Translations under genes and position numbers: made by a program
The notes under the pieces: model-generated
Databases searched by the model: none
What the model saw: only the letters and a program-made list of their open reading frames with translations
Told to the model about the DNA's origin: nothing
NCBI RefSeq assembly: GCF_009730915.1
Contig: NW_024086423.1
Span: 62,001 to 126,000 of the forward strand
DNA: 64,000 nt
Source: Dioscorea cayenensis subsp. rotundata
Taxonomy: Eukaryota > Streptophyta > Magnoliopsida > Dioscoreales > Dioscoreaceae
Direction of reading: 5' to 3'
Part shown: positions 1-64,000 of the stretch, piece by piece
How positions within the stretch are numbered: position 1 is the stretch's first letter
Layout of the letters: each line of letters opens with the position of its first letter

Positions 1-61
1 AATTTAATTTCTATATTTACATGCTGATTTTACTGAGAATGATGCCTCTCTTGATTTGCAG

Positions 62-654
62 ATAATGATCTCTCTTTTATTCAAAATCTCAAACGGGCAG
101 TGCGTGAGGCTGCACTAGCTAAGCCTCTAAACAAAGAGTGGTCACAAGATAAAAGCAGTGATGATGGATCCGAACACTTCTTCATGCCCCTCTCAACAGG
201 CGGACTTTCCCATAAGGAAGCAGCAGATGCAGTTCCAAATCGGCGGAAACTCCGGTTGGTCTTTTCATCACCTGAAAATCAAGTTAGAAGTGTCACAGAC
301 CGCTCTTCAGATACTTCAAGCCAAATAACCACTGCAAGGAGTGTATATGACTCACATGGGTTTGAAGAGTATGAGAACCAACTGACTGGAGTTCAATCAG
401 CAACTGACTCTGATTATGCTACCATGTTTCAGAGAAAGTTTCCTGACATTGATGATGACCTAGATAATGTCTTCTCCCCTCCTTTGCTAATTGATTCTTC
501 ATTCTTTTCAGACGCATACGAGGACTTGCTAGGTAATTTTACCAGAAAAAAAAACCTTCCCATTCAATTAGGTGAAAGAGGAAGTCTGTTGATTTTTTCT
601 GTTTGTCTTGCAGCACCATTATCTGAAACTGATGCTGCTTTGATGGAGCGTTGA
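62..654 (+). CDS. AUG6: AUGMIN subunit 6, C-terminal exons (partial gene)
   Basis: This is the 3' end of a gene entering from the left edge. Exon 62-532 follows a TTGCAG acceptor, and the last exon is 614-654. The join gives ...YEDLLAPLSETDAALMER-stop. The segment FIQNLKRAVREAAL, the acidic DDGSEHFFMPLS stretch, and the tail VFSPPLL(I)DSSFFSDAYEDLLAPLSE match the C-terminus of plant HAUS6/AUG6 as I remember it. Augmin recruits gamma-tubulin to existing microtubules to branch spindle and phragmoplast arrays. The N-terminal HAUS6 domain lies outside the window. The intron (533-613) is only 81 nt; reading through it gives a short in-frame extension, so retention would change the tail only slightly. 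The 3' UTR runs on past 654. Confidence 0.82.
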
Positions 655-1720
655 CTACAAATCAAGTGTGACATTTTGAATCTATTTCTTCATGCTCTCT
701 GATGCTGTTAAAGAACGCTCAGAATTGGCAGGCTGCCATCCACAACATCAGAGAGTATTGCAGGCGTTTATGCTCTTCACAGGAATCAGCTACAGCACCA
801 GGTTTTTCTTGTAAAGTTCACTTAAGAGAGACCAGATGGATTCTTTTGTTGTAATAATCCACACATTTGAATGTAATTTCCTACCCAGGTTGTACTGTGT
901 TCCACATATTTGTTAAATTAGTTTTCTAAGCTTCTTTCTGCTTAATTCCCATTCAACCTCTGGGTAATGTCAGTAAAGAGTGGTTTTTTCTAGTATTTCA
1001 AAATTCTTAACCAAATTGATTCATCTTTACACTAATCATGTGAACAACTGTAAATCATCACATTGTTTCCTATTTGTTCTCTCTCTCATTCATGCTTATC
1101 ATTTCTTTGATGATTAGAATGTGCTGTAGTTTGAAACCTCTATTTGAATTCAATGTTCCACCCTTAGCTTGGGCATTGGCATTGAATGTGATGCACTATC
1201 ACAAAGTGCTTCCACTCCAACCACAACCTAATGATGGATCATTTGTGGGCTATAACACCATTATGTGATTCACAAATGTGCTGGTTGAGTAATATAGGGA
1301 CTTGCATGAGCTGTTCCATGTGAGGACATAGCATGAAATGCCGGCCATGTTCACCGGTTTTCATTCATGGTGCCTACTAAAGTTAACTTGTAGGTGAGGT
1401 GGTCCATAATCACACACAAGAGAGAATAGAAAAACTAAAGTTAAAGAATTAAAAAAAATTTGAAGTTTTGAGTGACATCTCTTTAACTCCTTCCATTTGA
1501 ATGAATGAATTCATAGTTGATTAATAGTTTGCTTAGTTTCTACTACTTTTATCTTGTTTTCACTCATTAAAACAAAGACACCTAATGCAATCACTTTTTT
1601 GTGATTTTTTTTTTAAAGAAAAGAAGACTTAAACTACTCCAATGACTCAACCTTCCACTTAAGAAAATACAACTAAAAATTCTTTTGTCATCATTCATTA
1701 ATTAATTCATTTATTCAAAC
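655..1720. other. 3' UTR of AUG6 and intergenic spacer
   Basis: The first few hundred bases are probably AUG6 3' UTR. The rest is AT-rich spacer. I see no credible coding exon; the 64-residue reading frame near 1074 has no supporting features. Confidence 0.5.
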
Positions 1721-2030
1721 AAATTAAGGAACGCTCCTCAATTTTCTTAGTGCCAGAGTTTCCACTCATTCTGGCGATCAAGATCCAGATGTAGCACATG
1801 AATAGTCCCTACACCTGTCTGACTAGACAGGTCTGATGATTCAAACAGTGTTTTTCGTCTGTTCAGCTTTTATCTTTGGCTTTTCCTCGTTTTTTCGTAC
1901 GTTGTTGTTATGTTGTACTTAATTTTATTCCTCACCTCTGGTGAGAGGACTGTTCTACTGTATCCTTTGCTTTTTCAATAAAGCTGTGGTTTATTCATAT
2001 TTTAAAAAAAAAAAAAAAATTAAAGAATGC
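1721..2030 (+). mobile_element. 5'-truncated LINE 3' end with target-site duplication
   Basis: A ~280-bp segment ends in AATAAAGCTGTGGTTTATTC followed by a poly(A) run (2003-2019), the usual 3' end of plant L1-type LINEs. It is bracketed by imperfect 14-bp direct repeats, AAATTAAGGAACGC (1721-1734) and AAATTAAAGAATGC (2017-2030), matching at 12 of 14 positions. Only the non-coding 3' tail is present, so it is a dead retroposed fragment. The repeat mismatches suggest an old insertion. Confidence 0.7.
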
Positions 2031-2640
2031 ATTGTTCTCACTCTATTTAAGATAGCAATTATCCACCAAACATTTTCTTATCCATTAATGTATATGTAAC
2101 CCTCTTTTTACTCCATATAAAATGCCTTTTTTTTTTTTCTTTTAATGTCAAGCATTATTTGTATTGGAAATGGACTGGATGGAACCAGAAATTGAATGCA
2201 AAAGACACTGAAGAAAAGGACAGAATGAATTGAAATCAAAGATAAGGGAAATTTAAAGCACAAAAAAGCAAAAGACTCAAATCCAAAGGCTAAGAGAAAA
2301 GACTGTCCCTACCTCCCAAGCATTTTGTCTAAAGTGTTGCCATTTCAAATCTCATCCATTAAGACTTTCAACAGTGAAAGTGAGCAACTCCTCAAAAGCA
2401 AAAGAAAAGCACCAATTTTTTTTTTCTCTGTCATTTATTGTGACATTTAATTATATTTTCGTATTATGTTTGGTGTCCAATGGGCATCAAAACCTGAGTG
2501 AAAGAAAATTTTATTATTAATTATTAATTATTAATTTAATTATGAAAAATGATCCCTTTCTCTTAAGTTTTCAGATTCTCTCTCTCTCTCTCTCCAGACC
2601 AAGCAAAGTGCAAATGCAACAGCAGATGATGCAGAGAAAG
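2031..2640. other. Upstream region of the PP2A B' gene
   Basis: AT-rich spacer that should hold the promoter of the B' gene. A CT microsatellite (about 2577-2596) lies just before the likely leader exon and is a common pyrimidine patch near plant start sites. I could not pick a convincing TATA box. Confidence 0.35.
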
Positions 2641-2655
2641 ATATGTATAGAAATT

Positions 2656-3255
2656 GGTGAGAATTCAATAGAATTTTTTTTTTTTTTTTAAAATTGTTAG
2701 GAGTTATTCATCTTGGTTTTTGTTTTTGAAATCATGAAGAAAAATTTTGGCTTTTTTTGTGTTCTGGATCTCTCAAACTGTTGTGTTTGGTTTATTCTGT
2801 TTGCAAAATTTTATCTGTTTGTCATCTGGATTGGGTTTCAAGATTGTTATGGTCATAGAATACGGTAAAAACTCAACAGAAACTCAAAAAAATTATGTTA
2901 TCAGTTATCCGTCTTGGTTTTCTCTGTATTCATGAAGAAAAATCTCAGTTTTTATGGATTTTGGTTCTCTAATGCTGTTTTCTTTCGCTTATTTTCTTAT
3001 TTATTTATTTATTTATTTTATCTGGACGGGCTTTTAAGACTGTTATGGCGTAGAGCTTGGTAAGAATTCAGTAGAAATTTTTTTTTTAAAAAAAAATTTG
3101 CTAGTATTTGCAAATCTTGATTTTCTCTGTATTTGTGAAGAAAAATCTCAGCTTTTAGGTGTATTTGATCTCTCATGCTGTGGTGTTTGGCCTCTTTTCT
3201 TGTAAAAAGTTTATCTTTCTGTGATCTGGATTGGTTTTCATGACTGTGATAGGCT
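2656..3255 (+). repeat. Three tandem ~200-bp units in the 5' leader intron of the B' gene
   Basis: Three diverged copies begin near 2656, 2864 and 3059, a period of 195-208 bp. Each starts with a splice-donor-like GGTRARAAYTCARYAGAA block, then an A/T run, a TCTTGGTTTTctct...GAAGAAAAATCTCAG stretch, a TGTGTTTGG stretch, and ends CTGGATTGGGTTTCA-like. The unit therefore carries the intron's own 5' splice-site context, so three competing donors are possible. The units lie between a transcribed-looking leader and the start codon at 3599. Confidence 0.75.
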
Positions 3256-3598
3256 TTGCTGTTGTTGTACTTAGCTTGAAGCTTATTACTTTAGGAGAGT
3301 GGAGAACAACGAGAGGGATTGGTATTGATCATTGCTAATAGTTGGTTTATAGTGGATTCTGGCTTCTGGGTTCTGGAATTTGATTCAGTGGTCAAATGAC
3401 TAGGGTTTTGACCAATTTGATTTCTATTGAGATGAGGAAAGGTTGAAAGGATTGAATTCTCACTGATTATTGAGGCAAATCTGATTTAGATGAGAAAAAA
3501 TGGCACATTTTGGTGGGCTTGATTCGTAGTTTGGCAAAAAGTATCATCCTGCATCTGAACTGTGAAACTTAAGGTTTTGCATTTGTCTATTGTAAGAT

Positions 3599-5447
3599 AT
3601 GATCAAGCAGATATTTGGTCGGCTTCCTCGAAAGCCATCGAAATCAGCAGAAAGCCGGGAGGATAGTGCTGCCACTGCTACTCTATCGTCGAATTCTTCT
3701 GTTAATTCTCGCAGTGGGGAGTCATCGATCAGTAGGCCCTTGAGTTCTCACAATTTTGTTACTCCTGGCTCATATTCAGAATACTGTTATGGGGGCAAAA
3801 CATACCCAACTATTGATTCAAAGCTCAATGGTAATTTGCTTTCCCCTACTTATGAAGCACTTCCAAGCTTTAAGGATGTTCCAATCTCTGAAAAGCAAAA
3901 CTTGTTCATCAAAAAGTTGAATTTTTGCTGCAAAGTGTTTGACTTCACTGATCAGACAAAGAGCTTGAAAGAGAAAGAGGCTAAGAGGCAGGCATTGTTG
4001 GAGCTCGCCGACTATGTGACTTCGGTTAATGGGAAGTTCACTGAGTATGTCATGCAAGAAATCATCAAAATGGTGTCTGCCAACTTGTTTAGGCCTTTTC
4101 TTCCTGCTCCTCGCGAGGGTAAAATTATTGAAGCTCTTGATTTGGAAGAGGAAGAACCTCTGATGGATCCAGCATGGCCACATTTACAGATTGTTTATGA
4201 GTTATTTTTAAGGTTTGTTGGATCGGCAGAGACAGATGCTAAGTTGGCGAAGAGATATATAGATCATTCTTTTGTTCTGAGGTTGCTGGATCTCTTTGAG
4301 TCTGATGATCCGAGAGAACGAGAATACTTGAAGACAATCCTTCACCGAATCTATGGTAAATTTATGGTGCATCGGCCATTTATCAGAAAAGCTATCAACA
4401 ACATTTTCTATCGGTTTATCTTTGAGACCGAAAAACACAACGGAATAGCAGAGCTATTGGAGGTTTTGGGAAGTATAATAAATGGGTTTGCTTTGCCACT
4501 CAAAGAAGAACACAAGTTGTTTCTTGTTCGAGCTTTGATTCCACTTCACAAACCAAGGTGTATATCGGCGTATCATCAACAATTATCGTATTGCATCACC
4601 CAATTTGTTGAGAAGGACTGTAAGCTTGCTGATACTGTTATAAGGGGGTTGTTGAAGTACTGGCCTATTACAAATAGTTCTAAGGAGGTCTTATTCTTAG
4701 GAGAGCTGGAGGAAGTCTTGGAAGCAACTCAGCCATCAGAGTTTCAGCGGTGTATGGTACCTCTTTTCCATCGGATAGCCCATTGCTTGAGTAGTTCTCA
4801 CTTTCAGGTAACAAGCTTGCTGAAGTTTTTAGTATGCTAATTCACCTTGACTGGTAGCTGCATAGTTTGAAGTGACAAGTGTATAACATCTTATGAATTC
4901 AATATATATTGCCTGCATAAACAAGTTTGTTCATATAATTATCTTCATTCAATGTTCTGCATTTTTCGTTTTTTGGAAACATTGTTTGAACATGTGGATG
5001 CATGCAACAAGTGAAATCACTGTTGAATTCATCTACTTGTTTTTTCAGCAAAATTCCTCACAATAAGATTGTTGTGAATAGCATTGTGACTTGCACTAAT
5101 TCTTGCAGGTGGCTGAGAGAGCATTGTTTTTCTGGAACAATGATCATATCGATAACATGATTAAACAAAACCACAAAGTGATACTGCCAATTATCTTCCC
5201 TGCACTAGAAAGAAATACAAGGAGTCATTGGAGCCAAGCTGTTCAGAGCCTAACATTAAACATCCGAAAACTCTTCTCTGATCACGATCCTGAGCTATTT
5301 GAGCAATGTTTGCAAAAATTTGAGGAAGATGAAGCCAAACAGAACAATATCAAAGCGAAGCGTGAAGCCTTGTGGAACCAATTGGAAGACATTGCAGCTT
5401 CAAAAGCTCTCACTGCAACTCACCAAACGTCGTCTTTAGAGAATTAA
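3599..5447 (+). CDS. PP2A regulatory subunit B' (B56), gamma/zeta-like
   Basis: Coding exons are 3599-4807 and 5109-5447, joined in phase 0 to give 515 aa. The product is a HEAT-like B56 subunit that selects substrates and localisation for the PP2A A/C core. The N-terminus [16 protein letters not shown] is the plant B' signature, followed by a Ser-rich variable stretch (about residues 17-75). The B56 core runs from about residue 85 (LPSFKDVP) to 500 and includes the highly conserved [16 protein letters not shown], [27 protein letters not shown] and [10 protein letters not shown] segments. Length and the single late intron fit the family. The start is the first ATG of this frame, preceded by a long leader intron. 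The similarity is closer to the gamma/zeta group than to kappa. Confidence 0.95.
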
Positions 5448-6700
5448 TGATAGATTTATTAGTTCGATATGCTCTATATATATATATAACTTTGAGAGAT
5501 CGAATGCTTGAAGACTTCAGAGTAGACTGTATATAGAGGAGACCGTGTATATAAAGGGCCTTTAATCGCAACAATTCTGGCTAGAATTCAGAGGAACACT
5601 GGTGATCAGTTACAGCAATTTTGGTTGACATTCTGAAAGGGTGACCTTCCAAATTTGCAGGTAAGTTCTTACCCTTCCATTCATGATTGTCCATCTAAGA
5701 TTTATCGAAAAATTTCTTTTATTTTTATTTTTACTTTTTGTTTATGAATCTGTCTATCTATCTTCTTAATTAGTTTTGTTTTCATGGTGTGTGTAACATG
5801 GATGTGATTATGTACTCATTATTAAGCATTAGTCTAAAACATGAACTCCAAACATTGGTTGAGTGTGTAGGGAGATGGAAATTCAATAAAATGAATACTA
5901 GTGTTTTGCATTTAAATTAATTTTCTCTCTGAATTTCTATACTAGTTTACTTGACAAAGCTTGAAATGAATCTATGTTTAGTTTATTGTTATTTAGAAAT
6001 TAATACTTGTCCAATATACAACATTATAAGTAAGAAATAAGCAAATCTATGCACAGTTACTTATATATATCTAAAATCTAATGCAGAAATCGACAAACAT
6101 TATAAATTCTAGTCCAACGTCTAAAACATATATAATTGATCATCGAACTGATCGAAAGTAATAGAATGCAAGTAATAGAATATCCAAAATTCCGCTTTTC
6201 ATAAGCCATGACATAGTCAACTGTGAACTCCATATAATTGAACTTATTAAATCCATAATCCACCTTTGCATGACCTCATGCTGATACCAAACAAATTAAA
6301 AACCAAAATCCAATGCTAGTTCACTAATCAAACACTTAAACCCAATGATCTTGGAGTTCCATTTGAGCCTCTAATGATCAATGGAGTTGGACGGCCTAAG
6401 AAGACAAGGATTGATGCTAAGAGAGTCAATACAATAAGACAACAACTAAGGCCACTAGGCCAGCATTGTATCTTTCCATTGTTAATTATCTTGTGATTTA
6501 TGTGGTCCCATTAATGGCTTTTCCCATTGATCTATGTTTCTTTATTTGCTTAGTGCCATAACTCAAGGGAACAACCCATTTAAGCTTAGCTACCTTTCTA
6601 GCTCTATGCTATCAATTCATCCAACCTCTTGTTATTAACGTTCCTTGTACTATGCCTTTTATCTTTTCTCTTTGTTGCTTTTAAATACAATGAATATATT
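5448..6700. other. 3' UTR of PP2A B' gene and intergenic spacer
   Basis: A TA microsatellite follows the stop (about 5467-5486). The remainder is AT-rich with no supported gene on either strand. Confidence 0.45.
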
Positions 6701-6714
6701 CATTTGAATTACTG

Positions 6715-6722
6715 TATAAATA
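6715..6722 (+). promoter_or_regulatory. TATA box of the GRAS gene
   Basis: TATAAATA sits 77 nt before the first in-frame ATG (6799). A start site about 30 nt downstream would leave a ~50-nt leader, which agrees with the ATG at 6799. Confidence 0.55.
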
Positions 6723-6798
6723 CATACAATGAGTGATGCTTTGAGGGTCTTTGCATCTTCTTCTTGATCAAAGAGATATAGATCAAAGCAAGAGATCA

Positions 6799-8268
6799 AT
6801 GTATCCTGGCCTTCACTGCAAATCATACAATGAAGATGATCAACCCAATCTTCTCAACCTTAACATGTTTAAACTATCCACTTATCCATTTTCCCTCCTT
6901 CCCACTAGTAACTTGGACCTCTCTTTCTCCACTTGGGACTTCAACAACAAGAGACCCAAAACCTCATCCAACCCAGTTCAAGTTCCAGTTGCAGAAGCTC
7001 AACGCAATGAACCAACCATTAATGGTGCACGCAAGCTCCGGTTTCGAGATCACATCGGAACTTACAAGCAAAGATTCTGGGCAACTGAAGCTGTTGATGC
7101 ATCAATTAACATTGAGAATTATGATTCTGGTGATGGCACCAATGGCATGCAATTAGTTCAGCAATTGATCTCATGCGCTGAGGCAGTGGCGTGCCGAGAC
7201 CGTGCTCAGGCCTCGATACTCTTAACCGAGCTACGCGCGAAAGCGATGGTGTTCGGTACTTCATTCCAGCGTGTCGCGTCTTGTTTCGTCCAAGGCTTGG
7301 TTGATCGTTTAATGTTGGTTCAACCGATAGGTGCGTGCGGCTCGCGTGCGGCGGCAGCAGCAACAACAACAACGACGGTCGAGTGGGACGAAGCATTGAG
7401 CCTGGTTTACGACACATGCCCATACATCCAGTTCGGTCACTTCGTGGCGAACTCGGCCATTTTGGAAGCCTTTGAGGGAGAGAGTTTGGTTCACATTGTG
7501 GACCTTGGCATGACTTTGGGCTTGGCTCATGGTCATCAATGGCGTAAGCTTTTGCAAAGCCTCGCGTCACGTTCACCGGCCCTTCGCCGTGTGCGCATCA
7601 CCGCAGTCGGGTCGAACACCGACCGGCTGATCATCATCGGAACCGAGCTTGAGTCTTATGCTCATACACTTAATATTAACCTTGAATTCTCTGTTATTGC
7701 TACCAACTTAGAAAACTTAAAACCAGAACAAATTAACATCAGAGAAGGAGAGGTTTTGGCAGTGAATAGCATACTACAACTGCACTGTGTTGTGAAAGAA
7801 AGCCGTGGAGCACTAAACACAGTGCTTCAAATGATACATGAGTTAGCACCAAGAGTGTTAGTGCTTGTTGAACAGGATTCAAGTCACAATGGGCCATTTT
7901 TTCTTGGGAGGTTTATGGAGGCATTGCATTATTACTCAGCGATATTTGACTCGCTTGATGTGATGATGCCAAAGTATGACACAAAGAGAGCGAAGATGGA
8001 GCAGTTTTACTTTGGAGAGGAGATAAAGAATATAGTGAGTTGTGAAGGGGGAGGGAGAGTGGAGAGACATGAGAGAGTGGATCAGTGGAGGAGGAGGATG
8101 AGTAGAGCTGGGTTTCAGCCGGCGCCGGTGAAGGTTGTCTCGGAGGTGAAGGAGTGGTTGGTGAAGGTGGTGAGTTGTGAGGGGTTTACTGTTGGTGAAG
8201 AGAAGGGTTGTTTGGTGCTTGGTTGGAAGTCTAAGCCTGTTATTGCTGCTTCTTGTTGGAAGTGTTAA
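6799..8268 (+). CDS. GRAS-family transcriptional regulator, RAD1-like
   Basis: Intronless, 489 aa. The frame is open from 6751 but has no ATG before 6799 (MYPGLHCKSYNEDD), so I start there. The GRAS domain begins near residue 115: LHR I (LVQQLISCAEAVACRD), the VHIID-type motif as VHIVDLGMTLGLAHGHQW, the LHR II region with VNSILQLHCVVKESRGALN, the PFYRE region (LVEQDSSHNGPFFLGRF), and a SAW end (LVLGWKSKPVIAASCWKC). There is no DELLA motif, although such proteins are often labelled DELLA RGL1-like. The VDLGMTLGL variant and the LQLHCVVKESRGAL block resemble RAD1 (REQUIRED FOR ARBUSCULE DEVELOPMENT 1) as I remember it. If so, it acts in the nucleus during arbuscular mycorrhizal symbiosis. An Ala5-Thr5 tract follows RLMLVQPIGACGSR. 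GRAS identity is certain; the RAD1 assignment is moderate. Confidence 0.9.
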   Translation: MYPGLHCKSYNEDDQPNLLNLNMFKLSTYPFSLLPTSNLDLSFSTWDFNNKRPKTSSNPVQVPVAEAQRNEPTINGARKLRFRDHIGTYKQRFWATEAVDASINIENYDSGDGTNGMQLVQQLISCAEAVACRDRAQASILLTELRAKAMVFGTSFQRVASCFVQGLVDRLMLVQPIGACGSRAAAAATTTTTVEWDEALSLVYDTCPYIQFGHFVANSAILEAFEGESLVHIVDLGMTLGLAHGHQWRKLLQSLASRSPALRRVRITAVGSNTDRLIIIGTELESYAHTLNINLEFSVIATNLENLKPEQINIREGEVLAVNSILQLHCVVKESRGALNTVLQMIHELAPRVLVLVEQDSSHNGPFFLGRFMEALHYYSAIFDSLDVMMPKYDTKRAKMEQFYFGEEIKNIVSCEGGGRVERHERVDQWRRRMSRAGFQPAPVKVVSEVKEWLVKVVSCEGFTVGEEKGCLVLGWKSKPVIAASCWKC

Positions 8269-8973
8269 GAGATTAATTACTTATTATGTTGTTGATTTGC
8301 ATGGAAAGACTGTGTGAACTGTGAGGGAATAAGAGCTGCTTGCTTTGCTTTTGTTTTCAGTTTTAAGGTGTTTGACTTTAATGTATAAAGTCAAACAGTT
8401 TGATTACTTATTAATAATAAAAAAAATGTGTGTTTGTATTATTTATCTATATTATCAAATAAATAAATAATAAATAAGTATGAGTATTTGAGTGGTTTTT
8501 TAAATTTTTTTTTTTTAATGAACTTTGTTTTATGTTGTAAATTTTATGGTAAAGGAGGTGTTTATGATTTTAATAAAATACGGTGTGTTATTTGAAAAAT
8601 GTGGAAAAAGAGTGTAGTCCAGGAACTAATTTGTAATTCCATAAAATAAAGGCTATTTTATAAAAATTTGTCATGGAGTATCTATTTGTGATTTCAAAAA
8701 AGACAGGGTGTTATTCAAAATATTTGCAATAACAGTCCAGGGACCCATTTGTAGTTTCTTAAAACCAAGGGTGTTTTCCGCAAAGTTTGAAACGGTGGTG
8801 GATGCTAAACCAGCAGAGCCAGCCAGAAGCCCAGAACCACAAAAGCTTAATGGGCCCACCAGAAATAAGCCCATAAGAGTGGGGCCCATTTGAATCCCAA
8901 GTCACCAAACAAACTCTGAGCCAAAACTCTCAGTTTTGGATAAGAGAAAGAGAGAGAGAGAGAGAGAGTAGCC
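8269..8973. other. Spacer between GRAS gene and HHL1, with a degenerate tandem repeat
   Basis: Between about 8570 and 8790 a ~118-bp unit occurs twice with heavy divergence (GTCCAGGAACTAATTTGTA at 8617, GTCCAGGGACCCATTTGTA at 8735). A GA microsatellite (8947-8968) lies just before the HHL1 start codon, in its leader. No gene is seen. Confidence 0.5.
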
Positions 8974-10757
8974 ATGGAGGTGGGGATGGCTGTGCGCGCT
9001 CTAGTTCGCATCCCTCTCTCGGCGAGACTCCAGGAAGATGCCTTCTTGCGGGGATCTCCACTCCCAACTCGCTCCAGGAGCAGCAGCAGCAGTAGCTCAA
9101 GGAATGGTGGTGAGAAGCCAGGCAGGGCACTGGTAGTAGAAGCCAAGGGAAAGAAGGGCATGATGGGTCGCCAGTTCCAGCGCCCTCCTCCCCCTCCTCT
9201 CCCTAAGATCGAGGATGACGGCAATCCCAAGTTCGTCATCTTTATCCGCAGCTCCAACGTACTTTCCCTTCTCTTCTCTATCTCCAAAATTATTCTTTTG
9301 TTTGATTTCAGTTACTGTCATCTGTGTGAGAGAGAAAGATGAATCTTTTATATATATATATCTATATATATATATATATATATATATTGATCTTCAGGTG
9401 TATCTTTGGTACCCACTAACTCTGGTAACTGGTGGTACAACGGCAAAAATCATGGTTGCTGCTAAAGATAATTTTCTTGGCAAGTATCTTTATAAAGACA
9501 CCATTGCCAGAAATCTTGCAGCTGTTATTTACAAAGTAATGTTTTACTATGGCCTTTCATGATTGATTGTGTGTGGGAATTTATCAAAATGATTTATTTT
9601 ATTTTTTTTTAAGTCTTGGTTTGTTTACTTGAATTTCTTCTCTGTTTGGCTCTGATTTTATGATATTGTGTACTGCATTCAATCAGGATGAGAAGGATAT
9701 ACAGAAGACAGCATTTAAGCAATTTCGTGTGTTGCGGACAGCTCCTTCATTTAGATATGGATATAAGCTTGTGGTAAGCAGCAGTGTATATAACTAGTGG
9801 TTCTGGTGTTCTTGAGTTCTCTCACGAAGGGTGTTAAAATTTATCTGCAATTTTAATTAATTCCTTTCCTCAAATGTATGTAGGTAAATGGCAACGTGAG
9901 AGCTGCACTTTCTACATCTGATGTTATTGAAGTATGTTTCCCTGTCATTTAATTTTTTAGTCTTAGTTCTTATGTTGTATATGTTTAAGAGTCAGTGGTT
10001 TTCTTGCTTTCTTTTACTTTCCAGGCAGCCATTGTTCATGGTTTTGTCAGCTTGTATTTAGATATTCAAATTTGTTAGTTTATAATTTCTATCCATGATA
10101 CTGCTGTCATTTATTTATTGGGAATTTTTATGATTCATGAGAGTCCCTAAAGTGACCAGAAAAGAGAGCAACCTGGTTTATTTAATTGTAAGCACTTCAC
10201 AATGTTCACATCGCTTCGTCTGCAATTCTCCATCCTTCTTATTTATCATGATTTCAGGGACTTAGCTGTTATATTATTTGATTTTTATAGTGGCAAATAT
10301 GCAATTCATTGGGCTGTAGCTTAACAGAGACTGAATATGGATAGGCAAAGGATTTCATTAGGAATCAAATTTGTATAAAGGTTTCAGAGAGGACTAAGGC
10401 AATCGGTTTATGCATGTCGTTACCATGGGCAATTCAGATATTGAAGTGTCCAATGTAACTTTGCACATTTAACTTGTCTATGGCTAGAACCAATGAAACC
10501 AGTCTTCTTCAGGTTTCTAGATGAAATATTGATTTTCCTTGGCTCTAATTTCTTGAAACACCTGATCATATTTTTTTTAAGCTTGTCATAACATTTTAAC
10601 TTTGTTTCAGCTACCTCCACAAGAGGAGCTTAAAACTGTCATTGATAAAGTGAAGGACTTCTTTGGTGAAGCGACAAGTGGTGCAAAAGAATCATTTGGG
10701 AAACTTACTTCCTTGTCGGCGGTGTCTAGCAGTGAACCAGAGTCTGAATCGCAGTAA
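8974..10757 (+). CDS. HHL1: HHL1 (hypersensitive to high light 1), chloroplast
   Basis: Five coding exons: 8974-9258, 9398-9535, 9687-9773, 9884-9931 and 10611-10757, all joined in phase 0, total 234 aa. The N-terminus MEVGMAVRALVRIPLSARLQ with Ser/Arg-rich sequence looks like a chloroplast transit peptide (to about residue 55). The conserved body follows: VEAKGKKGM, QRPPPPPLPKIEDDGNPKFV, VYLWYPLTLVTGGTTAKIMV, DNFLGKYLYKDTIARNLAAV, FRVLRTAPSFRYGYKLV, and a C-terminal amphipathic KVKDFFGEATSGAKESFGK. The family is a thylakoid-associated protein that works with LQY1 in photosystem II repair under high light. Intron 1 contains a long TA microsatellite (about 9346-9387). The stop lies in CAGTAAGTT, which resembles a splice donor. 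Confidence 0.9.
9346..9387. repeat. (TA)n microsatellite in HHL1 intron 1
   Basis: Near-perfect TA dinucleotide run with one interruption, ending just before the exon 2 acceptor. Confidence 0.9.
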
Positions 10758-11562
10758 GTTTTGAGAATCACATTCAGATTCATCCGCCCTCTTTCAGTAA
10801 ACCAAAATCGATCTTCTGCCTTTCTTTGCACAAAATATTTCTCATAAACATATGGTGATAACTATCATAACTTTAACCAACCATTAAGCTGAGTATTCCA
10901 ATGGTAATCATGGCCTCAGTTATAACTTCATATGGATAAGTGGCAATATCTTCCGAGGCACCTACATTATAATTTCATCTAGCTTTGCTGATCTAGATAG
11001 GTCATTCCTTTTGTAGGGTCGAGAGCTAGAGCTAGAAGCAAAGCCTCATCAACCATGGATTTGATCAGAGGGCCTGAAATGATAATATCATTAGTAATGT
11101 TAAGCCCTGCAAACCTGTCCATATGAATGATCAATCCAACAATGTAAGCTTGTTGTAATCCGTTTCTTCTTGCTCATATATGTAATTTTTGAATATTACT
11201 TTTCCTATTTCATTTTGCCCGAGTAATTTCTGATGATCATATGCTCCGAAAATTTTGGTGTGATATATATATATATATATATATATATGGCTTAAATGAT
11301 GGTCAAGCATCTCTATCTCTGACTATTGAAATAACAATCAGAAAACAGGTGCAGAAATGTCCATGTTCAAGGAGTTCATATTGAACGCGGCCTATTCATG
11401 GAGAGAGTTTCCTGTCTCAATTTTTTTTTTTTTTTAAAAAAAAACTATATCTTGACTGACTTCATAGCAATCATGTGGCCCTCAAACATACATTTCATTA
11501 TCTTAAACAAGCCATGATCTGGCAGCATCTATACTGCATTGATTCACATCATGGCATTCTTC
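10758..11562. other. Intergenic spacer HHL1 - MYB
   Basis: HHL1 3' UTR followed by spacer. A TA microsatellite is at about 11263-11288. I see no gene. Confidence 0.5.
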
Positions 11563-11570
11563 TATAAATA
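11563..11570 (+). promoter_or_regulatory. TATA box of the MYB gene
   Basis: TATAAATA lies 82 nt upstream of the MYB ATG, leaving room for a ~50-nt leader. Confidence 0.6.
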
Positions 11571-11644
11571 GTCTTTCAAATGCTAGCTTCTTCTACTCTG
11601 TTATACTTTGTTTGTTTGCTTGTTTGGAGAGTGAGTTTCTTAGA

Positions 11645-12448
11645 ATGGGAAGACAACCATGCTGTGATAAGATAGGGTTGAAGAGAGGTCCATGGACGGT
11701 TGACGAAGATCAGAAGCTCGTCAGCTTCATCCTCAACAATGGCATTCAATGCTGGCGATTAGTTCCAAAGCTTGCTGGTCTCTCCTATCTCATGCATGCA
11801 AATTTATTGTTTTGGACTTTGTTCGTGTTCTAACTTGTGTGTATATATATATTAACTTGTGTTTGAATATTAAGGTTTGAAGAGATGTGGGAAGAGTTGC
11901 AGACTAAGATGGACGAATTATCTCCGTCCTGATCTTAAGCGAGGGGATATATCTGAAGCCGAAGAGGATCAGATCATTGAACTCCATGCTCGCCTCGGTA
12001 ACAGGTATCTCCTTCGACATGAAAAACTTATCAGCAAACACTAAATCCTTCGTAAGTTAAATGTTTCTCATGTTTCAGGTGGTCAAAAATTGCTTCGTAT
12101 TTTCCCGGCCGAACAGATAATGAAATCAAGAACCATTGGAATACAAGAATAAAAAAGAAACTGAAACTTCTTGGATTGGATCCAGTGACACATAATCCTA
12201 TTGCAGAACCCAGAGCAGATGATGCAGTTCAAGAAAAGAGCTCAAATCTAAATACGAAAAATTCGGTTGATGGTTTAGAGATGAAAGCTCAAGTTACAAA
12301 CCATTCAAGCAGTTGCAGTACATCCATTTCAGTGGATGACACTGAGGGTTCTAGTTTTGCTTGGGTTGATCCTTTTGATAGTGTTTCTTCATGGGAAGAA
12401 GCATTCTTTCATCTTGAGGATATTTTTTCATTTGGGACTTACCCATGA
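11645..12448 (+). CDS. R2R3-MYB transcription factor, MYB40-like
   Basis: Three coding exons: 11645-11777, 11875-12004 and 12079-12448, total 210 aa, with the two classic R2R3-MYB intron positions. The protein begins [19 protein letters not shown]2 spans about residues 14-61 and R3 about 67-112. R3 reads [20 protein letters not shown] then [19 protein letters not shown], followed by [40 protein letters not shown] resembles Arabidopsis MYB40 more than the MYB20/43/85 group. The C-terminal tail is short (about 80 aa) and acidic ([15 protein letters not shown]), a plausible activation region. The frame is open upstream to 11612 but without an ATG before 11645. Confidence 0.92.
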
Positions 12449-13077
12449 GAGTTTATTGTTTATCAAATGTAGATCAATTTGTCTTTTATAACATTGTAAT
12501 TCAATTTATTTTTTGAATTTTTTTTTAAACATATATTCCACATACATTCATAAAGTTCTCTCTTTTCTTGTATGGCATTGAAAGTTTGAGATTTATGAAT
12601 ATATATCCCTTCTCATAGTTAACCATTGCTCATTTTTCTTAAACATTAAATTATTTTATGGTACTCTTTTTCACCGTCTTCAAACGAATATTTTTTTTTA
12701 AAATATTCATTTATTAATAAATAATTATAATCTAGTATATATTTGTTCGTTGACTTACATAATGGTATGAAACACTGAGAGTTTTATAAAAAAACTCACA
12801 TCATTTATTTAAGCGGAAACTATATATGAAAAACACACATAAAAATCATTAAAAAAAAAAATACTTCACTAATTTTTTTATTCACTATTAAATGATTCTA
12901 GATATTATAAATTTATATATATATATATAAAAGAAATGTAATTTTGGATTTTGCAGTGGTATAAATGTGCACAACTCAATTTTTTTTTTAATAAATAAAT
13001 TTGCATGAGTTGACCTACTCTATCCAGAACTCATACGCAAGTAACGCAACGCGCTAAAGCTGACTTTTCTTTTGTTC

Positions 13078-13079
<2 letters not shown>
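12449..13079. other. AT-rich spacer after the MYB gene
   Basis: 3' UTR and AT-rich spacer; no gene seen. Confidence 0.45.
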
Positions 13080-13134
<55 letters not shown>

Positions 13135-13135
13135 T
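13080..13135. repeat. (TTA)n microsatellite
   Basis: About 18 TTA/ATT units. Its last nine bases, TTATTATTT, recur at 15516-15524 across the transposon, so this array appears to be the insertion target. Confidence 0.95.
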
Positions 13136-15515
13136 GTAAATCGCTAAAAACACTCGTAAGTTCTGATATCGCTAAAAACACCCTGCTAGTTTTCGTGACT
13201 CCTCAAAAACCCCTTCCTTTTGAATACAATGATTTTTTTAAACCCCCAAACATCTAATAGTGATTGATAGAGTTAATTTGGAATTTTTTTGGACTGAAAT
13301 TGTCCTCATGCGTTGGAAGTTATAGCAAGTGTGATGGGGTTTGACTATAATGCCCTTGAGTACAGATGAGTTTCTATTTAAAAATATGAGGTATGAGGTT
13401 ACGTTTTAAAAATGAGTTTCCCTGTTTAAAAAAATGAGTTTTCTATTTAAAAAAATGAATTTTTTGTTTAAAAAATTGAGTTTTCTTTTTAAGAAATGAG
13501 TTTTCTGTTTAAGAAAAGAGGTTTCTGTTTAAAAAAATGAGGTCTACGTTTAAGAAATGAGTTTTCTGTTTAAGAAATGAGGGTTTTGTTTAAAAAAATG
13601 AGGTCTCGTTTAAGAAATGAGTTTTTGTGGTGTATTTATCACCCCCAAAATCTCTTTATTGCGAGTTGGATCGGGCAGGTGAGACAAAGCATGCGGCTCA
13701 CAATCATAGTCACGTTAGCATGAAAAATGGGATTTCATGTTCGAGAGAAAAAGGTCAGACCTTCGATGCCTTCGCTCGACGACGAGGAGCATGCGGTCTT
13801 CCCCGAGGTCAGCGACGAAGAAGATGAAAGAGATGAGGTCGATGGCGGGGAAGGCGATGAAGACGAAGACGAAGACGGCGAGATCGAACCCCTCATCGTG
13901 GCCAGCTTCCTCCCTCCGTTCCTCGTCACCAACTTAGGCACCATGGATCCAAACCCCGGAATGATCCCTAACCCTAACCCTATTGCTATCCATGTTGCGG
14001 TCTCCGCGATCGAGAATGGTTCCAGTTCAAGTTCGACCCGTCTTATCCGAGCGTCGCCACGAAGACCTCACCACTCCGACCGCCGAGGGAACGTCGCCAA
14101 CCGGATCGCCAACGCCGATAAAGATTTTCTCCTTTAAGACCCCACACGAGCAGGGGCCAGCCGAGATCGCTCGCCCGGATCCGGAGCTCGGCCTCAGCGT
14201 TCGCGAGATCAGCGACGATGAGATACTCGATGTCCCTATTCAATGAGGTCTCCGTTTAAAAAATATGCTCTCTGTTTAAGAAATGAGTTCTCTGTTTATA
14301 TGCTTGTTTGTCTTTGTTTAACTATCGATGTTTTACGTTTAATATATTGCGTTTACGTTTAAAAAAAGTGCTTAAATATCGTTGTTTCTATTTAAATATG
14401 TACGAGTGCAACCTTTCGATGCCTTCAGCTCGACGACGAGGGAGCATGCGGTCTTCCCCGAGGTCGATGACGAAGAAGATGAAAGAGATGAGGTCGACGA
14501 CGGGGAAGGCGATGAAGATGAAGGCGAAGACGGGCGAGATCGAACCCCTCATCCCGAGCACCGCTTCCTCCCTCCGTTCCCGCCACCGACTTAGGCACCA
14601 TGGATCCAAACCCCGAATGATTCCTAACCCTAACCTTATTGCTATCCATGTTGCGGTCTCGCGATCGAGAATGGTTCCGTTCAAGTTCGACTCGTCTTAT
14701 CCGACGTCGCCACCGAAGACCTCACCACTCCGACCGCCGAGGAACGTCGCTCAATCGGATCGCCAACGCCAATAATGATTTCTCCTTTAAGACCCCACAC
14801 GAGCATGCCACGCTTCGAGATCGCTCGCTAGATCCGGAGCTCGAGCCTCAGCGTTCACGCGAGATCGGTGACGATGAGATACTCAATGTCCCCTACTCAA
14901 TGAGGGTTTCTGTTTAAAAATGAGGTCTTTGTTTAAAAAAATAAGCTCTCGCTTTTAAGAAATGAGTTCTCTGTTTATATGCTTGTTTGTCTTTGTTTAA
15001 CTATTGATGTTTCGTTTAATATATTGCGTTTACGTTTAAAAAAGTGCTTAAATATCGTTGTTTCTATTTAAATATGTACGAGTGACCAAGATTAATTGGT
15101 TTTTATATCCAGGATTAATTTATCGTGTAAATATTTGTTTTTCCTGTTTAAATATTAATGTTTTTGTTTAAAAAAATGAGTTTTATGTTTAAAAAAATGA
15201 TGTTTCGTTTAAGAAATGAGTTTTCTGCTTTAAGAAATGAGGGTTTACATTTAAGAAATGAACTCTACATTTTAAGAAATGAGTTCTACTGTTTAAAAAA
15301 ATGAGATCTCTGCTTTAAGAAATGAGTACATGCAAAAGGAATCTGAAAAGAATGAAAAAAATGTATCAAAAAGGTTTAAAAGCGATGATGGAATTTCATA
15401 ACTGCAGGGGTAAAAAGGAAGTGAAAACAATAAAGGAAGGGTTGTTCGAGTGATGCAAAACTCGCAGTACATTTGGGAAGTTTTGAAATTATCGAGGGTA
15501 AACAGTAATTTTCCC
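13136..15515. mobile_element. Non-autonomous Mutator-like (Pack-MULE-type) element with duplicated GC-rich insert
   Basis: The left end (GTAAATCGCTAAAAACACTCG...) and the reverse complement of the right end (GGGAAAATTACTGTTTACCC...) align as long, diverged terminal inverted repeats of about 100 bp. The best shared part is CTGCTAGTTTTCGTGACTCC on the left against CTGCGAGTTTTGCATCACTC on the right, both followed by an ACCCCTTCCTTT-like stretch. A 9-bp direct repeat TTATTATTT flanks it (13127-13135, 15516-15524); nine bases is the Mutator size, although the left copy lies in a TTA array. The interior is mostly degenerate TTTAAGAAATGAGTTTTCTG repeats around two GC-rich blocks. No transposase is seen. 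Confidence 0.65.
13755..15085 (+). repeat. Two tandem ~660-bp copies of a GC-rich, gene-like segment inside the MULE
   Basis: Copy 1 starts at about 13761 and copy 2 at about 14414 (period 653 at the left, 676 at the right end). Each holds a ~490-bp GC-rich block that can be read as MPSLDDEEHAVFPEVSDEED..., then NPIAIHVAVS, then a Pro/Ser-rich part ending EISDDEILDVP. Each block is followed by an AT-rich flank ending AAATATGTACGAGTG. Many 1-2 base gaps separate the copies and shift the reading frame, so neither is an intact gene. The base composition differs sharply from the surroundings, suggesting captured host exon sequence. I do not recognise the donor gene. Confidence 0.7.
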
Positions 15516-15524
15516 TTATTATTT

Positions 15525-15819
15525 TAAAACAAACAACTCCATCTGGTGAAGGGCCAGAAGATCCAGAGTTTCCAGTTTGAGAGGCCAACGTGAGAACATG
15601 CATGAAATCTTACTGGCCCTGTCTTTGTGCCGTTCAATGTGTTTGCAGACATGAAGACATGCACTAACAGACAAAAAAACACAAAAAAGTTGGCGTGAAA
15701 GCACGGCTAACAATTATAAAGTCTATGCATTTTAATTATATTAGTTCCACTTGGAATATTTATAAGAATTTAAAATAATAACATTAAAAAATAATTAATA
15801 TCTAAGTATTTACTATTTA
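15525..15819. other. Spacer between MULE and TELO2 stop
   Basis: AT-rich; probably TELO2 3' UTR on the minus strand near 15820. Confidence 0.4.
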
Positions 15820-18800
15820 TTAGAGTTGGAGTTTCATACTAGAGCTTGGGATGATAATGTCATTGGTTTTTGAAGGCAATAATGCACTGGCTTTTGTTCT
15901 GAAACAGTCTGCAGATTCTAGTGATCTGGATGTCTGTAAAGCCATCTCGGCATGGAGTTGGAGACACTTCATGGCCATCTACAAATGTCGGCAAAAAACG
16001 AAAAGAAGGTTAAAATTGTACCGAAATATATACGAAAAACATATCTGTATTCTTGATTGACAGACAACAAGATTTATTAGGGCATTCATGGAATGCACAT
16101 CTTCGAAGTGGAAAGTGTGAATTCCTAAGTGAAATCATAACGAAAAGGATGTTTGTATTCTTGGTTGACAGGAAGCAAAATTTATTAAGGCATTATATTC
16201 TGGAAAAACACATCTTCGGAAGTAGAAAGTGCGAATTCAGAAGTGAAATCATATATAAGAGTTGACGAATATTAAAAGCTAAGTAGATCACTTGGTTTTC
16301 AGGAAAATTTCCTAATAAGTACTCAGGGGATGAATTATAGCCACAATATACCCTATTTCTGAAACATTATTCAAACAAAAAAGACATGCACAAAGAGGAA
16401 GAACTTACAGTTGAGCACTCCGTGTCAGGATCACGTTCAGCAACATGAAGGGCTAATGTGCGAATCCACTCAAGTCCATTTGAAATTTCATCATTTCCTT
16501 CGATCAATGCAGACGCTACAAATGATGGATGTAGAGCTGCTACTATGCATGAAGCTGTGAAGATAACCGATCTTCTAACAAATGCCTCCGCATGGTGTGA
16601 GATTTCCCTGAGAGACAGAATTGATTATGTGAATATAAAGAGTGCATTAATGAAATGGTTTAAAACAAAATCATATTAAGATTTGGAGTACCTTCTTCTT
16701 AACATATCAAGAAGAGAAGGGGCCAGTGCTGATGCTTCCGGATGCATAGCCACGCATTTCATACAAACACCAAGCATGTAAATCAATTTTCCTAGAACAA
16801 TGAAGTCCCTATTGAGTAAATCCACGCCGTGCCTAACTTTGTCAAATTCTTGCATTGCAGGGAACATAAAGGCGGCTGCATACAAAGGAAATTTATTTTT
16901 TGACCATTCCTGTATGTTATCCTTTGCTGTCCGGATACTCCATCTACGAGATTTTCCCATCTTCAGTTGGCCAGGTCTAGAAGGGAGTTCTCGCTCATAA
17001 CGGTGTGACCAATTTAGTGAAGTTCCAGTTTCTAAGATCTCCTTCCAAGGGCCAGCGCCACTAGGCCCTTTACTATTAGGAATAAACCATGGCTGAGTCC
17101 CAGAAACAGTAGAAATCAAATTCCTTCGATGATGCTCCACGCTCATGATTTTAGAATCAGCAAGCTCTAGCGCTGCATCAGTCATGACATCAATTATCAG
17201 AATACGCTGACTGACATCCACATTTGGTGAATAAAGCAATTTGGTCACAGCATCCAAAGATTCAAATGGGCTTGTGACAAGCAAAGCAACTAGTGCTTTT
17301 TGTCTCTTGTCTTCAGCAGAATCTTCCTCTCCTTCAATTGCAATATCAGAGCAACGCACATGCACTAATGCTCTAACAAGATCACCTGCACTATGACGGA
17401 GTTCATCAGGTGATGCTCTGACAAGCCTTTCAGCAGCACTGAGTGCTCTTTCCACCTGTAATGTATAACAACAAGAATAAGCATGGTGAGAGTTATAACA
17501 GATACAGAGAAGATGAAGATGAAAATAAGAACTTACACCATCTGCGTCATCAGGCTTCCTTAATGCTGCACAAATTTCACCGATCTGTGAGATTTTTCTC
17601 TGCAGATCTGAATCATCATCAGTTAAATCATATGGCTGCAATGATGAGTCACTTGAAGCTTCAGAATTCTTGCTGTCATCATCATCTTCTTCTTCATCAT
17701 CTCCATTATTATAAAGGGTTCCACTGTTGATCAAGGCTGGATCAATGACTTTATCAGGATCACTGAACCTTGAAAAATTGCTATCATCTCGGACAAAATC
17801 ACCGATCACATTCTTCCCCTTAGCGTGGCCGTTGTGTCTCTTTTTTCTAGAGGAAGAAGATTTTGATTCATTCTTGTCACCTCTATTTGCAGGAAAAGGT
17901 GTCCCAACCTCATTTCTTAGGGGGATAAGGCCGAATTCCCAATCAACAGTCTCAGAATGCTCATCATCAAGATATAAGGGATTTTTTGGATCAACAACCT
18001 TAGAGAACACCAGAGCAATAGAACTAGCCATTTTCCGAACTAAATGAATAGGGCTCTCTAGTCTACCTGTCAAAGAGGACTAATAGTTCAGAAATGAAAC
18101 AAGACTATAGAAGCATCATCATGATAAGACAAACTTAAGAGATGGAAAACTACAGCTGACTCCTTGGAGGATCGAATGTAGTACATCCTTCGTTGATTCT
18201 AGTTCACGCTTAGTCATTCTCTCCAAACATAAACCAAGAGCTGCTGTAATATCTGTGTTTCACTTAAGGAACTATAAACATTAAAAAATATAATGCAGCA
18301 TCAATTTATACCAAGAAAGGATACAAGCTTGCTGCTCTATGGCAACAGATTGAGTAAATTCACGTCTAGACCAAGTGCTTGCCAGACGGTGCACTATATC
18401 TAAGAAGCCTTCCCTCTTCTGATCCATATGTACATCAGCATAAGGCGAGCTATTGAAAACAGAAATCTGAAGAATCCATCTCAGGCAACAAATAGGAAAT
18501 ACTTTCGCGAACAGAAATTTGTCAATGAACATGCTCCTGAAAAACATATGCGGCCATATTAAAGAAAAAACTAGAGACATACAGCAAAGGAAGAGATGAA
18601 AAATGTATTGCCCCTTAATCCATTTCACTCTTTCTCAATACAGTACAAAACCTGAGAAAACAACCATCTCATTTCTTGGCCACTACACATATGGACAAGG
18701 TCTTCAAATAAACTCGTTATGCACCCAGGTGGTATCAACTGAGATACATCATCCAATTGCAATTTATGTAACGCTACAATAGGGTCCTGGCACTTATATA

Positions 18801-21800
18801 ATGCATATAAAGCAGATTTCATCACAAATTCACAGGATGTTGAGATTAAACTTACGTCCAGTGTACAAAAAATAAAATAAAATAAAATAAAAGCAAAATT
18901 GCAGGTACAATTAGTAGTCAGACCACCACCCAACCAGGTGCAGAATGCACACCTCATTATAACATGATTAATTATCAGAAAATCCATCCTCAAAGTTCAG
19001 CTGCTATTAATTCCTTATGAGAAAAGCATCCATGAGCAAGTAAGTTACTATTTGATTATGTAAGCAAGTTCGGCCACAACAAAATTGACTAATGCATAGG
19101 TATTCATCAAGGCCTCATTGGAGTTTTTAAATTACTAATATATATGAAAAAGTAAAATATTAATAGACGTAAGGATGTCTATTCAACTCCTTGAAGCATG
19201 AACAAAAAAAAAATGCTATGCTAGGGTTGATAATTCAGAAAAGATTTAGCAGTCGTGGATAATGGACAAATAGTTTATTTAAAAAGTATAATGCAAAGTG
19301 CTATCTCACCTCATGCCAATGTGATGTTTAAACAACTGACTGAACAACAACCAAAGAGTCAAGAAAGCTTCTCTGTCACTTGTATTTCGCCGAGATAGCT
19401 GATGTAGTAAGCTATCAGATAATCTCTCCACAGTATATTGATCTCTGATTGTTTCCATTATCTTCAACCAGAAAAGCGTTTCTGGTTGTGAGTGAACCAA
19501 GTCAAGAGCAGTGAAGTCACCATCCAACAATGAGCACTGCTGAGCATGTTTAAGAAGCCTAGGTATCAATTCAGCCACCAGGATATCTGAGAAACAATAT
19601 AAAAAAAAAAAAAATCCTTTTATGAATGATGTGCTTTACGGAAACCCTAAAAGCTGCAAGTTTCAACAGTATCCAGCAGCCTTTCAAAATTTGCACCAAA
19701 GTTTTTAAGTCAAAAATGCGTCCTAAATGAACATCTCCTAAATTACCTAAAACATATATGTGAATGGTTTAACAGTCACTTCCCCTGTTACCTAATACCA
19801 ATCCCAAAAGCCCAAAAGAGAAAAGAACCTTAATCTCCAGTAGTAATTAAACGGAGAAAGACACAAGTTGACAAACTGGGAACTAAATTAAGGAATTCAG
19901 AGGAAAAACAGAATATCAGCCATAATAGCCATGAATAACAAACAATAAGAATTCTAGAACACTTAAGGAAGGCCACTTTTTCCAGACACTCTGGAGCCAT
20001 CCAACTTCACATTTTTCCATCAAATGATAGTTTTTTAACCAACAAATCAAGGGTCTGATGCTAGTTTTCAAAGTTTAGCAGGATGAACATCACCCAAGTT
20101 GCTCTAATCTATACCTGCAGATACATGCTCATCAGCCACTGTCCTACTAATTAATGAAAAATAAGGAAGAAACCAACTTAAACATCAGGATCATTTTCCA
20201 TCAAGTAATTCTTAACAAATCTTCTGGTACCTGTAGATCCACGTCGGCAAATTCGTGAAAAGGTTTCACCAACAAACAAAAATGCTGAATCAGTAGTAGG
20301 TTCATCTAAGCCATCTGCTCTATGAGGAAAATTTATAGCTCTTTCTGCAGCTCCATCCATAAGTTGTATGACTACTTGCTGGAAGAATTTGCTTATTAAA
20401 TAGTCAAAGTAAAACACAATTTCAGGAAAAAATGAAGCAAGAAACATGAACACAGTTAGAGTGGGACACATCCTTCCATGTAAAAAGAGTGTCCAAATTC
20501 AATCTTGAAGACACCATATGAAGTACCAAATTCAATCTTATATGTTCCTCATGCAATTTAAAGTATCATTCCTACTAAACAGCATTTAATATAACAACAA
20601 GATAATTGGAGAAAGGTAGGCCAATTATGTACTTCCATATATAATGATGTAAGATAATACCTAAAGTTCAATTTTCCACACTTGATATCATTAGTAGGTT
20701 ATCTACAGTTAAATAATAAGATTTGTTCAGACTTCAAGATGCTTGAAATTCACAGAGAGAGATGAGAGGATGACATAACATAAAAAACCATAGTAAAACT
20801 TAAAATATGTCAAATTTTTCACACGTGACATATGATATCCAACAAGAACATATGGCCACTAAATGAAATAAGCAAGTGCACAAGGCGAATAACCAGAATA
20901 TCCAATTTTCACTTGTGTGTGTGAGATATCCATCACCTAAAACTAGGTCAAGTTACTTCTGTCATATGAAATTTAATGAATATACACAAGAAAATGATAG
21001 TCAAGCAAATGGAAACTTCACTTAATGTATATGAAGTCACCTTTCAGGCAATGATTAAGCCATCTTTTAATATTATTCATGTTACATTTCAAATCAATCT
21101 CTTAATTAAAGCTTAAAGGATACTGTGATGACAACACAGACGAAGCCTTCACTCTTGCTTTGTCAGGTATGGATGCAAGCGTTTGTGCCAGCATGGATAT
21201 GAATGTCAAATCTCTTGGTTTAATGAGTTGAAGAACATCTTCACCACTGTTATTTGCCACTAAAACTGACGTGACCATATCCTGAACTCCTTTATTTTCA
21301 AGCAAGCACAATACCAATAACCTGACATAAGTTTGATGAACCAAAAAATTATTGTTTGATGAAAGATGCTATGAGCTATATAAACAAGTAAGACAGATGT
21401 AGAAGTCAACGCATGGACTACCATAAACATGCTTGCATGGAGAAAACAGAAGTACACAATTATGAAAAATATGGGTAAACGACCTCCGCAAAAGGAGAAT
21501 GGTTGTCAAAAGAGAAATTGTCAAGAAAGTGATTGGTGGAGAAGAGGGCCAGTAATAAAAAAAAAAAATTAATAAATAAACAAAGAATGATAATGAAAGC
21601 ATTAAGAAGGCACAATTTCAAATGGGAAGAGGCAAGGAAAGGTGTGAAGGATGCCAAGTGGAAATCTACAACTTATCTCATACACCCATAAGGACACAAG
21701 CATACAAACTTATAAAACAGATCCTATTATGGTGAAGTTGTGACAAAAAGCAAATGCTTTAGGCATAAATATGCGTGCATATAAATTTGCAAGACTTGCC

Positions 21801-23507
21801 CACAAAAGTTAAGTAAAACATCCATGGCACCCTAACTAGTATACATAAAGTTATGTTATGCTAAAACTGAAAATCAATAAATATCACAACATGGGAGCCT
21901 ACAACCTTTCAATATTTGCACATACAGCATTATGGTCAGCATCATTAGTTCCATTTCGCGTCAAACCAGGAACTAGAGCCTGCAGGATTTCATCTGGAGG
22001 TCCTTTAATAAAAAACGAATCAAATACAAGCTTCTGTGCTGAGACTGGAAACTGAGCTAGCCAAATTGATGCAACATCTGCAAACAAGATTAATCAAACG
22101 GAATGTTCAATTAGTCAGAAAGGCTCTCAAACTAGTTGACATATAGACAAAATAGCATACCATGTAAACACAACCCATTGTTCAAGCTTTTCAAAACTTA
22201 CAAGCCAGCAGCTAGATACTAAAACTAGTAGCTTGGCAACAAAATTGACCTGCCTGATTAGTACTGGCCATTGAATATGATAGTGACGAGATTAAGCTCT
22301 CTTTTTGTAGCATAAATTGCAATCTTTTGCTTATTTGCAAGAGATACTAGGTATCTTAGAGTACGAATAGGTGTTATCTTCTTCTCAATCTATGATTGGT
22401 CATATGCCAACACATTCTGAATCATTGGAATTATATTAACACTTCAAAGTAAACTAGAATGCATTGAGCCTTCTCTGCTAAAATAGTTCAGTTATGTGCC
22501 TATGTTGAAGCAAACAAGATCCTATTTCCTTGGCTTCAATCCATGACATTTAGGTTGCCAACTAACAACCTTAAAACTAAGCAAGGTGCGCTTTTAACCT
22601 TTCAAGAGAAACAAGGAGAGTAGTTCTTGAAAAGACTTGCATCAACACAAGTGATGATAGGTCTGATGCAAACCAAGCAAGATACCTATAGGAGACGGTC
22701 AGCTGGCATAAGGATGACTATAAGTTCTACAGAAACTCTTTTGAAAAGTAAATGAAGTTGCAGAAAAAATCAATAAATTGAAACCAAATTCAATTAGGAA
22801 GATGAACTCCATGAGTAACTAAAGTCCACATTAGTAATTGTATCAGCATATGCTTACTGTAGAGCAATATCCTAGATGTTGTCGGAAATGCTGCTCCATA
22901 GTAGAAAACATGCCAATACTCATCCCTTTCAGCATCAGTGGGAACTTTAGTATCAAATACCTGCAAAAAGATTTCATGAAAGTGTTTTCTTCTTAAAATG
23001 AATACCAAAACATAATTCAAGCACGAAAAATCAAATAGCAGCGATCAAAATCACATTAAGAAAACATGCAATTTTTGGCGAAGGTTGTACCAAAAATCAA
23101 TCTACCAAGAAAACAGAAGGAAATACCATTGAATTAAAAGGAAAAATAATTCATAGTTTGAACTAAAAACATACATGACTTCGGTAGCGCACATCGAGAC
23201 AACCTGCAAAACCATCAGAATGAACAGCTGAGCATTCACAAGCACATTCATCCAATTCAATTACGAGAAGGAAAAATCCATAACTTTAAAATCAATTGGA
23301 AAACAAGATCAAAAGAGAAGAATACGAACCGGAGACAAGGGAGACATCAATGGGGAAGAGGAGGAGGGCGAGGGAGTTGAGGGCGAGGATAACTTCATCG
23401 ACGTGCTTGGAAGCGGCGATCGCAGAGGAGACCTCTTGGACCCTTTGGAGAACTAGGGTTTCGAGCTCTCTTCTTCTGCTTCTCTGGGCGCTGCTGTCTT
23501 TCTCCAT
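15820..23507 (-). CDS. TELO2: TELO2/TEL2, telomere length regulation protein (TTT complex)
   Basis: Minus-strand gene with 14 coding exons: 23330-23507, 23175-23203, 22858-22960, 21906-22077, 21124-21321, 20231-20391, 19310-19586, 18647-18850, 18325-18536, 18154-18252, 17537-18066, 16692-17455, 16409-16607 and 15820-15978. The sum is 3285 nt, giving 1094 aa with every phase consistent. TEL2 binds TTI1 and TTI2 and, with HSP90/R2TP, stabilises PIKK kinases (TOR, ATM, ATR). Exon 11 opens the Pfam Telomere_reg-2 domain (SPIHLVRKMASSIALVFSKV, DPKNPLYLDDE; about residues 545-660). An acidic Asp/Glu/Ser linker (DDEEEDDDDSKNSEASSDSS) and conserved helices (GTQPWFIPNSKGPSGAGPWK) follow. The start is MEKDSSAQRSRRRELE; the frame upstream lacks an ATG. 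Exon 6 uses the acceptor ATAAG, giving LSSHKFFQQ, which matches the family. Arabidopsis mutants are embryo-defective. Confidence 0.93.
16046..16261. repeat. Tandem duplication of a ~108-bp unit in the last TELO2 intron
   Basis: TGTATTCTTGATTGACAG... (16046) and TGTATTCTTGGTTGACAG... (16154) start two similar units that share the AAAGTG(T/C)GAATTC and AAGTGAAATCATA segments. Confidence 0.8.
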
Positions 23508-23601
23508 GGCTACGTCTTCAGAGCAGCGCAAGCGCGAACTTCTTCTAGAGAGAGCATAAATATATAATTATATGATTACTTTTCTAGGGATATATAAAAA
23601 A

Positions 23602-23683
23602 GTCGCTTTGGCCGAGTGGTTAAGGCGTGTGCCTGCTAAGTACATGGGGTTTCCCCGCGAGAGTTCGAATCTCTCAGGCGACG
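23602..23683 (+). tRNA. tRNA-Ser (GCT anticodon)
   Basis: 82 nt. The acceptor arms GTCGCTT and AGGCGAC pair with one G-T, followed by discriminator G. Box A is TGGCCGAGTGG, box B is GAGTTCGAATCTC. The anticodon loop CTGCTAA gives GCT, and the long variable arm (ACATGGGGTTTCCCCGC) is typical of a class II serine tRNA. A TATA-like stretch lies just upstream and T runs follow. It lies about 95 bp from the divergent TELO2 start codon. Confidence 0.95.
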
Positions 23684-24945
23684 ATTATTTTTTCTTTTTT
23701 TTTTATATATATTTTTTTGGATGTATTTGATCAAATAATAGATAATATTAAGATAATACACTTTTCTTTCAATTTTGTTTGATTCAACTCATGGAAGACC
23801 ATTTAGAAAGAATGCTTCTTTGAAAACAATGACATGAGAGTATTCTCAACCCTTTTTTATTTTTTTTTTATTTGTAAATAAATCACACAAAATGTATTAA
23901 AAAAGACAACAAGTACAATGAATTAAACTAGAATATGGCAAATAATAAACTAGAAGTCGATCAAAACAATATGAGATAAGTAAGTGACTCGACAATAAAT
24001 GAAAACGGAGGAAAAAAAAATGATATAGAGCTCTCAAAAAATACTTGTTAAAAAAAAATTATTTATCCATGGAAGCTTTATTAATTTTGGGTCTATCTGC
24101 CCTTCCATCATAATCCTTCATTGGAGAAATTTTTTTTCTAAAATCAAAAGAAAAAGGTGGATAAATAAATCAAAATTGTTTTTAATAATTTAGCCTCCAA
24201 ACTTAAGTTTATTCAGTATGAGAGTATTTTCCATGGGAAGAAAGCATTCAATTTTGAAACAAATAATTAAAATTTTACTTTTTTTTTTCTTCATATACAT
24301 TAATGAAAGTTTCAAATGTGCGTATAATACCCGAGCTCAAGGATGGATCAAATACATTAGCTATATTAAAAAAAAATTGCATAATTTAAAGCAATGCTTT
24401 GATGTCCTCATAGAGATTGAACAGAATTTCAATTTTTATCCAAAACAATAACAATTCTTATCCCAAATATTATACCTCTTATTTTATTCTCTTTAAATCT
24501 TTATTAATTACATTTAAAACAATAATAAAGAGTTTAGAAAATTATATACAATTATTAAAAAATTATGGAATTATCTACAAAATACGGAAGATTTCACTAT
24601 AACAATAAAGCATAAAAGTATAAAATATAAAAAATAAATTTCATTTAAAACATAATTATCAAAGTGCTCCTTTCTTGTGTGAAGTGTTTTATAAGTGCAT
24701 TTTTTGCTTTTATTTTCTTTAAAAAATTATTTCCCATGCCTATTAATTTTTTAACTACCTCTTTGTAAAATCGCCAGTTTTTATTAATTTTTTATTTGGT
24801 TTATTTCATTTATGTCATTTTATTTATTTTCTTTCAAAATAAATACTAACGGATCCGGATTCAATAACAAACGAATCCGACCCGTTATTAGGAAGTCCTC
24901 AAAAACCCTTTAACCCTTCTCTCTTCTTCAATCGTCCTCTTAGCT
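23684..24945. other. AT-rich spacer upstream of the MORF gene
   Basis: Very AT-rich. Short reading frames here (24218-24602) have no domain or codon signal. A GGATCCGGATTC/GAATCCGACCCG partly palindromic stretch sits near 24851-24884. Confidence 0.45.
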
Positions 24946-24954
24946 AAAACCCTA
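24946..24954 (+). promoter_or_regulatory. Telo-box in the MORF leader
   Basis: AAAACCCTA, 14 nt before the ATG. Telo-boxes are frequent near start sites of plant organelle-protein and ribosomal genes. Confidence 0.5.
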
Positions 24955-24967
24955 GAGCCATTCCGCC

Positions 24968-26803
24968 ATGGCGCTCGTCCTTCGCCTTCGTCGAGCCATA
25001 GCGCTCTCCTCCTCCCTCATCCATCATCCTCCTCTCACCTCCTCCTCCTCCTCCTTGTCTTCTTCTTGTCCCCCTCTCCTGAAACCCCTTCTACGATCTT
25101 CCCTTCTCGGAAATCCTAGCTCTCAGCCCATCACCCAGGTTCGCTCCTTCCGGTCGTCGATCCCGGTGGAGATCCGGAGGTGGGAAGGTGGAGAAGAGGA
25201 TAAGATCAAACCGGATGAGATCTTATTCGAAGGGTGTGACTACAACCACTGGCTCATCACCATGGACTTCCCGAAGGACCCCAAGCCCACGCCGGAGGAG
25301 ATGGTCGAGACCTACGTCCAGACTGCCGCTAAAGTTATTGGAAGGTAATTCTAATTTCCGAAGTTGAGACATTTTCGTTGTTGTACAGTAGTTTTCGCTC
25401 GCTTGGGGTTTGAATCTTCAGATTGTTGGGAAATGGCCATTTTTTTAAAAATCTTTATAATTGTTCATTGAGAATCTGATTTTAACAATCTTCGTAAGCC
25501 TTTTTCTGCTAATTTTTAGCCTTTAACTTGATAAATTGTTTAGATTTGTGTGTGTATTTTTTTAATAGATTAGGTTAATGTTTGGGATTGTGGGTTGCAG
25601 TGTAGAGGAGGCAAAGAAGAAGATGTATGCCTGTAGTACCACTACTTATCAAGGTTTTCAAGTAATGGTGTCCGAGGAGGAGTCTGAAAAGTTCAAAGGT
25701 GAGTCTTGAAAGGGAACAGGAGAACCTATTCCAGCAGTTTTGTGCATACTAGTGAATTGCTTGTGAGGTTAATGCTTGTGGTTTTGTTTGTTGGAATCAG
25801 GATTGCCTGGAGTTGTCTTTGTGCTGCCGGACTCTTACATTGATCCTGTGAACAAGGAGTATGGAGGTTTGTTGCTTCTTGATCATCTTTTATTTATTTA
25901 TTTTATAAATATCAAAGATGGATTGTTTTAGTGTTTTATTGAAAACTTCCAGGTGATAAGTATGATAATGGAGTTATTACTCCTAGACCTCCCCCAATTC
26001 AATATGGCAGACAAGGAAGATATGGTGATAGAAACAGGAATTATGATCGGCCAAGGTATGATAGCCCAAGGGACGCAAGGCCAATGCCTCAAGGAAGGCA
26101 ACCTTATGATCGCCAGGGACCCATGCAAGGAGACGGAAGAAACTATGCTCCTCAGCAGAACTATGGTCCACCAGGTGATAGGAGGGATTTTGGTCCTCCT
26201 GGGCAGGCTAGAGACTTTGGTGATGCCAATCAGGGAATGAGGAGAGATCCGATGCCTTCATATTCAAGAGATCCTAATCAAGGAGGAAATTTTGCCTCTC
26301 AAGGTCAAGCAGGAGATCAAAGATATGCTGGTTCCCCAGGTGTTGGAGATTATGGTCAGAGATCAGGCCCGGGATATTCTGGGGATAGCAGGCAAGGATC
26401 TGGCCCAGGGTTTAGTGGTGACTACAGACAGGGATCAGGTCCTGGTTACAGTGGAGGTTATCAACAGGGATCAGGTCCTGGTTATGGTGGAGGCTACCAA
26501 CAGGGATCAGGTCCTGGCTATGGTGGAGGCAACCAGCAGGGATCAGGTCCTGGCTATGGTGGAGGCTACCAACAGGGATCATCAGGCCCTGGTTATGGCG
26601 GAGGCTACCAACAGGGATCATCAGGCCCTGGTTATAGCGGAGGCTACCAACAGGGATCATCAGGCCCTGGTAACCAACAGGGGTCAGGACCTGGGTACAG
26701 TGGGGATTTCAGACAAGGCTCAGGTGGTTTTGGTGAAGAGAAGAGGGAAGAAGCAGGATATGGCTATGGGCAAGGGTCAGGTTCTGGTCATGGGCAGAGC
26801 TAG
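24968..26803 (+). CDS. MORF8: Multiple organellar RNA editing factor, MORF8/RIP1-like
   Basis: Four exons: 24968-25344, 25601-25698, 25801-25866 and 25953-26803; 463 aa. The N-terminus (Arg/Ser/Leu-rich, to about residue 60) is an organelle targeting peptide. The MORF box runs about 85-185: [20 protein letters not shown], then [40 protein letters not shown] and [18 protein letters not shown] proteins bind PPR editing factors to support C-to-U editing in mitochondria and plastids. The tail after residue 190 is rich in Arg/Tyr/Gln, then has about ten 12-13-residue QGSGPGY(S/G)GGYQ units, as in MORF8/RIP1, which is dual-targeted. Its possible partners (DYW PPR proteins) include the next gene, though only as a class relationship. 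A likely 3' UTR intron follows. Confidence 0.92.
26365..26725 (+). repeat. In-frame minisatellite encoding the MORF Gly/Gln tail
   Basis: About ten tandem 36-39-bp units. Three neighbouring units carry an extra TCA (QGSSGPG), and one is shortened to QGSSGPGNQ. The units stay in frame, so length changes alter only repeat number. Confidence 0.9.
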
Positions 26804-28242
26804 TGTGCTTCTTTGTTAGAACATAGAACTTGTTGTCAGGTATAACCTCTTCACATCTATTCATTTATTGCCTTCTGATTTTATCATCTTCTTCTCTTTT
26901 CTTGGTATATGGTTGTCAATAGGATAACTTATATCACACATTCGTGGTAGACATTCAAAATGTATATTTCTGATAATGTTTGCTGACAGTGAATTTTGCA
27001 AGTAAGGAACTTCTGTTCCCTGTTTGTTTGCTTGAGTCAGTGACTCAGTGGTGAAATTTGATGATGGTGGTTATAATGTCATCATAGTAAATTATGAACT
27101 TTTATTAGAAAGCTGTTTTACTGAAGGTATCATGGTTACATTGTGTTTACAGGGAACTTATTCATTATGTGACAGGAATATATACACTAGTTCTTTATGA
27201 ATTGTTAGTAAAATCACTCTTAGCATCATAATGAAGAGAAGAGTGTGTTTTTTAGTACTTGATGATAATGACCTTAGTGAGTTAGAGTTTGTTAATGTTT
27301 TTGTTATAAGCTGAGTTGATTTCTTTATTTATCATATTTCTTAGATGTCCTATTGGTAGCAGCAGTATGGGTTTGAGTTATGTTATAATGCTCACAATAA
27401 TTCTAACTATATTGTGTTAATCTTTTCTCACCCATTACACTTTTGGTTATTGTGGATGACTTGCATAATTTACTTCTTGCTTCAGAAGTACATTCCTAAA
27501 GATTATTTTTGCTCTTCTTATACAGGGATCTTCTAAACCTCAGTATTCAATCTGAAGTCATTTGGCTGGTGATATACACACTTAAAAGGAGAGTTTCCAG
27601 TGTGTGTGCTTTGTTCCTTTGTTGGTTTTAGTATGGTCTACATTAGTCAGTCAGTAAATGGTCCTTTTTGGGTCTGTTATGAACCCTGAGTTCAGTGAAA
27701 TAGTCTCTTCTAAGTTGTTCTGGGCTGCACTGCTTCTGTCTTCAAGCTCCTAAATACTCAAAACTCTCATTTTGTCACCATTTGAGATCATTTTATTTTA
27801 TTTTAATGTCTCTGAGATGAAATGGCACTGACATGGCAAATTGATTGAGGACAGATTAAAATTGATATTTTCATTCAATTATTTTTTTGTTAAGATGAAT
27901 ATCTTCATAATTAGGGGCAACAATGAATCAAAATTAGCGGGTTTATTAATTTTCTAAAAATTTAAAAAGAGTTCTAAAACTGATGTTTTTGTTATGCAGA
28001 ATAAAAAAAAAAAAAACCACCTAAAACTATCCTTTTAATTGTATTTCAATTTTCAAGTACTTTTTATCAAAGATTTATTTTCTCAATCAAATAAAAAAAC
28101 AATTTAGATAATTCTATTTGCATGCTCATGCATGCATAAAAACACTGAAGAACAAATTCATTCCTTTTGATTGAAAAATCAAAGATTTTGAGAAAATTAA
28201 GAAATCCTTCTTTGTTGCAACTCCACTCAACTTTTTGCTGAA
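26804..28242. other. MORF 3' UTR with probable intron, then spacer
   Basis: A donor-like TTGTCAG/GTATAACC (26833-26846) and a strong acceptor CTTCTTATACAG/GGATC (about 27525) suggest a ~690-bp intron in the 3' UTR. AT-rich spacer leads to the PPR gene. No other coding sequence is seen. Confidence 0.45.
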
Positions 28243-30880
28243 ATGCAGTGTTCTTCCAGATTCCTCATTGGAATCTCAGAGCGCCTCAACTTCTCTACTT
28301 CTCTCCAATCCCAAATGCCTCCTCAATCCTTCCTCAAATCCCCATTTGATTCAGCAGCCTACATAGAACTCCTTAAATCATTCTCCTCATCCTTTTCCCT
28401 TATCCATGGTAAGTCCATTCATGCCCATTTGATCAAATCTCAACCCAAACCATGCCTTTTCCTTCAGAACAATCTTCTCAACATGTACTGCAAATGTGGT
28501 GATATGGTAAGTGCCCGCCACCTATTTGATGTAATGCCTAAGAGAGATGTTGTGTCCTGGAACTCGATTGTTTCTGGTTATTTCCAAATTGGTCTTTGTT
28601 ATGATTCTTTTGATGTGTTTATTACGATGAGGCATTGTGATGTTGTGCTTGATAAGTTTAGTTATGCTAGTGCTCTCAGTGTGTGTGCTAGGATGAGGGA
28701 GGTGAATGTGGGGAAGATGGTTCATGGATTGATTGTGGTTTGTGGGTTGTCAAAGCTTGCTTTTTTGACAAATTCGCTTATGGACATGTACTCTAAATGT
28801 GGTGATTTGGATCGGGCTTGGCGTGTGTTTGATTCTTCGGATGAGTTGGATGATGTTTCATGGAATTCGTTGATTTCGGCTTTTGTTCGGATTGGTTTGA
28901 TTGAGGAGACGCAGAGATTTTTTGCTCGAATGCATCGAGCGGGAGTGAAAATGAATTCTTTTGCTCTTGGTAGTGTTCTTAAGGCTTGTTCAAGTTTTGG
29001 TGGTTCGAAAGAACTTGGGAAAGTGATACATGGATGTGTGGTTAGAGTTGGATTGGACTCGGATGTTTTCGTGGGAAGTGCAATGCTTGACTTGTATGCG
29101 AAGAAGGGACTACTGGATGAGGCTGTGAAGGTTTTCAAACTCATACCTGATCCGAATGTTGTTGTGTTCAATGCCATGATTGCTGGTTTCAGTCGAATGG
29201 ATACAGAAATTGATAACATGGTCACTTGTGAAGCATTACATCTGTTTTGCGAAATGCTCAGGAGGGGAATGCTGCCATCAAAGTTCACATTCTCTAGTAT
29301 TCTGAGAGCTTGCAACTTGACTGAATCTTTTGAATTAGGGAAGCAAATCCATGGACTAATTTTCAAATACCATCTACAGTACGAAGAGTTCATAGGGAGT
29401 GCACTGATTGACTTATATTCAAAGGCGCATTCTATAGAGGATGGTTTCAGATGTTTCCATTCTAGTCCAAAACAAGACATTGTCACCTGGACATCGATGA
29501 TTTCAGCATGTGTGGAGAATGAGCAATTTGAGAGGGCTCTGAGCCTGTTTAATGAGTTACTCAACGATGGAAGAAAGCCGGATCAATTCACTATTTCAAG
29601 TGTGATGAGCGCTTGTGCAAACCTGGCTGTTGCTCGGTCAGGAGAGCAAATACAAAGTTATGCCACAAAGTCAGGGTTCAGTGCATTCACCATTTGTGCT
29701 AATGCGCAGATATTCATGTATGCTGGCTCAGGTGACATTGATGCTGCTAATCAGACTTTTAAAGAGTTGCAAACTTGTGATGTTGTCTCATGGTCTGCAA
29801 TGATCTCCAGTCATGCAAAACATGGTTGTGCAACCGATGCTCTGCTGCTCTTTCAGGAGATGGAGCATCGCAAAGTTGTTCCAAACCACATCACATTCCT
29901 CGGTGTTCTCACTGCTTGTAGCCATGGAGGACTTGTCGATGAAGGTTTCAGGTAAGAAGTTACTGGTTTTTGCTGCATTATTTACAAACTGTAAATCAAT
30001 ATTACAAAAAAAGAATGATCAATCTTCCCTAGCAAACTATAGTTATTATTAAATCTTTCTATTGAATGAACAATGCCAAAATAGTGAGCCTGAGAGTATG
30101 GAAATCTCACATCCGTATTGCTTCAGGTACTTTGAAAGCATGAAAAAAGAATACGGAATTCATCCAAATGTGAAACATTGTGCTTGCATGGTTGACCTCC
30201 TTGGTCGAGCCGGGAGATTAAACGATGCAGAGAACTTCATATCAGAGTCAGGATTCGGTGACGATCCCGTTCTTTGGCGAGCCTTATTGAGTTCTTGTAG
30301 AATTCACAAGAACACAGAAACAGGTGCCCGTGTTGCAGAACGTGTCATCGAGCTGGATCCTAATGCTTCCGCATCATATGTTCTTCTCTACAACATGTAC
30401 TTGGATGCTGGAAACGAGTCATTGGCATTAAGGACAAGAGATTTGATGAAAGCACATGGAGTGAAGAAGGAACCAGGTCTTAGTTGGATCGAGATAGGAG
30501 CATCGGTTCATAATTTCGTTGTCGGTGATAAATCTCATCCCAAGAGTGATGCAATATATTCAAAATTAAATGAAATGCTTTCAAGAATAGAAAGAGTTGA
30601 TGATCATAAGGATGATACATTGGAGTTTGAAGACATACAGTTGGAACATAAAGAGAGTATGTTTAACTGTCACAGTGAGAAGTTAGCAGTTGCACTTGGT
30701 GTTCTTCTTCTGCCAAAGTCTGCTCCCATACGTGTCATGAAGAATTTGAGAATTTGTGCTGATTGCCACACAACAATGAAGTTGTTTTCAAGGAATGAAA
30801 GAAGAGAAATTGTTGTCAGAGATGCTATTCGGTTTCATCGCTTTAAAAATGGCTCTTGTTCTTGCAAGGATTATTGGTAA
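28243..30880 (+). CDS. DYW-class PLS pentatricopeptide repeat protein
   Basis: Exons 28243-29951 and 30127-30880; 820 aa. The N-terminus (MQCSSRFLIGISERLNFSTS) suggests organelle import. A long PLS array shows typical motifs such as NNLLNMYCKCGDMVSARHLF, MPKRDVVSWNSIVSGY, TNSLMDMYSKCGDLDRAWRV and MVDLLGRAGRLNDAE, followed by E/E+ motifs (PVLWRALLSSCRIHKNTE, YVLLYNMYLDAGN, GLSWIEIG). The C-terminal DYW deaminase domain carries HSEKLAVALG (zinc-binding His plus catalytic Glu), CADCHTTMKL (CxxCH) and the terminal DYW. Such proteins bind specific organellar transcripts and act in C-to-U editing. The single intron is in the last part of the repeat array. The target site cannot be named without applying the PPR code. 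Confidence 0.95.
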
Positions 30881-31496
30881 CAATGTAAGTTATTACCAAC
30901 GACTAAATAGTCTATTGGTATTTTGGTCATGTTAGAATTCTTCACAATTTGTAAGAGTTTGAATTACAGGTGAGCGCATATTTTTTTGGGGTATGAGTAG
31001 TGATTGTATGCAGGTGATCCCAACAACTATGTATATGCGGGCCATATCTCTATTTACTCTATCAAGATTTATGCAGGTATTTATCTTTGTTAACCGTTAG
31101 ATTGTTAATCTTGGTAAATAATTACTTATTTATTTATTAAAATTTTTAAAAAATCTAGCAAATAAATGACAATTAGCTCATACCTCAGCGGCATGCCCCC
31201 ACTTGCGTCAGGTTAAAGTACGGGATTTTCGTTGTCCCATTTTAAATTCTCATGGCAACAAATGGTGGTTTTGGGTCTCGGGTTTGGCACCTGAGACCCG
31301 TGTCTCTAGGTAAGAGTTCTAGGTAAGAGTGCAGAGTTGGATGCTCACTTTCTGGCCTGTGTATGTCCCTATGTACAAGGCTTGTCCACTCTGTAAAAAC
31401 TATTTATAGAGTGGAGTTAATGATGATCCGATAAGGTTTTTATCGGGTCTAAGCTTCGAATTTTTCTGCCCGAATCCGCAGAGCTGGAGACTTTCG
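30881..31496. other. Spacer between PPR gene and TH1
   Basis: PPR 3' UTR and TH1 promoter. A direct repeat, TAGGTAAGAGT(T/G)C, occurs twice near 31308-31332. No gene is seen. Confidence 0.4.
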
Positions 31497-34400
31497 ATGG
31501 CGGAGGTCGTGTTGCGTGGCTCGCCTCACGTTCTCTATCGAAGACGCCCAGCCTTAGTGAGAGCCATGGCTGCCGAGGCCCGGCGCAAGGTCTCGCACGT
31601 GCTCACCGTTGCGGGCTCTGACTCCGGTGCCGGCGCTGGCATCCAGGCTGACATCAAGGCCTGCGCGGCTGCTGGTGTTTACTGCTCCTCCGTTGTCACG
31701 GCTGTCACCGCCCAGAACACCGTTGGCGTTCAGGTCCTGGTCTTATTGCTCTGTTTGTTTCGCTTTTTGTTCACATGGGAAGCTTGTTTCTTTGTGGTGA
31801 CTTGATTGGGTAACTATAGGGAGTTCATCCAGTGCCGGAGGATTTCGTTGCAGAGCAATTGCGATCTGTGCTTTCGGATATGGAGGTTGATGTGGTGAGT
31901 TTCAGGCGTAGAATTCAGCATATGATGATCTTTTCATCGAAAGTTATCTGCTTGTATTGGTGCCTTGGTGTTCTTTTCATGAGTTTTGATGGAGTTCCAT
32001 TGGGCAGAAAAACGATTTTTTTTTATTTTTATTTTTATAATGATAGCTGACATTTGAATGTGGTTATATTCGGTTCGAGTGGAGGGCAATCCCTTGTAAT
32101 GTTGGAGGGTAGTGTTATACAGGTTTAATTTGACACTGCTAATCATCAAAAGATGTGGACTTTAAAGTTTGAACTTGATTTATGAGTCCAGTTGGAAGGA
32201 TTTGTCATATGATTGAGAAATACACAGGGTTTATTTTAATCATTGGCTTGCTTTTGTCCTTTGTTGCTTCATTTTCTTTGTAAAATATTATTGACAAATA
32301 CATCAACAACGAACCTTTTGTTGGAGACATTTCAAACTGTCATGGATGGGCTGGGATGAAATCTTTGCCTGACATGTAACATTGCAGCATTTACTTGAGG
32401 TGATGTATTTGTGGTAGAAACTATCGGCGGTAGTCCTACTTGTTTTAATGGTGAATACATCTTAGCTTCATCCAACATTTGTTTTAAAGCTTTCAAATGT
32501 TGACTCCAATATCATTGGATAATAGTTGGATCATGATTTTGCTTATCAAATGTGTTTTTGAGATTGGCTTTGGAGTTCCCTTAATTTTCTTTTTCAATAT
32601 GAATTATACTATTGCCTTTCTTTGGACTGTTCAGGTTAAAACAGGCATGCTCCATTCTGGTAGTGTCATTGAAGTATTATGCAGTAGCCTAAAAGAGTTT
32701 CCTGTTCGAGGTTAGTGGCAACATCACTTTATGCTCATGAAACAGTTTCTTGCATGCTGCATTGATTGATTTGTTTTCTCTTCCCAAAGACAGCTCTGGT
32801 GGTTGATCCAGTCATGGTATCTACAAGTGGAGATATGCTTTCTGCTCCATCTACTCTTGCTGTTTATTGGTATTTACCAGATTGCTTTAGCATAAGTTAG
32901 CTGTTGTCCTGTCATTGTCTTCCATTTTACTAATCTTTCAAAGCTATGAAAAAAATGTTGATATGTTTTTTCAGGAAATAAATGAACTTAGCTTTGCTTA
33001 TGAGAAAACCTTATGATGCTTAGCATTCTTGGTTCTTTGCGATACAGCAACAAACTTCTTCCATTGGCTGATATAGTGACCCCAAATTTGAAAGAAGCTT
33101 CTGCACTACTTGGTGGATGCTCACTGAAATCAGTGGCTGATATGTATTCTGCTGCAAAATTGATACATTCCCTGGGCCCTAGGTATGTTAATGTAGATAT
33201 ATTTAATGCTCATTCAATTAAAATTGTGCACTGGATCACAACCTTCTCTCTGAGTTTGTCTATCTCATTTGTTAATGGAAGCCTTTGAGGGAACTGAATA
33301 TGGTCAGGGGCAAATCTTTATGTTTTTCCTTGCTCTATCATGCCATTGCAATAGTAATTTCTCTAAGATTTTGAGACAATGAGTGCACAAATTATATAAT
33401 AATGCATTTTAACAACTGCTAAGAGTGCTGTGCTACCTAAATTGTTTTATCCAACTTGATTACAAAGTTAGCTATAGCATGATTTAAGAAACTGTGACCA
33501 CTGCGTTTATTCATCCTAATTTTGAGGAAGAAAGTAATGAACATAAACCTTTTGGTGATTTGAGTACCTTAGATTATTTTCTCTCTTTTGAATGGGGTTC
33601 TAACAAGTCTCTTCTGTCAGCAGAAATGTGCTTGTAAAAGGTGGTGATCTTCCAGATTCATCCGATGCTGTTGATGTGTTCTATGATGGTATGCCCTCCA
33701 GTTTGTGATCATCGTTGCTCTTATTCCATATATTTTGTTCTAGAATTTGTTACGGGAGCTTTTGATATGTTTTGGCACAAACATGTTGCTGATTTATTTC
33801 TCTAGGAGAAAAGTGCCATGAGTTACGTGGATCCCGTGTGGTGACTCGTAATACACATGGGACTGGCTGCACTCTTGCTTCATATATTGCAGCAGAACTA
33901 GCAAAAGGTTCTCCAGTGATGCAAGCTGTTCAGGTTCTTTTCTCTGTTGCACCCATTATTCTTAACGACCTTTGGCTGTTTAGATGATGTGATATTAGGT
34001 ATAAAACCTTTTCTTGTCATATTTTTTTTTCTCTGTAAGTAAAGCTATTTTCTTTCAAATGACATTATAGAGAACCTTTCCATTTGTGATTTCCACATTT
34101 TAGTCAGTGAGTTATCTTTTCAAAGATTGTGCTTTGGTTCACTTTGGTCATGTCTAACTGTTCAATTTTTTTTCTAGGTTTACCAGTTTTGCAATATGCA
34201 TATAACTTCAAATTCAAGCATTAGGTCATGACTAATTGCTTTGACCTAATTTAAGTCTCTTTAGATGAAAAGCGATCTTTTGTATAAATTTCTCAATTTG
34301 GAAATATTTCCTAGCATGGCTGATGGTTTGAAGAAGGAGATGATTTTTCTCTTCATTTTTTCTATCGAGTTAAAGTAGGCACATACAGGTAGCTTGTAGA

Positions 34401-35495
34401 TTGCCTTCAATGAAAAGTGTTCTGAAACAGAGGAATTTAAAGTAAAACAATTCTTCACTGGCAAAAATGAATGTAACTGCACAGAGTTTACTGGTAAAGT
34501 TTGTGCTATCTGATTTATAAATAGAGTATGTACATCTGCATTCATTTTTATTATTGACACATGAAACCAAATGATGAAGTTAATTTGCTTTATGAAACTA
34601 ATTGTAGCTAAGAGCATAGGCTGTCTCTTTTTGTTATCTTCAGAGAGCCAAGAGCTACGTGGCGAGTGCTCTTTGTTACAGCAAAGATCTTGTCATTGGG
34701 AATGGACCTCAAGGACCTTTTGATCACTTAATGAAGCTCAAGAACCATGTCTCTGGTTTAGCTCAGAAACCACTATTCAATCCTGATGATCTGCTGTTAT
34801 ATGCAGTCACAGACTCTGGAATGAATAAGAAGTGGGGACGTTCCATTACTGATGCAGTTAAAGCTGCCATTGAGGGTGGCGCAACAATTATCCAATTGAG
34901 GTCAGCTACTTGTGTTCCTCTCCATACCTAAGCATAATTTTCTAATTATAATCTCTTTCCTGATTTTAGAGAAAAAGAAGCTGACACGCAAGACTTTGTA
35001 GAAGCGGCCAGGTCATGCTTGGCAATTTGCAGGCCCTGCAATGTGCCATTACTTATCAATGACCGAGTTGATGTTGCACTTGCTTGTGATGCTGATGGTG
35101 TGCATGTTGGCCAGTCCGATATGCCAGCTCATCTTGTCCGCTCGCTTCTGGGTCCACGAAAGATCGTTGGAGTCTCATGTAAGAACCCGGCTCAAGCCGA
35201 GCAGGCCTGGGCTGACGGTGCAAACTACATTGGTTGCGGCGGTGTTTTCCCAACCAGCACAAAGGCCAACAATCCAACTGTTGGACTGGATGGATTAAGG
35301 ACTGTTTGCATGGCTTCCAAGCTCCCAGTGGTTGCCATTGGTGGCATCAGCGTTGGCAATGCTCGTTCAGTCTTAGAGATCAGTGTTCCAAACTTGAAAG
35401 GGGTTGCAGTTGTGTCTGCTCTTTTCGATCAAGAATGCATTGCCACGGAAACACGCAGGTTGAGATCCATATTATCAGATGTGCTGAGGACATGA
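31497..35495 (+). CDS. TH1: Bifunctional HMP-P kinase / thiamine-phosphate synthase (TH1/BTH1)
   Basis: Nine exons: 31497-31733, 31820-31894, 32635-32710, 32794-32869, 33048-33182, 33624-33688, 33806-33933, 34644-34900 and 34970-35495; 524 aa, all phases consistent. The N-terminal ThiD half (about 30-290) phosphorylates [52 protein letters not shown] and [20 protein letters not shown]. The C-terminal ThiE half (about 305-524) joins HMP-PP to the thiazole phosphate to give thiamine monophosphate: [43 protein letters not shown] and [11 protein letters not shown]. In plants this fusion is plastidial. The first ~25 residues are Arg-rich and may be a short transit peptide; a second Met (residue 24) precedes the conserved part. 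Exon 6 begins after a CAGCAG acceptor, so a one-residue alternative is likely. Confidence 0.95.
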
Positions 35496-35656
35496 CAATG
35501 AACAAACGAAGCTTTTGAAATCAATAAAGCTTTTAATTATTGTTACTTCTTGAATTGAATTCAGTGATTGAATTTATTTTAACGTATGTCATGTTTAGTT
35601 ACTCTAAAGCGTCTGTTATATAAATATTAACTACTAAATTTGAATGGTTAACCAGA

Positions 35657-35729
35657 GGGGATGTAGCTCAAATGGTAGAGCGCTCGCTTTGCATGCGAGA
35701 GGCACGGGGTTCGATCCCCCGCATCTCCA
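35657..35729 (+). tRNA. tRNA-Ala (TGC anticodon)
   Basis: 73 nt starting GGGGATGTAGCTCAAATGG. The acceptor pairs GGGGATG/CATCTCC, including the G3-T70 wobble that marks alanine tRNAs, with discriminator A. The anticodon loop CTTTGCATG gives TGC. Box B is GGGTTCGATCCCC. It lacks an intron and differs from plastid trnA-UGC, so it is nuclear. A T run follows. Confidence 0.95.
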
Positions 35730-35814
35730 ACCATTAATTTTTTTTTTATTTTTATTCAATAATTTTTTTTTAATATATATCTATTCTAGTTCTATTATCG
35801 GCTATGGGTTCGAA

Positions 35815-36316
35815 TCTAAGAGAAATTCTAGATAATGTTTGTTACCCTGAAATTTTCTTGTCTTTCCCAAATGATAAGGAAAAAAAAAAGATTGGGTCAA
35901 AAGAAAATGCTATTTTGGAGTTTTATCAACAATTTGCTTGTGTAGGCGGGGATCCCGTATTTTCTGAGTCCTTATGTAAGGAATTACAAAAGAAATTTTT
36001 TTAACAAAGATGTGAATTAGGAAGGATTGGTCGACGAAATACGAATCAGAGACTGAATCTTGATATACCCCAGAAGAATACATTTTTGTTACCACGAGAT
36101 GTATTAGCTGTTGCGGATCATTTGATCCGAATGAAATTTGGAATGGGTACGCTTGACGATATGAATCACTTGAAAAATAAACGTATTCGTTCTGTAGCGG
36201 ATCTGTTACAGGATCAATTCGGATTGGCTCTTGTTCGTTTAGAAAATGGGGTTCGAGGAACTATATGTGGGGCAATCAGGCATAAATTGATACCGAATCC
36301 TCAAAATTTGGTAACA
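35815..36316 (+). pseudogene. rpoB: NUPT: nuclear copy of a plastid rpoB fragment
   Basis: About 500 bp encode an internal part of the plastid RNA polymerase beta subunit: [20 protein letters not shown], then [40 protein letters not shown], and [20 protein letters not shown] up to [14 protein letters not shown]. One in-frame stop (TAA at 36002-36004) replaces the CAA of plastid rpoB, a C-to-T change typical of methylated plastid DNA in the nucleus. Otherwise it is nearly unchanged, so the transfer is fairly recent. Both ends break off inside rpoB. Confidence 0.95.
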
Positions 36317-36687
36317 TATATATGATGAGCTAGGCTCCATGGCCCAATGTCATGCTAATGGCCCAATATTATTCATGTCTAATAGTTGGGCCGAATGCTA
36401 ACCCCGGTTCAGGGTTCGCAACCCGGCTCTGAGATTAGTTAATATTCGAACTGAATTTCAGCCCAATTATTATTTTTTTATTTTTTATTTTTGAAAAGGT
36501 GGATATATCTATCACATTCATATATAATAAAGCAGAATCCAATACATCAGCAGTTCACTAGATGACGTACACAAATATAACAAAACGGGAGGAACAACAT
36601 GTCTCCTCCTGACCTACAAATAAAAAAAAAAATTATTGGGCTAATAACATTTATATATAATATATCAATTAAAAATAATAATGATGC
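36317..36687. other. Spacer between NUPT and NdhT
   Basis: AT-rich, with several GGCCCA-type (site II-like) motifs near 36340-36400. No gene is seen. Confidence 0.4.
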
Positions 36688-36694
36688 TATAAAA
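36688..36694 (+). promoter_or_regulatory. TATA box of NdhT gene
   Basis: TATAAAA, 141 nt before the ATG at 36829. Confidence 0.5.
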
Positions 36695-36828
36695 CACACC
36701 ACAGAAAGTCCTAGTGGGGGACATTCTTTATGGCCCCACAACCTCTCATCTCTCCACATAACACTGTTGTTACACACAAACTTCTTCTAGCTTTGCTTCT
36801 CTCTCTCCCCCAAACAACAACAAACTCC

Positions 36829-37655
36829 ATGGCCTCAACACCATCTCCTTCCTTCTCCTCCACTCTTCCTCCACTCAAAACCCACACCAACTCATCCAAA
36901 CCTAAAAAACCCCACCGTCACCTTCAACTCTTTGCTGCATCATCATCATCACCAACCTCTGAACCTTCACCCAAGCAACCAAAACGCACACCCGGTGTTG
37001 ACACCAGAATCCACTGGGACAACCAAGAAGAAGGCTGGCTCGGTAAAAAGTCCAAGCCTCAAAACCCAAAAAAAAGTCAAACTCAAACTCAAACCAAACA
37101 ATATCTTGGTGAACATTTTGCTGATCTTATCAACAATTCCTCAGCCACTCACTATCAGTACACTCTCTTCCCTCCCTCTCTTTATCTTTATATTAATTAC
37201 TTATAAACTAACTTTTGTTTTTATCATTATATAGATTCTTGGGAGTAACGCCAGAAGCAGACGTAGAAGAGATAAAAGCAGCATACAGAAAACTATCAAA
37301 AGAGTACCATCCAGACACCACAACACTTCCATTGAAGACTGCTTCTGAGAAGTTCATGAGACTTAGAGAAGCTTACAATGTGCTTAGCAATGAAACTAGC
37401 CGGAGGTTCTATGACTGGACTTTGGCTCAGGAGGAAGAGAGCCGGAGAGAAGAGAGGATGAGGATGAACCTGGAAGATCCTTATAGACAAGATATAAAAA
37501 ACAGAGTTCCTGTGCCTGATATGGTTGATAGACTTGGTGGGAAGAATATGGAGCTCAGTGACCAAGCTTACACTGCTCTCACTATTGATATTTTCATTAT
37601 CTTCTTTTGTGTTTGTTGCTTTGTTTATGTTGCTTTCTTCAAAGAACAGTACTGA
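36829..37655 (+). CDS. NdhT: NdhT/CRRJ, J-domain subunit of the chloroplast NDH complex
   Basis: Exons 36829-37157 and 37235-37655; 249 aa. The Ser/Pro-rich N-terminus (to about residue 45) is a transit peptide. Conserved pieces follow: VDTRIHWDNQEEGWLG, HYQFLGVTPEADVEEIKAAY, a J domain (about 110-175) with the intact HPD motif in LSKEYHPDTTTLPLKTASEK, then RRFYDWTLAQE, VPDMVDRLGGKNMELSDQA and one C-terminal membrane segment (about 224-245). NdhT is part of the ferredoxin-binding subcomplex for NDH-dependent cyclic electron flow around PSI. The frame is open upstream of the chosen ATG but lacks a better start. Confidence 0.93.
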
Positions 37656-37952
37656 GTTTGTGTGTTTTCTATGTGGCTCTGTTTTTTTTTTCCTCTGTTT
37701 TCCTTTGTGAATTCTACAAGATTGGATACAAAAAAACCAAGTATAGTGTGTATGTTTATAGACAATTTAGAGGCTCAATGAAATGTCTTTTGATTCTGTA
37801 TTATTGTTGTTATTGTTGCTTGTGATATGCAAATGATAATTCTAAAATTCTTGTTGAAATTTTTTAAAAAAATTGAATGTGAGAAGAGAAAAAAAGTTTT
37901 TTTAGTAAAACAGAGTATCAATCACCAAGAAAACCAACATATTTAACATGAA
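37656..37952. other. Convergent 3' regions of NdhT and the GH9 gene
   Basis: About 300 bp separates the two converging stop codons; it holds both 3' UTRs. Confidence 0.5.
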
Positions 37953-38621
37953 CTAAGAAATATTAGCAAACATTGCATCTCTATCTATTCTACTTGTTGT
38001 GCTACTAGGATGATCAAGAAGACCTATAAGGGCGGCAACTAGGCCGGCATTGCTAGCAATGCTAGGCTCGGTGTACTCCGGCCGGTTCCGGTCATCAGAG
38101 AAGCCATCTTCTTTGTCTGGACCTCTCACCATTGCTCCAAGAAGCACATTAGGATTAGCCTCTTTAGAGTCTCTCCATCTCTTGCCTTCCACACAACCAT
38201 ACTGTTTTCCATCCCATGGTATTGATGCTCCTCTATGGTACACTTGCTTTGGATATTCACTACCAACTCCCACAACATAGCTCATTTTCATTGGATTGTT
38301 CCCCAGTATGTAATTCATCTGATCAAATACTTCATGTATATATGTATAAGTCAATTTGTCTAGCTAGAAGTTATACAAAAGTATATACTTACATGTATGG
38401 AATGTACTTGCCTGTGATTCAGCAAAGTTTTGAAGATCATCCAGTGAATATAAATCATCACCACAAGCTCCACCTTCAATTTTGATGCTGTCTAAGTAAT
38501 CACTGTAGATTTTGGTTAGGAATGCTGCAGTTGAAGCAAGCTCCAATGATGTGCTGCTATTTGGCTTTAAAAGTATCAATCCAGCTGCATTAAACCAAGT
38601 GTTATATTGATTATAACAAGA

Positions 38622-38656
<35 letters not shown>

Positions 38657-40247
38657 AAGAGAGGAGAATTATTGATTACCAGGAGTCATACTGAACTTTT
38701 CAGGAGCAGAGAGGTAAGAACACATTAGATTGTTAGTTAATTCAGAGCATTTTGTTAGAACTGTGGTATAAGGAAAACCAGGATCAAGTAGATATCTCAG
38801 TCTTGTCATCAAAACCTGCAGAATTAGTATCAAACATTATATATAAAGTACTCATCCATGCATAATTAATTCCTTGATTGAAGTGATAAAAATTAGTTTT
38901 ATGAAATTACTGCAATGGCTGCAAGCTTGTTATTCCAGTAAAAAACACCATGATCAGGCACAAGCTCTTCAATCAATGCCGAATCGAAGCTGTCGGTAGC
39001 ATACCCGAGATATGAACGGTCCCCGGTGGCGAAGAACAACCATGTAGCTCCCCACACAAGCTCATCTAAGTAACCAGAGGAATTGTAGTAATTGCTAGCT
39101 TCACCACCACAAGCTACATCCATGGTATATGTTTGTTTCTTTCCACTGTTTTTAGCCAAATTGAACAAGCTCTCAGAGGCTTGAATCAATTTTAAGGAGT
39201 ATGATTTCCTGTCAGTAAAAACCAGAGATGCAGCTGCTAATGCTGCAGCAATCTCTCCTGCAAGATCAGTAGCTGAAGCTCCACAGACTGAAACAGGACG
39301 AGCATACTTCATGTCTTCTGGTCTTTGCCAGCAACTCATATCATTTTCTGAACTTGAGCTAATGTTTGCACTCCCAACCTAATCAAACAAAACAGAAATA
39401 ATCAAAACCATATATTTATATATAGATAAATATTTATATAAATTCTTGCTCTTGTGTTATTGTTTATTTAATACCTGAGAATATATTAAGTTTGGAGTTG
39501 CAGTAGAATTGGATGGAACAAAGAGCTTGAGAAGATAATCAGTTCCCCATTTGATGATATCTTTGACATGTTCAAGCTCATTCATGGCTTCATACTTTTC
39601 ATGATACTCAATCACAGTCCAACTAAGAAGTGTGATGGTGTAAGCTGTGGGAAAGCTGAACTTAACATTGTTGCCGGAGTCATAAAAACCTCCGACAAGA
39701 CTAGCGTTTATCTGTCGGTAATGCCCGTCTTGCAAACCGGAATCTCCCCGGAACTTCACCAAGCTGTTGTTTATTTGTCCAGCTACAAATTCATAGAAAG
39801 AAAGAACAAAATAAATCAAATAAACCAAACATATATACAAATATATATAATTCTATGGATGAATTGATATTTGATGATTGAATTACACTTCTGAGCATCA
39901 AAAAACAAAAGAGCTTGTTTGAGAGTGAAAGGCAAGTTGGTTGAAGGGAGAGAGTCATGGTGTTTGTGAGGCAAGAAGGAGAGGAGAAGAACAAGGAAGA
40001 TGATGGTGAGGAGAAGAGCAATGAAGATATAAAGGAAACGTTTGAAGTGAGACTTATCAGTTATAGTGAGATTGAAAGTGAAGGATTTGGAGTAGAGTGA
40101 AGAAGTAGTAGTGAAGTGATCATCATTGTGTGAAGAAGTTGGGAGGAGGTTGTAGTCAAGTTCAATGGAGTTCCAACGGTTGCCGGAGGGAAGAAGACGG
40201 CCGGCGCCATGGACGGTGTGGATGAAGAGATCAGTGTTGTCATCCAT
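37953..40247 (-). CDS. Membrane-anchored GH9 endoglucanase, KORRIGAN-type (class A)
   Basis: Minus strand, six exons: 39887-40247, 39475-39782, 38911-39378, 38680-38815, 38412-38584 and 37953-38318; 603 aa. A cytosolic N-tail (1-70) has KOR-like features (GAGRLLPSGNRWNSIELDYN). One membrane anchor spans about 71-93, then the GH9 domain. KOR enzymes trim glucan in cellulose synthesis. The usual YDAGD catalytic motif reads YDSGN here (D155, N158; codon 39670-39672), so the residue aligned to the catalytic base is Asn. The acid Glu region (DRNRPEYTEPSIASNAGLV) is retained, and VHHRGAS reads VYHRGAS. Intron 5 needs a GC donor (CAG/GCAAGT) to keep phase. It may be a low-activity or non-catalytic paralogue; I cannot tell whether the change is typical of a subfamily. 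Confidence 0.92.
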
Positions 40248-40536
40248 GTTTGGTGTGAGAAGGAAGTGTGTGTTTGATGAGCTGAAATGAAGGTGAAATT
40301 AACTAGATAGAGACATGTTTTGTTCATGAGTATTTGGTTTGGTTGGAAGTTTTGAGAGAACAAAACAGACATCACCAGCTACTTCTTGAATTTCGACCAA
40401 ATGGTTTTGAATTTTAGCTCTGTGTAAAATAATATCATGTATATATTGAAACATTAACTTTATATTTATATATGTTTTTGAGGTGATTTGTCGGTATCTC
40501 ATAATATATACATATATATAATTTTTAACTATAAAT
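40248..40536. other. Upstream region of the GH9 gene
   Basis: Minus-strand leader and promoter. TTTATA-rich sequence near 40459-40470 could supply a minus-strand TATA box, but this is weak. Confidence 0.35.
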
Positions 40537-40917
40537 ACATAGAGGATGAGTGGCAGAACCATTAGATTTCAATCCAATGGTTCTTTTGAATAAACTTTAA
40601 AAACAATGTATATAATACTACTCATTTTTATTTCTCTATTTTTTTATTTTTTTGCAAACTGTCTGTGTTCATAAAGGACGTAATGTTATAATGTCTGCAA
40701 AGAACATATATATTATTTTTTAAGCATAAAAACAGAGAGGGCGGGTCACAGAACTGTTAGATTTCAATCCAATAGTTCCATTGAATGAACTTTAAAAACA
40801 ATGTATATAATACTATTCATTTTTATTTTTTTATTTCTCTATTTATTTATATTTGTAAACTATCTGTGTTCATAAAGGATGTAACGTTATAATATCCACA
40901 AAGAGCGTAACGCCATA
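40537..40917. repeat. Tandem duplication of a ~190-bp unit
   Basis: The block with TTAGATTTCAATCCAAT, AACTTTAAAAACAATGTATA and TCTGTGTTCATAAAGGA occurs at about 40537-40712 and again at about 40728-40917, with scattered substitutions. Confidence 0.85.
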
Positions 40918-41310
40918 TATATATATATATATATATAATAAGAAGAGAAGGACATGTTGGTGTGAACGTTTGGGCGATGATTGCAATGGGTTTGATGAGG
41001 CTTGCTATGTGAATTTTTTTGGGAGGTTGTAGTTGTTGGTTAATGTTTATAGAAGTAGGTTTTTCTGTTTGGTTTCTTGGAAAAATTTTAGGTTGGTTTG
41101 AATTATGTTATATAGTGTTAGGAATAATCACTTGGGATTAAAACTGAAGTTAATTTAACTTTTCTTTTTGGCCGATTGACTTAATAAATAAATTATAAAT
41201 AGTTTTTTCTAATTTTTAGAAGTCATTGATTTTAGTGTTTTTTTGGGAAAACAACTTCTAAATGTTCATGACTTGGAACTTGTTTGTTAGCCAACCCCAT
41301 GAAAAAACAC
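40918..41310. other. Spacer with no recognised feature
   Basis: AT-rich; begins with a TA microsatellite (about 40914-40937). No gene or clear repeat ends. Confidence 0.4.
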
Positions 41311-41482
41311 TTCATCCCCCCTAGTTTTGGAACTAGGGAATACCCTGGTTCCAACCTATTAAACTTTGACACATGCCCACAATCACAATAGAAAAAATAT
41401 AATAACATCACATAAGACACGTGTCAGAATATAATAGGCTGGAACCAGTGTATTCTCTGGTTCTAGAACCAGGAGAAATGAA
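41311..41482. mobile_element. MITE with ~65-bp terminal inverted repeats
   Basis: The left arm (TTCATCCCCCCTAGTTTTGG..., to TTTGACACATG) matches the reverse complement of the right arm (TTCATTTCTCCTGGTTCTAG..., to TTCTGACACGTG) over about 65 bp, at roughly three in four positions. Only ~40 bp lie between, so the element could fold into one long hairpin. No target-site duplication is obvious, so the family is unassigned. Confidence 0.7.
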
Positions 41483-41740
41483 CTCTTAAAGATAAAATAT
41501 AATATGAAATATATATGAATAAATTAAGCTGAAGGATTTATACCCAGTCGCATTATCTCCATTGTAAAAAGTGTTATGAGAAGTTCAAATTTTTTGTTCA
41601 AGTTCTCTTAGACGTAACAATAATAATGGGTTTTCGGTTGAATGAGTAGATTTGCAGCCCAAACCTCCCATCACCAAGCACTTAGGCTGGATGATCAATT
41701 TTGACGTGTGTGTAGACCCTTGATTGCATTTATTGCTTTT

Positions 41741-41741
41741 T

Positions 41742-41785
<44 letters not shown>

Positions 41786-41826
41786 ATTATAGATTAAAAT
41801 AAAAACATTATTATTATTATTATTAT
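41741..41826. repeat. (TA)n and (ATT)n microsatellites
   Basis: A TA run at about 41741-41780 and an ATT run at about 41806-41826. Confidence 0.9.
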
Positions 41827-42157
41827 TTTGGCTAATATGTAGTAAACACTCTCCATTTAACGGATTGTCAAAGAGACTAATAGGTACGGAGGTGCATTAG
41901 TTACGATGGTTTACAGACTTTTTTGACAAATCCTCTTATTATGTAACTCTAAAAAGGTGAAATTACTGTTTTTTCCCACAAGTGGTTCACACTCAGGCTC
42001 ATGAATAGTACTGGAACCAAATATACATTGCATGAACGATACATGATCAATATTGCCGAGGGAAGTATTTAAACCCTTACCTTCCCCCTTCCACTCAAGT
42101 GTTATACTATTAGGCTATTCAATGGTCGACTAAAAAAACATTATTTTTAGAAAATAC

Positions 42158-42560
42158 TCCCTAAATTCTTAAATATAAGTAATTTTAAGATTTTTTTTAA
42201 ATAGTTGCCATTTTATAATTTCAAGATTATATTTATTTATTTTTTAAGATTTTAAATTATATCAAATAAAAGAGTGATATTCATGGTTCCAATATATAGG
42301 TAGTTTAATGATTTGGTTTATTTTTATTTTAAATTTTAAAAATTTTAATATAATTCTTAATTCTTAATTCTTATACAAGATGGTTAAATGACTTGTAATT
42401 TAGAATGGAGGTCATTGTAATTGTAAATGAAGAAGAAGTCATCTCTTGATATTATAAGTCCTAATCCAATACCACTAAACTAAGCACTAAATTACATGGA
42501 ATAATTTAATTTATTTTAAAATTAAAATAAATACAATTGTTCATCAAACATACGGAGTAC
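42158..42560. mobile_element. Probable Stowaway-like MITE
   Basis: The left end TACTCCCTAAATTC and right end CGGAGTACA are inverted, with flanking TA as in Tc1/mariner MITEs. The interior is AT-rich and non-coding. The ends are weakly matched beyond the first 8 bases. Confidence 0.45.
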
Positions 42561-43700
42561 ATGATAATAATAAAAAAAAAGCCTAAAGTTTCATTCAAAG
42601 CATCATCTCAACAGTTGATAGATGTGCGTCTGAGAATGCGTTCATAGTTGTACAATTTCCGAGACAAATTGGAACTAAAATGATTTTTTTAATTATTTTT
42701 TTATCTTGAAAAATTAAAGTTCCATTCAAAGCATCATATCAATGGTCATTCTTGGGAAACGTTTACACACAACAAGAATGATCCATGATGAAACAATGAA
42801 AATAAATTATGCATTCAATATTTAAAAATAAAAATAAAAAATTATTTATTCAAATTTTTTTTTGAGTGCCAAGGAATAAAACAGAATTGAAAATTGATAA
42901 ATAGTTTTTAAGTGAATGGATAACAAAGTAATAATTTTTTTTTACAAATACAATAAAAATGTGTGCACAGAAACAATGATAGTATGTGTACCCTAATCAG
43001 ATTTTTTTATATAAAAATAAACATTTATTTTATTTTCAACTCATTTGTTTTTATAGAATTAGGAGATACTAGGAGTTTTGTAAAGAGACAGATCTGTCTC
43101 ATCAGATATTTTTTATATACAAAAATTAAAATTTATTTTATTTTTTTAAATAACTCAAAAAATTGAAAATTTAACCTATTAAATCTACCTAAATTGCAAT
43201 ATTTCATATTATCACTGTACTGTTTGGCATTATATTTTATTTGATGGGAGTTAAAAAAAAATTATTTTTTAAAAAACTGATAAGATTAACTTAAATCAGA
43301 AAGGATTACATCAGATAAACACTCAGAGTAGAATTACATTCTTGTCGACGTAGTATAAAATAAATTGCTCTACACAAGCTATACTCAACCTTGTTCGCAA
43401 ATCTAAATACAGAAGAAACATGCATAGTCTTTACCTCTTACAAAATTTGATTGCAATCCTCTAAAAAACATTCCTTGATGATATTAATTAAATAAAATAA
43501 ATTAATTATAAAAAGTTTTCAAATTAATTTGGCACATATTTTATGGTTCATATATATTTAAAAGTTTTGAAAATTTAAAATTAATTAATAATTAATTTAA
43601 CATCAATTTTTAATATAAATTAAAAAAAAGGGCTTTAATTAATTTGAAATTAATGGAAAACAAGGCTGGCATGAAGTCTCTAATGTTTCCAACTTCGGCG
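42561..43700. other. AT-rich spacer upstream of Ulp1 copy A
   Basis: Two similar TAAAGTT(T/C)CATTCAAAGCATCAT segments (about 42583 and 42716) are a short direct repeat. No gene is seen. Confidence 0.45.
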
Positions 43701-43767
43701 CAGCATTGAAAAGAGTTAAAACTCGGAAAGCTTTCTCAGTTTCTCAGAGGCATTTCAACAGTAACCA

Positions 43768-46700
43768 TGGCTGCATCTCCGGGGGAGAATCGTGGTAAGC
43801 GTTGGCACTGATCTCTTTGATTTCCTCTTCGTTTTCTGGTTTTAATTTCATTGATTTCTCCTCTAAGCTGGGATGTGTTTGATTTTATGAACTTAATGGT
43901 GTTGATCTTGTAGAAAGTTTCGGTTTTTTGTTTTTTGTTTTGTTTTCTGTGTTTTGGTTTTTAAAAACTTATCTTTGGTTGTTGTTTGGCTTTATTTTTT
44001 GTGAATTTGTTGTGAGGTTGTTGGCATTAGGGCGGAGAAAGAGGAATTTGGGAGTGGTTTTGGTTGTTTGTAGACGTGATGTTTGATTTTGATTAGACAT
44101 TGATTGGTATCACTTGTCTTGATGTTCAGCATTTGGAATGCTGTGTAGATGAATGGTGTGTTTGATTTGAGGGAGAATAGAAGAGAAGAAAGGAAAAGAA
44201 AAGGAGAGAAATTTGTTTGTCTGGGTTTGGTTGAGTGAAGAGAATGAAATTGATGGAGGGTACTTGAAGAATGGATCATTTTGATCAGAAATGAGTTCCT
44301 CTGGTTCAGAACATGTGTGGATGATGTTCTTCATTGGAAATGTTGTGTAAATGATGGGTGTGTTTGATTTTGGGGGAAATCAGAGGAGAAGAAAAGAAAA
44401 AGAATGAAATTTAACTGCCGATGATTGGTTTAGTGAGGAAAACAAAATTGATGGACAACACATGTTTTCCATACTTGTCTGATCTTTCCCTTTATTTTCT
44501 CTCAATCCTCAAAACTATGAAACAGGAGCATGGAATTAGAGTTTTATTTCTAGTTTAATAGTTCTCCTTCTAACATTTGATTTTTGCAGATATCTCTCCC
44601 TGATGATTGTGATGTTTTTCCTGCTATTTTTCTTGTTTGATTGCTGAAGGAGGATATTTAACACCAAACTTCCTTTAAAGATTTGTCTATTTTCTGTATC
44701 CACAGTGGGCATATAGGTTTGATTTGGAATGTATCGAGTGGTGGAAATTCTATTTGCTTTATAGTGACCACTTCTCATCTTTGCTTGAACGTTAAATTAG
44801 GAATGCGCATTAATGTCGCGAAGAATGGGAACTATAATTGGTTCTGACCAATCCAGCAAGGCATAACCCTTACAATAAGCAGTCATGGCGCTTATATTAA
44901 TATTTGTCTTCTTTCTCTGGTTGTAGTTATTACTCGGAGTCACACAAGGAAAGCAAAGGAGCAACTGAATAACACTGAAGATCGTCTCTCGTCCTTCTTT
45001 TATTCTCTTCCTCGCTATGGGCGATCACAAAAGCTTCGGAATAGTAGACCATCTCATTCAAATGATGAGAAGAAGCTAGACACTAATATGTTTGAGTCTT
45101 ACTTAGAGTGAGTTTCATTGGTATGAACTAGTTATGATGATGTAGCCTTATGGTGTTGGCCATCTGAAAAATCAATTCTTGCTATTGATGTAGGGATTTG
45201 TGGAACAGCATATCGGAAGAAAAGAGGAGTTCCTACACATACCTTGACTGTTTATGGTTTTCTTTGCACAAGAAAGGGTTGGCAAAGGAAAATGTGCTCA
45301 AGTGGATCAAGAAAAAGCAGATATTTTCAAGGAAATATGTTTTCATTCCTATTGTTTGCTGGTGAATATCTCTTTTATATAGAGCTTCTATTTGTCTAGG
45401 TGCCTTGACTCTATTGGTTTAATTATTTATTTAACTTCTAGGAGGCACTGGAGTCTTCTTATCTTTTGTAATTTTGGGGAGAAAAGGCCGTCAAATACCA
45501 AGAGGCCTTGTATGCTACTTCTAGATTCACTCCAACAAGCAGATCCAGGGAAACTAGAGCCGGATATAAGAAGGTCCGACATTTCTTTACATGCTATTAT
45601 GATTAGAAGACAATTTCTTGGTTCACACATCTCAAACCTTTTGTGAACTTTTGATGCTTGTGTCTCATAATTCTCAATAATATCTAGATTTACAAGCTGC
45701 ATCTCATTCTGGTTCTTCACGTAGTGTTCTGTTTGTCATCATAGAACGTGTCTCTACCTTCGGCGGTGGAACTAGAACTAAAAGTTAAGGGGTGCTGACT
45801 TCAATCCAAAAAATAATATTAAAAAAATATATTCATTTAAAATTGAGATTATAATAATTAATATTTTGAAAAATAGGGAATATGCATAATGACTATTACT
45901 ATGAGGTAGTAGTTGAATCTTTCAGCTTTGCATATTTTAAAATCCTACCAAAATGAAAACACCTGTTGTTCAATGTAGCATACCATTATATTATTTAACC
46001 ATTTATCTCCCTTCATCTCCTATCTTATTGTACAATCGAACTCGGTTTTGATAATATTCATTGCTAAAAAGGCCTTTTCAATTGATGCTATTGCCACAAG
46101 TAAGATTATAACCTATTCAATAAGGTGATAAACCAGTTGAAAAACCAAATGCTTTCGCTTTCAACTAGTTTCGCATAAAAAATTCAAAACTTCTTCTAAC
46201 ATCATAAATGCGGGTGTAAAATTGTTTGTTTAGAAATTAAAGATTTTATTTAGAAAGAAACATCATAATAAATTTTAACAAGGTGAAGTAGCCTACTATA
46301 GTAAAATCTAAAATAAAATAAATCTCACGGTGTGCAAGTCTTAATTAAGACTTGCCCCGCCCCTGTCTGCCTTCGATCCCTTGAGATAAAATGATGGAAT
46401 CACTTGATGGTGGTTTCTGATTGCCTTTTGATAAATGATGGAATCACTTGATGGTTGTTTCTTATTGTTATTATTTCTATTGTCAGCATTCATTTTGATA
46501 TTGACTGTTAATCTCTTACATTATCCTGCTTAATATGTATTCTCGAAGTTTAATACACTTGTAATCTATCAAGTGTTAATTTTGTTTTGACATAAATGCA
46601 CCCATGTATTCATATGCTGACAATATGCCGACATGCAAGTCGACGTGATGCAGAACTGCAGAAGTTCCCACGTGTGTAGGCAGACTGGCTAGTTAATTAG

Positions 46701-48341
46701 TATGTGTAAACTAATTGGTTCATTATCACTGAGAAGCCCTCCTTATCTTGTAGGAGATTTAGTAGCACATAAATTAATTAATTTTCAAACACTGACGCAG
46801 CTGGAAGGTGGATGCTGTCCGAGTGATTGCCACTAAGGCTTTAACTGCATTTATAAAGACAAACTTCCTTACTTAGCCCATTTTATTGGTCAATTTATCC
46901 TTTTTCATGGTTTTATATCAGATTTGTGTTGGACATTTATGGAGCGGAGGCAAGAAAAGAGAAGGAAGCTGTTATATCCAAAATTCCTCTGTTTATTCCA
47001 AAGGTGACTATTTTCTGCTATATATTTCTATATTTAGTGCTGTCTTCTATGAGATGGTGCAAATTTTAAGAATGTTACTTTGATAGGTGCCACAACAGAG
47101 AAATGGTGAGGAATGTGGTATCTTTGTTCTCTACTTCATATATCTGTTTGTCCAGAATGCACCTACGAGTTTCTCTCTGGATGGTTATCCATATTTTGTA
47201 AGTTAGTCTCTAATGATGAAGTGCCTATTTATCATTCTTTAGTTTAAAAATAAATTTATATTGTTAACATTGAATTTTTTTTTCTTTCCTTTTGTTCTGC
47301 AGCTCAAGGAAGATTGGTTTGCTCCAGATGACCTAGAAAGCTTTCGAAAGAAAATCCACTCTTTTGAATGTAGGTTTGAAATTCTTTAGTTACTTTTGTT
47401 TATTCTCATCTATGACTTGCATGCTACTGGTTAAAACATATGACCTACTTTAGTGAAGCAAATAATATGCTGCCACCTTGCAGCATGAAAAAGACAAAGC
47501 GAATAATCTTTTGTGACCCTTTCAACAAATAATATAAGGCCCACTTAATATTGTTTCAATTTCTGATCGTTTTTTTCCCAAAAATTAATTCCATCAACCC
47601 AAAGCTTCAACTTAACAACCATTTTATCTGTTTCCTCGAAACAGCCCAAATGCAGCCTATCAAGCTCACTCAAACTGATCCTAACTTCGGAATTCTGATA
47701 CCTTACATAAGAAAATACATATTCTGCGTTGCAACCAAATGTGTATATACACTTGCACTGTCTTGTTTGGGAACTCGACCTAACATACTTTTTCATGATT
47801 ATATTTGATGGGCAATCAGGTAGTAAGAACATTGAATCTGATACTCGTCAGCAAAGGCATTTGGGGGGATCAGATTTATATGGTCTAACCCCTGAATGCA
47901 GAGAAGCTGTTTCCTCATCTGAGTCCCAAAATGTGGTTACAAAAAAAGAATGGGCCTTGGTGCCAGGGTGAGTTTTCTCATTACTAACCTGTTTTTGATT
48001 TTCAACATAGAAAATACAGTCAGAACATGCTTTTACTTGGCCGTTTTATTTACAGACAAAATTTTTTTGACAATTGTTCATTTATAGTTTCTCGATTAGC
48101 TGTCTAAATTACCTGATGTCTATAATTTATGTTTCTATGTTATTCTTGCTTCTCTATATAATTTAGATCTACCTGCCAACCTGCCCGTTTATTATGTCAA
48201 TGCCAAAGCAGCCAAACCATAATGTCAAATGATAATTTCTATTGATACGAAAAATCAAGTTTATGCCAACACATACCATTCCACTATTAATATTCCTCTT
48301 GTTTCTGCAGGAGCAATGGAATGATCGTAGACATCCAATGA
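43768..48341 (+). CDS. Ulp1-type (C48) SUMO/ubiquitin-like protease, copy A
   Basis: Nine exons: 43768-43795, 44927-45107, 45194-45361, 45442-45573, 46922-47003, 47087-47197, 47303-47369, 47820-47967 and 48311-48341; 315 aa with all phases consistent. The catalytic set of the C48 fold is complete: H128 in RHWSLLIFCNFGE, D154 in CMLLLDSLQQAD, Q201 and C207 in VPQQRNGEECGIFVLYF. Conserved parts before the core include VLKWIKKKQIFSRKYVFIPI. Ulp1-type enzymes cut SUMO precursors or conjugates; the exact substrate is unknown. The N-terminus (about 70 residues) is basic and probably disordered. It is the best preserved member of a duplicated series (B, C and D follow downstream). Confidence 0.88.
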
Positions 48342-49026
48342 TGCACAGACTAAACTAACCTTTGTCAATATAAGCGGCAAAAGTGACAGGCATTGAATAC
48401 CCCCCTTCTTGTTCCGACCTAAGTTCGTTCGTCTCAATTAGTAGACAATCATTCAGCGTATTTGTTCGAGCGGTGAACATCGCCATTCTTTTCATGTTGT
48501 TTCCCACTGGAGTTTGTTTGTTTGTCTACAAGATCACTGATTGAATTACAGTAACAGAAGATTGAATCAACAGATAGAATACGAAACTGCCTATCCTTTT
48601 CGTTGTTAAATGTCAAATATTACTAGTACAGATTAAACATTTCTTACATGTTTGATTAATGGATTTCCAACCAGTTCATGCTGAATACTGTAATACTGTG
48701 AGACCCTTGGTTTATTGTACATTGGTCTGTAATTCCAGGATTTATATCAGAATATATGAAGCAGCACTAGCAATCAACAGCTAACTTCAATTTACATGCC
48801 TGTCTTTTGTCTGATGTGATAAACTTCAGCAGGAAAAAAGATACTCACAGCCTGTGTTTATCACTGTGACATTTTTTTTTCCAGTGATGAACAAATAAAA
48901 AATGGCCTGCTTAATTATTAAATTAGTAATAATGCTTAATTATTAATCTTGTGTGAAGATGCTAATAATGGTTGTTTATTTTGTTATTTAGGTTAAGTTT
49001 GGCTTGATGGGACAGACTATAACCTG
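48342..49026. other. 3' region of Ulp1 copy A
   Basis: 3' UTR and spacer. AAAT/TTAATTATTAA-rich sequence is near 48910-48950. No gene is seen. Confidence 0.4.
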
Positions 49027-49102
49027 TGTTGGAAATATAGTGACACATCGGTTATGTGATTGAAGTGTAATGGGTTTATATATAGGTATAGGGTTGAGCT
49101 AA
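49027..49102 (+). mobile_element. Partial LTR-like fragment
   Basis: About 75 bp beginning TGTTGGAAATATAGTGACAC match the 5' part of the solo LTR at 59398, up to GGGTTTATATATAGGTATAGGG. Only one end is kept. It sits before the first exon of Ulp1 copy B, as the complete LTR sits before copy D. Fossil. Confidence 0.6.
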
Positions 49103-49539
49103 TGCACAATTAATGCATCATAGTACCTAGCACAATGTCTTTATTTAGAAAGGCAAAATGACGTAGAGAGAATCGAGGTAAGTGTCCGTACTCATCTCTG
49201 TGATTTTTGGTTTATGTTTCCAATTTTCTCCTTTTCTCCTCTAGTGGTTGCATATATGAGTTTATTTACTTTTTTTTTATGTGGATCTTGCAAAACATTT
49301 TGATCTTTACTTTTGTATATTGTGTCTTGTGTTTATTTACTGATCTTCACTTATTTTCCTCTCTTTTTGCATATCAGTTGTGATGTTGTGCTTTAGGGCA
49401 GAAACAGAAAAAATGGAAGTGGTTTGGGCAGTGCTTTTAACTTGAAGTGTGTTTCATTTTGGTTAGAGTGTTTGTTGCTCTGGTTTAGAAGAAATATCAA
49501 TCTTCTCCATTTAGAATGTTGTATAAGCTATGAAGCATC

Positions 49540-50240
49540 ACAGATACTCAACACAACATGACATGAAACGGGCACTGTGACACGCAACACAACATGACAT
49601 GACACAGGCACTGCGACACGGTAATTATTAAAAAATAAAGACATGGGTACGACAAGACACGGCAATAAAAAATATTTTAAATATATATCTATTAAGTAAA
49701 ATATTTATTGTAAATGCAAATATTTATATTTTCCATACTTAAGGTTATTTGTTTTATAATTTATTTTGATTTTGATTTTATTATGTATGTTAGAAATCAT
49801 ATATGCTTATTTGATGAGAAGAAAAATAGACCCATTAGCACAGATCATACATCTGTGTTACAAACAATCAACGGCGAGGATCATCCCGGCTTTTAAAGAA
49901 AAAACCCTAGATCTTAAAAAAAAGCCTTCGGCTCCAAGGTGAGAGCTCGTCTCATAGCCGTCTTCCTTTATTTCCCATAACTATCTTCCTCCGCTCCACC
50001 TCTCATCACCTCCCTTCCTCTTTTTTCTAATCCCCCGCAAGCCTTGGCAAAGCCCACAACCCCTATAGACACAAGCCCAAGACCCAGCTAAGGCCCCAAC
50101 TTCCTTGATCTTCCAAAAAAGGAGATGGTGATGAAGTCAATGAGGGCTTTGACCGCGATGGTGGCAAGAGCGTCGAACTTCATGTCTAGCTGTGTTGACG
50201 GCATGCCTGTGTTGGACACCGGCGCAACACCAGTACGTCT
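49540..50240. other. Unidentified insertion in intron 1 of copy B
   Basis: This block is absent from the aligned intron of copies A and D. It begins with a short imperfect repeat of AACACAACATGACATGA(A/C)AC (about 49549, 49587) and includes a GC-richer, Pro-codon-like stretch (49950-50240). I see neither clear inverted ends nor an intact frame. Confidence 0.4.
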
Positions 50241-50279
50241 TTGATGTGAGGGAAAATAGATGAGAAGGAAAGAAAATTA

Positions 50280-50575
50280 CTCCATCTGTCCCATTGTAAG
50301 TGTCCACTCTTATAAGCTTTTAATTTCCCAAATTATCTGTCCACCTAACTAATTTAAGTGCTAATTTCTAAATTTAACTTTACTTATCTATTTAAATATA
50401 TTGTTTTCTACCACTATTGTTTTAAATGCACAGTCTTAGTGGATGGAAGCTAAATGATGGGTACAATGGAAAAGTAAGCTAAATGTTTGTGAAATTTTGA
50501 TTCCGACTACTTTTTTTTACCCTTTGTGAAATGATTAAGGTGGACACTTATGATGGGATGGACCGACAGAGGGAG
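50280..50575. mobile_element. Stowaway MITE
   Basis: The left end CTCCATCTGTCCCATTGTAA and right end (inverted) CTCCCTCTGTCGGTCCATCC are both followed by AAGTGTCCAC. TA dinucleotides flank both sides (50278-50279, 50576-50577). These are the standard Stowaway ends of the Tc1/mariner group; it is non-coding. Confidence 0.85.
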
Positions 50576-51214
50576 TAAAAGATAGAAATTTGATTTAGTG
50601 CATTACTTGGGTCAAGACAATAAAATTGATAGATAATGCTCATCTTCTTCACCATTGTTCTCTTAACTTTTATTTGGCATCAATCTTCCAAATACTGGGA
50701 AACAAACATGGAATGTGGAGTTTTATTATTAGTTTAATAAATTTCCTTTTAGGTTATGATTTTTGTAGGCATCTCACCCTTATGATTGTGATGTTTTTCT
50801 TGCCATTTTTTCTTTTGTTTAATTGCATCCAGAGTGTTTACCACAACCTCTTCTATTCTCTTTTTTTTTTTGTGACAATTAAATTAAGGATTTGCACGAG
50901 TATAGTGAAGAATGTGAATTATGAACAATTTCCCTTTCAAGCAAGGCACAGTACAAGCAATCTACAAGCAATTGAGGCACTTGCCAAGTCTTTTATTTTT
51001 TTTATTTTATTTTTTTTTATAGTATAGTTACTATTAGGTGTCCTACAAGGAAAGCGGATGAGCAGTTAAGTAACTCTGGAAGTCAAGCCTTTTCCTTCCT
51101 TGATTTAGTTCCTTAACACAAGCAATCTCAAAGTCTTCAAACTAGCCGACTTTCATGTTCAAATGATCTGGAGAAGCTAAACATCATTATATTTGAGTCC
51201 CACTTTTGGTATAT

Positions 51215-51318
51215 GGGAAAGTAAACTTTGCAGAGAAGTAAAGCTTGTGAAAGACTTTCACAAGTTAGATTTTAATATGAACTATGTAAAGTAATAGTTT
51301 TTATGCAATTACTTTCCC
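51215..51318. mobile_element. Small inverted-repeat element (MITE-like)
   Basis: GGGAAAGTAA at the left and TTACTTTCCC at the right are perfect 10-bp inverted ends around 104 bp, with a second internal palindrome (GTGAAAGACTTTCAC). A related GGAAAGTAATTG...AAGTCTTTCACTGC piece is near 56553. Confidence 0.5.
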
Positions 51319-51660
51319 TTTGAACAGGGAAAATGATTCATAGGGGAGAGGGTGTGAAAAGGGTTATATAGTGGCTGTGAAAATGTGAGACAAGTGAAAT
51401 TCCAATACTACCCCCTTATTTAAGTAAAAAAAATTTCTTTATCTTTTCTTGTCTTTGAAAACCATAAAGCAAAACTTCTCCGCTTTTCTTTCATTTCCAA
51501 AATCTTAGGGCAAGAGGGATCACTCCTTAGATCTTTTCTTATATTTTTCTTACTTTTTCAATATTTTTTTTTGTGGTGATACTTGTTTTTTGTTATTTTT
51601 TTGCCTTTTTGGAATAGGATTTTGGTTTTATGTATGTTTTTAATGAGTTCATTTAATGTA

Positions 51661-51911
51661 CTTCCTCCATTCCTTTTTATCTGTCATGGTTAACCGAATC
51701 TCACTTACCAAGAAATTTAGTTATTTCACAAATTTTTATAAAAAATTACTTATCTTTTCAAAATTACCCCTAATTTATATTTTCACATTTCTCTCTTATA
51801 TTTAATTCCAAGAAGAGAGTTGAATATAGTGTTAAGGGTAGTTTTAGAAAAAAAATATTAATAAATGCTTCTTAATGTTAGAAAATGACAGATAAAAAGG
51901 AACGGAGGGAG
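51661..51911. mobile_element. Stowaway MITE
   Basis: The left end CTTCCTCCATTCCTTTTTAT and the inverted right end CTCCCTCCGTTCCTTTTTAT are both followed by CTGTCAT, with TA on both flanks (51659-51660, 51912-51913). Confidence 0.88.
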
Positions 51912-51980
51912 TACAAGGGTTTGGTGGTGGGATATTGACTTTTATATGGTTTTTGTTTTTGTTTTAAAATTTTAACTTGA

Positions 51981-52382
51981 GTGATCAAGGGCAAATTGAG
52001 AATGGATATAACTTTACATATAAACTTATTCAAACCAAATGAAGGAATTAACTTTACATGCATTTCAAATACAATTTTCATTATACAATTTTCAGCACTA
52101 ACAAGTTCCAATTTTTTAAATCTACTGCCAGGTGAGCCATACAAGGATAGGGAATTTAACTTATGTTGATCTCTGGCTGATCATGATTCACATGCTATGA
52201 GGGATATCGACCCAATTGGGCCTTCTATTTCAGAGGTAGGAACTGGAACATCTTGTGATCCACATACCAGCATCACTATGGAACCAGCGCAGCTGGGCTT
52301 ACTTATTGGCAAATCAATTTCAGAGACAATACAGAAATTACAGGAGAATTTTTCTGTTAATTCACCAAACAAACCAATCTAA
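51981..52382 (+). pseudogene. MP (BC1)-like fossil region of the endogenous geminivirus, 3' part
   Basis: The clearest match is the tail: RDIDPIGPSISEVG and SITMEPAQLGLLIGKSISET, against family text of the type YRDLTRLGTSVLDPG and SITMSVAQLNELVRSTVQE. LPGEP (family: RPGES) and KGKLRM (family: KGKLKL) upstream are weaker support. It faces the NSP-like region tail to tail, exactly as BC1 faces BV1 in DNA-B. Broken fossil; the 5' part of the gene is absent. Confidence 0.62.
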
Positions 52383-52643
52383 AATGTATGCCGCTGTGCG
52401 GCCATATTTAAATATAATATGTAGGCTACAATGGTTATTTACAGGATTATGTATTTTACAGTTTATGTAAAAATTTTCAAGGATTTTAATGTATTTGTAT
52501 GAGTATGTATATATTTTGTTATAGAGATGTAGTAATCTTTAATTTATTCCTGTTTTTGTATTTGTTTTGTTATATATTTATCTGAATGAATTTTAACAAG
52601 AAATACATGCAATGTACATAATTCAGTTACTTTAAATACATCA

Positions 52644-53354
52644 TTACACATAACCAATCCTTGTATTAATACCCAACTGTACAGAAGTGGTTCCTTCACT
52701 ATACCAAGTACAATACAGAAGCAATGCATTCTTCAATGTGTTGGTGTATTGCCCGGTCTTTATTTTAGTTTCATCACGGAACACTGATCATACCGGATAC
52801 CTAGATGACAATTTAATATACCGCCGTATGTCTTCAATATACAAGGCACCTGGTTTATTGATTACAATTTTCTTCTTACAGATTAGGGAGTATCTTGATC
52901 TTAGGGATGACTTAATTAATGCATCTGCTGTGTAGTTTTCACTAACATTAAATATATCCTTAAAATCTGGAAGTGTCATTCCTCGTGGTCTCATGTCTTT
53001 CACTACAAATACACTAAGAACGCCCTGTAGTAAATATCTTGACTTATCATCAACAACCATCATATTTTGTTCTGGCAATTTCATAACTTTAACAGTTCCG
53101 GTTAAATACAAGGATCTCAGCATTATGATTGATTTCTCCCTCTCGTTATCTTTTATACCAAATGATGGTAAGCTGAGATAGTTTATTGACCTATTACCAG
53201 GTTTAACAAGGTTTGCACCGAATTTAATAGGTTTTGTAATATAATTGATTTTAGATCACAGTAATGGTTTTTTTGTGATGATCCCAGTCAGTAGCCCACG
53301 AGAGTGCTGACGTCTGCCGTAGAACGGTTGTCTGTATGGATATTTGTTCTTCAT
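52644..53354 (-). pseudogene. NSP (BV1)-like fossil region of the endogenous geminivirus
   Basis: The minus-strand peptide text resembles begomovirus nuclear shuttle protein in order: a basic start (MKNKYPYRQPFYGRRQHSRG), LRSLYLTGTVKVMKL (family: LKRLRFKGTVKIERV), GVLSVFVVKDMRPRG (family: GVFSLVVVVDRKPH), a DIFN...DALIKSSLRSRYSLI stretch (family: TPSLKDRFYIRH), and NTLKNALLLYCTW (family: NISKNALLVYYCW). NSP carries viral DNA out of the nucleus. The region is broken and is treated as a fossil; it need not be expressed. Confidence 0.72.
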
Positions 53355-53782
53355 ATACAGGGTATTATACCAAAGCTAGTATATGGTTGTCTGTTCCTAT
53401 AATACATATACATGTTAGGGAATGCCATCTCTGCATGTAATAATAACCGTTGGCTAGTAATTTATATAGGACTTATATAACACTGTTATTTGCGTAAATT
53501 ATATGCTAAAGGCTAGTATTAATAGATATTAGTACCTACTATCCTGTACTACTTATTTTAATACAAAACTATTAGTACTAATGATATTTATTTACATAAA
53601 CCCGGTTTATATGTACTCAAATGAAAGAGAGATTACTTACATTAGACTGTCGCCTGAGAAATAATTTCTCTATGCATCACGTGGTGGATCCCACAAACAC
53701 TACGTACACAAGATTGATCCAACTTTAATTCAAAACTGACCAATCTGGCAATGCCATGTGGCGGTACGGAGCGGCCATCCGC

Positions 53783-55410
53783 AGCACACGTATAAAAATT
53801 TAAAAATAAAAATAAAATTTACAATTATTTCATTTTTCTCTAAAGTAAGAGAAATATGTTGTGTCGACTGCAATTAAAAGGGTAATAATTGTGAATGTTT
53901 GTTATAATTTAAGCTATTAATCATTCTCTTAATTTTTGTGATAAAAATCATAAATGATATTTATCATATGGAGATTTTAGATAATAATCAAGGTATTTAG
54001 GGGATGATTGTATGAAGAATTAAGGGGTGGATTAAGCCTAGTTTAAAATTTTGACAAATGCTCTTTTTATGGTTTAGTCCCTTTTTTTATATAAATATAG
54101 AGGTTAATTTAGATTAAGGTACTCCCACTACAAGTCTGCAACCTCGAAATAGCTTAATCTAGATTATGAGACATACAAAAATTTTTATCACATTTTTTTT
54201 TGTTATTAGAAATTTCAGTTGTTTCTTTTGCATCCTTAACTCATCACCCTTTTGTGAGCGAGTGCTTGTGGTTTTTTTTTCTTAATCTTTAACCTATTAT
54301 TTTGTGATTTTTTAGGATAGCGTGTGTTTTTATAATAATGGAGATAACAATGATACAAATATAATACAAATGTCACCAATTAACTATAGTTAAATAATTT
54401 TTATATGTATTATTATTAAAAGTATGAATTATCATATATTTTGGTTTGATTCTTGTGTTATTTAATTTTGTTCCAACAGTGTTATTATATTATATTTTAT
54501 ATATTATATTAAGTATTATGCAATAGCTGCATTATAAGTTGAAAATGAAATTATATGGCTAATTAAATTAGTTTAAGCAACTGATGTTATTGAAGGCATT
54601 GTTGTTTTTTTGCTTTAATTGGCAAGTTTGGGTGGTCAATCAATTTGTTTTCTACTGGCAAATAAAGGTAGATTTTGGAGAATTAAATAGGCTAATTTAA
54701 TAAAATATTGTGTTTTTTTAAATTATATCCCAAAATACGCATTTCCATAATTATTTATAGAAATGCGCATTTTATATTTTTTTATTATTTTTTTAAATTA
54801 GCCGGTCCCATTGTGGTTTTTTAATATTTAAATTTATTTTTTAAAAAAACTAAAGGCCTATTATTTTTTTAATATTAAGTTTTTATTTTTTAAAAAACTG
54901 CGGCCCGGTAGTTTTTAAATTAAAAATATTTTACATCCAAACCCTTATAATTTTCATTAATTTTTCTTATAACTTATTTTTTCTCACTTCTACTATATTA
55001 TTTTTACTTTCACTAATTGTAACCGGCTGTTAATAATTTAAATAAATAATTTTAATATTTTTTCATTATAAGGGGTTGTTGGGATGAATTATTTGTGGCA
55101 TATGGCACCTACCCCATTCATGAGAGCCATTGGATGAAATTGATCTTGGGCATCCATTTGTTAGGTGGAGGCCTATATAAACCCTCAAAGTTCCTTTTCT
55201 AAAACACACAAGTATTTCTATAAGAAAAAAATTATCAATAAAAAAACTACAATGACAAAAATTTTAAAGAAGAGCTTCTCTCTATATTTGGGTACTTATT
55301 TTAGAGTATAAAATTATGGCATAATATAGGTATTATGGCATAAAAAAATATTCCACTTAGAGTGGAATATTTTCCCATTGCAAAAAGTCTCTCTCTTTTT
55401 TAATCCAGCC
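53783..55410. other. AT-rich spacer right of the geminivirus fossil
   Basis: Very AT-rich. It contains TATATAAACCC near 55171, which could be a promoter, but I see no supported gene after it. A short palindrome ATATTCCACTTAGAGTGGAATAT is split at 55348-55370. Inverted text AATTATGGCATA (55310) and TATGCCATAATT (55582) hints at MITE ends. Confidence 0.4.
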
Positions 55411-55530
55411 ACCAGTCATCAATCTACTGACGGTCCGGCCAACCTCCGGCGATCAGCCACCGGTCTGGCCAGCCTCCGGAGACCGGCCACCAGTCCCCCG
55501 ACGGTCCGGTCGTCGATCACCCAGTCCCCG
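55411..55530. repeat. GC-rich CCGGCC-type low-complexity patch
   Basis: Repeats of the kind CAGCCACCGGTC, GACGGTCCGGCC and GGCCACCAGTCC make a sharply GC-rich island in AT-rich DNA, between the weak inverted repeats noted in the flanking spacer. Confidence 0.5.
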
Positions 55531-55997
55531 TAATGTTTTTTTTTATTTTGTTAACCAAACACTAATTCTGTAAGAATAAAATATGCCATAATTTCTGTAA
55601 TAATCACTTGCACTTCCTGCATAATAAAATTATACCATTTTTTTATTTTACAGCCAAACATGCCCTAAAAGGAATTAAAACAAAAAATCAAGGCGTTTTA
55701 GTGCCTTCCACTCTTAATCCTCCATCTAAACACCCTTCAGTAATTTTTTTTTCTAATTAGCGGTTTATATTTACTAATAATAATTAATAATTTTTCAAAT
55801 ATAATCAAGGATTAATATTTCTTCAACTATTTTCAAATCTTTTAAATACATTAATAATATTAACATTAATTAATGGCCGGATGGGCTTTGAACAAGATTG
55901 GGCTTTTTATATTCAACATATTATCTTCCTTTGAAATTCCACAAAGACAATCTTTCTGGATGTTCAGAGCAAGAAACAAAATATTTTTTTGCTAAAC

Positions 55998-56450
55998 ATG
56001 TTGAGAGCAACTCATCTTTCTTCCTTCTCTTCCCCATCCTTCTTCCTACCCAACCTCAGACTCCCTCCCACTCATCTCCTCCTCTTCTCTCCCCTTCTCT
56101 CCTTTGAGAGGCCCCTGCTACTCTTCTCTTCCATTGCTTCACCTCCCTAGACTCTTCACACCCACCTTTTCACCTCCTTCCTCTTGTTCTCTCTTTAGCT
56201 GGAATCCATTCATGGGGACTAACCCCAGACTTTCAGGAAAAGGTTTGCCATCACTTTCTTTTTCTGTTTTTCCATCAAGAAATTCCAAGTTTTGTGCTTT
56301 GTTGAACTGTCTTTATGGCTTCTCTTTTTGCAGTTTGGTTTAGTGCTGGGAATGGTGAGTTGCAGAGTAAAGAGATATTAGTTCAGCACTTGCTTGTTGG
56401 TGGAGATGACCTTCAGCTCTTGGTGGAGCTACAAAAACGGATTTCTGGAG
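55998..56450 (+). pseudogene. 5' fragment of a rhodanese/PpiC-domain (STR12-like) gene
   Basis: Two exons, 55998-56242 and 56334-56450. The first starts MLRATHLSSFSS with a Ser/Pro/Leu-rich chloroplast-transit-like sequence and continues, in another frame after about 56100, as LFTPTFSPPSSCSLFSWNPF. The second encodes SAGNGELQSKEILVQHLLVG then DDLQLLVELQKRISGG, the start of the parvulin (PpiC) domain of the plastid rhodanese/PpiC protein STR12. A frame break in exon 1 and loss of everything after the second exon make it a truncated duplicate. It is joined directly to Ulp1 copy C. A transcript could in principle join both. Confidence 0.72.
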
Positions 56451-56599
56451 GTATTATTTGGTTGAATTACCAAATGAAGGAATTAACTTTACATGCATTT
56501 CAAATACAATTTTCATTATACATACCAAATATTATGTTGTTACTTTGTATGGAAAGTAATTGTAGGAAAAGACTTTACTACTGCAAAAGTCTTTCACTG

Positions 56600-57665
56600 C
56601 AAAGCACTAAATGGCCCCTTGGAATGAGTTACTTGGGTTTGAGCTAGTTATGATGATGTAGCTGTATCGACTTACTGCGATATGAAAATGTATCCTTATT
56701 GATCCAGGGATTTGTGGAAGACTATATCAGAAGAGAAGAGGCACCCCTTGATTCTTTATGTTTTTCTATGTATATGGGAGGATTCGCAAGAGAGAATGTG
56801 CTTAATTGGGTCACAAGAAGCATATATGTTTCATGGAAGCATGTTTTGGTTCCCATTGTTTGCTGGTGAGTATCTCTTACAGATAGAAATTCTATTTTTT
56901 TCTTGGTGGCTTGACTTAATTGATTCAATTAGGCCTTTAAAAAAAAAATTATAGGGACCACGGGAGGCTACTTACCTTTTGTAACTTTGGAGAAACAACA
57001 CAAACAAACAACAAAAACCTTGCATGACACTGCTAGATTCATTCCAATGAGCAGATCCAATGAAGCTGGAGCCCTATATATGAAGGCCTGCAATTGTTTT
57101 GCACCTTTCCTTTACATGCTATTATAATTAAAACACATAATTCTTTGTTTCACATTTGTCAAAGGCTTTGTTGAACTTTTGGCAACTGTTTCTTACAATT
57201 CTCATTAACCTGCCTGATTTATAAAATGCATATTATCCTGATTCTTCATTTGGTACTATTATTCTGTTGTTTGTCACATAATGTCCCTGTGCCTTCAATC
57301 CGTCACTATGAAAGGATGGAATCACCCAACAGTAGTTGCTCATTGTTTTGTTTATCTATTGTCATTCATCTTTGGATAATGGATACCTGTCCGAGATCCT
57401 ATTTTGTTGTACTAATTTGGAAAAGATGTTCCTTTTAATGATAACTAGAATTGATGAGGCTGAGTAAGAATGCTAATGCATTACTTGGGTGTTGTTAGTA
57501 TAGTAAAAAATTACTATAGCTCACCCCCCAATATCTAAATATGGTTGTGCGTCATCATACCTACCAGCATGCATCCAAAAACATAGAAGATGTTTCTTCC
57601 CTCAAGCTATAGATGCTTAAGTTACCATAAAGAGAGCAGGCCTTGGTGCAAGGATAGGGTTTCTC
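56600..57665 (+). pseudogene. Ulp1 protease copy C, degraded
   Basis: Exon 3-like sequence starts at 56709 (DLWKTISEEKR, then frame breaks) and ends at a good donor TGCTG/GTGAGT (about 56871). Exon 4-like sequence at about 56955-57090 keeps TTTTGTAACTTTGGAGAAA and GCTAGATTCATTCCAA but has lost frame and the catalytic HWSL text. The following intron aligns to copies A and D up to about 57450. A trace of exon 8 is at about 57610-57657 (GCAGGCCTTGGTGCAAGG). Exons 5-7, with the catalytic Cys, are missing, so no protease can be made. Confidence 0.7.
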
Positions 57666-57689
57666 ATTAATGATCAGTTAAAATGTGGG

Positions 57690-59105
57690 AAGATTGATAG
57701 CAAAGATTCTTGGTCCTTGGAGTCATACCTGAAAGACCCAAGCCAAGCTGCTGCTTTCACACACATCAAAGATGGCGCTGTTGCAAAAGATAAGAGGTCT
57801 CCTCTGTTTACTGCTGGGGAAAGTCCACAAGATGCTGACCTTGGCAAAAGGCTGAAAGTTTTTTGGTTGTTGCTGAGTCAAAAGGAAGGTTTGTTTACTT
57901 TTGCCCTTGACCCATCTCCTGAGATAATATTTGACATTGGGAAATGTACATCTTTGGTGACTATCATAACTTTCGTGCAATGAAAATTAAATTTTGCATT
58001 GTCATATTCCTATTTTTTTGATGCAGTGTATGGATCTGATCAGTAAAGAAGAACCAAATAGATTTGATGTCTTGAACTGCAGATTGGTTAGTGCAATATC
58101 TATATTTTGAATGTGTAAGCTTGAGTAAAGATTTCCTGCACTATTTGATTGTAGTATCTAGTGGATGGCACGCAATGTGTTAATTTTCAGTGTTGATGAA
58201 TCTTTGGGTGGGAGGTTAGTTAGATATATCTATCTCCACTATCCACACATATTTGCTACATAATTTACCTTTTTTCCCCCTTAAGAAACATATATTTGAA
58301 GGAATATTAATTTTGCGATGTATATGTTACATCATCAATTTGAGCTCAGAGAAACTTAGAGAAGCAGTTTGTTTGAATGTCTGCCCTTTCTTTTGGTTGT
58401 GATGGTAACATACCTAGGGAGAATTTTGCTTTTGTAAAATAACTATTTTTAGTTTGAGTTATTGATGTTAATCACTTATAGATATAAGCAACCTAAAAGA
58501 ATAAATCATTTGCAAAGTCTTTTCTTGCTTTCTCGTTTGGCACCTTTTGTTTTCTTATTTCAAGTAGAAGATATTAGCACTGCCAATTAGTTTCTGTTGA
58601 CCACAGCTCATCAATGTGTCCTATTGGCCGAGTTGGATAAGTAATGAAGGTTGCCTGCCAAAATTCTTACAACAAAAATTCCACTTGGAGCTGGTTGACA
58701 AGGTAGCTCATGTTAGTCCTATTATTTCCTTCACATTCATTCATATCTAACATATGGTGTAGCATATCTTCCGATTCTCCATATCCCTACCTTACTTAAT
58801 GGGTAAAGTTTTTCACTCTTGCTTGTCGTTTTCTGATTTCTGCTTTCTGTAATGGTTTTCTTGATCATGTCAAATTTGATAGGTTTCTTTGTACCACTGA
58901 AATTTTACTGAAATTGTCTTTTTCCCCCTTCTATTAGTGAGCCTTAGAGGTGGAAAATACGGTGATATGGACTTGTTGTCAATTTAATTGTAGTCTTAGA
59001 TCTTCTGTGTTAGCTTCAAACTCTTCCGATTTTCATCCATTAAGCTTTACACTTGATGCTTAACAGGAGGCAAGGGACTGTGAGAAGCAGAGCACCAACA
59101 GAAGA
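57690..59105 (+). other. Exon-like segments of an unidentified gene fragment
   Basis: Three to four segments with splice-like borders are not part of the Ulp1 copies. About 57674-57888 encodes SWSLESYLKDPSQAAAFTHI then KDGAVAKDKRSPLFTAGESP and LGKRLKVFWLLLSQKE. 58027-58087 follows a GATGCAG acceptor. About 58609-58701 encodes LINVSYWPSWISNEGCLPKF, ending at LVDK/GTAGCT. About 59067-59115 encodes EARDCEKQSTNRRACM then stop. The good codon pattern suggests a real or recently dead exon set. I do not recognise the family. The junction after the first segment reaches a stop quickly, so it may be a broken copy. Confidence 0.4.
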
Positions 59106-59397
59106 GCATGCATGTGACCGCTTCGAGAATCTTCTACTCTGTGACTGATGGTACAAGAATTTACTGGAACTTATCCTTAGAACATCATGTTCAGAATGTT
59201 CTTTTCTTTAGCATGTATTTGTAATCACACAAGCATGCATTGAGTCTCTATTGTGGTTTAAAGTTGTCAAACTGAATTTCACTTAATTGCAATATTTAAT
59301 CATGATCACCTAGAAGTCAGCTTTTGAGTCATACCATATCATAGAGAATTAGCAATCCTGCCTAACTTTTAAACCATTCATTATGAATCATTGGAAT

Positions 59398-59562
59398 TGT
59401 TGGAAATATAGTACCACATCGGTTGTGTGATAGTAGTATAATGGGTTTATATATAGTTATAGGGGTAGAGCCACTAAGTCTTGAGACTTTTTGGTGTAAG
59501 ATCCCTAAACCCATATAGAGTCCATATAGGGCCCACTAGTACCAAAAATATAAAATTTAACA
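59398..59562. mobile_element. Solo LTR (small LTR element fossil)
   Basis: 165 bp beginning TGTTGGAAATATAG and ending TTTAACA (TG...CA ends), with the common plant CCACATCGGTTG motif. It is flanked by a perfect 5-bp direct repeat GGAAT (59393-59397, 59563-59567). No internal region is present, so it is a recombined remnant, of TRIM-like size. The intact target repeat suggests moderate age. Confidence 0.8.
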
Positions 59563-59932
59563 GGAATGATGCAACAAATTATAATTAGGTTTGTTGGAAC
59601 CTGACCAATAAGTTACACCATATATTATAAAGTGTAATATTAATGAACTTCCTAATTTGTTACCCACCTTGGTAAGAACCATATCTGAACACATCAGTAA
59701 TCAAATAATAAAAAAATTTTAAAATTCAAAGTTACAATTATCTATTTTTGGCATAAAAAAAGCCAATAAATTTTTCCCCTAAATCATTAAAACTGCTTGC
59801 AATGAATGTGCATTTAATGCATAACAAGATAAATGGTACCAAGCTCAAAGTCTTCGATGTCCAATATTTATCTTCTGCACAGCACCAAAAAGGGGTTAAA
59901 CAAGCCAGCTTTCTCTGTGGCATTTGGCAACT

Positions 59933-62900
59933 ATGGCTTCAAGTCTGAAGGAGGGTTGTGGTAGGCGTCCATACTTACATCAGTGATTTCTATTCTGTTT
60001 TCCATGTTTTTCCCTTCTAAGGGGGGATATGCTCAATTTGGTTAACTTACTGGCGTTGATGTTATGGAAAGGTTCTAACTTGAGTTTATATTGTGTCATG
60101 TTTGTTTACTGATCTTTGTTTGTTTTCATCTGTCTTTGTGTATTAGTTGCAAGGTTGTGGTGTTAGGGCAGAGAAAGAAGAGTCTGGGAGTTCTTTTGGT
60201 TGTGTTTTGTGAATCTATGTGCCTTGAGGTATGCTTTGTTTTGATTAGAACACTGGTTGCTCTGGTTTATAACGTGTTGGTGTTCTCCATTTGGAATGCT
60301 GCACGAAGGGTGTGTTTGACTTGAGAGAAAACAGAGGAAGGTAAGGGGGAAAAGGAGAAATTTTGTTTCCCTGTGTTTAGTTGAGTGAAGAAAATAAAAT
60401 TGATGGATGCTTCTTGACTAGGAGTATGTTTTATTTTGATTAGAATATTGGCCAATCTGCTTTACCACATGTGTTGATGTTTTCCTTTTGTAATGCTGTT
60501 GGGTATTTTTTATTTGACAGAAAACAGAAGAGAACAAAAAATAAAATAAATGTTTTCTTGTGTTCACTTGACTGAAGAAAATAAAATTGATGGACAATAC
60601 TGATTTTCCATACTTGTCTTCTGTTCCCCTTTGCTTCCTCAATTCTCAAGACATTGGAAGAGGAACGTAGAATGCAAGTTTTATTTATAGTTTAATACTT
60701 TTCCTTATAATTCACAGGCGGCTCTACCCAGTGATTGTGATGCTTTTCTTGCTATTTTTTCTTTTGTTTATTACCGCAGGAGTGCCATGTAAGCCGTAAA
60801 CCCTTTTAAATTGGTTGTCTTCTTCTATATCATAAGTTGCAATATAAATGCGTCAAATGCATTTGCTTTATAATGGCCACATTTAATCTCTACTTTGCTT
60901 GACAGTTAAATTAGGAATGGTTTATGAATGTAGTGAAGAGTGTGATATGTGATCATTCCAGCAAGGCACATAGCACAAACATAATCTACAAGCAGTGTCT
61001 ATTTTAGTATTTCTTCATAGTGAAGTACAAAGCATCTTTTTTTATTTATTCATCTATTTTTGTAGCTACTAGCAGGAGTCGTATAAAGATGGCAGAGGAG
61101 CAATCAAGTAACTCTGGAGTTCACCTCTCTTCCATTGGTTCTGTTCCTCAAAACAGCCATCCACAAAGGCTTCAGAGTGACAGAGCATTGCATTCAGATA
61201 ATGAGAACATGATAGACACTGATCAGTTTGAATATTACTTAGAGTGAGTTACATTGTTTTGAGAGCTAGTTATGTTGATGTAGATATGGCCTTAACTGTC
61301 ATCTGGCAATGTGTCCTTTTTATTGATGTAGGCATTTATGGGAAAATATAACAGAAGAGAAAAGGAGTTCCTTTGCATGTCTTGATTCTTTATGGTTTTA
61401 TATGTACAAGAGAGCAGTGACAAAGGAAAAGGTGCTCAAGTGGATCAAAAAGAAAAAGATATTTAAAAGGAAATATGTTTTCATTCCAATTGTTTGCTGG
61501 TGATCTCTCTTTCATATGAAACTTTTTTTTTTCTCTAGCTGTGACTTCATTTAATATGTTTTTAAAAAAAATTTACAGGGGACACTGGAGCCTTCTTATC
61601 CTTTGCAACTTTGGAGAAAACAGGCAGCCTGACACTGAGAAGCCCTGCATGTTACTGCTAGATTCGCTCCATAAAGCAGATCCAAAGAGGCTAGAGCCGG
61701 ATATAAGAAGGCATGCGCTTGTTTTTTGCCTTTCCTTTGCATGACAATATAATCAAAACACGGAATTCCTTGTTTTACCTATCTAAAAATTTTGTGAACT
61801 TTGGTAACTATTTCACATAATTCTCAATAACCATGTCTATTTGTAAAATGCATCTCATCCTGATTCTGCATGTGATTATATTATTTTGTCGGCTGTTACA
61901 GAACATCTCTATGCCTTCAATGCTCTATTATAAAAGGATGGAAGCACTCGCTTTTCATTGATTTTTGTTTCTTTCGGTGTTATTGCTTGATAATTAATAC
62001 CTCTCATGATCTTATTTTGCTGTGATACAAATTAAAATTTCTATTTATTGGTAACTAGATAACTAGGATGGATGAGGATGACGGCAGAAGGTAGATTTAT
62101 TATTTTGATGTCGTACCATCCAACATCTAATGGTGTCTTGTGTATTATCAGCCTATTGGCATACATTTAGTGTGAAGAAAATTTATTGCCCTCTTGGTTT
62201 TAAATTTCAACTTTAAGATAATGTCTCTATTATGGTATCCTACTGCATACAATTGTTGCCTCTGGACTGTCAATTGTTTGATATAAATGCACCTATATTG
62301 TCGTATGTGGTGATATACAAGCATTTATGGCAAACTGCATAGTTATTCTGTTGTATGTGGTAATCACTAGGTATATCACCTCGAAGGAGACCTTATAATA
62401 TTGATTATCGCTTGCATTTATTATTGCCAAACACTAAGGCAACTGGAACAGGAAAGCTGTCTGAGTGGTTGCTTTTTAGCAACATTAATAATGAGAAACT
62501 GCATTATGCAGCAACTTTTATTGGTCAATTTACACATGTTCATGGTTTTAAATAGATTTGTGTTGGACATTTGTCGAACTGAAGCAGGGGATGAGATGAA
62601 AGAGGATATATACAAAATTCCTCTTCTTGTTCCCAAGGTGATCATTCTCTGCCATATATTTCTTTATATATTACTGCATTATTCAATACGATGACGCAAC
62701 TTTTACAATGTTACTATGATAGGTTCCACAGCAGAGAAATGGTGTGGATTGTGGTATCTTTGTTCTCTACTACTTACATTTATTTGCCCAAAATGCCCCC
62801 GCAATTTTCACTCTGGATGGCTATCCATACTTTGTAAGTTAGTCTCTAATGATGAAGTGCCTATTTATATATGCTGGAGTCTAAAAATTAATTTACATAG

Positions 62901-63386
62901 TGAACATTGAACTTTTTTTATTGTGTTTTTTCTTCAGCTCAAGGAAGACTGGTTTAGTCCAGATGACCTAGAAAGCTTTCGGAAGGAAATCTATTCTTTT
63001 GAATGTAAGTTTGGAATTATTTACTTACTGTTTTTTACTTGCATCTGTCACTTTGATGCTGCTGAGAATAAAAGAATCAACAGGTCTAGTTTACTGAAGC
63101 TAATAAATGTTAGTGACCAATCAATCTTGCGAACCTTTCACCATTAAAATATGATAAAAATTATTTACAGCTCTCAATTCTCTTTGAAATATGGATATCT
63201 CACATACAGATAAACATATATATGAATAAATGTTTGTGTGTTTTTTTTCTTTGCTATCAAACATGTAAATAATAGACGTTTACTCTATTCTTTGTACTTT
63301 TATTGTTTGGACAAAGCTCCTAACATAGCTTTCTTGATTACCTTTGGTGATTAGCTCATAAGAAACTGAAACTTAATACTCACTAG
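59933..63386 (+). CDS. Ulp1-type (C48) protease, copy D
   Basis: Exons by homology to copy A: 59933-59960, 61066-61243, 61332-61499, 61579-61710, 62556-62637, 62723-62833, 62938-63004 and 63355-63386; 265 aa, in phase throughout. Exons 1, 3, 4, 5, 6 and 7 have exactly the same length as in copy A. The catalytic residues are kept: H127 (GHWSLLILCNFGE), D153 (CMLLLDSLHKAD), C206 (VPQQRNGVDCGIFVLYY). Two oddities: the intron 4 donor is AG/GCATGC instead of GT, and the exon 8 equivalent reaches a stop after ten codons, so the C-terminal ~50 residues of copy A are lost. If the GC donor is not used, the copy is a pseudogene. The last exon is the least certain. Confidence 0.6.
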
Positions 63387-63434
63387 CAAAGGAAGCTGGG
63401 ATGATTAAGCATTGGCATCAATTTATTTGAAGGC

Positions 63435-64000
63435 TTGATACCTCCGCTCAGAGTTCTTTTACATGTAGCCAATCATGCAGTCCTGTTGTTTTCATGCCAT
63501 GTCCTGCAGGACTATGCCAGCATGCTTACAGTTACCGGTCAATCACAGTAATCAAATAAACAGATAGAATCCACTAGTGACTATATTTTCTGTTTGTTAA
63601 TTTCAAAGATTGGCGTAATCCAGTTGTTTGATACCTCTGCTCGGAGTTCATTTACAAGTGGTGGCCGATCATGCAGTGTTGTTGTTTTCATGCCATTTCC
63701 TGCAGGACTATGCCTCCAAGTTACAGTTACTGATCAATAACAGTAATCGAATAAACCAATAGAATGCACTAGTGATTATATTTTCTGTTTGTTAATTTCA
63801 AAGATTGGTGTAATCCAGTTGTTTGATACCTCTTCTCAGAGTTCATTTACAAGTGGCAGCCGATCAGGCAGTCCTGTTGTTTTCATGCCATGTCCTGCAG
63901 GACTATGCCAGCATGCTTACAGTTACCGGTCAATCACAGTAATCAAATAAACAGATAGAATCCACTAGTGACTATATTTTCTGTTTGTTAATTTCAAAGA
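63435..64000. repeat. Three tandem ~194-bp units, cut by the window edge
   Basis: Units start with TTGATACCTC at 63435, 63628 and 63823 (periods 193 and 195). Each contains TCATGCCAT(G/T)TCCTGCAGGA, CAGTAATC(A/G)AATAAAC and TATTTTCTGTTTGTTAATTT. Units 1 and 3 agree over long stretches where unit 2 differs. The array starts just after Ulp1 copy D and continues beyond the window. Confidence 0.92.

What the first reader, a model, noticed from the sequence alone, without database searches (positions are those of the whole stretch)
51975..53782. Endogenous geminivirus fossil derived from a DNA-B-like (movement) component
The minus-strand text at 52644-53354 follows the order of begomovirus NSP motifs (GTVKV, GVLSVFVVKD, LRSRY, TLKNALLLYCTW). 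The facing plus-strand text ending at 52382 resembles the MP tail (SITMEPAQL...SISET). The opposed arrangement and an origin-stem arm at the far end match DNA-B. Endogenous geminivirus DNA reported in plants has mostly been Rep/DNA-A-type, so an NSP/MP-type fossil would be unusual. It would imply that bipartite-like geminiviruses infected this lineage long ago. It is broken and old.
Basis: partly seen in the sequence, partly recalled or inferred. Interest (0 to 1): 0.88.

Follow-up and report, generated by a model that had tools for sequence, protein, structure and literature searches.

The report
Fossil half of a capsid-less virus
A plant genome, probably a yam, carries a broken copy of the movement half of an ancient two-part plant virus, and this copy belongs to a large family with no recognisable coat gene whose copies often join the chromosome at the very point where the replication enzyme cuts.

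Summary
Window 52091-53784 is a decayed, 3'-truncated DNA-B-type geminivirus copy: an NSP-like gene (52644-53354, minus; PF00844 E 9.6e-15; two internal stops) faces the last ~97 codons of MP (52091-52382, plus). Its far end is an arm of the origin hairpin, cut within 1 nt of the Rep nick. It is no lone fossil: the genome holds about 83 B loci (NSP/MP) and 138 A loci (Rep/REn). A and B share a common region (188 nt, 88% in one array), and 33 of 83 B loci have an A hit within 5 kb (0.22 expected). No coat gene was detected; A units carry an undescribed ~100-aa ORF at the coat position. Twelve of 13 free 5' ends in a pattern-selected set sit on the nick, against one free 3' end at 43 sites. NSP and MP pieces show purifying selection (dN/dS 0.25, 0.17). 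Yam EGV1/EGV2 (Rep/REn, no coat) are published, and D. alata NSPs get one sentence; I found no description of the B family, the ORF or the end asymmetry. Reading: new variant of a known kind, a coat-less two-component rolling-circle replicon that integrates by its Rep-cut 5' end.

The parts
52091..53784 (-). whole inserted element: DNA-B-type copy, virion sense on the minus strand, 5' end at 53784, 3' end (truncated) at 52091; 1,694 bp, about two thirds of a ~2.49-kb unit
   Evidence: blastn against loci; unit length 2,489 bp in C273 and 2,494 bp between origins in C18
52644..53354 (-). NSP (BV1)-like pseudogene, one frame, internal stops at 53256-53258 and 52788-52790
   Evidence: PF00844 E 9.6e-15 and 8.3e-5 for two pieces searched apart; 101 matches of the 155-aa piece in the genome, itself included; frame and stops
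52091..52382 (+). C-terminal ~97 codons of an MP (BC1)-like gene, one internal stop at 52167-52169; the N-terminal part is absent (element truncated)
   Evidence: 62 matches of the 70-aa tail, itself included; aligned to PF00845-positive loci
53721..53784 (-). 5' half of the common region shared by A and B units, ending with the 3' arm of the origin hairpin
   Evidence: block also found inverted beside other copies; shared by A and B units
53770..53784 (-). 3' arm of the origin stem; junction within 1 nt of the Rep nick site TAATATT^AC
   Evidence: right flank has a paralog on C7 without the element (alignment from 53801; by eye a shared ACACGTA at 53786-53792)

Best explanation
The locus is a dead, 3'-truncated copy of the B component (NSP + MP) of a two-component geminivirus-derived replicon resident in this plant lineage. 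The A component (known in yams as EGV1/EGV2) encodes Rep, REn and a small virion-sense ORF, and has no detectable coat protein. Rep acts in trans on the shared common region, nicks TAATATT^AC in both components and makes rolling-circle DNA. Linear products with the Rep-cut 5' end are joined to chromosomal breaks, so the 5' end is often exact and the 3' end varies, in the manner of T-DNA; units are also joined in tandem or head to head. Shown here: the B identity, the A and B families, the shared origin, absence of a detectable coat gene, many 5' ends at the nick, purifying selection on pieces of NSP, MP and the small ORF. Inferred: that Rep made the ends and stayed attached to them; that NSP and MP were kept because moving DNA between nucleus, cytoplasm and cells (perhaps into meristem or germ line) was how the coat-less replicon persisted.
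For: PF00844 hit in the window. In the genome: 101 NSP-piece matches, 63 PF00845 MP matches, 140 PF00799 Rep matches, 141 PF01407 REn matches; these three families and PF00844 rang in 0 of 14 control genomes. All 60 of 60 PF00844 places lie within 700 bp of an NSP place, so no separate coat gene is seen. A units (2,495-2,496 bp between origins) and B units (2,489-2,494 bp) are of one size and share 188 nt at 88% in one array, 71-86% with B units elsewhere; the hairpin folds with z -6.0. 33 of 83 B loci lie within 5 kb of an A hit, 0.22 expected. Of 40 pattern-selected 5' halves, 27 continue leftward into an origin (23 flagged by script, 4 judged by eye), 13 do not, and 12 of these 13 begin at the nick with at most 1 mismatch in 5 nt. 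Of 43 selected 3' halves, 42 run on across the nick and 1 does not. Among loci not chosen by that pattern, 13 of 22 lone 5' halves reach within 1 nt of the nick. Median dN/dS 0.25 NSP (360 pairs), 0.17 MP (113 pairs), 0.31 small ORF (128 pairs). The NSP tree is ladder-like with terminal branches from 0 to 0.16.
Against: No exogenous NSP or CP was available to place the gene: the viral-contig scan found none, and the meaningful PDB relatives are capsid proteins of the same Pfam family; NSP identity rests on position beside MP and on only weak similarity to capsid proteins. The window contig has no Rep or REn hit, and 50 of 83 B loci have no A hit within 5 kb (with 117 of 140 Rep and 135 of 141 REn places entered). 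The 5'-end pattern requires bases from +6 on, so ends cutting deeper were not sampled, 9 of 22 lone 5' halves end 2-15 nt from the nick or cannot be aligned to it, from divergence or true truncation. Four of the 13 free ends adjoin another copy rather than other DNA; the left flanks of the rest were not tested for being host DNA. dN/dS rises in close pairs for MP and the small ORF (0.41, 0.70 below dS 0.2) and barely for NSP (0.27), as expected for decay after insertion, so present function is not shown. The A/B co-divergence test is weak (Mantel r 0.48, 227 of 5040 permutations as high, 7 loci). The TrAP search is uninformative as a negative.
Confidence: 0.78

Rival explanations
1. Ordinary repeated integration of an exogenous bipartite begomovirus-like virus over a long time. 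The coat gene is missing because it sat on a component that did not integrate, or because a helper virus supplied the coat.
For: Purifying selection on NSP and MP is what a spreading virus needs; the deep divergence of copies (about 31-91% aa identity) and ladder-like tree fit serial fossils of an evolving virus; MP has no obvious use for a purely nuclear element.
Against: 140 Rep and 141 REn matches but no coat gene; the coat position of the A unit looked at holds another ORF, conserved near REn elsewhere. Filloux et al. 2015 also found no coat gene in yam units (PMC5014472 section 3.2).
Confidence: 0.3
2. A Helitron-like transposon made from geminivirus parts: Rep moves A and B units from chromosome to chromosome, and NSP/MP are passengers.
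For: Rolling-circle origin hairpin, many dispersed copies, tandem arrays; one unit (C273:47842-50330) has both ends at the nick. Filloux et al. propose it for EGV1/EGV2 (section 4 read).
Against: Ends are asymmetric: 13 free 5' ends against 1 free 3' end, whereas Helitrons have two defined ends (recalled); NSP and MP pieces are under constraint, which passengers would not be.
Confidence: 0.15
3. The PF00844 gene facing MP is really the coat protein of the element, moved onto the B component, so the element is not coat-less.
For: CP and NSP are one Pfam family; a profile of the piece matches solved capsid proteins (best E 7.7e-8).
Against: The match is only ~35 bits over ~60 residues, whereas Rep and REn of yam EGVs are 57-59% identical to begomovirus ones (PMC5014472 section 3.2), so a begomovirus-type CP should match far better; the position, convergent with MP, is that of NSP.
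Confidence: 0.1
4. Chance resemblance or a host gene family.
For: None found.
Against: Pfam E 9.6e-15; adjacent MP and origin; 0 of 14 control genomes ring for PF00845, PF00799, PF00844 and PF01407.
Confidence: 0.01

Closest known systems
Yam endogenous geminivirus elements EGV1/EGV2 (Filloux et al. 2015, PMC5014472; sections 3.2 and 4 read, abstract and other passages seen)
   Same: A-type units with Rep and REn, no detectable coat protein or TrAP; EGV1 with TAATATTAC hairpin and tandem arrays; reported as partly transcribed
   Different: The text never uses DNA-B, NSP or nuclear shuttle (0 occurrences each); no second component, no ORF at the coat position and no analysis of insertion ends in what I read; it supposes that all genes but rep and ren were lost
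Bipartite begomovirus DNA-B (Geminiviridae; features recalled)
   Same: NSP on the virion strand and MP on the complementary strand converging, common region shared with DNA-A, unit of about 2.5-2.6 kb
   Different: Integrated and decayed; the partner A units lack a detectable CP; NSP divergent
Geminivirus-related DNA (GRD) of Nicotiana (passages in PMC5014472 and PMC3187698)
   Same: Repeated endogenous geminivirus units with rep and origin
   Different: Truncated rep and an intergenic fragment only; no NSP/MP partner mentioned in the passages seen
Olea europaea geminivirus (PMC8000510, passages seen)
   Same: Bipartite geminivirid outside established genera with an unusual DNA-B
   Different: Exogenous, has CP and TrAP; its MP is virion-sense
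Helitrons (recalled)
   Same: Rolling-circle mechanism, hairpin, dispersed copies
   Different: RepHel protein not sought here; ends asymmetric here

Membership tests
Begomovirus-type DNA-B | NSP-like gene (PF00844 family) | tested here: met
   CP versus NSP not resolved by sequence, see rivals
Begomovirus-type DNA-B | MP (PF00845) on the opposite strand, convergent with NSP | tested here: met
   In sister loci PF00845 up to E 6.9e-69; in the window only the tail, by alignment
Begomovirus-type DNA-B | Common region with origin hairpin shared with a Rep-encoding component | tested here: met
   188 nt at 88% between an A and a B unit of one array; hairpin; the window keeps only the 5' half
Begomovirus-type DNA-B | Partner DNA-A encodes CP | tested here: not met
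   60 of 60 PF00844 places are NSP places; so it is called a DNA-B-like component and not filed as a begomovirus
Yam EGV1 lineage | Rep+REn units with TAATATTAC, no CP or TrAP | tested here: met
   TrAP negative is weak
Yam EGV1 lineage | Sequence identity to deposited EGV1 | not testable with these tools
   The GenBank records KJ629282-KJ629285 are in none of the collections offered
Endogenous viral element | Junction with host DNA | tested here: met
   Left flank carries a high-copy repeat; right flank has a paralog on C7 with no hit to the element
Helitron | Two precise ends | tested here: not met
   13 free 5' ends against 1 free 3' end
Helitron | RepHel helicase protein, insertion between A and T | not tested
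   not searched

The most novel reading that the evidence does not exclude
A geminivirus lineage gave up its capsid and became a permanent, vertically inherited two-component DNA replicon of yams. It replaced the coat gene by a new small gene, kept NSP and MP under selection to move naked DNA between nucleus and cells, and for a long time has been depositing copies in the chromosomes by a T-DNA-like reaction of its Rep-capped 5' ends.
Probability: 0.35. Interest if true: 0.88.

Novelty: new variant of a known kind. Interest (0 to 1): 0.64.

Why it matters
It indicates that the yam-type endogenous geminiviruses are two-component and that the movement half was amplified and kept under selection while no coat gene is detectable, against the published supposition that everything but rep and ren was lost. 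The precise 5' and variable 3' ends give a concrete, testable mechanism for how rolling-circle DNA enters plant chromosomes. The conserved unknown ORF at the coat position is a new gene to study. The terminal branch of the window copy (0.079 per site) exceeds half of the D. alata-D. rotundata KS of 0.064 (PMC9010478 passage), so if the host is one of them the insertion should be shared by both species: a datable virus fossil.

Tried and rejected
Chance or host gene: rejected. A viral-contig scan with the NSP alignment for exogenous relatives: 227 pattern matches, none confirmed. The V-ORF (small ORF at the coat position) against Pfam, PDB and PHROGs: nothing convincing; AlphaFold model mean pLDDT 56, helices only, too weak for a fold search, which I did not run. 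Host origin of the V-ORF: 107 of 116 places lie within 2.5 kb of the Rep/REn places entered; the other 9 were not examined further. Empty site on C7: only the right flank matches. Target-site duplication: none recognised by eye. PF01440 TrAP: nothing rang anywhere, so no proof of absence. Species name: not established by any search; yam is inferred from about 20 chromosome-size contigs and the EGV1-like architecture; a search for the assembly size found nothing.

Limits of counts: the genome tool scores only its best candidates, so match counts are lower bounds. In one search I entered 67 of 101 NSP places, 51 of 140 Rep and 135 of 141 REn places (the mistyped one corrected). dN/dS used 30 of 101 NSP, 20 of 63 MP and 20 of 116 V-ORF places; the V-ORF ones were stop-free within the piece. 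The tree uses the same 30 NSP pieces, with a root that I chose. The 6 two-mismatch places were not examined. Of 17 places that the script called free ends, I set 4 aside by eye as degenerate or differently spaced origins.

Full report
What was checked. The window is G000:C32:62001-126000 of a 584-Mb genome in 2249 contigs, about 20 of chromosome size. The finding's motifs are in the sequence. The piece 52788-53255(-) matches PF00844 at E 9.6e-15, and 52644-52787(-) matches the C-terminal part of the same profile at E 8.3e-5; the MP tail 52170-52382(+) has no Pfam hit of its own. The NSP pieces lie in one frame, 53354-52644, with internal stops at 53256-53258 and 52788-52790; the MP-tail frame has one at 52167-52169.

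Extent. blastn of window 51000-54800 against the loci (58 besides the window's own two; they overlap one another) finds DNA homology in 53 of 58; in 37 it starts at 52091 and in 33 it ends at 53779-53788. Two hits fall outside, both to one C12 locus and in inverted orientation in the left flank; they look like a host repeat. So the element is 1,694 bp, 52091-53784, not 51975-53782. Against a 2,489-bp unit (C273:47842-50330) it keeps the 5' two thirds: origin arm, NSP and the last ~97 codons of MP. The left flank holds a high-copy repeat with inverted ends (about 51659-51915; 40 of 1199 candidates scored, 87-92% identical). The right flank has a paralog on C7 (alignment from 53801, by eye from 53786) with no hit to the element or to the left flank.

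The family. One genome search each gave 101 NSP-piece matches, 62 MP-tail matches, 63 PF00845 matches, 140 PF00799 Rep matches, 60 PF00844 matches, 141 PF01407 REn matches and 0 PF01440 TrAP matches (uninformative because nothing rang in the controls either). PF00845, PF00799, PF00844 and PF01407 rang in 0 of 14 control genomes. All 60 of 60 PF00844 places lie within 700 bp of an NSP place: no separate coat-protein gene is detectable. Merging hits at 5 kb gives 83 B loci and about 138 A loci; 31 of 83 B loci have both NSP and MP hits; 33 of 83 have an A hit within 5 kb, against 0.22 expected from coverage. The array at C18:7.817-7.844 Mb holds B units (2,494 bp between origins) and A units (2,495-2,496 bp).

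The A partner. The coat position of one A unit (L061) holds no coat gene but a virion-sense ORF of about 100 codons. It has 116 matches in the genome, 92 of 116 within 1.5 kb of a REn place. Sixteen members align with 10 invariant columns, and no relative was found in Pfam, PDB or PHROGs. Filloux et al. 2015 (section 3.2) had already found yam EGV1 and EGV2 without CP and TrAP, with units of 2,642 bp (EGV1, D. alata) and fragments of about 2.9 kb (EGV2).

The origin and the ends. An A unit and a B unit of the C18 array share 188 nt at 88% around the hairpin; with B units elsewhere the A unit shares 71-86% over 64-191 nt, and one 102-nt block at 94%. The hairpin GCCATCCGCA-loop-TGCGGATGGC with TAATATT^AC folds far better than shuffles (z -6.0). 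In one search, 22 rows show a 5' half without a 3' half; 13 of 22 reach within 1 nt of the nick and 9 do not (2-15 nt, from divergence or truncation). To sample ends across the genome I searched for the sequence just right of the nick: 40 places, 0 in the reversed control, all fetched and read. In 23 the script saw an origin to the left; in 4 more I judged a degenerate or differently spaced origin by eye (C5:10049474, C8:10543173, C9:26765726, C13:3703800). Thirteen have something else on the left, and 12 of these 13 begin ACTGC (8) or differ from it by one base (4, the window among them). They represent 11 junctions, since C16:8630471 is a head-to-head joint read from both sides; C18:7817386 is another head-to-head joint and C806:145373 lies inside another copy. 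The thirteenth, C6:5698091, is unclear. The converse search for the sequence just left of the nick gave 43 places with at most one mismatch; 42 of 43 run on across the nick, one of these (C14:15584292) breaking about 20 nt later, and one, C273:50311, ends at the nick. So 5' ends are often exact and 3' ends hardly ever are. This is the pattern expected if a Rep molecule covalently linked to the 5' end (known for geminivirus Rep; recalled) accompanies the DNA into a chromosomal break, as VirD2 does for T-DNA (recalled). That step is inference.

Selection and time. Pairwise NG86 estimates on pieces: NSP, 30 copies, median dN/dS 0.25 over 360 pairs with dS 0.1-1.5; MP, 20 copies, 0.17 over 113 pairs; V-ORF, 20 stop-free copies, 0.31 over 128 pairs. 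For dS 0.02-0.2 the medians are 0.27 (NSP), 0.41 (MP) and 0.70 (V-ORF): constraint while the lineage replicated and decay after insertion, though the rise is slight for NSP. A FastTree tree of the 30 NSP pieces is ladder-like with terminal branches from 0 to 0.16; the window copy's is 0.079. D. alata and D. rotundata differ by a median KS of 0.064 (PMC9010478 passage), so if the host is such a yam the window insertion is probably older than their split. Distances among V-ORFs and among NSP pieces at seven A+B loci correlate weakly (r 0.48; 227 of 5040 permutations as high).

What is known. Searches of the paper library led to Filloux 2015 and Sharma 2020. The former never uses DNA-B, NSP or nuclear shuttle. 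The latter says in one sentence that potential nuclear shuttle proteins were found in D. alata and two tea varieties, with details in a supplementary table that I did not open (no supplement look-ups were allowed). The passages seen of a 2022 yam virus review list only EGV1, EGV2 and a presumed endogenous begomovirus record. I saw no description of a B component family, the shared common region, the V-ORF or the end asymmetry in these; most subscription papers are not in the library.

Verdict. The larger finding is a two-component, geminivirus-derived replicon family without a detectable coat gene and with Rep-defined 5' insertion ends. Whether it was a capsid-free vertically inherited replicon, a virus with a coat supplied elsewhere, or a transposon is open; I favour the first for the constraint on NSP and MP together with the lack of a detectable coat gene.

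Noticed in passing
51659-51915: High-copy MITE-like repeat with inverted ends in the left flank; 40 of 1199 candidates scored, 87-92% identical.
   Followed up: partly
L061:263-574 (G000:C18:7829962-7830273): Conserved ~100-aa virion-sense ORF at the coat-protein position of A units, 116 matches, no known relative found.
   Followed up: yes
G000:C10:7074494-7078071, C10:9123422-9128477, C13:3702956-3706251: Tandem arrays of roughly 820-860-bp units that carry the origin (in C10 with about the first 80 aa of Rep): subgenomic, defective-DNA-like repeats.
   Followed up: no
G000:C16:8630471 and C18:7817386: Head-to-head joints of two units at their Rep-nick 5' ends.
   Followed up: partly
G000:C9:26763027-26771084: Eight MP-tail fragments at roughly 1-kb spacing, another tandem array.
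   Followed up: no
63435-64000: 195-bp tandem repeat (2.9 copies) running to the window end.
   Followed up: no
26428-26659: 36-bp repeat, 6.3 copies; the unit is a multiple of three and may be coding.
   Followed up: no
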